Shown here piece by piece: positions 1 through 40,654 of a stretch of DNA of 40,654 nt. Numbering within the stretch: position 1 is the stretch's first letter; the number at the start of each line of letters is the position of its first letter. The notes under the pieces are model-generated. The model had not been told where the DNA came from and ran no database searches. It saw only the letters and a list, made by a program, of their open reading frames with translations. Source of the stretch: Gammaproteobacteria bacterium (lineage in GTDB: Bacteria > Pseudomonadota > Gammaproteobacteria > JAJDYQ01); the NCBI GenBank assembly GCA_028289815.1, contig JAPYNQ010000055.1, positions 1 through 40,654 of the forward strand. Direction: 5' to 3'. The position numbers and the translations under genes were made by a program.

Positions 1-321
1 AATCTTTTCGTCTATACCGGTTCACGGCGCTGATGCTTTTTGACTAACTGGGGTGCAAAAGAGCCCTCTCGGTCACGCGGTATATCAATATCAAAGGTGT
101 CCTCTTCGCTCATCAGGGTCCTGCTGGAATAACCGTTACAAGAGCTATCGTTATCTGACAGCTGATGTCTGTCATAGCCCAGGTGGTCATCAAGCTCCGC
201 ATTCAAAGCCGCTTCTACGGTGATCTTCCTTAGGCATCCGGGAAAAGTCACTGAAGGCTTTCTCGGCTCTAATCATACCGGCTGCCTTACACGCCAGGGC
301 GGCTATCTCTTGCTTGTTCAT
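1..321 (-). pseudogene. IS256-family transposase, frameshifted N-terminal part
   Basis: The reading starts at 321 with MNKQEIAALACKAAG, typical of the N-terminus of IS256-family (mutator-type) transposases. Near 235 the similarity moves to another frame, which reads KITVEAALNAELDDHLGYDR and then PRDREGSFAPQLVKKHQ, the conserved N-terminal block of the family. A stop at 12-14 ends that frame, and a third frame then gives TGIDEKI, matching the next expected segment. At least two frame changes therefore lie in about 300 bases. The DDE catalytic domain would be beyond the window edge. Assignment to the family is confident; the loss of function is inferred from the frame changes. Confidence 0.8.
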
Positions 322-388
322 TGTGCTTATCTCCTCTGCCCAGGTTAATGTTGATGATAAGCAGTTACACAATGTTATTTACAGTCTC
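1..388 (-). mobile_element. IS256-family insertion sequence, 5' end remnant
   Basis: This is the transposase-start end of an IS256-type element that runs off the left edge of the window. Upstream of the transposase start, positions 364-388 read GTTACACAATGTTATTTACA followed by GTCTC on the plus strand. That resembles the terminal inverted repeats of IS256-family elements, so the outer boundary is probably near 388. The opposite end lies outside the window, so target-site duplications cannot be checked. The element is broken by several frame changes and is inferred to be immobile. Confidence 0.65.
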
Positions 389-629
389 AGGTGGCAGCCA
401 AATTGCCGATAATTTGCGAGTCCATTAGGCCAAACACCTCGAGGCTTGGCAGTGTAAACTAAAGGTAAGATAGAGCTCTGTCATCTATTGATCTGAGCTA
501 AGCTTCGGATGAATATCTCAGCTGCGACTTGAAGTCCGGTGCCCATAGTAGGAAGTCTGCCAGAAAAATCAGCCATGCTGCATAGACAATAACGTTAATA
601 ACCAGCTTCAATAACGAGAAGCCACACAG
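389..629. other. Non-coding stretch with a possible membrane-protein scrap
   Basis: No complete gene is visible. On the minus strand, directly after the LysR stop, an open stretch without a usable start codon (about 629 to 498) encodes a hydrophobic segment, VIVYAAWLIFLADFLLW, followed by a short tail and a TAG stop at 498-500. It looks like the debris of an inner-membrane protein gene, but its family cannot be named. Confidence 0.35.
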
Positions 630-1568
630 CTAGTCAATACCAGCTTCCTGCATAAAAATTTCATTCTTAAAAAAGTCCTCATCAATCATGTCGATAAAGC
701 GTTTGGCCTGCGGCGTCAAGAATTTGCCTTTGCGGACTACGACACCGTATGAACGCTGTGGAAAGTAATCAAGCAGGGGCTTGCGTATGACTTCATCGTT
801 ACCATTCAGGCAAACATCGGTAACGATTGATATGCCCAGACCACAACCTACATAGCGCTTAATAACCTCCCAGCCACCGGCTTCAAGGCTGACATTTAGT
901 TTAACATCGTGCTTTTCAAATTCCGCCTCAATCACGCGCCAAGTCGCCAAATGACGCGGTGGCAGTATCAAGCCATATCTGCTGATCTGCTTAATGGTCG
1001 GTGATTTGATTTCTGCCAGTGGATGCCCTGGCGGGACAATCAATGTCGGGCTGAAGTGCCAGACTGGCTGGTAAACCATATCATCAGGTATATTTATCAT
1101 GGAACCAACAGCAAAATCTGCATCGTCTGATCGTAATAGATTCATACCATCACGCCCCGTAACATTGAGCAGATTCAGCTTTACTCCGGGATATGAAGAA
1201 ACAAATATCTTGAGGAATTGCGGTAGTATGTACAGAATAGTGGATTCCCCTGCTGCAATACTTAGCTCACCACCATCCAGCTTTCCGATGCTAGCCCTGA
1301 AGGACTGTTCCAATTTATTGAAGCGCTCAAGAAGCGGCTGGGCCAGACGATAGAAAACCTCGCCTTCAGGTGTCAGCTTGATCCTCGGACCATGCCGCTC
1401 AAATAGTGTTGCATCCATTTCCCTTTCCAGCGATTGTATCTGCAGGGAAACAGTCGGCTGACTCAGAAATAACCGTTCAGCTGCCGCACTAATACTACCC
1501 AGCTGAACTGCTGAGCAGAATGCACGTAGTAGCTTGAGGCGGTTTTGTTTATAAAAATACTGTTGCAT
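630..1568 (-). CDS. LysR-family transcriptional regulator
   Basis: This is a typical LysR-type regulator. It has an N-terminal winged helix-turn-helix (about residues 8-65, with GSISAAAERLFLSQPTVSLQ as the recognition region) and a C-terminal periplasmic-binding-protein-like effector domain. The length of about 312 residues is normal. The start at 1568 (MQQYFYKQNRLKLLRAF) places the HTH where the family has it; ATGs at 1577 and 1607 are possible and lack a better ribosome site. It ends in TAG. The wording of the HTH and the linker motif LFERHGPRIKLTPEGE fit the CysB/Cbl-like side of the family, so control of sulfur or carbon metabolism is conceivable. No divergent target gene is adjacent, so the regulon cannot be inferred. 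Confidence 0.85.
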   Translation of the reverse strand: MQQYFYKQNRLKLLRAFCSAVQLGSISAAAERLFLSQPTVSLQIQSLEREMDATLFERHGPRIKLTPEGEVFYRLAQPLLERFNKLEQSFRASIGKLDGGELSIAAGESTILYILPQFLKIFVSSYPGVKLNLLNVTGRDGMNLLRSDDADFAVGSMINIPDDMVYQPVWHFSPTLIVPPGHPLAEIKSPTIKQISRYGLILPPRHLATWRVIEAEFEKHDVKLNVSLEAGGWEVIKRYVGCGLGISIVTDVCLNGNDEVIRKPLLDYFPQRSYGVVVRKGKFLTPQAKRFIDMIDEDFFKNEIFMQEAGID

Positions 1569-1680
1569 ACCCGCCATAGTTTTATCAGTCCGGGTTTCAG
1601 GGACCATTTTTGATGGTGGTTGACGCTAAAGAATACGCTGTCAGTCTTTATTTTATCAATTTATTATAAGCCCAACACAA

Positions 1681-1841
1681 ATGTCCGGATTCAGAAGCCC
1701 GTGAGACTTTTCAAGGATAAAAAATCGGTTAGCCTGTGTGTGTTTTTAGTCAATTCAATATACAGGAGACTACCCGCTACAGATAGTGAATCTACAAATC
1801 CAGTTATACAAGAATTGGCTAGTCAGTGACAGGGACTGTCC
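1681..1841 (+). repeat. Diverged dispersed repeat, copy A
   Basis: This stretch aligns by eye along about 150 bases with 22510-22660. Shared blocks include GTGAGA-T-TTTT, GGATAAAAAA, CTGTNTGTG, the ACAGGAG block followed by TACCCG, CAGATA-TGAA and GCGAGTCAG or its variants. Rough identity is about 70 percent. A short frame ending in VIQELASQ is present in both copies but is broken and unlikely to be translated. The outer bases may form a weak inverted repeat (TGTCC at one side, GGGACTGTCC at the other), which would suit a small non-autonomous element or an old IS scrap. Confidence 0.5.
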
Positions 1842-2053
1842 GGGAGACTGTAATACACCGATTGCCTGATCAAAACGCTCCTCCCCAAAAAAAGCCACAA
1901 ACCCTAGTGTTAACAGTGACTTATTAGCAAAAGCCTAAGTGCTGAAGATTAATCTTCCCGCAGCCCTTGGTCCCTAATGGTTGAAATCGGCAGTAGCGGA
2001 ACTGATCGACCGGGTTAATTTGTCAGATCTACGGTAAAGGATACCTCTAAAGG
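1842..2053. other. Intergenic region, nothing recognised
   Basis: Together with the repeat before it, this makes an intergenic region of roughly 500 bases. No reading frame with gene-like features, no RNA gene and no clear terminator is seen. Confidence 0.5.
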
Positions 2054-2103
2054 TTGACAATACTATCAATAAGATTGACAATATAAATCAATAAGGCTGA
2101 TAA
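2054..2103 (+). promoter_or_regulatory. Promoter with duplicated operator-like site
   Basis: TTGACAATA occurs at 2054-2062 and again at 2075-2083, a 21-base period. Each copy is followed by ATCAATAAG, so each unit is also a partial inverted repeat, TTGA...TCAA. The second TTGACA (2075-2080) is 17 bases upstream of TGATAA (2098-2103), a plausible -35/-10 pair for the downstream gene. The second site therefore overlaps the -35. As the downstream product starts with a helix-turn-helix, autoregulation through these sites is a reasonable inference. Confidence 0.55.
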
Positions 2104-2125
2104 AGCACATTGGTAAGTTATTAAT

Positions 2126-3151
2126 ATGGTTAAAACAAACAAAAGAGGCGAGGAAGTTCGCCAGTTTATTCTGGATCACGTTGAGCATCACCCACGGGAC
2201 GTGACCTCAATCACAGCACGCACATTCAATATATCTCGCCAAGCCGTTAACAAGCATATTAAGAAGCTGGTTGATCAGCACGCGTTGGTAACGGAGGGCT
2301 CTACCGGTAACAAGCGCTATTTATTGCATCCGACTGAAGAATGGGATCAACTCTATAACTTGGATGGGACGTTATCGGAAGATCGGGTTTGGAGAGATGA
2401 TGTGAGTAAGTTTGTAATTCAACTACCTGATAACGTTGTTGATATATGGCACTACGGAGTAACCGAGATAGTCAATAATGCGATTGATCATTCATCAGGA
2501 GAAAAGTTATTGGTACAGGTCAACAAGACCGCTACAAATACAGAAATATTGATACATGACGATGGCGAAGGGATCTTTAAAAAGATTCAAAGAGCGTTAG
2601 GATTATCGGATGAGAGGCATTCAGTACTGGAGTTGTCTAAAGGTAAGCTAACTACAGATCCCAACAATCATACCGGCGAAGGCATTTTCTTTAGTTCAAG
2701 GATGTTTGATAACTTCGCGATTCTATCAGGTAACGTCTTTTTTTCTCACCAGAACGACAATGATTGGATCACAACTCATCAAAGATTTCAAAATGGCACC
2801 TTGGTGTATATGAAAATGAAAAGTAACACCGCACGAACATCGAAGGAAATATTTGATAATTTTACTTCAGATGATGGCTACGGGTTCAGTAAGACAATAG
2901 TTTCGGTAAAATTAACGCAGTATGAAGATGATAAATTGATGTCTCGCTCACAGGCTAAAAGACTATTAACCCGGGTGGATAGATTCAAAACAGTGCTGTT
3001 TGATTTTGACGGAGTTGAGACTGTTGGTCAGGCATTTGCGGATGAAATATTCAGAGTTTTCAAGAACCGGCATCCAGATATGGAGCTTACTTACTTGAAC
3101 GCCAATACACAGGTTCAGCGCATGATCACCAGAGCGCTTACATGGGAGTAG
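2126..3151 (+). CDS. Winged-helix / HATPase / STAS-like (DUF4325) protein
   Basis: The 341-residue product has three parts. Residues about 5-65 form a winged helix-turn-helix (ARTFNISRQAVNKHIKKL). Residues about 95-200 form a GHKL-type ATP-binding domain with the N box EIVNNAIDHS, the G1 box DDGEGIF and the G2 region NHTGEGIFFSSRMF. Residues about 270-335 resemble the STAS-like DUF4325 domain (VLFDFDGVETVGQAFADEIF). No phosphoacceptor histidine domain is present, so it is not a classical sensor kinase. It more likely acts as a one-component regulator or an anti-sigma/anti-anti-sigma-like switch that binds DNA. The gene is monocistronic, with a weak ribosome site. Proteins of this layout are poorly characterised and often lie in accessory regions. 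Confidence 0.75.
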   Translation: MVKTNKRGEEVRQFILDHVEHHPRDVTSITARTFNISRQAVNKHIKKLVDQHALVTEGSTGNKRYLLHPTEEWDQLYNLDGTLSEDRVWRDDVSKFVIQLPDNVVDIWHYGVTEIVNNAIDHSSGEKLLVQVNKTATNTEILIHDDGEGIFKKIQRALGLSDERHSVLELSKGKLTTDPNNHTGEGIFFSSRMFDNFAILSGNVFFSHQNDNDWITTHQRFQNGTLVYMKMKSNTARTSKEIFDNFTSDDGYGFSKTIVSVKLTQYEDDKLMSRSQAKRLLTRVDRFKTVLFDFDGVETVGQAFADEIFRVFKNRHPDMELTYLNANTQVQRMITRALTWE

Positions 3152-3243
3152 CTCTAATACTATACATGACCGGCGATAAGAGGCAGAGTGGCGAGGAATG
3201 ATGCTTTTTTGCTGCTCTAAGCGCATTTACCTTCGTTAGCATT

Positions 3244-3465
3244 TTATGAAGCATTAAATTTCTTGGTAATAAAGTAGCACACAGCCAAGTTTCTGCCAAA
3301 CCGTACAAACTCTTCTTCTGTAAAGCCTATTGGGATGTGAGCGCCATCACTGATAAATGTATATGTTGAGGCCATAGCACTTTCTTCTTTGCTGGTTACA
3401 AATCCGGCAGTTTTAATGTGCGAGATCGACCTACCCCATACTTTGCTATCTTGATCTACCTCCAA
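3244..3465 (-). CDS. Small hypothetical protein, doubtful
   Basis: This is an open frame of about 73 codons from a TTG at 3465; the frame stays open upstream to a TAA near 3522 without an ATG. The protein contains the segment GFTEEEFVRFGRNLAVCYFI and has no recognised domain. The lack of a good start codon or ribosome site suggests either a mis-started small gene or the 3' remnant of a longer one. It is listed because the amino-acid composition looks protein-like and nothing else explains this stretch. Confidence 0.3.
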   Translation of the reverse strand: MEVDQDSKVWGRSISHIKTAGFVTSKEESAMASTYTFISDGAHIPIGFTEEEFVRFGRNLAVCYFITKKFNAS

Positions 3466-3537
3466 TCCACGTGACTGAGCGACTTCTCTCAGAATCGTCT
3501 CAAGTACAATGCCTCGTTAGCCATTAAAATTCATTCG

Positions 3538-4074
3538 TTAAAGTTCCCCTCTTGCTTTGAAAAAGGCAACCGCCAAATTATCCATTAATTTCGATATCGA
3601 TTCTCGTACAGAATCAGGAACATTCTGCTTTGATCCATAGCCCAAAATCTCATGTTCATATGCGTATTCAGCATATCCAGCAGACATATTGTCTGCTTGC
3701 ATTTCTATATGGAAGGCAATAGGGTAGTCATCCCCTACGGTCCATACATGTACATGTATCTTTCCGCTCTTTGCTTTTTCATCTTGAATAATTTTAAGAA
3801 TTTCAAAAGGTTCCAGTTTTTTGAACTCAATTCCGGCAAAACTATTTTTGAATCTTAACCGAAGGTAATCGGTCAGATCTTCTTCTTTCAATCCGATTTT
3901 CTCTGACGAACCTCCCAGAGAGACATCAATAATCCTAAATCTCTCTATTGTCTTAAATGAACTATAAAGGATAACCTCAAAATTCAGTTCCTTTTCATCG
4001 GCAAACGCACCTGACGCTGCTGATAGGGTGATTGCCAATACAAAAAGCGTCGGAAATCGAAACATGGTATTCAT
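3538..4074 (-). CDS. Exported hypothetical protein
   Basis: The product is a 178-residue protein with a clear Sec signal peptide: a short basic start, a hydrophobic core FPTLFVLAITLSAASG and an AFA cleavage motif near residue 25. The mature part of about 150 residues alternates beta-like and charged segments and has no cysteines, so it is probably a soluble periplasmic protein. A central segment HVHVWTVGDDYPIAFHIEMQ suggests a beta sheet. No family was recognised. It stands alone, with the flanking genes at some distance, and no function is proposed. Confidence 0.65.
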   Translation of the reverse strand: MNTMFRFPTLFVLAITLSAASGAFADEKELNFEVILYSSFKTIERFRIIDVSLGGSSEKIGLKEEDLTDYLRLRFKNSFAGIEFKKLEPFEILKIIQDEKAKSGKIHVHVWTVGDDYPIAFHIEMQADNMSAGYAEYAYEHEILGYGSKQNVPDSVRESISKLMDNLAVAFFKARGEL

Positions 4075-4566
4075 CTTTATCTTCGATGGCTGACTAGACT
4101 ATGAGTAGGCCTCTTAATCTATCATAGGAATACAGGCAGATGCAAAATCCTTGTGCCGAAATGGTTCGTCTTTTTCTGACATTAAGCAATATTGATGTTC
4201 ATTTTACATGATTGGCTTCGCCAGCCTCAATCTCAGCGCCCACACGACCACGCTCTCAACTTCTGTCACCTTGGCCTATTATCTGATTCAACGGTGAATA
4301 TATAGCACCGCTCAGTGGCGCTGAACTCCCATAAGGCAGCCATCCCCACTATGACATGCTCAACTAAGCGCACCTGCTTCGCTTGACTGATATGGCCCTT
4401 CCTCATCACCTCCATGATATCCCTCAACCAGGTTTATCCAAGGCAGTCTTATACCGCGGGAAGCTCTGACTTAATCAGGATTTCCTTTACCCCGTCCCCA
4501 CTGTATATAATCCCAGTTTAAAGGGGGAGATCGACAGTACTTAATAATCTGCGAAGGAGAGGATTT
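4075..4566. other. Intergenic region upstream of ppsA
   Basis: About 490 bases hold an IS1595-like scrap (4266-4415, minus strand) and, just before ppsA, a strong ribosome site GAAGGAGAGG at 4553-4562. No other gene is seen. The ppsA promoter should lie between about 4420 and 4550, but no convincing -35/-10 pair stands out. Confidence 0.5.
4266..4415 (-). pseudogene. IS1595-like transposase scrap
   Basis: A 49-codon frame starts at 4415 and ends at 4266-4268. It reads MRKGHISQAKQVRLVEHVIV near its start and then degrades (ERCYIF). The pattern MRK...S..KQ.RLIEHFV.G resembles the N-terminal helix-turn-helix of IS1595/IS1016-type transposases, which continues with a YYFHRLR motif in intact copies. 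The rest of a roughly 200-residue transposase is not readable beyond the stop. The family call rests on one short segment and is tentative. Confidence 0.4.
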
Positions 4567-6948
4567 ATGGCGAAATCCATTGTCTGGTTTAAACATTTGA
4601 GCATGGCTGACGTGGAACATGTCGGCGGTAAAAACGCATCGCTTGGCGAAATGATCTCCGGTCTGACGGATAAAGGTGTACGGGTACCGAATGGCTTCGC
4701 CACTACGGCGAGCGCATACAAGGAATTTCTTCAACATCAGGAACTGGGACATCGTATCAGCGCATCACTAAGCTCACTTGATGTTGATGATATCACTGCC
4801 CTGGCCGATATTGGTAAAACCATACGGGGCTGGATCATTGACACACCGTTTCAAGACAGCCTGCAAAAAGAAATCGAACTGGCCTATCGACAAATGATGG
4901 CTGATGGTGAATTCGCGGTTGCTGTGCGCTCATCAGCAACTGCCGAAGACCTCCCCGATGCCTCTTTTGCCGGACAACAGGAGACCTTTCTGAATATCAG
5001 TGGGCTGCAAAATGTCATTACCGCCATCAAAGAGGTCTATGCCTCCTTATACAACGACCGTGCCATCGCCTATCGGGTGCATCAGGGCTTCGAACATAAC
5101 AAGGTTGCGTTGTCGGCAGGTGTGCAGCAAATGGTACGCAGTGATGTAGGTGCGAGTGGCGTCATGTTTACTCTTGACACTGAATCCGGTTTTCGCGATG
5201 CGATCTTCATTACCGGCGCCTGGGGACTTGGAGAAACCGTCGTTCAGGGGGCTGTCAATCCGGATGAGTTTTATGTCTATAAGCCAGGATTGAAGGATAA
5301 CCGCTCGGCCATCCTGAGCCGGACACTGGGAAGCAAGGCCATTAAAATGATTTACAACAATTCCAGCGAACCGGGTCAATCTACCAAAACGATAGATGTC
5401 AGTGAATCGGACCGCAGGCGATTTTGCCTGAGCGATAAACATATAGAAGAGCTGGCCCGCTATGCCATAGTCATTGAGGAGCATTATCAATGTCCCATGG
5501 ATATCGAATGGGCACTGGACGGTCACGACAATCAACTTTACATCGTGCAGGCACGTCCTGAGACAGTCGAAAGCCGCTCAAGCACCAATATTATGGAACG
5601 CTATATCCTCAAAGACAGCGGTGAAGTTATTGTTGAGGGGCGAGCCATCGGCCAGCGAATCGGTGCCGGCAAGGCCAAGGTCGTTATGTCCACCGAACAG
5701 ATGTTTCGGGTACAGCCGGGCGATGTGCTGGTGACAGATATGACTGACCCCGACTGGGAACCGATTATGAAACGTGCCTCGGCGATTATCACCAACCGCG
5801 GAGGGCGCACCTGCCATGCAGCTATCATCGCACGAGAGCTTGGTATCCCGGCGATTGTAGGGTGCGGTAACGCCACTGACAAAATAACCGATAATCACGG
5901 GGTCACGGTTTCCTGTGCTGAAGGTGATACCGGCCATGTCTATAACGGTATTCTGAGTTTTGAAGTCAGCCGGTCTGACACAGGAGTCATGCCGGACATC
6001 CCCACCAAGATCATGATGAATGTCGCAAATCCTGGTCGAGCCTTTGCATTCTCGCGACTGCCTAATAGCGGTGTTGGCTTGGCTCGCCTGGAGTTTATTA
6101 TTAACAGCATGATCGGTATTCACCCCAAGGTCCTTTTGAACTTCGACCAGCAATCCCCTGAACTGCAATCCACAATAATGGAGCGCACGGCCGGTTATGC
6201 GGACCCGGTCAGCTTTTATGTCGACAAACTGGCGGAGGGTATTGCCACGCTGGCTGCGGCCTATGCCCCTGCTCCGGTCATTGTCAGGTTATCTGACTTC
6301 AAGTCAAATGAATACGCCAATTTGATTGGCGGAGAGCTATTTGAACCTGAGGAAGAAAACCCCATGATGGGCTTCAGGGGGGTGTCACGCTATTTGTCCG
6401 AGACGTTTAATGACTGTTTCGAGCTTGAATGCCGGGCCCTGAGAAAAGTCCATAATGACATGGGGCTGACGAATACCGAGATCATGGTACCTTTCTGTCG
6501 CACTCTGGAAGAAGCCGAGGCTGTTATCCGATTACTTGCCGATAAAGGCTTGAAGCGCGGTGAGAATGGATTGCGCATTATCATGATGTGCGAGATACCC
6601 TCCAATGCTGTGCTGGCTGAGGAATTTCTCGATTTCTTTGATGGCTTTTCTATCGGTTCTAATGACATGACACAGCTCTCTCTTGGGCTGGACCGTGATT
6701 CCGCGTTGATCGCCGATCATTTTGACGAGAGAAATCCTGCCGTAAAAAAGTTGCTATCAATGGCGATCAAGGCCTGTCATAATCAAGGAAAATACGTTGG
6801 CATATGTGGCCAGGGGCCTTCGGATTATCCCGATTTTGCCGGCTGGTTATTGGAACAAGGTATTACCAGTATCTCCCTGAACCCGGATACGGTAGTGGAT
6901 ACTTGGCTGTTTCTGGCTGATCGGGCAAATAATCAACTATCTGATTGA
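4567..6948 (+). CDS. ppsA: Phosphoenolpyruvate synthase
   Basis: This enzyme converts pyruvate, ATP and water to phosphoenolpyruvate, AMP and phosphate, the first step of gluconeogenesis from pyruvate. The 793-residue length is normal. The N-terminal ATP-grasp-like nucleotide domain starts with [12 protein letters not shown]. The swivelling domain carries the phosphohistidine loop [20 protein letters not shown], with the catalytic His near residue 417. The C-terminal TIM-barrel domain has [16 protein letters not shown] and the CGQGPSDYP motif that contains the usual catalytic Cys. The ATG at 4567 has a strong ribosome site 5-10 bases upstream. The stop is followed within 12 bases by the gene for its regulatory protein, so the two are probably co-transcribed. 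Confidence 0.97.
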
Positions 6949-6959
6949 GTCAGGCCTCC

Positions 6960-7790
6960 ATGGTCAATAAAACAGCTAAAGAGCGACTGGTTTTTTTTAT
7001 CTCCGACCGCACGGGTATTACAGCCGAAACAATCGGCCATACGCTGATTACCCAGTTTCCTGATATCAGGTTTGTGCAGAGGACATTTCCCTTCGTAAAC
7101 TCTCTGGAAAAAGCTGAATATACAGTAAAAAGAATAAATGATGTCGGTGTACAGGACGGCACACGACCTATTATATTTAATACTATTCTTGATGATGAAC
7201 TGAAAACTGTGATAACTACAGCCGAGGGTATGCACCTGGATTTTTTCGATATGTTTCTTGTACCCCTTGAAGAGGAGCTTGGTTGTCCTTCTTCACATAA
7301 GTCCGGGCTATCTCATGGCATGGCGGATGAAGAGCAGTATATGAATCGAATTGACGCACTGAATTTCAGCCTGACAAATGACGACGGTGCCAGCACGAAT
7401 AAGTATCCCAATGCCGATGTGATTCTGGTAGGCCCTTCCCGAAGCGGCAAAACTCCGAGTTGCCTGTATCTGGCACTTTCTCATGGCATCAATGCCGCTA
7501 ATTACCCATTAACAGATGCCGATCTTGGCGCGGACCGCCTTCCGCAAAACCTGCGTCAATACAAAAAGAAATTACTCGGACTGACAATTGATGCCGAGCG
7601 GCTGCACAATATACGGGAAAAACGCCGCCCGGGCAGTACCTACGCGTCATTGAAACAATGTCAGCTAGAGATCGAAATCGTTAAGGAAATCTATCGAAAT
7701 GAAGGCATTCCGGCTATTGACACCAGCCATATGTCGATTGAAGAGATTGCTACAACCATCATGCAGCATGTGAGGAACAGCAAAAGCTGA
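6960..7790 (+). CDS. ppsR: PEP synthase regulatory protein (kinase/pyrophosphorylase)
   Basis: This is a DUF299-family bifunctional enzyme. It inactivates PEP synthase by ADP-dependent phosphorylation of an active-site threonine and reactivates it by phosphate-dependent removal. The N-terminus FFISDRTGITAETIGHTL and the P-loop-like GPSRSGKTPSCLYLALS (about residues 158-174) are the family hallmarks; length is about 276 residues. The ATG at 6960 lies 11 bases after the ppsA stop; a TTG at 6945 overlapping the ppsA stop would add five residues and is less likely. Adjacency to its own target is the standard arrangement. It converges on the amidase gene with only six bases between the stops. Confidence 0.95.
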   Translation: MVNKTAKERLVFFISDRTGITAETIGHTLITQFPDIRFVQRTFPFVNSLEKAEYTVKRINDVGVQDGTRPIIFNTILDDELKTVITTAEGMHLDFFDMFLVPLEEELGCPSSHKSGLSHGMADEEQYMNRIDALNFSLTNDDGASTNKYPNADVILVGPSRSGKTPSCLYLALSHGINAANYPLTDADLGADRLPQNLRQYKKKLLGLTIDAERLHNIREKRRPGSTYASLKQCQLEIEIVKEIYRNEGIPAIDTSHMSIEEIATTIMQHVRNSKS

Positions 7791-7796
7791 CCATCT

Positions 7797-9095
7797 TCAT
7801 AAAGGAATACGTATAACCTGGCCCACCTTCAGATTGTCTGACTCAAGGTTATTGGTCACCATTAATCGCCGTGAAGTTGTCCGGTACTTCTGCGCTAATC
7901 CTGAGAGTGTATCACCACGCCTGATGGTGTGTGTTTTTCCGGCAAACAGGGTGTTATCCGGTGGCCGGCGTTCAAAATACCGCTTTAAACCAAGTGCAAT
8001 AGCCTTGGCCATCTTGTCCTGATAGTCCCGACTATTGAGTTTTTTTTCCTCTTTCGGGTTAGATATAAATGCTAGCTCAATGAGAATGGATGGAATATCC
8101 GGTGACTTAAGAACCGCAAAACCCGCACGCTCAACATACCGCTTATGGATCTTGCCCACTGTTTTGAGTTCCCTGATTGTACTTTGTGCAACATCTGCGC
8201 TGGCCTCAATAGTTGCTGCCTGTGAAAGATCGAGCAATACCGATGCCAATACATCATCCTTGTCATCCAAGGTAACACCACCCATTAATTCGTCTGCCAG
8301 GTTTTCTCTCTTTGCCAACCATTTGGCAGCCTCTGAAGATGCACCGCGCTCGGACAGGATATAAACAGAAGAACCTTTGACATTTGGGTTGTGGAAAGCA
8401 TCTGCATGTAACGAAACAAACAGGTCTGCACGGTATTCACGCGCTTTTTGGATGCGTTGTCGCAATTTCAGATAGTAATCTCCATCACGCACCAACACAG
8501 CTTTCATACCCTGCTGCCTGTTAATTTCTGATGCTAATTTACGCGCAACCTGCAAGGTAATATGCTTTTCTTGGGTCCCCTTTCGACCAATTGCACCCGG
8601 ATCTTCTCCACCGTGGCCAGCGTCAATGGCCACCACTACATCCCGATACCCTTGGCCTGCGGCAGATTTTGTGGTTTTGACCGCTTTTGCAGGGCCCGGG
8701 GATTTCTCGTATAAGTCAACAACCAGCCGATGCCCATAGTGCTTATTGGGTCCGAGCAGAAAGCTCTTCGGCCTTACCTCACGGTCAGTATCCAGCACAA
8801 GACGCAAAACCCGTCCCTTGTTCGCGCTGCGTAGTCCCCGGATATAACCCTTGGCATCAAGCTGGCGCCCGGCTTTGTCGCCCCAAGCCGAACTCTTAAG
8901 GTCAATAACAATCCGGTCCGGGTCCCGCAGAGCAAAGAGATGGTAGTCAACGGGTCGGGTTAAATCAAAAACGACCCTAGTGTTGTCGGGGGCAACCCAC
9001 AAACGTACATCGCTGACTTCCACTCTGTCGGCAAATACCTGAAAGGGAGCGTGAATCAACAACATAAAGAAAAGAAAGTTGAGCAGTTTTTTCAT
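7797..9095 (-). CDS. amiB: N-acetylmuramoyl-L-alanine amidase (AmiB/AmiC type)
   Basis: This periplasmic zinc amidase cleaves the stem peptide from N-acetylmuramic acid during septum splitting. Domain order is a signal peptide (MKKLLNFLFFMLLIHAPFQV), an AMIN domain (about residues 25-125), the catalytic Amidase_3 domain with the zinc ligands in AIDAGHGGEDPGAIG and SLHADAF and the glutamate in ILIELAFISN, and one C-terminal LysM domain (TIRRGDTLSGLAQKYRTTSR). The start at 9095 is chosen because the signal peptide begins there; the longer frame from 9191 adds a non-conserved stretch. Its place downstream of nnr-tsaE matches the E. coli amiB locus; the C-terminal LysM also fits AmiB. About 432 residues. 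Confidence 0.92.
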   Translation of the reverse strand: MKKLLNFLFFMLLIHAPFQVFADRVEVSDVRLWVAPDNTRVVFDLTRPVDYHLFALRDPDRIVIDLKSSAWGDKAGRQLDAKGYIRGLRSANKGRVLRLVLDTDREVRPKSFLLGPNKHYGHRLVVDLYEKSPGPAKAVKTTKSAAGQGYRDVVVAIDAGHGGEDPGAIGRKGTQEKHITLQVARKLASEINRQQGMKAVLVRDGDYYLKLRQRIQKAREYRADLFVSLHADAFHNPNVKGSSVYILSERGASSEAAKWLAKRENLADELMGGVTLDDKDDVLASVLLDLSQAATIEASADVAQSTIRELKTVGKIHKRYVERAGFAVLKSPDIPSILIELAFISNPKEEKKLNSRDYQDKMAKAIALGLKRYFERRPPDNTLFAGKTHTIRRGDTLSGLAQKYRTTSRRLMVTNNLESDNLKVGQVIRIPL

Positions 9096-9249
9096 TATTA
9101 ATCCAATTCCGTTTATCCTTATACAATATTTTTTGGGAGATGCAAGGCCTTCGTCCGGTTTTTTCAAAGAAAATAATGTTATAAAACACATAGATACAGA
9201 ATATACCTATGCAGCTTATATCATTTGTTAGGTAATTACCTGAGAAATA

Positions 9250-9711
9250 CTATTTTTTATCGGAGAGTAATTTAACTATTGAAGCCGCCGGTTTGGATAA
9301 TCCTCTGACCAGCACTTTGCGTGCCACGCCGTTGTAATGTATAAATACCTCAGCATCGGGAATACCAAGCGCGCTGCGGGCTCGCTCAGGCCATTCTACC
9401 AACAATGTGCTGTCCCTTGATTGCTGCTCCCTGATGCCGAGGCAGTCAAGCTCATCAGGATTACTCAAGCGATAGATGTCCAGATGCAATACCCGGCGAC
9501 CGGAAAGCTCATAAGATTCGATTAGGGTATATGTCGGGCTTCGTACCACACCCCGGTATCCCAAAGTGCGCAAAAATCCTCTGACTAATGTTGTTTTTCC
9601 CGCCCCTAACTCTCCATACAGCAAAATCAGACCATGAAGCGAAGACAGCCGGCCCCCGAGTATCACCGTTGACTGCTCATCTGGCAAATATCGGATAAAT
9701 TCTTCAGGCAT
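9250..9711 (-). CDS. tsaE: tRNA t6A biosynthesis ATPase TsaE
   Basis: TsaE is the ATPase that supports the TsaB-TsaD complex in making N6-threonylcarbamoyladenosine at A37 of ANN-decoding tRNAs. The 153-residue product has the P-loop GELGAGKTTLVRG (about residues 33-45), the SPTYTLIESYE segment and the HLDIYRL Walker-B-like motif, all usual for the family. Its start overlaps the end of nnr by eight bases, which indicates translational coupling. The amidase gene follows after about 155 bases. This is the classical nnr-tsaE-amiB order. Confidence 0.95.
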   Translation of the reverse strand: MPEEFIRYLPDEQSTVILGGRLSSLHGLILLYGELGAGKTTLVRGFLRTLGYRGVVRSPTYTLIESYELSGRRVLHLDIYRLSNPDELDCLGIREQQSRDSTLLVEWPERARSALGIPDAEVFIHYNGVARKVLVRGLSKPAASIVKLLSDKK

Positions 9712-11176
9712 TGATTAGCTGACGTATGCAGGGTAACAGGTCACTTGCCAGCATACCACGTTCACCTCTCTGCCGCGTCTGCGTGTCCGCAGCACTGGCA
9801 TGCACCCAGACACCCAGTTCAACGGCATTGGCCATAGGTAGCCCCTGTGCCATGAGTGCGGCGATAACGCCTGAAAGTACATCGCCCATACCAGCACTCG
9901 CCATGCCCGGATTACCGGCGGCGCATACACTGATTTGCGGCGCAGCAATCAATGTTCCGGCTCCTTTGAGCAAGACAATTCCAGCATACTTTTCTTGGAG
10001 TTGTTTAACCGCTTGGTATCTGTCTGTATTTACCTCCCTTGTCGATACACCAAGCAAACGGCCGGCTTCCGCCGGATGAGGTGTCAGAACTCGGTTTTCG
10101 CAACAACAGGGTTCCCTTGCCAATAAATTTAGCGCGTCTGCGTCAAGCACAGCAGGTATATGCCTTTCCAGTACAGCATCAAGCAGTGACACTGCCCATT
10201 GGTCCTGACCCAAGCCAGGACCTATGACCACGGTAGTTGCTTTCCGGAGTAGTGGTCGCAAATCTGATTTTCCATTCACGCCATAAACCATCAACTCAGG
10301 ACAGGCGGCTACCGCGGCAACCATATGTTGCGCACGGGTAGCAATGCTGACCAACCCAGCACCACAACTCAAAGCAGCTTGGCCGGCAAGAATAACAGAA
10401 CCGGCCATCCCTGTGTTGCCACCTACTATGAGGACATGGCCGTTGTCGCCTTTATGTGCCGTCCTTGAACGAGGGCTCAGGGCGTGTCTGACCTCATCAC
10501 AGAGCAAGCGCCCTGCACCAGTAATCTGCCGGTAAACATTACCCGGCACACCCAGATCATCAAATAATACATCACCACAATAGTCCGGGGCATCGGCGGT
10601 AAAAAGTCCTTTCTTCATGCCAATAAACGATACGGTCATGCGGGCATGGATTGCAGCACCCATTACCCGACCAGTGTCAGCATGAATACCTGAGGGTATA
10701 TCAACCGAGACTATCGGTCGGGAGCTGGCATTGATACAGTTAACCGCGGCCAACCAATCTCCTTGCAGCTCACGTCGAATGCCTGTGCCCAGTAAGGCAT
10801 CAACAATCACATCGGTATCATGAACTATTCCAGAGGCGAACCGTTCAATTGCCACCCCCGAACTGCCCGCATCCTGCCAAGCCTGATGTGCGTCATCTGC
10901 CAATCCGGCGGGGTCAAAAAGATAATAGACATGTGCCGATATATTGTTTTCATGCGCTAGCTTGGCAATGACATAGCCGTCACCGGCATTATTGCCGGCA
11001 CCGCAAAAAACGGTTAGCTTCTTGGCGGTCGGCCATCGCTGTCGTATCTGTTCGAAAGCGATGCGACCGGCACGACACATGAGTTCGTATGCGGAAATTC
11101 CGGCATCTTCTATCGCCAGACGTTCAAGCTCTCTGAGTTGTTCGATTGAGTACAAGATACTTTTATTTGCGCTCAT
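9704..11176 (-). CDS. nnr: Bifunctional NAD(P)HX epimerase/dehydratase
   Basis: This is a repair enzyme for hydrated NAD(P)H. The N-terminal YjeF_N domain (about residues 1-215, with CGAGNNAGDGYVIAKLA) epimerises R- and S-NAD(P)HX. The C-terminal carbohydrate-kinase-like domain (about 225-490, with GNPGMASAGMGDVLSG) dehydrates the S form using ADP. At 490 residues it is the full fused form. The start at 11176 is 30 bases from the divergent queG start, so the two promoters share a very short region; a TATAAT lies only six bases upstream of this ATG on the minus strand. It is first in the nnr-tsaE-amiB operon. Confidence 0.95.
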   Translation of the reverse strand: MSANKSILYSIEQLRELERLAIEDAGISAYELMCRAGRIAFEQIRQRWPTAKKLTVFCGAGNNAGDGYVIAKLAHENNISAHVYYLFDPAGLADDAHQAWQDAGSSGVAIERFASGIVHDTDVIVDALLGTGIRRELQGDWLAAVNCINASSRPIVSVDIPSGIHADTGRVMGAAIHARMTVSFIGMKKGLFTADAPDYCGDVLFDDLGVPGNVYRQITGAGRLLCDEVRHALSPRSRTAHKGDNGHVLIVGGNTGMAGSVILAGQAALSCGAGLVSIATRAQHMVAAVAACPELMVYGVNGKSDLRPLLRKATTVVIGPGLGQDQWAVSLLDAVLERHIPAVLDADALNLLAREPCCCENRVLTPHPAEAGRLLGVSTREVNTDRYQAVKQLQEKYAGIVLLKGAGTLIAAPQISVCAAGNPGMASAGMGDVLSGVIAALMAQGLPMANAVELGVWVHASAADTQTRQRGERGMLASDLLPCIRQLINA

Positions 11177-11206
11177 CCGCCCATTATAGCGTTACAATTC
11201 CCAGCT

Positions 11207-12277
11207 ATGTCTTCCATACCACATCGCTGGAAACGGCTCGCAAAGCAAATCAAACAATTTGGTAGAAAACTTGGACTTCAGCAGGTCGGCATTACAGATA
11301 CCGAACTGACAGCGAGTGAGACCCACCTGCTGCAATGGCTCAAAGATAACCGTCACGGCGATATGGACTGGATGGCACGATACACCGATAAGCGCACTCA
11401 ACCAGATAAACTGGTTAAAAATACGATCCGCATTATCAGTGCCCGCCTTGACTATCTGCCCGCCGATTGTCAGGATATGGAGTCCATCCTGTCTCAGCAG
11501 GACAAAGCCTATATCTCCCGCTATGCACTGGGCCGCGATTATCACAAGCTGATGCGGCACCGGCTACAGAAACTTGCACGATACGTAGAAAAGCAGGTCG
11601 GTGCCTTTGGTTACCGGGTATTTGCCGATAGTGCCCCGGTTATGGAAAAGCCACTGGCAGAGAAAGCCGGCCTTGGCTGGATGGGGAAGCATACCAATCT
11701 GCTGAATAAGCAAGCGGGCTCCTGGTTTTTTCTGGGTGAAATCTACGTTGACCTACCGCTGCCTGTTGATAAGCCCTCACAGAAACACTGTGGCAGCTGT
11801 CAGATCTGTATGGATATCTGTCCCACCCGTGCTATTACAGCTCCCTATCAGCTTGATCCCCGATTGTGCATCTCCTATTTGACTATAGAACACAAAGGTT
11901 CCATACCACCTGCACTGCGGCCCCTTATCGGTAATCGTGTATATGGCTGCGACGACTGCCAGATTTATTGCCCTTGGAACCGCTTTGCCGACTATACGGG
12001 TGAAACCAGTTTTCATCCACGTCACCGCTTGGACGACATTACCTTGTTGGAATTGTTTGCATGGGATGAAGAGACTTTTTTGAAGAAAACAGAGGGTTCG
12101 GCCATACGCCGGATTGGCCATGAACGCTGGCTGCGAAATATCGCCGTGGCACTAGGTAATTGCCAAAGCAACAAAGAGGAAATTACTACGATTCTGGAAG
12201 CAAAGTCGCAGGATGCCTCGGAGCTTGTAAAGGAGCATATTAATTGGGCCTTAGCAAATATCCGGCGTTTGGTATAG
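11207..12277 (+). CDS. queG: Epoxyqueuosine reductase
   Basis: QueG catalyses the last step of queuosine synthesis on tRNA, reducing epoxyqueuosine with a cobalamin cofactor and two 4Fe-4S clusters. The cluster motifs are CGSCQICMDICPT and CDDCQIYCPW; the cofactor/active-site region FADSAPVMEKPLAEKAGLGW carries the conserved Asp. Length of 356 residues is normal. It is divergent from nnr, the usual gammaproteobacterial arrangement. The ATG at 11207 fits the family start. Confidence 0.96.
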   Translation: MSSIPHRWKRLAKQIKQFGRKLGLQQVGITDTELTASETHLLQWLKDNRHGDMDWMARYTDKRTQPDKLVKNTIRIISARLDYLPADCQDMESILSQQDKAYISRYALGRDYHKLMRHRLQKLARYVEKQVGAFGYRVFADSAPVMEKPLAEKAGLGWMGKHTNLLNKQAGSWFFLGEIYVDLPLPVDKPSQKHCGSCQICMDICPTRAITAPYQLDPRLCISYLTIEHKGSIPPALRPLIGNRVYGCDDCQIYCPWNRFADYTGETSFHPRHRLDDITLLELFAWDEETFLKKTEGSAIRRIGHERWLRNIAVALGNCQSNKEEITTILEAKSQDASELVKEHINWALANIRRLV

Positions 12278-12311
12278 TTCACTCCCCCCGATCCATATAA
12301 CTGATAAACCG

Positions 12312-12914
12312 ATGAAAAAGCTTGTCCTGCTATCAATGGCTGCCTTTTTGGCAGGCTGTGCCACCGCCCCACCCCGAAACCAGGAGAATGCTTGTGCCAT
12401 CTTCAGAGAAAAAGGCGACTGGTATAAAGCGTCAGCCGATGTGGAGAAAAAATATGGCCTGCCCTTGCAAGTACAACTGGCTATTATGCGCCAGGAATCA
12501 AGCTTCCGGCATGATGCAAAACCACCACGAGAGACCTTTCTGGGCGTCCCGCTGTGGTGGAGAAAATCCAGCGCCTACGGCTATGCCCAAGTCAAAGATG
12601 AAACATGGGACTGGTATAAGAGTAAAACGGGCAACTGGCTGGCCAGCCGCGACGATTATCAGGATGCGGTTGATTTTATGGGCTGGTACACCTCTATCAG
12701 CCAACGAACTTTAGGTATCTCGAAGTGGGATGCCTATAACCAGTATCTGGCCTACCATGAAGGCCACGGCGGTTGGAAACGCAAAACCTACAAAAAAAAG
12801 CCTTGGCTGATCAAAGTAGCTCGCAAAGTTGACCGCCATGCAAAAACATATGCCTCACAGCTCAAAGCATGTCGCCCCAGCTCGAGTGGTAGTTCATCTT
12901 GGTGGCCGTTTTAG
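12312..12914 (+). CDS. SLT-type lytic transglycosylase-like lipoprotein
   Basis: The 200-residue product has a lipoprotein signal with lipobox LAGC (Cys16), so it should be anchored in the outer or inner membrane. The body contains MRQESSFRHDAK, with the catalytic Glu context of SLT transglycosylases (family usually has RQES.F.P.A.S), followed by SAYGYAQVKDETWDWY in place of the usual GLMQL block, and YNQYLAYHEGHGGW. It is a divergent SLT-fold peptidoglycan hydrolase. The tail is low-complexity (SSSGSSSWW). It lies 34 bases after queG and could be co-transcribed. Confidence 0.8.
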   Translation: MKKLVLLSMAAFLAGCATAPPRNQENACAIFREKGDWYKASADVEKKYGLPLQVQLAIMRQESSFRHDAKPPRETFLGVPLWWRKSSAYGYAQVKDETWDWYKSKTGNWLASRDDYQDAVDFMGWYTSISQRTLGISKWDAYNQYLAYHEGHGGWKRKTYKKKPWLIKVARKVDRHAKTYASQLKACRPSSSGSSSWWPF

Positions 12915-12937
12915 CAAATTACTGGTAGTGTATCAGC

Positions 12938-13406
12938 TTGACTGTTGTGGGTAGTTTTTTCATTTCTCACTCCTTCGTGCCGGATTGCCTGCCCGTAGCA
13001 GACAATGAGTCCAGATGCGCACTCACTCCGGAGAGATCTTTGGGTAACAACTATACAGCTAATGCGGCCAAACTGAATACGCGAACGGGTCAAGGGCTCG
13101 TCATTGAAGGCAGGGTACTATCAATTTATGAATGCTCCCCCCATTGAAGATGCCGTCATAGCAATCTGGTCTGCCGGTGATGATGGTAGAGACGATGACA
13201 GACTTCGTGTTTACACCATGATCTTGCCCAACGGTTCATACCAATTTGAAACAGAATGGCCGAATATACCGAATATACCGATACCGCATGTGCATTTTAT
13301 CGTTTCTGCGGGTGGCTATAAGCGCCTGATTACACAGTGGATTACGGAGGAAAAGGTCAGCACAACAATCTCTGATCTGGTACTGGAACCTGCATTGAGG
13401 TTTTAA
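12938..13406 (+). pseudogene. Intradiol ring-cleavage dioxygenase-like gene, frameshifted
   Basis: Two overlapping frames join into one intradiol-dioxygenase-like protein if one C is removed from the C6 run at 13137-13142. The first frame (TTG at 12938 or GTG at 12947) gives CALTPERSLGNNY and GQGLVIEGRVL; the second gives DAVIAIWSAGDDG, NGSYQFETEWP and PHVHFIVSAGGYKRLITQW. The order matches the catechol/protocatechuate dioxygenase fold, and PHVHF supplies the two iron-binding histidines. The restored protein of about 155 residues is short for the family but similar to small secreted intradiol-like proteins. A homopolymer read error cannot be excluded. Confidence 0.7.
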
Positions 13407-13533
13407 CAACCTGTTAACCCCGGCGTATTGTAGCAACACCAGATTGTACCCCTTTAGCAATGCGGCTGTACTGCTTTTACTTCGCATTCAGGTTGTGGAA
13501 TAACCGTCAGTCACCGCTAACAAACCATTGATT

Positions 13534-15477
13534 ATGCAAAACCCAATTTACATTTTATGCCTTTCGGCCCTGATCGTGCCACTAGCCATAGCCAATACTG
13601 ACAGTAATCGCCAGAACTTTCTGACCGCCGAAAAAGCCCTGAACAGGGGTGATCAAAAAACCTGGAAACGCTTGCAGCCAAAGCTTAAACATTACCCTCT
13701 GTATGCCGACCTGCTTTTCAAGCAGGCTCTACAAAAAATCACTAAGGCAACTACAGTCCAGGTGGAACAGGCACTGTCGGATCTGCAAAACACACCATTG
13801 TACAAAACCTATCTAAAAAGCTGGTTGCAACGCTTGGCGAATCAACGTCAATGGAAAAATTATGTAAAATACTATGAAGTCGATCTTGGCAATCGTTATC
13901 AGTGCCATTATGCCGATGCCCTGTACCGTACTGGCAGGCCGGAAGAAGCGTTTAATGAAGCCAGATCCTTATGGCTGGTAGGCAAATCCCAGAATAGCCA
14001 CTGCGATCCGGTGTTTGCCGCAATGAAAAAATATGGCCAACTCAGCAATGCGCTGATCTGGGAGCGCATTGGACTAGCCATGCGCAAAGGGCAGGTTTCA
14101 CTGGTTAAATATCTTCGCAAATCATTACCTCAATATGAGCAAGGCTTGGTATCTGACTGGCTAAAAATACGTGACAAGCCAGAGCGTATCCTAGAAAAAA
14201 AATATATCGAATCTGAAGTCCCGCGCATTCAGGAATTTGTTGTTTATGGTATTAAACGCATCGCCCTGTTCGAAGCTGATAAGGCGTTACAGGAATGGAC
14301 AAAAATCAAATCAAAGGTACGTCTTTCCGAAGCCGATAAACGTGATATTGAACGTTATATCGCATTACGCATGACCACCCAGCGGCTGGATGGTGCGGTT
14401 GATCAGCATAGAATTATCCCGGAACCCGATAAGGAAATACTGGAATGGGGTGTGCGAGCAGCAATCCGTGAAGCCGATATGAAATCGATTACTCAGTTTA
14501 TAGACCAGATGGGCGACATCACTACCCTGCATGATCGGTGGAAATTCTGGAAGGCAGAATCTGCCGCAAACACAGGCGATCATGCTACCGCCGATACATT
14601 ATTTCACACCTTGGCGGTGGGCCGCGGCTATCACAATTTTCTTGCTGCAGATAAAGTCAATCTCCCCTACCGATTTAATCACAAGCCATTGCAATATGAA
14701 GATACAGAAATCCGCCATTTGCAAAATCATTATAATGTACGACGTGCCGAAGAATTTTATGCTATGGATCGCATTAATGAAGCGCGTCGCGAATGGTATT
14801 ACCTGATAAAGCAGTTCGGCGATGAAGACCGACAAAAGCTGACATATATCCAAAAGCAATGGGGCTGGCACTCACAAGCTGTTATGACCATCGCCACTAC
14901 CGACTATTATGATGATCTGAACATACGATTTCCTGTTGTTTTTAAGAATGAAATCAAAGCAGCGATAACTAAGAATAATCTAGATATTGCCTGGATTATG
15001 GCACTTGTACGCCAAGAAAGTGCCTTCCAAAGAGATGCGCGTTCACATGCCGGCGCACGAGGACTGATGCAGCTCATGCCAGCCACTAGCCAGTACGTTG
15101 CCAAGATGCTTGGAATACGTAAGCCCAAACTGCATGATCTGTATCAACCGAAAATAAACATAAATCTGGGCACCGCATACCTTAAAACCAATCTGGCAAG
15201 ATTCGGCGATAACAAGGTATTGGCTACAGCGGCTTATAACGCCGGCCCCGGGCGAGTAAAAAAATGGCTACCTGCTGCAGGTACCATGCAGGCATATGCC
15301 TGGGCTGAAACCATACCTTTCAAAGAGACAAGAAATTATGTGCAGCGCGTCATGTCTTATGCGGCTATTTATGACAACAGGTTTGGTGTGGATGTTAAGC
15401 GCCTCGCTCAGCGCATGAGGGTTATCCGCAATATGGCAGATAACTCATCAAATCCAAAGAAAAAAGATAAAATATGA
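13534..15477 (+). CDS. slt: Soluble lytic murein transglycosylase
   Basis: This periplasmic exo-lytic transglycosylase makes 1,6-anhydromuropeptides. The product of about 647 residues has a signal peptide (IYILCLSALIVPLAIA), a long alpha-helical superhelical U/L region, and a C-terminal SLT catalytic domain with ALVRQESAFQRDARSHAGAR (catalytic Glu) and GLMQLMPATSQ, then AAYNAGPGRVKKWL. The length agrees with E. coli Slt70. The ATG at 13534 is used because it leads directly into the signal peptide; TTG at 13528 would add two residues. It ends about 50 bases from the 3' end of the convergent tRNA-Leu gene. Confidence 0.93.
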   Translation: MQNPIYILCLSALIVPLAIANTDSNRQNFLTAEKALNRGDQKTWKRLQPKLKHYPLYADLLFKQALQKITKATTVQVEQALSDLQNTPLYKTYLKSWLQRLANQRQWKNYVKYYEVDLGNRYQCHYADALYRTGRPEEAFNEARSLWLVGKSQNSHCDPVFAAMKKYGQLSNALIWERIGLAMRKGQVSLVKYLRKSLPQYEQGLVSDWLKIRDKPERILEKKYIESEVPRIQEFVVYGIKRIALFEADKALQEWTKIKSKVRLSEADKRDIERYIALRMTTQRLDGAVDQHRIIPEPDKEILEWGVRAAIREADMKSITQFIDQMGDITTLHDRWKFWKAESAANTGDHATADTLFHTLAVGRGYHNFLAADKVNLPYRFNHKPLQYEDTEIRHLQNHYNVRRAEEFYAMDRINEARREWYYLIKQFGDEDRQKLTYIQKQWGWHSQAVMTIATTDYYDDLNIRFPVVFKNEIKAAITKNNLDIAWIMALVRQESAFQRDARSHAGARGLMQLMPATSQYVAKMLGIRKPKLHDLYQPKININLGTAYLKTNLARFGDNKVLATAAYNAGPGRVKKWLPAAGTMQAYAWAETIPFKETRNYVQRVMSYAAIYDNRFGVDVKRLAQRMRVIRNMADNSSNPKKKDKI

Positions 15478-15526
15478 AAATCGCACTAAATTATCGGCAT
15501 GCTCCTCGTAAGCGGCACATTAATTA

Positions 15527-15613
15527 TGGTGCCCGGAGCCGGAATCGAACCGGCACGGGGTTACCCCCGAGGGATTTTAAGTCCCTTGCGTCTACCAATT
15601 TCACCACCCGGGC
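15527..15613 (-). tRNA. leuZ: tRNA-Leu (UAA)
   Basis: On the minus strand the gene starts GCCCGGGTGGTGAAATTGG and ends TCCGGGCACCA, so CCA is encoded. The acceptor stem pairs fully (one G-U), the anticodon loop contains TAA flanked by CT and AA, and an extended variable arm makes it a class II tRNA of 87 bases. It is last of three tRNAs in the same order as the E. coli glyW-cysT-leuZ cluster. Confidence 0.95.
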
Positions 15614-15662
15614 AGGAGAATTGAGAATAAGGCCTTAACACACCACAAGAGGGATAAAGATA

Positions 15663-15736
15663 TGGAGGCTGAGGGCGGAATCGAACCGCCGTACACGGCT
15701 TTGCAGGCCGCTGCATAACCACTCTGCCACTCAGCC
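15663..15736 (-). tRNA. cysT: tRNA-Cys (GCA)
   Basis: This minus-strand gene starts GGCTGAGTGGCAGAGTGG and ends CCTCAGCCTCCA. The anticodon loop CCTGCAAAGCC gives GCA; the T arm is GGTTCGATTCC. It is 74 bases including an encoded CCA and lies in the middle of the Gly-Cys-Leu cluster. Confidence 0.96.
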
Positions 15737-15791
15737 AGATAGTAATTACCTATTCTCAGGAAGCTCCGACTAATTCAAAACCTTTCTAATC

Positions 15792-15816
15792 AAAAAGCCC
15801 CGGCATAACCGGGGCT
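15792..15816 (-). terminator. Intrinsic terminator between tRNA-Gly and tRNA-Cys
   Basis: On the minus strand AGCCCCGG, a 5-base loop TTATG and CCGGGGCT are followed by a T run (TTTTTG). The eight-base GC-rich stem plus T tract is a textbook rho-independent terminator. It lies directly after tRNA-Gly, so either it attenuates transcription into tRNA-Cys and tRNA-Leu or the latter two have another promoter. Confidence 0.8.
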
Positions 15817-15824
15817 CTGGCATC

Positions 15825-15900
15825 TGGAGCGGGAAACGAGATTCGAACTCGCGACCCCAACCTTGGCAAGGTTGTGCTCTACCAACTGAGCTATTCCCGC
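15825..15900 (-). tRNA. glyW: tRNA-Gly (GCC)
   Basis: This minus-strand gene starts GCGGGAATAGCTCAGTTGG and ends TTTCCCGCTCCA. The anticodon loop CCTTGCCAAGG gives GCC. It is 76 bases with encoded CCA and a standard cloverleaf. It is the first of the Gly-Cys-Leu cluster. Confidence 0.97.
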
Positions 15901-15913
15901 AAGTAGCAAGATA

Positions 15914-15941
15914 ATTCTACAACACAACGACAAACTGTCAA
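15914..15941 (-). promoter_or_regulatory. Promoter of the tRNA cluster
   Basis: On the minus strand TTGACA (15936-15941) is followed after 16 bases by TAGAAT (15914-15919), about 14 bases before the tRNA-Gly 5' end. The near-consensus hexamers and short leader fit a strong tRNA promoter. Confidence 0.75.
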
Positions 15942-16199
15942 ACACGTTTTATGAGTCCACCACAAACAACTTTTTTGGTTACGGTTTGATCATATACTGC
16001 GCAGGGGCCTGTAATCCCGAACATCTGTATGACCAAATACCATTGTATTGAATCAGCCAGCTGTCTGTTAAAAAACGTCAGGTCAGTGAACAGCAGGCTC
16101 TCATAGAAACTCACGAACTATTCTTGAGCATTGCGCTCGAAGCACTCGCAAATAACATTCATTACTGTGGAACTTGGGATGAATCCATATGACGTTCCC

Positions 16200-16677
16200 C
16201 CCAAATTTAGTACCAATGCTAAAGCGAGTTTTTCCGATAGGCTAGAGAAGTATCATGGCTTGGAAGTGGCGGAAGCTAAACGCCTGCGGCACCTAGAGGT
16301 CCATAACAGCAAGCTCAAGAGGCTATTGGCTTAATCGGCGATGAGGTGTGAGGCTTTGCGCGACGTGTTATCAAAAAAGTGGTAAAGCCCGTTCAGCGCA
16401 CACAGATTGTCGAGAATCTGGTGGGCGCGGGTCCGCACAGTGAGCGCACATCTTGCGAACTGGTCGGTATCAGTCGCAGTGCCGGCAAGCCCATCACAAT
16501 GGCGCACTCAAGGCAGCGTTATTGGGCAAAGCAGTATCCGCATTATGGTTATAAGATGTTCATGCACTCCTTAAGCAGGAAAGACTGGTCGTCAATCTGA
16601 AGCGCACGTATAGGCTTTATAAGGCACTCGGACTTGAATTGAGAACCAAACATCGCGAGCAGATCTACCGTCCCTGA
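16200..16677 (+). pseudogene. IS3-family transposase remnant (orfA and orfB scraps)
   Basis: The first frame gives KYHGLEVAEAKRLRHLE and HNSKLKRLLA, the leucine-zipper end of IS3 orfA. An in-frame TAA replaces one residue, and the frame continues as EALRDVLSKK, the end of orfA. A second frame from about 16376 gives VKPVQRTQIVENLV, SERTSCELVGISRSA and YPHYGYKM, the start of orfB. A further frame change gives LVVNLKRTYRLYKALGLELR before a stop at 16675-16677. The DDE core is missing. The remnant separates pgsA from the tRNA cluster, a pair usually adjacent in gammaproteobacteria, so insertion followed by decay is inferred. Confidence 0.8.
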
Positions 16678-17003
16678 TGTGTTGCCTTGTCCATTGCGGC
16701 CGACGCGCCTGACGGGGCGGCTTGAGCATCTCTACATTCTCCAATGCTTCCAGGCGATGGGTTGTTTGTTACTAACCGCCCAACTTTTGCATGAGCTTAT
16801 CCACAGGCTTCTTATCTGCATTGTGTTGTCGTTTGTGTATTTAGTCGGCAAAAACAAACACACAAACTACCCAATCTTGTATCCGCTACAAAGAGTCTCA
16901 CAGGTTACTGAACCCGAACGGCACATTTACCACTTAGACAAGCCATGAAAATCATAGCCTCTTTAACGGGCCGTTAAAATTTGATCAGGCGAGTATGAGA
17001 TCA
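16678..17003. other. Non-coding stretch with a perfect short palindrome
   Basis: No gene is recognised between the IS3 remnant and the pgsA terminator; an open frame of about 89 codons here has no gene-like features and is not called. A perfect palindrome, TTTAACGG-G-CCGTTAAA, sits at 16962-16978. It is not followed by a T tract on either strand. Confidence 0.45.
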
Positions 17004-17034
17004 GGAAAAAGCCGCTGAGAAAGCGCAGCTTTTC
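17004..17034 (-). terminator. Probable terminator of uvrC-pgsA
   Basis: On the minus strand AAAAGCTGC, a loop of about nine bases and GCGGCTTTTT form a hairpin with a short T tract, about 80 bases after the pgsA stop. The stem is six base pairs with one G-U and is extended by the A/T tracts. The call is moderate because the stem is short. Confidence 0.55.
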
Positions 17035-17111
17035 CAAGGCAAATTAAGTATTTCCAAACTATTCTTAACACAGAACTGCAACAACCTGCCAGACAAATAA
17101 CAGAATACTCA

Positions 17112-17672
17112 CTATGAGCTACTTTTTAAGGCCGGCCACGCTGCCATCAGGTAGCACATCATCGACCATAACGTTAGTATCACAGCAATGTAAAGAACGA
17201 CCAGCCCCACTAAATAAGCGGGTATACCCGCAATGGGACCTTGATACAGTAGAAGTATGACCGCGATCATTTGGGCCGCGGTCTTTACCTTACCAGTCCA
17301 GGACACTGCGACGCTGGTTTGCTTCCCTATTTCTGCCATCCATTCACGGAGAGCTGAGATGGTGATTTCCCGACCGACAATAACAACTGTCGATAACATC
17401 AGCAGAAGTGAAGGGTCCTGTTGCAACAATATAATCAAAGCCGTAGCAATCATCAGTTTATCCGCGACCGGATCCAGAAATGCGCCAAACCGCGAGGTCA
17501 TTGCCAATTTCCTCGCCAGATATCCATCCAGCCAGTCACTGAGTGCCGCGAGCACAAAAACGACGGCAGCAATGGCTCTGGCCCCCGGAATCGGCAAATA
17601 GAATACAGCGATCAACGTCGGTATCAGCACGATCCTGAACAATGTCAGTATTGTCGGCACATTTAGTTCCAT
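17112..17672 (-). CDS. pgsA: CDP-diacylglycerol-glycerol-3-phosphate phosphatidyltransferase
   Basis: PgsA makes phosphatidylglycerol phosphate, the committed step to phosphatidylglycerol and cardiolipin, in the inner membrane. The CDP-alcohol phosphatidyltransferase motif DWLDGYLARKLAMTSRFGAF and the following LDPVADK supply the D-x2-D-G-x2-A-R-x8-G-x3-D-x3-D signature. Several hydrophobic helices cover the 186 residues, the normal length. It starts 15 bases after the uvrC stop, and uvrC-pgsA coupling is conserved in gammaproteobacteria. Confidence 0.96.
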   Translation of the reverse strand: MELNVPTILTLFRIVLIPTLIAVFYLPIPGARAIAAVVFVLAALSDWLDGYLARKLAMTSRFGAFLDPVADKLMIATALIILLQQDPSLLLMLSTVVIVGREITISALREWMAEIGKQTSVAVSWTGKVKTAAQMIAVILLLYQGPIAGIPAYLVGLVVLYIAVILTLWSMMCYLMAAWPALKSSS

Positions 17673-17687
17673 GTGCTGGTCCGACCG

Positions 17688-19535
17688 TCAGTGTGAATGC
17701 AAGTAATCATAGATTCTTTTAGCTAAAGATGGACTTATACCGCTTATCTGCTGCATATCTTCGACTCCAGCACGCTTTATACCATGAATACCGCCGAAGT
17801 GTTTAATCAGAACCTGACGTCGTTTAGGTCCGAGGCCTTCAATCGCCTCAAGCGAGGAGTGGGTAGCTTTTTTACGGGACAGCTGTCGATGTCCGGTGAT
17901 AGCAAATCGATGTGCCTCGTCTCTTATCTGTTGGATCAAAAGCAGCGCAGCTGATCGAGCTCCGGGTTCCAAAGGATACGGTATACTCGGAACATGCAGT
18001 CGCTCCATCCCAGGCTTGCGGCTAGTCCCCTTGGAAACACCAACCAACAGCGGCCCATCATCTGCCATCAGCACCTGCATGACCTTTATCGCGACGGAAA
18101 GCTGGCCCTTCCCACCATCAATAAAGACAATATCCGGAATAAGTCCCTCCTCTTTTAATAACTGTCTATAACGACGCTTTAACGCCTGTGCCATGGCCGC
18201 ATAATCATCCCCGGGCGTAATATCCTTGATCTTAAATCGCCGATAATCACTTTTTAACGCGCCATTTTCATCAAATACCACACAAGAAGCGACAGTCTGA
18301 TTGCCTTGAATATGGCTAATATCAAAACATTCCATTCGTTTCGGCAACTTATTCAAATGCAACAATTTCCGCAATTCCGATAACCTCTTCTGTTGGCTAC
18401 TACGACTGACCAGCCTGGCTTCGAGTGCCTCTCGTGCATTATGAACAGCGTTTTGTAACCACCTTGCCCGCTCGCTACGGACACGATGCTTGATCCTCAC
18501 CTGCCGCCCTAAACGCTCGCTAAAAACCTCCTCAAGAACTGCCCTGCTCTCCGGTTCGTGGCTGACAATCAGTTCTTCGGGTATCTGGCCGGCTAAATAA
18601 TACTGACTTATAAAGGCATCAAGTAATCGAGCTTCATTTACATGCTGTGAAGGTATTTTAGGATAAAAAGCCTTATTACCCTGATTGGTTCCTTCTCGGA
18701 AATAAAATACCTGAACACAGCACTGTCCACCCTTTATGTCGCAGGCAACAACATCAATAGATGCTCGCTGTGTACCGCTGACATATTGTTTTTCAAGCAC
18801 TTGCCTCAGATAACTGATTCGATCTCGATAAGTGGCGGCCAATTCAAACTCCAGATCCACAGAGGCCCGCTCCATGGCAGCTACCATATCAGAGATAATC
18901 TGCTGTGTTTTTCCCTTCAAAAACAATAGAGTATGATTAATATCTTGAGCGTATTCTGTTTTTGATATGAGGCCAACACAAGGGCCGCTGCAACGCTTGA
19001 TCTGATATTGCAAGCAGGGGCGACTACGATTTTTGAAGTAGCTGTCGGTACACTGTCTCAGCCGGAATAACCGGTGTAGCAGGTGGATAGACTTCCTGAC
19101 TGCTGCCGAACTTGGAAACGGCCCAAAAAATGTTCCCTCCCTTTTTTTAGTGGAACCGCGATACAATGACAACCTAGGAAAGGTCTGGTGTGTGGATAAA
19201 TAGATATACGGATAGCTCTTATCATCGCGGAGTAACACGTTATAACGTGGCTGATATTTCTTTATCAGCATATCTTCTAATAGCAGCGCTTCCCCCTCTG
19301 TGTGGGTTACCGTAATCTCAATATGATGAATCTGACTAACCAGAGTGAGGGTTTTTGAATTATGTGCCTTATTAAAATAGCTGCTAACGCGATTTCTCAG
19401 ATTTCGTGCCTTACCGACATAGATTACCGTGTCCTCATCGTTGTACATGCGATACACACCGGGATTAGTGCTGAGTGACTTAAGGAACTCTTTATGATCA
19501 AAAAAATCCGGTTTATTGCTATCTATATCTTTCAT
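17688..19535 (-). CDS. uvrC: Excinuclease ABC subunit C
   Basis: UvrC is the dual nuclease of nucleotide excision repair. It has an N-terminal GIY-YIG domain (GVYRMYNDEDTVIYVGKARN), a central UVR motif (MERASVDLEFELAATYRDRI), an RNase H-like 5'-incision domain (MECFDISHIQG, VFIDGGKGQL) and C-terminal helix-hairpin-helix repeats (AIEGLGPKRRQVLIKHFGG, MQQISGISPSLAKRIYDYL). The start at 19535 (MKDIDSNK) gives about 615 residues, close to the usual 610; the longer frame from 19580 adds a non-conserved extension. It is divergent from the next gene. Confidence 0.95.
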   Translation of the reverse strand: MKDIDSNKPDFFDHKEFLKSLSTNPGVYRMYNDEDTVIYVGKARNLRNRVSSYFNKAHNSKTLTLVSQIHHIEITVTHTEGEALLLEDMLIKKYQPRYNVLLRDDKSYPYIYLSTHQTFPRLSLYRGSTKKREGTFFGPFPSSAAVRKSIHLLHRLFRLRQCTDSYFKNRSRPCLQYQIKRCSGPCVGLISKTEYAQDINHTLLFLKGKTQQIISDMVAAMERASVDLEFELAATYRDRISYLRQVLEKQYVSGTQRASIDVVACDIKGGQCCVQVFYFREGTNQGNKAFYPKIPSQHVNEARLLDAFISQYYLAGQIPEELIVSHEPESRAVLEEVFSERLGRQVRIKHRVRSERARWLQNAVHNAREALEARLVSRSSQQKRLSELRKLLHLNKLPKRMECFDISHIQGNQTVASCVVFDENGALKSDYRRFKIKDITPGDDYAAMAQALKRRYRQLLKEEGLIPDIVFIDGGKGQLSVAIKVMQVLMADDGPLLVGVSKGTSRKPGMERLHVPSIPYPLEPGARSAALLLIQQIRDEAHRFAITGHRQLSRKKATHSSLEAIEGLGPKRRQVLIKHFGGIHGIKRAGVEDMQQISGISPSLAKRIYDYLHSH

Positions 19536-19615
19536 ATCAAAAAGGCCATTTTCGGCCTGCTTGTAACACAGATCAACCATCCATAGAATCCCGATTTTGG
19601 CGGCAAGGAAAACAG

Positions 19616-20326
19616 ATGAGGAAAAAAGTATTCATCACCGGAAACAGCCAGGGACTTGGCTATGGCCTGACTCAGGCTTATCTGGAACGTAACGATACAG
19701 TCTATGGTTGCAGCCGCAAAGGCTGCCATGGCCTGGAGAGCCATGAACTACACGACTACCAGTGTGACTTGTCGAAACTGAACGACATACATCAACATCT
19801 GGATTATTTTCTCGGCGACCTAGAACGACTTGATCTTGTGATACTTAATGCTGGAATTTTAGGCGAAATCAAAGACTTACATGAAACATCCCTGGACGAG
19901 ATTTACAGAGTCTTCAATATTAATGTATGGGCGAACAAAGTTATTCTGGACTGGCTACATGCACAGGCCTTCCCCGTACACAATATCGTGCTGATGTCAT
20001 CAGGTGCGGCGGTCAATGGCAACGGAGGTTGGAACGGTTACGCGTTATCCAAAGCTGCACTCAATATGCTCACCGCTCAATATGCCCATGAGTTTCCAGA
20101 CAGTCATTTAATCGCCTTTGCTCCGGGTATTATCCATACCCAAATGCAGGACTATCTGTGCAACCATACCGACACGAAAAAATTTCCTTCCATTGACACG
20201 CTCAAACAGGCATATGGAACTGAACACATGCCATCTCCAAGAACAGCCGGGCAAAGAATTGCTGAAAGATTTGAACGACTAAGAGAATTTCCCAGCGGCA
20301 GCTTTATTGACATCAGAAAAATTTGA
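19616..20326 (+). CDS. Short-chain dehydrogenase/reductase
   Basis: The 236-residue Rossmann-fold oxidoreductase has the cofactor motif TGNSQGLG near residue 8, the NAG motif (LNAGILG), the catalytic Ser in MSSGAAVNG and YALSK with the catalytic Tyr and Lys. All SDR catalytic residues are present. The sequence resembles the small C-factor/sepiapterin-reductase-like classical SDRs; the substrate is unknown. The ATG at 19616 follows an AAGGAAA ribosome site. The gene is divergent from uvrC and alone. Confidence 0.85.
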   Translation: MRKKVFITGNSQGLGYGLTQAYLERNDTVYGCSRKGCHGLESHELHDYQCDLSKLNDIHQHLDYFLGDLERLDLVILNAGILGEIKDLHETSLDEIYRVFNINVWANKVILDWLHAQAFPVHNIVLMSSGAAVNGNGGWNGYALSKAALNMLTAQYAHEFPDSHLIAFAPGIIHTQMQDYLCNHTDTKKFPSIDTLKQAYGTEHMPSPRTAGQRIAERFERLREFPSGSFIDIRKI

Positions 20327-20351
20327 TGCCACCACAGGCATCAATACAGGT

Positions 20352-20618
20352 TTACAGATAACCTTCTTCACAGCTTTCCTGGCATTTTGCCAAAAAGAGG
20401 TTCAGGAACTCTCTGGAACTGATAGAATCGTAACTGTCCTGAAGCCTAGTTCCGCGCTCCACTTGCCCGGTGCAGACAGCAGACAGTAACCCAATACCGG
20501 GCCATACCCGATACTCAATGACAACATTCCCGCATATGGGACACCGGTCGTGCCGCCTTATAAAATCCTGCTCGCCCACCCGGTTCGGACTCGACCGGTT
20601 CATCCGCCGCCGGAACAC
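20352..20618 (-). CDS. Small hypothetical protein with a CxxC motif, doubtful
   Basis: An 88-codon frame runs from a GTG at 20618. It contains RCPICGNVVIEY, a possible half zinc ribbon, and a hydrophobic stretch WPGIGLLSAVC. The frame is the same as that of the upstream gene (20655-21137) and stays open back to that gene's TAA, so it may be a separate downstream cistron or a former C-terminal extension. No ribosome site is obvious. It overlaps no other gene. Confidence 0.35.
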   Translation of the reverse strand: MFRRRMNRSSPNRVGEQDFIRRHDRCPICGNVVIEYRVWPGIGLLSAVCTGQVERGTRLQDSYDSISSREFLNLFLAKCQESCEEGYL

Positions 20619-20654
20619 TCTGTCAGCGGACAGGACTATTCCGGGTGTGTCTGC

Positions 20655-21137
20655 TTAATTTTTTGGTGGTAGGCGATGTATGGGCATGGGCTGGAAGTCA
20701 ATTTGGGTTGATGGTGTGCCTGGTATGCTATTACCGACTTGCTGCTTGGTACGCTTACCCTTCTGAGGCTGTGCATTGCTGGCCGCCTCAATAATCTGCT
20801 GATGTAATTGCTCCGTGTAGGGCAGTCGATACGCCCTGGGAGTCTGATCACCCTCCTCTGTCAGATCTATTACCCACATGTGGATGACGCCCCGGGTATC
20901 TTTGCGTTTGTCGGGCTGTACAATGTGCTGAGATAACAGCTGAAATTCTTCCGGTAAAGGCTGATCTATGGGCCAGCCTTCAAGTTGCGGCAAGGTATGC
21001 CAGACAACGATATAAAATGCACTGCAAAGTAGTATTAAACCAGCTTTTGTGTACCAGTAATAAGGTGCCTGCAAACTGAGAAGCAGCAAGAGGGGAATGA
21101 GTATGACATAGGCTATGGTTAACGCCAGAACTGTCAC
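20655..21137 (-). CDS. Two-helix membrane protein of the ExbB/ExbD-like operon
   Basis: The 160-residue protein has two N-terminal transmembrane segments (about residues 3-24, AYVILIPLLLLLSL, and 29-48, AGLILLCSAFYIVVW), followed by a soluble domain with VIHMWVIDLTEEGDQ and a proline-rich, charged C-terminal tail. No family is recognised. It starts with GTG, overlapping the preceding stop as GTGA, so it is translationally coupled to the ExbD-like gene. It may be an accessory or scaffold subunit of the channel complex. Confidence 0.7.
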   Translation of the reverse strand: MTVLALTIAYVILIPLLLLLSLQAPYYWYTKAGLILLCSAFYIVVWHTLPQLEGWPIDQPLPEEFQLLSQHIVQPDKRKDTRGVIHMWVIDLTEEGDQTPRAYRLPYTEQLHQQIIEAASNAQPQKGKRTKQQVGNSIPGTPSTQIDFQPMPIHRLPPKN

Positions 21138-21739
21138 GATGGCTCCAGGGCGTATGGCGTCAGGCGTTTGGGCAGGCGATTGATATCCAGCAGCTCACCT
21201 TTGCCGTCCAATTTGAAGCGCACAAAGGTGTGTTCCATGTCTTGCCTGTCCATGATGATTTTATCGAAAAACACAGTTTCTAAGGTCGGATTCACCTTAT
21301 CTACTGTGAGCGAGACTTCTATCGGCTGCTGGCTTCTGGCCTCATAGAAATAGGCATTTACAATATATTCTCCACTGATAATTCCGCGAATTGTGACAAC
21401 TTCCTGGTTGACCGGATGGACTACTTGCTGACCAGCAACCATGATCGTATCGTTGATTTCACCTCGGTCATCACGGTCCAAATGTAACCAACCGGCATCT
21501 TTTTGCAGATAGGATACGACTTCCCCATGCGGGTCCTCCACCCAAATATCAATGTCGTCGGCTAAACCATGCGGCCAGGCTAGAGTTATAATGTACTCTG
21601 CTTTAAGGTTGGCCGAACCGAGCCTGGCAAGCGGATTAACAAACATGATGGTCACCATAAACAGCATGGTGAATCCCAAGAGCGCATTGAACAACAGGTC
21701 GGTAAAAGGATCGGTCAAGTAACCTCGCCTGCGATTCAT
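21134..21739 (-). CDS. ExbD/TolR-like one-helix protein with DUF2135-like domain
   Basis: The 201-residue protein begins with a short basic cytoplasmic tail (MNRRRGYL) and one transmembrane helix, DPFTDLLFNALLGFTMLFMV. This resembles the ExbD/TolR/MotB helix signature PxxDxxFxLLxFFMVT, so Asp14 is the likely proton-coupling residue. The extracytoplasmic part is not an ExbD periplasmic fold. It reads as beta-rich segments, DDIDIWVEDPHGEVVSY, LHLDRDDRGEIND and VTIRGIISGEYIVNAYF, resembling DUF2135/YfaP-like domains. It lies three bases after the ExbB-like gene and overlaps the next gene. It could couple ion flow to an envelope ligand; no named homologue is recognised. Confidence 0.7.
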   Translation of the reverse strand: MNRRRGYLTDPFTDLLFNALLGFTMLFMVTIMFVNPLARLGSANLKAEYIITLAWPHGLADDIDIWVEDPHGEVVSYLQKDAGWLHLDRDDRGEINDTIMVAGQQVVHPVNQEVVTIRGIISGEYIVNAYFYEARSQQPIEVSLTVDKVNPTLETVFFDKIIMDRQDMEHTFVRFKLDGKGELLDINRLPKRLTPYALEPS

Positions 21740-21742
21740 GGT

Positions 21743-22456
21743 CTATTTGCCTAAATAGATCTCAATGGTATCGCTGATAAGGCCTGTCAATCGCCTAGCT
21801 CCACGGTCCAGGAAATGATACTGCAAACCCAGCAACATTCCGGCAAGCAATCCGGAAAATGTGGTAAACAGAGCGATGCGCATACCGGCGCTCATATCAA
21901 CCAGCATGTTCTGAATAGTCGTAATATCCGCATTATCAATGACGGCAACGGAGCTGAGCATGATGATGAAGCCTATCACAGTACCCAACAGGCCCAGCTT
22001 AATCATGATATCGGCTATAAACCATCCGAAGTCATGGTTGGCAGAAATATCTTTTTCCATGTTCTCGAGCATCAGGCGGCTAGTGTCGGTGCGATTACCG
22101 CGCTGTCGGCGCATAAGCTGTTTTTGAATCTGTTCGTGCAACAGGCAGACAGGCATTGGTCGGCCTGCACTAAATACCCTGCCATTGTCTTTGATCTGCA
22201 TATCTCCCCCACTTTCATACAGCAGGATGGCTATGTGCTCCGCCCTGTTAATTTCTCTCGACAGAAAGGCGACACGAAAACCGGCAGTAATGGTAATGAC
22301 CGCAAATATGGCCACGATAACGGATGAGATATAGCTTTTATCATATGTCAGCAGTGCTGTAATCATGCCCAGGTCCCAAGCTAGATAGAAACCAAATAGT
22401 ACGACCAGGATGATGGTCAACCACTGCAGGAAGAGTCGGTGTGAGTGGCGCGACAT
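21743..22456 (-). CDS. MotA/TolQ/ExbB-family proton channel subunit
   Basis: The 237-residue protein has an N-terminal helix pair (about residues 9-31 and 40-65), a cytoplasmic segment of about 80 residues and a C-terminal helix pair. The third helix reads KLGLLGTVIGFIIML, the hallmark of the ExbB/TolQ/MotA family, and the fourth MRIALFTTFSGLLAGMLLG. In this family five copies form an ion channel around a dimer of an ExbD/TolR/MotB-type partner, and a suitable partner is encoded next. It is first in a three-gene minus-strand operon. It is neither MotA (no motor-torque charged loop recognised) nor part of a tol or ton locus. Confidence 0.85.
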   Translation of the reverse strand: MSRHSHRLFLQWLTIILVVLFGFYLAWDLGMITALLTYDKSYISSVIVAIFAVITITAGFRVAFLSREINRAEHIAILLYESGGDMQIKDNGRVFSAGRPMPVCLLHEQIQKQLMRRQRGNRTDTSRLMLENMEKDISANHDFGWFIADIMIKLGLLGTVIGFIIMLSSVAVIDNADITTIQNMLVDMSAGMRIALFTTFSGLLAGMLLGLQYHFLDRGARRLTGLISDTIEIYLGK

Positions 22457-22509
22457 GATGAAAATTCTACCTTAATGATACCTGTGTACTGAGTGAAATC
22501 CTGGCTTAG

Positions 22510-22660
22510 TGTCCCTGCACAGAAATCTGTGAGATTTTTTGGGGATAAAAAAATTGAGCGGCCTGTATGTGCTTATTCAATGTAATACACAGGAGGTTAC
22601 CCGATGCAGATAATGAACCTGCGTCTCCAATCATACAGGAGCTGGCGAGTCAGCGGTATG
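22510..22660 (+). repeat. Diverged dispersed repeat, copy B
   Basis: This is the second copy of the element described at 1681-1841. It is recognisable from GTGAGATTTTTTGGGGATAA, the CAGGAGGTTACCCG block and GGAGCTGGCGAGTCAG. It lies upstream of the ankyrin pseudogene, and its frame (IIQELASQRY) is interrupted differently from copy A. Confidence 0.5.
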
Positions 22661-23078
22661 GATTTATCAGTCGGCCTGTGTTTCGACAGGCGTGCTCATA
22701 CCATTATTTCAGCATTAGTCTCCATGAACCCCAGGTATTGCCTGAGTCCGCAATAAACCGGGCTTTGCCTTACTGATGGCTAATAGTGGAAATTATAATG
22801 ATCGTTATGCTGGCACCCGCGCCGGATACATACAATCAAGCGGGGAGTGTGTGATTTGGCTAAACCATATTAAGCGCACCGGCTGATCTGGCAGCTTCAG
22901 CACGGCGACATGTTTGTAGTCCGGTCCGTATAAGACGAACCAACAACACAGGAAAGAATTAATCATGCCGGCAGCAGATACAACAACAGCCCGCAAGGAA
23001 CGAAAAAACGAGAATCACGGCTTTCTTTTCTGGTCTATACTGATGGGCATAAAGCCAACATCTCAAACGGAACACACC
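22661..23078. other. Intergenic region, nothing recognised
   Basis: Between repeat copy B and the ankyrin gene no convincing gene, RNA or terminator is seen. The frame open from 22965 ahead of the ankyrin start adds 38 residues that lack gene-like features. Confidence 0.45.
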
Positions 23079-23789
23079 ATGACAAATAAAACCCCGACCT
23101 ATAACCGGATGTTCGGGATAGCACTGCTAACCACAGCCTTGGCATTGGTATTGGTGCAAGTACCCGGAAATGCACAGGAAGAAGTCATATGGACACCCCT
23201 GCACGAAGCAGCATATTATAGCACCCCAGACACATCAGGGCACTGGTGCAGGCCGGCGCAGATGCAAATGCACCAGATTCAATCGGACGGTTCCCCTTAG
23301 GCGTGGCAGCAGCAAATAACGGAAACCCGGAAGTTATCAAGGCACTGATTCAGGCCGGCGCGGATGTGAATGCAAGGGAAAAAGAAAACGAAATGACAGC
23401 CCTGCACAGAGCAGCAGCAATGAATAATCCTGAAGTTGTCCGGGCACTGATACAAGCCGGTGCGTCTGTGAACGCGCGGGAGGGGCCAAGGCTTACACCC
23501 TTGCACTGGGCAACATTATACAACACCGCCGAGGTTATCAAGGTGCTGGCACAGGCGGCTGGAACGGATGTGAACGCACAGGATATAAAAGGAAATACAC
23601 CCCTGCACTACGCAGTAGTCAGCCAGAACCCCCCTGTTATTATTGAAGCCCTGCTGAATGCCGGCGCAAACCCGAAACTAAAGAACGAAAAGGGAGAACT
23701 CCCTGCCGAATATGTATTCCGCCAAGGCCGCGGAATACATAAAAGACAGTGAAGCCCTCTCATGGATACAATACCTCTTACGGGATTAA
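23079..23789 (+). pseudogene. Exported ankyrin-repeat protein, two frame changes
   Basis: The ATG at 23079 opens a signal peptide (FGIALLTTALALVLVQV, then GNAQEE), followed by the ankyrin start TPLHEAAYY. Near 23233 the similarity moves to another frame, which continues with ALVQAGADANAPDS and at least four 33-residue ankyrin repeats (VIKALIQAGADVNAREK, TALHRAAAMNNPEVVRALIQ, TPLHWATLYNTAEVIKVLAQ, TPLHYAVVSQNPPVIIEALL). Near 23720 removal of one base opens a third frame, AKAAEYIKDSEALSW, that ends at 23787-23789 and looks like a normal helical C-terminus. The lesions are not in long homopolymers. The restored protein of about 236 residues would be a periplasmic ankyrin protein. Confidence 0.75.
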
Positions 23790-24142
23790 ACGAAGCCTAT
23801 TATTAAACAACCCACACGGCATCCATGCCCACAGTCTCGCCCGTATCAGCTTGGCTTATACTGAACAAAAGACCTGACCCTCAAATGATATGGCTAATGT
23901 AGAAAAGCGAATCTTTAGCTTCACTGTCGCCGTCGGTCACGACTTATCGGATGCCGGAGAATGCCAATCCGGGGCATCCTAGCAAAGAATATTCCAGAGA
24001 TTTGACTGTCGAGCTTGAGCATGGCAATAACCAGAATACCGCACACATCTTGCTATCCTCACTCTTCAATAACTTTTCAAGGCATCCCAAAGCTATCTAT
24101 TTCGGCTAGAATATGCCTTGGTTTTTATTGATCCTTCCCCTG
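23790..24142. other. Intergenic region upstream of hpnD
   Basis: About 350 bases without a gene. An imperfect inverted repeat (GGATGCCGGA ... TCCGGGGCATCC) lies near 23949-23979 without a T tract. No promoter is clear. Confidence 0.4.
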
Positions 24143-25015
24143 ATGTCACCAGAGCAATACTGCCAGGACAAAACGGCCTCCAGTGGTTCCAGTTTTTATT
24201 ACAGTTTTCTGTTTTTGCCACCTGATATCCGCCGTGCCATTACCGCCCTGTATGCATTTTGCCGGGAGGTAGATGATATTGTTGATGAGGTACGCGAGGC
24301 GGCAGTTGCGCAACAAAAACTTGACTGGTGGCGCCATGAACTGGATCAGACTTTTGATGAGAGAGCACAGCATCCTGTAGGCCTGGAGTTGCAACGCTTG
24401 GTCAGTCCCTTCGGATTGACAAAATGTTACTTTGACGATATTATTGACGGCATGCAGATGGATCTTCTGCAAACCCGCTATGCCAATATTGAGGCGCTGG
24501 AAACATATTGCTACCGCAGTGCCAGCGCAGTTGGCCTGATTGCGGCACGCCTGTTTGGCTATCACGATAAGTCAACAGAACAATATGCCCATGACTTGGG
24601 GATGGCCTTTCAGTTTACCAATATTATCCGCGATGTCAGAGAAGACAGCGGGCGTAATCGCATCTACATTCCCCAGGACCTGCTTGCCAGGCATGACGTT
24701 GCTGAAGCATCGTTAGTGACGGGTGAATTCAGCGATGGCCTTCATACGGTATTGCTGGAGCTGGCAGATCATGCCGAAGCCTATTATGAGTCATCCATAT
24801 CGAAGTTACCCGAGAGTGACCGCTGGAATCAGCGCAGCGGCCTCGCCATGTCGTCCATATACAGAACCTTGCTCACTCGCATCCGCAAACATGACTTTAA
24901 CGTGATGAATGACAGGGTTTCCATACCCAACCTTTCCAAACTATGGATTGCCTGGAAGACAATACGCTATGAAAACAGGCGCCACCGGCAATATCTGAAG
25001 CAGCATGTCGCCTGA
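24143..25015 (+). CDS. hpnD: Presqualene diphosphate synthase
   Basis: This trans-isoprenyl diphosphate synthase-fold enzyme condenses two farnesyl diphosphates to presqualene diphosphate in hopanoid synthesis. The two aspartate-rich motifs are FCREVDDIVDE (about residue 47) and FTNIIRDVREDSGRNRIYIP. The start at 24143 (MSPEQYCQDKTASSGSSFYY) matches the HpnD N-terminus; the ATG at 24113 adds ten non-conserved residues. About 290 residues. It overlaps hpnE by 11 bases. No hpnC-like partner is in the window. Confidence 0.85.
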   Translation: MSPEQYCQDKTASSGSSFYYSFLFLPPDIRRAITALYAFCREVDDIVDEVREAAVAQQKLDWWRHELDQTFDERAQHPVGLELQRLVSPFGLTKCYFDDIIDGMQMDLLQTRYANIEALETYCYRSASAVGLIAARLFGYHDKSTEQYAHDLGMAFQFTNIIRDVREDSGRNRIYIPQDLLARHDVAEASLVTGEFSDGLHTVLLELADHAEAYYESSISKLPESDRWNQRSGLAMSSIYRTLLTRIRKHDFNVMNDRVSIPNLSKLWIAWKTIRYENRRHRQYLKQHVA

Positions 25016-26345
25016 CATACCATCGAAAAAAACCATCATTATTATTGGCAGTGGCTGGGCCGGGATATCAGCGGCAATTCATCTTGCCCGCAAACATCAG
25101 GCGGTTACCCTCATTGAAGCTGCCGATCAGCTTGGTGGTCGTGCCCGCATGGTTATGTTTGGTGGCTTGCCGGTTGACAATGGCCAGCATATCGGGCTGG
25201 GTGCCTATCATAATCTGCTGGAACTATTCGATATTATTGGTCTTCGCGAGTCACTGGTATTCCATCGCCTGCCATTGTTACTGAATGTGATCGGTGATAA
25301 AACCAGCGTATCTCTCAAAGCACCTGAAATCCCCGCCCCATTTCATCTTCTGGTTGCATGTTTACGTGCCGAAGGACTGAGCAGCACCGATAAAGCTAAA
25401 ACCCTTTTCAACTGGTTCAGGCTCATCAGGCCGGATGCGCATCACAACATGACTGTAACCGAGCTTCTACGTTGCACTAACCAGTCAGAGCGCGCCTCGC
25501 GTTTTCTATGGGCTCCACTATGCACCGCAGCGTTAAACACTCATCCGGACAAGGCTTCTGCTCGACTGTTTCAGAGGGTGCTTAAAGATGCCTTTATGCG
25601 TAAACGCACAGACTCCGATCTGCTGCTGCCTCGCCATAACATGGGACATGTACTACCACAGCCCGCCCTGACCTGGCTTTCACAACACAATGTGAGCGTT
25701 ATAACACAGCAGCGTGTCACTGGCCTGCAATTTATCCGAAATAAAATTTGCGGTGTCATAACCAGCCATCAAACACTACCGGCCGATCAGGTTATTGTGG
25801 CCACCAATGCTTGGAGCACAGCACGGCTGATTACGGATATTCCTGATTTGAAAAAACTACATGAAAACCTACAGCAATTTAAATATGAACCGATCACCAC
25901 AGTTTTCCTTAAATATACCAGGGCCGTTATGCTGAAACCAACCATGCAAGGCTATGCAGGCAGACTTACCCAATGGGTATTTGATCGCAAAATAACAGAT
26001 CATCCTGAAATTATTGCGGCAGTTATCAGTGCAGAAGGCGAACACTCAAATATGAGTAAAGACGAACTGGTGCGAACCGTTATCAACGACATCAGGACTG
26101 TCAGCAAGCTATCGGATGAACCAATAGACAGCTTGGTAATCCGGGAGAAACGGGCAACATTCTCGGCGACCCCGGAAATGGAAAATCTGCGTCCGGCCAA
26201 TATGACGGCTGTTAAGGGCCTCATGCTTGCCGGTGATTACACGCAAACCGGATATCCGGCAACTCTGGAAGGCGCGGTAATCAGCGGCAAACAAGCTGCA
26301 AATAAGATTCTGCGTTGCCACAATAGTATACGGACAGTGCCATGA
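25005..26345 (+). CDS. hpnE: Hydroxysqualene dehydroxylase (FAD-dependent)
   Basis: This amine-oxidase-like flavoprotein converts hydroxysqualene to squalene in the HpnCDE route. The N-terminal FAD motif is IIIGSGWAGISAAIHLARKH, followed by EAADQLGGRARM; the C-terminal FAD site includes GLMLAGDYTQTGYPATLEGA. The 446-residue length is usual. Overlaps with hpnD upstream and yciK downstream (ATGA-like, four bases) show one transcription unit. Confidence 0.85.
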   Translation: MSPDIPSKKTIIIIGSGWAGISAAIHLARKHQAVTLIEAADQLGGRARMVMFGGLPVDNGQHIGLGAYHNLLELFDIIGLRESLVFHRLPLLLNVIGDKTSVSLKAPEIPAPFHLLVACLRAEGLSSTDKAKTLFNWFRLIRPDAHHNMTVTELLRCTNQSERASRFLWAPLCTAALNTHPDKASARLFQRVLKDAFMRKRTDSDLLLPRHNMGHVLPQPALTWLSQHNVSVITQQRVTGLQFIRNKICGVITSHQTLPADQVIVATNAWSTARLITDIPDLKKLHENLQQFKYEPITTVFLKYTRAVMLKPTMQGYAGRLTQWVFDRKITDHPEIIAAVISAEGEHSNMSKDELVRTVINDIRTVSKLSDEPIDSLVIREKRATFSATPEMENLRPANMTAVKGLMLAGDYTQTGYPATLEGAVISGKQAANKILRCHNSIRTVP

Positions 26346-27106
26346 ATACGACTATCCCTGATAATTACATACCGCAGGAAAGCTGCCTGCAGGGTAAAAT
26401 TATTCTGATCACCGGTGCCGCCGGAGGTATCGGTTCGATAGTCAGCAGAACTTTTGCTGGCTATGGCGCCACTGTTATTTTACTGGGCAGGGATACAAAA
26501 GGCCTAGAGTCCCTGTATGACGAGATTGAAGATGCCGGTTATCCCCTGCCTGCGCTCTATCCAATGAATCTCGAAGGTGCGACAGACAAAGACTACATGG
26601 ATCTGACCCGGACTATGGAAAAGGAATTCGGCAGGCTTGATGGTCTGCTGCATAATGCTGCAAGACGCGATGCTTTAACTCCACTCTGGCGCGTCAATAT
26701 TGAAGATTGGTTTGAAGTATTACAGGTCAATTTAAATGCCCCATTCATGCTGACATGTGCCTGCATGGAACTGCTGAGGGCCTCGGTATCTGCTTCCATT
26801 ATATTTACCACCGATCACCAGGCACGCGAGCATCATGCTTACTGGGGGGCCTATGGCATCTCCAAACACGCCGTAGATGGACTGATGAAAACCCTTGCTG
26901 ATGAACTCGAAAACCAGCCATCAATACGGGTCAATGCTATTGACCCCGGAGCTGTCAAAACTGGTATGCGTGTTAAAACTTATCCTGGACTTGATCCGAA
27001 TATAATGACCAAACCTGAAGATATTATGTGCAGCTATCTATATCTGATGGATGAAATAAGCAGAGATGTAAACGCTCAGATCATTTATGCGCAAGCGACT
27101 ATATAG
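26342..27106 (+). CDS. yciK: YciK-like short-chain oxidoreductase
   Basis: The 254-residue SDR has the cofactor motif ITGAAGGIGS, the HNAA variant of the NAG motif (LLHNAARRD) and the active-site YGISK. The segment TTDHQAREHHAYWGAYGISK resembles the YciK family, in which the serine position is in an unusual context. The biochemical role of YciK is not established. It overlaps hpnE by four bases, an association that is not the classical E. coli context (next to cobA/btuR). Confidence 0.75.
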   Translation: MNTTIPDNYIPQESCLQGKIILITGAAGGIGSIVSRTFAGYGATVILLGRDTKGLESLYDEIEDAGYPLPALYPMNLEGATDKDYMDLTRTMEKEFGRLDGLLHNAARRDALTPLWRVNIEDWFEVLQVNLNAPFMLTCACMELLRASVSASIIFTTDHQAREHHAYWGAYGISKHAVDGLMKTLADELENQPSIRVNAIDPGAVKTGMRVKTYPGLDPNIMTKPEDIMCSYLYLMDEISRDVNAQIIYAQATI

Positions 27107-27123
27107 CGGCTAATTGCTTATAA

Positions 27124-29607
27124 TTATTCAGAAGTTCGCAGTAGCAGTACCGGTGTCTGAAGTTGTTGCTCACGCAGTAATAACCAACCTGTCAGCATAA
27201 CGAGTGTCATACCCGCTAAGACTACAATCAGTGCCAGGATAATATTGAGTCGAAAACCAATACCGAGTAATTCGACCGAAACCCACCATGCAATAATATT
27301 TGCCAGTATGACAGCGACTAAACCGGAGCATGCGCCTATCAGTAAAAACTCAATTGTCTGCGCCCGGCTGATTAGGCTGCGAGTCGCACCCATGGCACGC
27401 ATCAGCGCGTTCTCGTGTTGGCGTAGCCGCCGTGTTGACATCACCATGGCAGTCACTAGTAATATTGATGCCGCCAAAGTAAACAGAAAAGCTGCTTCTG
27501 CAGCATAACTGACCCTATCGACAACCGTGCGTACACGCGACATTAGCGCATTGACATCCAGTACCGTGAGCGACGGGTATTGTAATACCAGTTTATCCAT
27601 CAAGTGATTCATTTCGGATGGCAGGTAAAAGCTGCTGATATATTGTGTTGGCATATCGGCCAGCATGTGGCGAGTACCTATCACAAAAAAATTAACCTTA
27701 AAGGAATCCCAACTTACTTCACGCAGGCTGGTAATGCGTCCTGATATCTCGCTACCTGCAACATCGTAAGTAATAGTATCACCCATTTGTATATTCAAAA
27801 CGTCGGCTATACCGGATTCAACCGACCATTGTGGTATGGTATCGGATACCTTCCACCATTGTCCGGAATATAAATTATTATGTCCTGGCAATACATCATC
27901 CCAAGACAGATTAAATTCCCGGCGTAACATCCGTTTAGCTCGCGCTGTATCATAATCATCACCGGTAACACGCTGGCCATTAATTTTTACCAATCGCCCG
28001 CGAATCATAGGAAAAAACTGTATGTTTGTCAGATCCTTGTCAGTCAGCCATTGCTGCACATTCTGGATCTCATCGGGCTGAATATTAATCAGGAAAATAT
28101 TAGGTGTATCTGCCGGTAAGCGGTCATGCCACTGATCTATCAGATCTGTACGTACCAGCGTCAGAATCGTGATAAAGATAAACGATAAACCAAATACACT
28201 GATTGCCATCAGAGTCTCGCGTCGATGACGTATCAGCGCCTGTATACCGAACTTGATGGTTACCGGCAATCGACGGGAGAGCCGATTCAATATAAATAAC
28301 AGGCCCATCGCCAATAACAGCAACAATAATAATGCGCCAATCAGGGCTGCCAGCGCCAGAAACATAAGCTGCATATCTTGCGTAACGGCATACAATATGA
28401 GACATAACACGGACAGGCCAAATAGCAACGACCATCTGGTCTGCTGCAAGTTATCGGGCATACTGCGTAACACCCACATCGGCGATACCGAAATCAGGCG
28501 CCAGTAGGCGGGTAACGAAAAAGCCAACACCAGTAAAAAGCCGAGCAGACACGCCCAGAGGGCCGGAGCAATCTCCGCAGGAGGTAAGGCTGATGACATA
28601 TATTGCTGCAAAATACCGACAATAAAATTCTGCAGGCCATAGGCAATCAGCAAAGCAAAGAAACAAGCCAGCATACCGAGCATAACCAGTTGCGACAGAT
28701 ACAGTGACGATATCTGCAGTCGGGTCAAGCCAATGGTTCGCAATACGGCAGTATGGATCAGGCGTTTTTGTATCCAATTCTGCATGGACACCCATATCGC
28801 CAGGCAAGCCAGCATAATGGTCACCATCAGGCTCAAGGCAAAGAAGCGTTCCGCTCGCTCCAGCGAAGCTCTCACCTCCGGTCGGGAATCACGCACTGAC
28901 TGTATCTGATAATGATTACCTAATAGCGGTTGCAACCAGGAACGATAGGCCTCAATGGATCGCTCCGAACCGGCAAGCAGCAGCTGAAATCTGACCCGAG
29001 AACCCTCACCAATAAGGCCGGTGGCCGCAATATCAGACAGATTTGCCATAACGCGCGGTGCCAGAGAAAACAGGCTTCCGCCTCGGTCTGGTTCCTGCTC
29101 AATCAGTGCGTCTATAGTGAAGTCCATCTTCCCGAGAGTTACCAAATCACCGGGCTTCAGTGCCAACTTACGCAGCAGATCTTTTTCGACCCAGACCCTG
29201 CCCTCGGCAGGTATCTGGCGACTGACAAAGGTGCCTTGCCCTCTGTTCAGCTGCAACTTGCCACGCAATGGATAACCCTCCGTTATCGCCTTGATTTCAA
29301 CCAGTGTTGTATCATCCCCACTAATCAATACGCTTGGAAATTCTTGGAATATGCTGGTTTGGATATCACGGCTACGGGCCTCTTCAATCCAGCTCCGGGG
29401 TATGGACCGGGATGAGGCGACCACCAAGTCGGCACCAAGCAGCTCATTGCTCTGCTGAACCAGGGTTTGGGCAATACGGTTAGTCAGCAAACCGACCGTG
29501 GCCATAGCTGTTATTGTCAGCACCAGCGCCAGAAAGACCAGGCGCATTTCGGCTTGCAGGCTTTCACGCCGGAGAAAAAGCAAACCATGCCGCAGTATGC
29601 TCGTCAT
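27124..29607 (-). CDS. ybbP: FtsX-like ABC transporter permease, YbbP family
   Basis: The 827-residue protein has an N-terminal helix, a MacB-like periplasmic domain, and a total of about ten transmembrane helices in two FtsX-type blocks with periplasmic domains in between. Typical segments are ALVLTITAMATVGLLTNRIA near the start, LMVTIMLACLAIWVSMQ in the middle and LVAVILANIIAWWVSVELLG near the end. It overlaps the ATPase gene by four bases. The YbbA-YbbP pair is thought to be a lipid- or lipoprotein-related mechanotransmission exporter beside tesA; the substrate is unproven. Confidence 0.88.
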   Translation of the reverse strand: MTSILRHGLLFLRRESLQAEMRLVFLALVLTITAMATVGLLTNRIAQTLVQQSNELLGADLVVASSRSIPRSWIEEARSRDIQTSIFQEFPSVLISGDDTTLVEIKAITEGYPLRGKLQLNRGQGTFVSRQIPAEGRVWVEKDLLRKLALKPGDLVTLGKMDFTIDALIEQEPDRGGSLFSLAPRVMANLSDIAATGLIGEGSRVRFQLLLAGSERSIEAYRSWLQPLLGNHYQIQSVRDSRPEVRASLERAERFFALSLMVTIMLACLAIWVSMQNWIQKRLIHTAVLRTIGLTRLQISSLYLSQLVMLGMLACFFALLIAYGLQNFIVGILQQYMSSALPPAEIAPALWACLLGFLLVLAFSLPAYWRLISVSPMWVLRSMPDNLQQTRWSLLFGLSVLCLILYAVTQDMQLMFLALAALIGALLLLLLLAMGLLFILNRLSRRLPVTIKFGIQALIRHRRETLMAISVFGLSFIFITILTLVRTDLIDQWHDRLPADTPNIFLINIQPDEIQNVQQWLTDKDLTNIQFFPMIRGRLVKINGQRVTGDDYDTARAKRMLRREFNLSWDDVLPGHNNLYSGQWWKVSDTIPQWSVESGIADVLNIQMGDTITYDVAGSEISGRITSLREVSWDSFKVNFFVIGTRHMLADMPTQYISSFYLPSEMNHLMDKLVLQYPSLTVLDVNALMSRVRTVVDRVSYAAEAAFLFTLAASILLVTAMVMSTRRLRQHENALMRAMGATRSLISRAQTIEFLLIGACSGLVAVILANIIAWWVSVELLGIGFRLNIILALIVVLAGMTLVMLTGWLLLREQQLQTPVLLLRTSE

Positions 29608-30251
29608 AACCGGACCACCTGGTCACAACGCTCACTCAAACTCATATCATGGGTTGCCAGCACAATAGCTGTTTGATGCTGCTCCCGTAAGCCAAATAGC
29701 AAATCCGATATTTTTTCGCCGGTGTCGTGGTCCAGGTTACCGGTTGGTTCATCGGCAAACAAAATTCTTGGTTGTATGACAAAGGCCCGTGCAATTGCCA
29801 CGCGCTGCTGCTCTCCGCCGGATAATTGCGAAGGATAATGACGCAAACGCTTATCCAGGCCAACTTCTGCCAAGGCCTGTCGCGCCTTGCTACGGGCATC
29901 GGTAATTGACAGTAGCTCCATCGGCATGAGGACATTATCAAAGGCATTTAATGTCGATAGCAAGTGAAACGACTGGAAAATAAAGCCGACCTGCCCTGAC
30001 CGTAACCGGGCACGACCATCCTCATCAAGGTCAGACAGATTGTGGCCCAGCAGCTTGACCGAACCACTCGTCGGCAGATCAAGACCGGCCAACAGTCCCA
30101 GTAATGTCGATTTTCCGGAACCCGAGGCACCAACGACAGACAGGGATTCGGCGACCTGTAACCGCAAATCAAAGTCAGACAGAATTTGAAATTTACCCCC
30201 GGTAGTGGCAATCTCTTTACTCAGTCCGCTGGCCCGTAAAATACTTTCCAT
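29604..30251 (-). CDS. ybbA: ABC transporter ATP-binding protein, YbbA family
   Basis: This is a LolD/MacB-type ATPase with Walker A GASGSGKST, signature LSGGEQQR, Walker B ILFADEPTGNLD and the switch His in LATHD. The start at 30251 (MESILRASGLSK) gives 215 residues, as in the family; a longer frame to 30332 runs into tesA. The ATG shares the CATG tetramer at 30249-30252 with the divergent tesA start. Confidence 0.92.
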   Translation of the reverse strand: MESILRASGLSKEIATTGGKFQILSDFDLRLQVAESLSVVGASGSGKSTLLGLLAGLDLPTSGSVKLLGHNLSDLDEDGRARLRSGQVGFIFQSFHLLSTLNAFDNVLMPMELLSITDARSKARQALAEVGLDKRLRHYPSQLSGGEQQRVAIARAFVIQPRILFADEPTGNLDHDTGEKISDLLFGLREQHQTAIVLATHDMSLSERCDQVVRL

Positions 30252-30882
30252 GCTATTGATCCGTTTCTTGTTATCGATCAGCCTTATGTTTATCGCCTCT
30301 TCACCGGCACATGCTGCCGGTGTCCGGTCCATCTTGGTATTTGGCGACAGCCTTAGCGCAGGCCACGGCTTGGAGCAAGGTCAGGAATGGCCTGCCTTGC
30401 TGCAGCAACGATTTAATGACAGACAGCAGACAATTCAAGTGCATAATCACAGTATTTCCGGCGAAACCACCAGCGGTGGCCTGGCACGCTTGGCACAATC
30501 CCTGCGGCTCAGCCAACCCGACATTGTTATCCTGGAGCTGGGCGCCAATGATGGGTTGCGCGGATTGTCGATCAGGGCCATGCAGCAAAATCTACAACAG
30601 ATGATCGATCTCATCCTGCAAAATCAGGCTAAAGTCCTGCTGGTTGGTATGCATCTGCCGATAAACTATGGTCAGGCCTATACCAAACTGTTCCACAACC
30701 AATTCGTCAAACTGGCAGAAAAAAACAGTCTGGTTTTTTTACCTTTTCTAATGGATAAACTGGGCATCGGTCTTGATATGTACCAAGCCGATGGTCTGCA
30801 CCCAACAGCGGCCGCGCAACCACAGATCATGGAAAACGTCTGGCAAGTACTGGAACCAATGCTCGGCGTCCCCGTATTATAG
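30250..30882 (+). CDS. tesA: Acyl-CoA thioesterase I / lysophospholipase L1
   Basis: This periplasmic SGNH (GDSL) hydrolase is active on acyl-CoA and lysophospholipids. Signal peptide LLIRFLLSISLMFIASSPAH, block I FGDSLSAGHGL (catalytic Ser), block III GANDGLRGL and block V DGLHPTAAAQ (Asp/His) are all present; about 210 residues. The start at 30250 is chosen because the signal peptide begins there; 30205 would add 15 residues inside ybbA. Divergence from ybbA is the E. coli arrangement. Confidence 0.93.
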   Translation: MLLIRFLLSISLMFIASSPAHAAGVRSILVFGDSLSAGHGLEQGQEWPALLQQRFNDRQQTIQVHNHSISGETTSGGLARLAQSLRLSQPDIVILELGANDGLRGLSIRAMQQNLQQMIDLILQNQAKVLLVGMHLPINYGQAYTKLFHNQFVKLAEKNSLVFLPFLMDKLGIGLDMYQADGLHPTAAAQPQIMENVWQVLEPMLGVPVL

Positions 30883-31189
30883 CGAAGCAATATCCGCAGG
30901 CCGAACTTTTTACAAGCGTGCAGATAGCGCCAAAAGGGCAAAAATGACTGTCGTAATGGAGATATAAAATATCGGAGTCTGACACATTAAAACATTTCTG
31001 CAGAGTATCCCTAACCCGGCTTTCGGTATACTTTTATCGGATTATCCAGTCAAATTGACCCGGCTATCTGCTGATGAAGTAAGCATTACTATCTCTAATC
31101 ATGAGATAATTTGCCAAGATTACCTTTACAGCAATTCCAGTGATTGTTAGTCTGTATAGTAGCTTGATCGCGAAGCTGGATAGTCGAAA
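30883..31189. other. Intergenic region, nothing recognised
   Basis: About 300 bases between tesA and the zinc-ribbon protein gene. No RNA gene or terminator is convincing. A TATAGT at about 31155 could be a -10 for the next gene, but its -35 is weak. Confidence 0.4.
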
Positions 31190-32659
31190 ATGTCAGGAGC
31201 TGTCTGCCCCAAATGCCGGGGAAAATTCAAGGAATTCGAACTGAAAGATGCGGGCGTCATCATTGATGTCTGCCAGCTTTGCCGCGCAATATGGTTTGAT
31301 AAAGAAGAATTCTGGAGCGTGCTGAAAAACAAGACGGCAAAGAAGCAATTTCAAAAACAGGGCCTCCTGCGTAAAAGAAACAGCAGATACCTATGCCCTA
31401 AATGCCGCTCTCCGGATATCTTCCTAGAGCAAGGCACATTACCTATGACTGAAATGGAAGTGGAACACTGCTCTTTTTGTAAATCTTTTTTATTCGATGA
31501 TAAAGAATACCTGCAAGCCAAAACACAAATGGATGAGAACGCGGTCAGACTAAAATCCACATTGAATGAAAATAATCTGAGAACAGTCCAGTACAATGAC
31601 TTTTCGACACGGTTGTTCAGCAAGCGACTAAAAGACCTGAACAGTGAAGTTTATGAATTTACAAACACGATGGAAAAGCCGGATAAAGCCGAATCTGTAG
31701 CGGATTTTTTTTCCAGGATTAACAAGGCCTCTGCTCTTATCTTCAAAGAGCCTGAAATTATTCTATTCAGCTTTTTTCAGTTTCTGGCTATCTGTATCGC
31801 CTATTTACTCTGGATTCAGATACTAAATTGGATACCTCCGGAGGTCTGGGAGAGCTCAGCAAACTCGGATAGTGCATCTGCAGCAGACTATATTTTAACG
31901 GCATGGGGAGTCATCTGTGTCGGGTTTGCCGCTTTACCTATAGGTTTTTTTACAGCCTGTATAGGAGCCGTCCATCTGTTAAATCAGCAGGGGAAAGAAT
32001 CGACAATTTCAAGATGTTATAAATTTGTCTTCCCGAAAATCTGGCCGCTTTGGATTTTCAGTTGGCTGGATGCTTGGATTACAGTGAGTCGAATTATAGA
32101 GAGACTGCCGAATAAAGACCAAAGTTCAGCAATTGAGCAAGCCTTTGCTGAAGCCATGTACTATGCCTGGAAAGTGGGAACAGCAGGTGTTATTCCTGCC
32201 ATATTGACAACCAATAATACCTTGCAAGCGAGTAAAAGTTCTCTTGGTTTTTTAAAATCAAAAGCATCCGACATACTTAAAATCAGAGTGGGTTACTCTG
32301 TTATTAACTGGGTAGTCGGCATACTGACCTATGTTAGCTCTTGCTTTATTTTGGCGAATTCAGGCATTATTCGAGAGGAAATTTATAGCAGTATGTACGG
32401 CATATTACTTTTGCTGGGTATTCCTATTTTTATTGCCGTTGGTTTGCTCAAAATATTTGTCAGGCCTCTTTATATCTTATTCCTTTTTGATCTGTATTCT
32501 GACTACATGCTTGAGAAAAGGCAAGTAGTTACCATACCCTCCAAAAATACAGATGCCAAAACGGCTCTTTGGTTTTTCGCTTTTCTTATCTTCTTAATGC
32601 TTGCTGTAATTTTATTTCATGAAGAGATGGGAATTACAAAAATGCTGACTTACTCCTGA
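31190..32659 (+). CDS. Double zinc-ribbon integral membrane protein
   Basis: The 489-residue protein begins with two TFIIB-type zinc ribbons, C6xxC9...C28xxC31 and C69xxC72...C94xxC97, each followed by a W/L-F-D-K/D-E motif (IWFDKEEF, LFDDKEYL). A linker of about 90 residues leads to five or six hydrophobic helices from about residue 195 to the end (ILFSFFQFLAICIAYLLWIQ, then further segments). The membrane part has the look of DUF6159-like proteins. Zinc-ribbon cytoplasmic heads on membrane bodies are known but uncharacterised. It lies about 80 bases before the CRISPR array on the same strand. A functional link to CRISPR is not supported by anything but position. Confidence 0.7.
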   Translation: MSGAVCPKCRGKFKEFELKDAGVIIDVCQLCRAIWFDKEEFWSVLKNKTAKKQFQKQGLLRKRNSRYLCPKCRSPDIFLEQGTLPMTEMEVEHCSFCKSFLFDDKEYLQAKTQMDENAVRLKSTLNENNLRTVQYNDFSTRLFSKRLKDLNSEVYEFTNTMEKPDKAESVADFFSRINKASALIFKEPEIILFSFFQFLAICIAYLLWIQILNWIPPEVWESSANSDSASAADYILTAWGVICVGFAALPIGFFTACIGAVHLLNQQGKESTISRCYKFVFPKIWPLWIFSWLDAWITVSRIIERLPNKDQSSAIEQAFAEAMYYAWKVGTAGVIPAILTTNNTLQASKSSLGFLKSKASDILKIRVGYSVINWVVGILTYVSSCFILANSGIIREEIYSSMYGILLLLGIPIFIAVGLLKIFVRPLYILFLFDLYSDYMLEKRQVVTIPSKNTDAKTALWFFAFLIFLMLAVILFHEEMGITKMLTYS

Positions 32660-32736
32660 TATCTGATGAGTAAAATTTTATGCTATTTAAACTCAATTTT
32701 TTGTACAAAGCGAAATCGCATCAATAACAACAAATG

Positions 32737-33104
32737 GTTGTCTTAGCACCGCTTATTCCCATATGTTAAACTGAAACCTAAGTAAAGCCATTACCCAAAG
32801 TTGTTGTCTTAGCACCGCTTATTCCCATGTGTTAAACTTCATTGAGACCGCCACCATCACGGAGCGCGGGTTGTCTTAGCACCGCTTATTCCCATGTGTT
32901 AAACTTTTATTCATCCCACCCAGCCGTTGGAGGTGGTTGTCTTAGCACCGCTTATTCCCATGTGTTAAACTCAAAAGGCTATTGTTAGCAGGGTTGCCGG
33001 CTGTTGTCTTAGCACCGCTTATTCCCATGTGTTAAACTCCGTCCCAGGTTGCCCACCGCATCGGGTTCGTTGTCTTAGCACCGCTTATTCCCATGTGTTA
33101 AACT
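32737..33104 (+). CRISPR. Type II-C CRISPR array, 6 repeats and 5 spacers
   Basis: Repeats of 36 bases start at 32737, 32803, 32870, 32936, 33003 and 33069. Each begins GTTGTCTTAGCACCGC and ends TGTGTTAAACT. Spacers are 30, 31, 30, 31 and 30 bases. Only the first repeat differs, with A for G at position 27, so the cas-distal end is probably the old end. The plus-strand orientation is set by the anti-repeat at 37956. The last nine bases of each repeat, TGTTAAACT, match an extended -10 (TGN-TAAACT), as in the repeat-embedded promoters of Neisseria and Campylobacter type II-C arrays, so each crRNA may have its own promoter. Spacer targets are unknown. Confidence 0.97.
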
Positions 33105-33131
33105 CGTTGTGGTGCAAGATTCTGATATTAA

Positions 33132-33166
33132 AGGGCTTTTTCCTGCCAGTTGGCGGGAAAAGCCCT
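33132..33166 (-). terminator. Hairpin between array and cas2
   Basis: A long inverted repeat, AGGGCTTTTTCC ... GGGAAAAGCCCT with inner TGCCA/TGGC, spans 33132-33166 and overlaps the cas2 stop codon. On the minus strand it is followed by TTTAATAT, so it best serves as terminator of the cas operon; on the plus strand it would sit just after the array as a roadblock. Confidence 0.6.
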
Positions 33167-33506
33167 AGAACAAGTGTAGCTGATTCGGCTTTTTCTCATT
33201 TTTGATAGTAGTTTTTGCATAAAAGCGTTGCATATTTGCAAACTGCTTATCAGTAATGATCAAAATATCGACTTTACCGCCCGGTGGCAGGTATTGTTTA
33301 ACCTTATTGCCTGCCGCCTCTGCCTGCTCGGTTGAAGCCGAGTATTTCAGATAAACCGAGAATTGTGACATTTCAAAACCCAGATCAAGCAAGTGGTTCC
33401 GAAAAGCGGTTGCCTCCTTCCGCTCTTTTTTCGTGCCGACAGGTAAGTCAAACATTACAAAAAGCCACATGATACGATAAGGACTGAGATATTTACGGTA
33501 CCTCAT
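33165..33506 (-). CDS. cas2: CRISPR-associated endonuclease Cas2
   Basis: The 113-residue ferredoxin-like protein carries the VMFDLPVGTKKERK motif with the conserved Asp after strand beta1 and ends in QLHLF, a common Cas2 C-terminus. It forms the integrase complex with Cas1. The start overlaps the cas1 stop as ATGA. It ends with TAG and looks intact. Confidence 0.95.
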   Translation of the reverse strand: MRYRKYLSPYRIMWLFVMFDLPVGTKKERKEATAFRNHLLDLGFEMSQFSVYLKYSASTEQAEAAGNKVKQYLPPGGKVDILIITDKQFANMQRFYAKTTIKNEKKPNQLHLF

Positions 33507-34423
33507 AATGCCGCCATATCCAAAGGTGAAGGTACGCCGGGGGTAAGAAAGTCATCGCTTTGTCCCTGGCAGTAAGCGGCGAAAGAACGACATACCTTGA
33601 CTGCTGCTAATGATAAAGGCGAAGCCTCTCTTTCCACTGGCACTACCAAGTTGGTAACGGCTGCCAGGGCGATCTTGGCCTGTGGTGTCATCTCATTATA
33701 GCTGCTATCTGAATCCTTTTGCCTGCCATGCCATAGCATATAATCCGCAATCGGTCGAAAAGGCTCCATAAGATCATCCACAAGATTCAAGGCGTTTTGC
33801 GGATTTTTATGGTGCAGGCTAAAACTTGGATGCAGTCCGGCACCACTGATCCCGCGGGCGACACAAGCACGAACGATGGCATAACAATAATTCAAGGCAA
33901 TATTGATACCGGCGGCAGACCGGTCACGACGAAAGTCTCTACCGAACAAGCGCTGCCAATAAGCCCTGGCTGCCTGGGCTTCACAGTTATCGGGATCTCC
34001 GGAGCGCACTTTGCCCACCAGTCGCAAAAGGTGTTTACCACTATGCCCGGTACTCCCCAGAACTTCAGCCTGATTTCTGATTTTGGCCTTGACAATACGT
34101 TGCTAGGCACGCTTACGCCGTGGTTCTGATAGCTTCACCTGCGCTTGCATAACCTGAAATTGCCGGCCATTACCCTCGGCCGGCAATATCCAGCTGCTGG
34201 GAAGATAGTTTTTGCCGCATATCACCAACGGGATATTACGCTGGCTCAGCTGATCCAACAAAACCGTTGATATTGAGCAACCCGGCACCGAGATGATTAC
34301 TGTAGTAATATCATCCAGAGGTACTTTCCCCACCTGCTCACCCTGGTTACGAACCTCCAGAAAACCTCGTGCTTTACTCAACCAGTGACCCGGTTGAGTA
34401 ATTTCAACAATCTGACCGGCCAT
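33503..34423 (-). pseudogene. cas1: cas1 interrupted by one in-frame amber codon
   Basis: The reading from 34423 (GFLEVRNQGEQVGKVPLDDI) runs 106 codons to TAG at 34103-34105 and then continues in the same frame, without any other stop, to 33503. After the amber it reads QRIVKAKIRNQAEVLG, KVRSGDPDNCEAQAARAYW, AAGINIALNYCYAIVRACVA, HHKNPQNALNLVDDLMEPFR, the Cas1 integrase core with its Glu, His and Asp metal ligands. The expected residue at the stop is Trp (TGG), so a single TGG-to-TAG change explains it. Restored length is 306 residues, usual for type II Cas1. A product starting at 34027 would lack the N-terminal dimerisation domain. It begins 30 bases after cas9. Confidence 0.9.
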
Positions 34424-34453
34424 TATGCCTCTCAGCTTAAAAGATAAAGTCCG

Positions 34454-37400
34454 TTATCGCTTTTCATAAGATACCCTGCCAGCGGGGCTGATATGTACTT
34501 TACGGGCATTGAGCTGTTTGAGTGAATTGGGGGACTTGGTTAAAAATTTGAACGAATCTTCTTTATCTCTATCTCTGGCATCAACATTGGCTTCATGCAA
34601 GGGAGCAAGGGTTATTTGCCCATCGCTCAATTTTTGTACTCGCCGCAGAATACGCTTTTTATTCTCTTCTTCAATTTCAATACAGTCATTTTTCTGCAAG
34701 CGCATAACCAATCTGGCAGCAGGGTGTGGTCTGTTAGTTTCACTAGGCTTGAAGTTCGGTTGACTGGCATCAAAAGTAGAAATAGTCACACCATCCCACT
34801 TATCTGCTTTTTTATGTCCCTTCGGAAATGAATAGATTTCCATTGCCCAGTTACTGTTTCCATCATATGCCTTATAAGGCTTATCACTTTTATCTGCGAT
34901 TGGGATCACGGTTTTATTCTCTTCTACTACACGTAGCCGGCGTATTCCTTTTTCTTTTGCCAGTTCCTTGACAGCATCAAAACCTCCGCCCTTATAGGCA
35001 TGCAGGAATGCCTGCCGTAACCGCAAGTTTCGAATGGATTCCAGGCTTTTTCGGGTTGCTGAGTCTGTCTTGCCTTTTAAGTCCGCAACAAATTTGCGAG
35101 TAACAACTCGACATTTTTGTTTGGTTCCGTGGCGAATATCTTTTCCGTCTGATGCTGAAATAATGCCATAAGCGGTGTCATTATGAAGCTGTCCTTGTTT
35201 TCTATGCCTTGCCCTGTGCGAAACCACAATTTCATTGATCACCTTTCTGACATCAGCTCGAAAACCATGCCACGGATCGATAGGGCTTGCTCCATTAGTG
35301 CCTTTAGGAAATAAATGTTCAATCTCCAAATCCTCGGCACGGTTGGCGGCAGTAGCTACCTTCTGCAACATAGAGCGGGATGTCATGCCGATGACTATCG
35401 CATCTACCGCATGGTGACGATGATCATCCCGATTCTTCCTGGAACGGTCATTTTCATTGAGGACACTGTTCAGTTTCCAGTGCCCTCGCAGCAAGCTGGT
35501 CAGACGACCTGTCACCACATCAATTTTATCGATATGGCATATACACTCCAGATATTCACGTGCCAGACGGCCGATGTAACGTGTATCATTGAGATGGCGT
35601 TCAGAAAAATCACTGTGATCTCTGTTCCATCTCTCCATGGCATCTTCGCCAAATCGCCAGTGCTTGGCGGTGGGTAAATGCTTTACCCGCTCCTGGATAT
35701 CTGACCAGCTATAACCGTCCGGACTATCACCAAATGCCTCAAAAGGCGTTCGTTTGCCTTTGTCTCTATTGGCCTGCCGGGTGCAAATCACCTTATTCGC
35801 TGGACTGTTATCCAGTGACCGGCTAAACGGCAGCAGATGATCAATTTCAATGCTTTCATTAGATAAATCGGCCTTTCCAATCTTCTTCCCGGAGAAAGGA
35901 CAACAACGACCCACAGGATCGTCGTTCAGCTCCTCCCATAGCCGCAGACGTAACCGATTAATAGGATTACGACTCAGCCCAAGCTCCTCCAATGCCCCAT
36001 CCAGTTTCCGGTTCCTCTCCTGATTATCTTTTTGTTCGGCTTCAATTTCTCTCCTGCCTTTTGGCCCTACCGGCAAATCCCGTCCGAGCTCAATAGCGAC
36101 AGACTCAGGATGACCATAACGACCAATCAGCTCATTAACCACTTTTCGGATTTGATTGAGTGCAATATGTACCGTCGGATTACTGACTCCACCGTAGTAA
36201 AGCAGATCGTTTCCCTCTTCTTTCGGTTCTTTACTACCGGGGATAATATGAGAACCTGCCTCAAATGCCTTTCCATAGTAAGGCAAGCGATCAGCAGGAG
36301 TGTAACCTGCCTCATCAGCCTTTCTCCGGCGCATGGGATTGACAAAATATTCATTTTCTTCCGCAACCCGCTCTGCTGCCTCATTCTGTAAAGGCAGCTT
36401 CAACTCGCCTGTCTCCATATCTGCTATGCCGTCGCGCATTTTCTCCAGCATCAAGTGGGCCGCCTTTAAGGAGATATTTGCTGTCCTATCAGTCAGTGGC
36501 GCACGCATACATTTCTCGGCAACCGTTTCGGAAAGGTGGGAGAATTCATCCATTAGCTGCCGTTTCACAGCATCCAACTGCTGTTTCATATCAGTATAAT
36601 CCGATTTGTCCTCCAGAATAATCTCAATAAACTTATCCTGCCTCTCCAGTGACCACTTATGCCAATCCGGTCCGACATAGTCCTCATGCTGCATGATGTG
36701 AGACGTTAAATTGCTATCAAATCCCTTGCGTTTAGAAGACTCAAAATTGAATTTGAAATCACGCTCTCTGCCTTGAATCAATCCCTTGTCTCTCAGGATT
36801 CCTTTCATCTTGCTAAAGGTAACTTCCCGGGTAGATGATTCTTCCAGCAGGGCGACTATGGCATCTCTGGCATCAGGATGTTCCCGCAACTTGCCCCCTG
36901 TCCATTCCAGATTATTCACCTCCTGATAGATGCGATAACACTGAAAACCGGGCATGGCGCGAAAAGTTCTGTCTTCGTCCGGCATATACATGCAACGACC
37001 GACTTTCTGTGACTTCAATGGACGTTGTTTAAAGATAATATTGTAGATACGATCTTTGTTTTCATCGGTCATGGACGAATGGTATTTCGCCTGAGCAGAC
37101 CATATTTTACTAAATTCGTCCTCATACAGTTCCCGTGTGGGATATACGTCATATGGACTCTTCCTATGCCCTGGTAAAGGACGAGCACGTGTCGGCCTCC
37201 CCTCCTGCTGTCGTTGCCACAAGAAGCTGCCGTAGGTCAGCTTGGCCATGCTGCCCAGCCGGGCCAGGGCTTCTTTGCGATCTTCAGCTTCTTTCTGCCG
37301 GACAGCCTTTTTTCTTTTTTGGATAACTCCTTGTACTTCTCTTTTGGAAGGAGAGAACCAATCAAACCCATCTCTTCCAGAAGCATTCGCACTGATTTAG

Positions 37401-37842
37401 ATACCCTGCCGCTGGTGGCGTCCTCACTGCTGTCTTTACGGTTACTCTTAAAGCCGCGCCGTTGATTCAGATGGAACAGGGCACGCCCTACCTGATACGG
37501 CTTGAGTTTTTCCTGTAAGGCTTTGGCGCGGAGTTCCAATGGATTCTCTTTCTGCAAATCCTCTAATTCCGTTTTCCGCTTGGGAAAAAGACCAACATCG
37601 GTCAATACCGATAACAGGTATGTCTGCCTTTGCTTGAAACGGTCTCGCCGCCGCCGTGCCAACCGTGCCTCGCGCCGTGTTACAGCCAGCGTAGCCTTAT
37701 CTTTCTCCTTACGCCCGTCTGAAAAGATGCGCACCCCGGCGTTTTCAATCCGGTGCGGATCGCCCTGACCATCAAGCTCCAGTACACACCAACCCAGCGA
37801 GTTCGTACCCACATCGAGCCCAATCCGGTATCTGTTTTTCAT
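34454..37842 (-). pseudogene. cas9: cas9 (type II-C), split by a -1 frame change
   Basis: Restored, this is a Cas9 of about 1,129 residues, the RNA-guided DNA endonuclease of the locus. The first frame (37842-37237) has RuvC-I (RIGLDVGTNSLGW, Asp10), the Arg-rich bridge helix (REARLARRRRDRFKQRQTYL) and ends in a non-native tail. The second frame (to 34454) holds RuvC-II (VAIELGRDLP, Glu near 585), HNH (IEIDHLLPFSRS, His near 669, then N and KGK) and RuvC-III (DDHRHHAVDAIV, near 806-814), so all catalytic residues survive. The frames join if one A is added to the A6-G-A6 run at 37308-37320, giving KKAVRQKEAEDRKEALARLG. Causes could be a deletion, a read error, or slippage. An AAAGGAG ribosome site sits at 37851-37857. 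Confidence 0.92.
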
Positions 37843-37918
37843 GGCAATAGCTCCTTTGTTGTTCAGCTTGGCTGAATAATTCCCATAAACATGCGGGCAT
37901 TATTTTTTTAAAAAAGTG

Positions 37919-37948
37919 TTGACAGGGACACTTTCAAATAGGTATAAT
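37919..37948 (+). promoter_or_regulatory. Consensus sigma-70 promoter of the tracrRNA
   Basis: TTGACA at 37919-37924 and TATAAT at 37943-37948 are perfect consensus hexamers with an 18-base spacer. Transcription should start around 37954-37956, just at the anti-repeat. Both hexamers are perfect, which implies strong expression. Confidence 0.88.
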
Positions 37949-37954
37949 AACACT

Positions 37955-38041
37955 TGTTTAATACATGGGAATAAGCGGTTCCACTAAGATTAACAAGTGA
38001 GAATTCGCAAAAGTGCAAAGGCGACCTCCGGGTCGCTTTTT
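37955..38041 (+). ncRNA. tracrRNA: tracrRNA
   Basis: Positions 37956-37978 (GTTTAATACATGGGAATAAG, then CGG) match the reverse complement of the repeat with one mismatch; a bulge of about five bases follows, then ACTAAGA and TTAAC pair with the repeat's 5' end. After the anti-repeat comes a short tail with a weak hairpin (TTCGC/GTGCAA) and the terminator. The transcript is about 87 bases, divergent from cas9 and on the same strand as the array. Lower-stem, bulge and upper-stem order is as in other Cas9 guides. No lesion is visible. Confidence 0.92.
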
Positions 38042-38046
38042 GCTTT
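38016..38046 (+). terminator. Intrinsic terminator of tracrRNA
   Basis: The stem GCGACC (38021-38026), loop TCCG and GGTCGC (38031-38036) are flanked by AAAG upstream and TTTTTG downstream, giving a GC stem and a T tract. Confidence 0.88.
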
Positions 38047-38177
38047 TGATGCCCACCATATAGTAGCTCGCCCCAAATCATTTTGAGACAAATTCGTCTC
38101 TGGTTTATAGTACCTGCCGTATTCTTGTGGAACTACCCTTCGCTCCCGGACATGTAAAGCCTGCTCAATCGGCTAAA

Positions 38178-38876
38178 TCAGGTCGGCTTACGGCCATTAT
38201 TACCCATGATAGTCATTGCCAGTTCCCGTAAATCAGGTACGGCAACCGTCGGTTCCATTCCCCACGGATCAAAAATATTGCTTTGGCTGCGATACACCCA
38301 TGCTGTCTGCCAACCGGCATGGATAGCACCAATAATATCAAACGGATTACTGGAGACCAGCCAGGTCCCCTCTCTGCAAGCGCCGGTCTTTTTAAGAAAG
38401 TGTTGATATACCCTGGGGTCGGGTTTGAATGTCTGCACGTCATCAACGCTGACCACTGATGCAATCAACCGCTCAAGCCCGGCGCATTCCAGCAGCTGTT
38501 GAACCGCTGACCGGCTGCCATTAGAAAAGGCGTGACAGGCTATCTGTTTCTCGTTGAGCGCCGATAAAGCCGGTTTGACGTCCGCGAATGCAGGGAGCAT
38601 CTTGTATAAATCCAGCAGCTCACGGATACCCTCCTCAGACAAATTCAGTCTGTACTGCTCACAGCAATACAACAGCGCATCACGGGTACAAATAGAAAAG
38701 TCCTGGTAATACCCCATCAGACCACGCCGAAATGAATACTCCAGCTGCTTGTTACGCCAGCTTGCCGAAAATTCCCGGGCAATATCACCGATCAGCGATT
38801 CCAGCTGACTGACTATGCCATGTGTATCAATGAGTGTACCGTATATGTCGAAGGCAAGTATTTTCTGCATGTTCAT
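38178..38876 (-). CDS. Haloacid dehalogenase-like hydrolase (type II)
   Basis: This HAD-superfamily enzyme of about 232 residues has the nucleophile motif I ILAFDIYGTLIDTHG (first Asp), motif II SNGSR, the motif III Lys in FKPDPRVYQ and motif IV SSNPFDIIGAIHAGW. The SNGS and SSNPFD segments resemble L-2-haloacid dehalogenases, but many members act on phosphate esters, so the substrate is open. The start at 38876 (MNMQKIL) puts motif I where expected; the longer frame to 38930 adds 18 residues. It sits where holB would follow tmk in many relatives. Confidence 0.85.
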   Translation of the reverse strand: MNMQKILAFDIYGTLIDTHGIVSQLESLIGDIAREFSASWRNKQLEYSFRRGLMGYYQDFSICTRDALLYCCEQYRLNLSEEGIRELLDLYKMLPAFADVKPALSALNEKQIACHAFSNGSRSAVQQLLECAGLERLIASVVSVDDVQTFKPDPRVYQHFLKKTGACREGTWLVSSNPFDIIGAIHAGWQTAWVYRSQSNIFDPWGMEPTVAVPDLRELAMTIMGNNGRKPT

Positions 38877-39097
38877 AGTATCTTTAGCGTTATTGATGGT
38901 TTCAAATATATTGAGCATGCCTGCGATCATTCATGGTTCGATCCGGCTCCTTATCTGTCCAGATAATACTTCCCAAACGCCTTTATCCTGCCAATAACAA
39001 AGGCGCCAATGAGTATTTCCTCAATTATTATAGCCAAATCGCAGATCTTGTCGCGATGCACCAGCCAGGGGCAATGAGTTCTCTTAAAAATCAGGCT

Positions 39098-39724
39098 TCA
39101 GATTGTCGTCAGCTTATCCAGTATTTCTCTGATCTGCATTTGCACATCATCAATATTCTGCGAAGCATCTATTATCCTGAATACATCAGGATATGATCGG
39201 GCACGTTCCTGATAGCATGCCCTGACCCGATTAAAAAATTCTGCTCTTTCAAGCTCAAATCGATCCGGTTTTGCGCGTTGCCGAGCACGTTCAAGTCCAA
39301 TTTCTACGGGCAAGTCCAGATAAATGGTGACGTCAGGATGCAGCTGGTTATGTATCACGGCCTCAAGGTCTTTTATCAGATTTTGGTTCAGCTGACGTCC
39401 TCCGCCTTGATACGCATAGGTTGCATCTGTAAAACGGTTACATAATACCCATTGTCCGAATTCCAGTGCCGGAATAATTTTTCGTTGCAGGTGTTCTACC
39501 CTTGCCGCCAATATCAGCATAAGCTCGGCCTTAGCTGTGACCCCTCCCTCTCTGGGCTTCAGGAGTATTGAACGCACTTCCTCACCGAGTGGTGTTCCTC
39601 CAGGTTCGCGTGTGACGATAAAGTCAACTCCAGCTTTATTCAGATAAGATGCAATAAATCCCAGTTGCGTGGATTTTCCGGCCCCATCTATGCCCTCAAG
39701 CGTTATAAAGACTCCTCTATTCAT
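39098..39724 (-). CDS. tmk: Thymidylate kinase
   Basis: Tmk phosphorylates dTMP to dTDP. The P-loop is EGIDGAGKSTQ (near residue 11), the substrate motif TREPGGTPLGEEVRSILL, and the LID region RQRAKPDRFELERAEFFNRV carries the Arg residues typical of the E. coli-type enzyme. 208 residues is standard. Its start overlaps the mltG stop by four bases. Confidence 0.96.
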   Translation of the reverse strand: MNRGVFITLEGIDGAGKSTQLGFIASYLNKAGVDFIVTREPGGTPLGEEVRSILLKPREGGVTAKAELMLILAARVEHLQRKIIPALEFGQWVLCNRFTDATYAYQGGGRQLNQNLIKDLEAVIHNQLHPDVTIYLDLPVEIGLERARQRAKPDRFELERAEFFNRVRACYQERARSYPDVFRIIDASQNIDDVQMQIREILDKLTTI

Positions 39725-40654
39725 TTATTCAGCTGGTATCTGGAAACGGCACGGTTATGTTCCTCCAGGGTTCTGGAGAACTGATGTGAGCCATCGCCTT
39801 TTGCGACAAAATACAGCGTATCGTCTTCTTCCGGGTGGAGAGCAGCCCGTATTGCTGCCCGGCCCGGCAAAGCGATTGGCGTAGGAGGAAGCCCAAAACG
39901 AGTATAGGTATTGTATGGTGTGTCTTTTCGCAAATCCCGATAGCGGATATTGCCCTTAAATTCTGAGCCCATACCATAGATAACTGTTGGGTCGGTCTGG
40001 AGCCTCATCCTTTTTTTTAATCGACGATTAAAAACCCCGGATATTTTGGCACGTTCGTGTGCCACGCCGGCTTCCTTTTCCACAATTGATGCAAGTATCA
40101 AGGCTTCATAGGGAGTTTTGACTTCAATACTATCTGATCGACTTTGCCATTCTTCCTCAATTACCCTGCGCATCGCATTATAGGCCCTACGCAGGAAATC
40201 GACATCTGCCATCTTGTCCGGGAATATATAGGTATCAGGATAAAACAACCCTTCAGGGTGTTTTTCAGAATACCCCAATGATTCCATGATGGCCTTATCA
40301 GTCAGGTTATTCAGTGTGACCGATACTCGTGGGTGCTTTTGTATTGCCGCTAGCATCTGTCTGAAGGTCCATCCTTCCGGTATGGTAAGTCGATACTGAA
40401 TCACCTCTCCTCTCACCAGCTTTTCAAGTAATTCGACAGGAGTTGGTGCGGTAGAAAAATAGTATTGTCCTGCTTGAATTCGGCGCGTGAGATTATTCGT
40501 TTTTGCATACCATTTCATGTAGCCAGAGGAGTCCAGCAAACCTCTTTGAGATAAGTCATTCAGAAGCTCCAAAAATCCAGTACCTGGCTGGATGTTAATA
40601 TAAAAAGGCTCCTGTTTGTTTGTGACAGGAGTGGAAAGGAACAGCAGATAATTC
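39721..40654 (-). CDS. mltG: Endolytic murein transglycosylase MltG, partial at window edge
   Basis: This YceG-like glycan-strand terminase belongs to the inner membrane. The frame stays open to the right edge (40654) with no start, so the N-terminal membrane anchor is outside the window. The LysM-like subdomain has PFYINIQPGTGF and GQYYFSTAPTPVELLEKLVR; the catalytic domain has EGLFYPDTYIFP, ASIVEKEAGV (catalytic Glu), SGVFNRRLKKRMRLQTDPTV and TRFGLPPTPIALPG. It overlaps tmk by four bases, the conserved mltG-tmk pair. Confidence 0.93.
   Translation of the reverse strand, partial: NYLLFLSTPVTNKQEPFYINIQPGTGFLELLNDLSQRGLLDSSGYMKWYAKTNNLTRRIQAGQYYFSTAPTPVELLEKLVRGEVIQYRLTIPEGWTFRQMLAAIQKHPRVSVTLNNLTDKAIMESLGYSEKHPEGLFYPDTYIFPDKMADVDFLRRAYNAMRRVIEEEWQSRSDSIEVKTPYEALILASIVEKEAGVAHERAKISGVFNRRLKKRMRLQTDPTVIYGMGSEFKGNIRYRDLRKDTPYNTYTRFGLPPTPIALPGRAAIRAALHPEEDDTLYFVAKGDGSHQFSRTLEEHNRAVSRYQLNK

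Follow-up and report, generated by a model that had tools for sequence, protein, structure and literature searches.

A conserved three-gene operon of Gammaproteobacteria and phages as a candidate family of ion-driven envelope motors

The known 5:2 ion-driven motors form a small set: Mot, Ton, Tol, the gliding motors, Zorya and, recently, TPH-vWA. Does the compact operon at positions 20655-22456 of the window (the whole 40,654-nucleotide stretch of gammaproteobacterial DNA that was analyzed) encode one of these, or a motor of another family? An earlier sequence-only reading had proposed an ExbB/ExbD-like operon of three same-strand open reading frames with a new outer domain. The three frames, here called A, B and C, are present on the minus strand, with coordinates that agree exactly. 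The features of the operon are as follows.

21743-22456, minus strand: A, a MotA/TolQ/ExbB-family channel subunit of 237 aa, with a PF01618 match
21968-21997, minus strand: the LGLLGTVIGF motif of A (residues 154-163), including the predicted channel-lining Thr159
21134-21739, minus strand: B, a one-helix partner of 201 aa with a putatively periplasmic beta-sandwich (AlphaFold2)
21638-21709, minus strand: the membrane helix of B (residues 11-34), with the invariant Asp14 at codon 21698-21700
21179-21610, minus strand: the outer beta domain of B (residues 44-187), with conserved D-x-D-x-W and LDRDDRG
20655-21137, minus strand: C, a two-helix protein of 160 aa with a soluble domain and a GTG start

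The tight overlap that had been claimed for all three genes holds for B and C, which share 4 bp; B begins 3 bp past the end of A. An 88-aa open reading frame at 20352-20618 was rejected as a fourth gene, since it does not adjoin C in congeners. Divergent from the operon, on the plus strand at 22965-23752, lie two overlapping frames, 22965-23300 with a signal-like segment and 23246-23752 with ankyrin repeats, which are perhaps one frameshifted gene. The window also contains a Cas9-like protein (34454-37249, minus strand) with HNH_4, RuvC_III and Cas9 alpha-lobe matches.

The identity of A as a channel subunit carrying LGLLGTVIGF is borne out by its match to PF01618 (MotA_ExbB; E 3e-10), which at 40.3 bits is above the curated cut-off of 22.9. 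Four membrane helices are predicted in A, the second and third being separated by a cytoplasmic stretch, and the few matches of A to PDB sequences are weak and to MotA (E 0.07). B and C matched no Pfam or NCBIfam family at E values up to 5, and a PDB sequence search with B gave no significant match.

The single-chain AlphaFold2 model of B (mean pLDDT 86) has one membrane helix, with Asp14 near its start, followed by an all-beta sandwich, as expected for the one-helix, Asp-bearing partner that had been proposed. The corresponding model of C (mean pLDDT 87) has the two helices foreseen for the third protein (residues 2-23 and 28-52), followed by a mixed alpha/beta domain. When the folds of B and C were compared with the PDB, nothing scored below E 1e-3; the best match of B was the calcium-bound beta protein 2lge, and it was weak (E 6e-3). 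Against viral predicted structures, B gave five matches below E 1e-3, among which the sole informative name was a BACON-domain protein. The sequence-only reading had likened the outer domain to DUF2135/YfaP-like beta domains and had denied it a peptidoglycan-binding or TonB-related fold. The second statement agrees with the beta-sandwich model and with the lack of an OmpA match. Of the first, the beta domain stands and the specific likeness is sub-threshold: DUF2135 (PF09906) is the commonest Pfam match of B homologues, but it is found in 8 of 75, with a best E of 0.012 that falls short of any accepted threshold, and is not found in the B of the window. B, moreover, would be a membrane-anchored motor subunit, unlike DUF2135 domains.

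The orientation of C was read from its charges. In 69 sequences, the loop between the two helices holds 141 positive versus 19 negative residues, and the stretch past the second helix holds 30 positive versus 80 negative residues. By the positive-inside rule, the loop is therefore cytoplasmic and the soluble domain periplasmic. The charge pattern of B is indecisive; for its outer domain, a periplasmic location is assumed by likeness to ExbD, TolR and MotB.

Scanning GTDB contigs yielded 247 relatives, mostly in metagenome-assembled Gammaproteobacteria, with some labelled Alphaproteobacteria. The best 80 of the 247 were fetched for their loci, giving 79 cellular loci with at least 2.5 kb on either side. 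In all 79, A lies upstream of B, and in 74 of them C lies downstream. Across 84 cellular loci, A or C is absent only at contig ends, so that the survey of B homologues found no copy lacking the channel subunit in any other setting. In a class-wide profile search, B was found in 39 of 370 genomes and in 29 of 272 genera, about 10% of the gammaproteobacterial genera sampled; among 56 relatives searched, six were carriers. The cultured Methylohalomonas lacus (L090) is one of the family's hosts. The helix Asp, as in VFRD, is retained in divergent copies of B (profile E between about 1e-16 and 1e-27), and A or C adjoins these copies wherever sequence is available. Since the family is conserved over hundreds of genomes and contigs, a chance origin of the triplet is excluded.

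Some genomes have two A-B-C copies (L137 and L150 in G108; L138 in G129; L139 in G363; L140 in G213), and their partner sets differ, with, for example, YkuD-DUF302-VWA/FHA genes beside one copy and a DUF3108-like gene near the other. Three loci (L141, L144 and L146) have two C genes in tandem after B.

The residues expected of an ion path are conserved with few exceptions. Asp14 of B is found in 84/84 cellular loci, a count biased by one scan pattern that itself contained the Asp, and in 80/80 viral loci, for which the search patterns lay outside the helix (the aligned viral set comprised 64 distinct sequences). The Thr of LGLLGT in A is present in 82/82 cellular and 77/77 viral loci, and the second Thr of the TT pair in TM4 is invariant in the viral set; in two Innesvirus phages, Ala replaces the TM3 Thr at the LGLLGT site. 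Invariance of Asp14 had been singled out as a point to check, and no homologue without the Asp was found among the cellular, viral, divergent cellular or phage copies. This pattern of residues in A and B is that of MotAB, ExbBD and TolQR, which makes an ion-driven motor the natural reading, and we consider that reading well supported by sequence conservation.

We therefore weighed which motor this could be. TolQR and ExbBD have been described as generic ion transporters (PMC12505986). The operon resembles them in that a one-helix partner with an Asp in the membrane comes after a PF01618 channel subunit, and in its threonine-lined putative ion path. It differs from them in that A has four predicted helices, as read from the sequence, instead of three, in that B lacks an ExbD/TolR profile or fold, and in that the two-helix C is obligatory. 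One could still regard B as a TolR or ExbD with a swapped outer domain and C as a substitute for TolA or TonB serving the outer membrane, given that A is in the same superfamily and that B and C occupy the places of TolR/ExbD and of the transducer. We consider such a divergent Tol/Ton system very improbable. The genome already has ybgC-tolQRA (L007) and an ExbBD pair (L008), which lie, like a third PF01618 operon (L170), on contigs other than that of the window. B has no Pfam match to an ExbD/TolR profile even at E 5, and C, with its two helices, matches nothing known. TonB, TolA, TolB and Pal are not linked to A-B-C in the neighborhoods surveyed, and no TonB-dependent receptor lies beside the operon in the loci read.

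In its four-helix layout and its weak PDB sequence matches to MotA, A resembles the MotAB/PomAB stators. Unlike these, B has no OmpA-like peptidoglycan-binding domain (its model is a beta-sandwich, and Pfam and PDB fold searches gave no OmpA match), the context is not flagellar, and there is an extra subunit, C. As had been claimed, the window open reading frames that were read or scanned near the operon include none for TonB, TolA, a flagellar protein or Zorya C/D.

TPH-vWA pairs were described in 2025 (PMC12204202). Like them, the operon combines a TolQ-like gene with a non-ExbD partner carrying a helix Asp, and a VWA protein is linked to part of the family. In the A-B-C family, however, the VWA domain is on a separate FHA protein, and the Asp-bearing B is a predicted beta-sandwich with no vWA domain (no Pfam VWA match; all-beta model). 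The third PF01618 operon of the window genome (L170:188-2984, contig C10 of G000) is itself TPH-vWA-like (PMC12204202), with the PF01618 gene followed by two genes that have a helix Asp (LSFLDVMSCG and LSFLDIISCG).

The defining features of TolQR/ExbBD, MotAB, TPH-vWA and, as set out below, Zorya are missing, and the Asp and the gene linkage are conserved, in support of the proposal that the ExbB/ExbD-like operon with its new outer domain had gone unrecognized. Literature searches of open-access papers found no description of the A-B-C triplet. We judge it somewhat probable that A-B-C represents an undescribed family of 5:2-type ion-driven envelope motors which, in cells, most likely acts on the wall or envelope. 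In such a motor, five A subunits would form an ion channel surrounding a B dimer, ions passing Asp14 of B and the A threonines would rotate or shift the B helices, and the B beta-sandwich and the soluble C domain would act in the periplasm.

What would the motor act on? The neighboring genes suggest an answer for part of the family. In what we call the type I operon, genes for a YkuD L,D-transpeptidase and a DUF302 protein precede A, B and C, and a gene for a VWA-TM-FHA protein follows. Pfam matches and alignment show the latter to have a signal-like N-terminus, a VWA domain, a membrane helix and an FHA domain. Among the 79 flanked cellular loci, YkuD is upstream in 24, DUF302 is present in 19 and VWA-FHA is downstream in 15. 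In the type II operon (9/79), A, B and C are followed by a DUF3108-like lipoprotein. None of these partners is adjacent in 46/79 loci, including that of the window, so that the load there may differ or be encoded elsewhere. DUF255 proteins and other common neighbors were rejected as partners, because their position and strand vary by clade, which indicates clade synteny.

The association extends to whole genomes. The VWA-TM-FHA profile was found in 18 of 39 genomes with B versus 11 of 331 without B (Fisher odds ratio 25, p 6.5e-13, with genomes counted as independent despite their relatedness). In the window genome, the VWA-TM-FHA gene is on a separate contig, C28 (L169, 5211-6686), and it is likewise on another contig in one congener, so that the set is split in this genus, with both parts kept. 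The putative load of the motor, called unknown in the sequence-only reading, can be confined to a set of periplasmic or cell-wall partners.

Two further observations concern the partners. In three genomes without a detected B, YkuD is followed directly by VWA-TM-FHA (L172:8048-10208, L175:7183-9524 and L177:644-2997). YkuD and VWA-FHA possibly form a separate cell-wall module, and we read the arrangement as one in which the motor was added to, or lost from, that module, as an association and not a proof. In two congeners, a fusion of a PP2C phosphatase, a membrane helix and a SUMF1-like domain (domains assigned by eye) is convergent to the operon (L011:8400-10271). It was rejected as a partner, as the window genome has this gene on a different contig (C86 of G000; L095).

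For the cellular motor, we hypothesize that the load and its control would lie with the L,D-transpeptidase, the DUF302 protein and the VWA-TM-FHA protein, with VWA in the periplasm and FHA in the cytoplasm, and in other lineages with the lipoprotein. The FHA domain could couple the motor to Ser/Thr phosphorylation. The same protein, joining a cytoplasmic FHA to a periplasmic VWA domain, could also suit a gated ion channel, in which A and B would sense the state of the envelope and signal inward via the FHA protein and do no mechanical work; a channel accounts for the conserved residues of the ion path as well as a motor does. We hold this to be improbable, since to our knowledge the characterized members of the MotA/TolQ/ExbB superfamily are motors, and since the phage copies and most cellular loci have no adjacent FHA protein.

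The family is also carried by phages. When IMG/VR was scanned with the cellular B alignment, two contigs were found; a phage B alignment found 149 relatives, on contigs of up to 527 kb. In the 80 of these 149 that were examined, C always comes after B, and B is preceded by A in 78, with the two exceptions at contig starts; several of the loci have terminase and head maturation protease genes as neighbors. In INPHARED, 27 records match B, all of them Rhizobium or Sinorhizobium phages, several of which duplicate one phage, and the matching proteins are annotated as hypothetical proteins or as p040. We read the regions in nine phages: the Pootjesviridae RL2RES, N34 and P10VF; N3_13; I1_18; and four of the 16-3 type (16-3, X2_25, TM3_3_14B and NV1.1.1). 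Each of the nine has A, B and C, which in some are separated by small genes or homing endonucleases. A of phage N34 scores 23.0 bits against PF01618 (cut-off 22.9). The A of phage 16-3, taken alone, gives a weak match (E 0.04). Among the PHROGs v4 families, none corresponds to the phage A, B or C tested, and B has a weak match to one unknown family.

A tree of B has two subfamilies that split with full support, with phages in both. More than one transfer is likely on this tree, within the limit set by its long branches. The cell-wall partner genes are absent from the phage copies. In Rhizobium phage RHph_I1_18, a VWA-domain protein is encoded about 1.8 kb downstream of the triplet (L157:7721-9154).

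The phage copies bring the comparison with Zorya to the fore. Like ZorAB(CD), the family links a motor with phage biology, and A weakly matches ZorA (25 bits in PADLOC, 20 bits in NCBIfam). The NCBIfam score, on the other hand, is far under the ZorA cut-off (20 versus 100 bits), no PADLOC model matches B, ZorC and ZorD are absent from the window neighbors read, and the triplet is found on phages themselves.

A-B-C could nevertheless be a Zorya-like device for phage exclusion or warfare, a motor that senses or perturbs the envelope during infection, which phages would use against competitors or host responses, the cellular copies being domesticated or defensive. Its presence in many viral contigs, with B in 27 phage records, is consistent with such a device, and so are the non-generic matches of A, which are weak and point to ZorA models. 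So is the position of the triplet in phage genomes. The temperate phages of the 16-3 type have a DegP/HtrA-like protease ahead of A, and that of TM3_3_14B starts beside attL. In one IMG/VR contig (L151:7197-13200), RIIA, A, B, C, a trypsin-like protease and RIIB follow one another on one strand; we take RIIA and RIIB to be lysis-inhibitor genes. The cellular copies, however, lie in conserved housekeeping synteny and beside cell-wall genes with no recognized defense genes alongside, and neither ZorC nor ZorD is adjacent in the loci examined. Together with the lack of a PADLOC match for B, this leaves us regarding the exclusion device as rather unlikely.

On the envelope-motor reading, which we prefer, the A-B-C core that phages have would presumably act on the envelope of the infected host. 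We see an even chance that phages encode their own A-B-C ion-driven motor, which would work on the infected cell's wall or outer membrane in lysis control, superinfection exclusion or envelope maintenance. We know of no phage-encoded 5:2 motor described before.

A further 5:2 family with its own outer domain and a third subunit would broaden the known uses of ion-driven motors, and its occurrence in phages, besides about 10% of gammaproteobacterial genera, would add phages to the users of 5:2 motors. The finding points to the hypothetical genes p038, p040 and p042 of the tractable temperate phage 16-3, and it makes phage-powered work on the envelope during infection directly testable.
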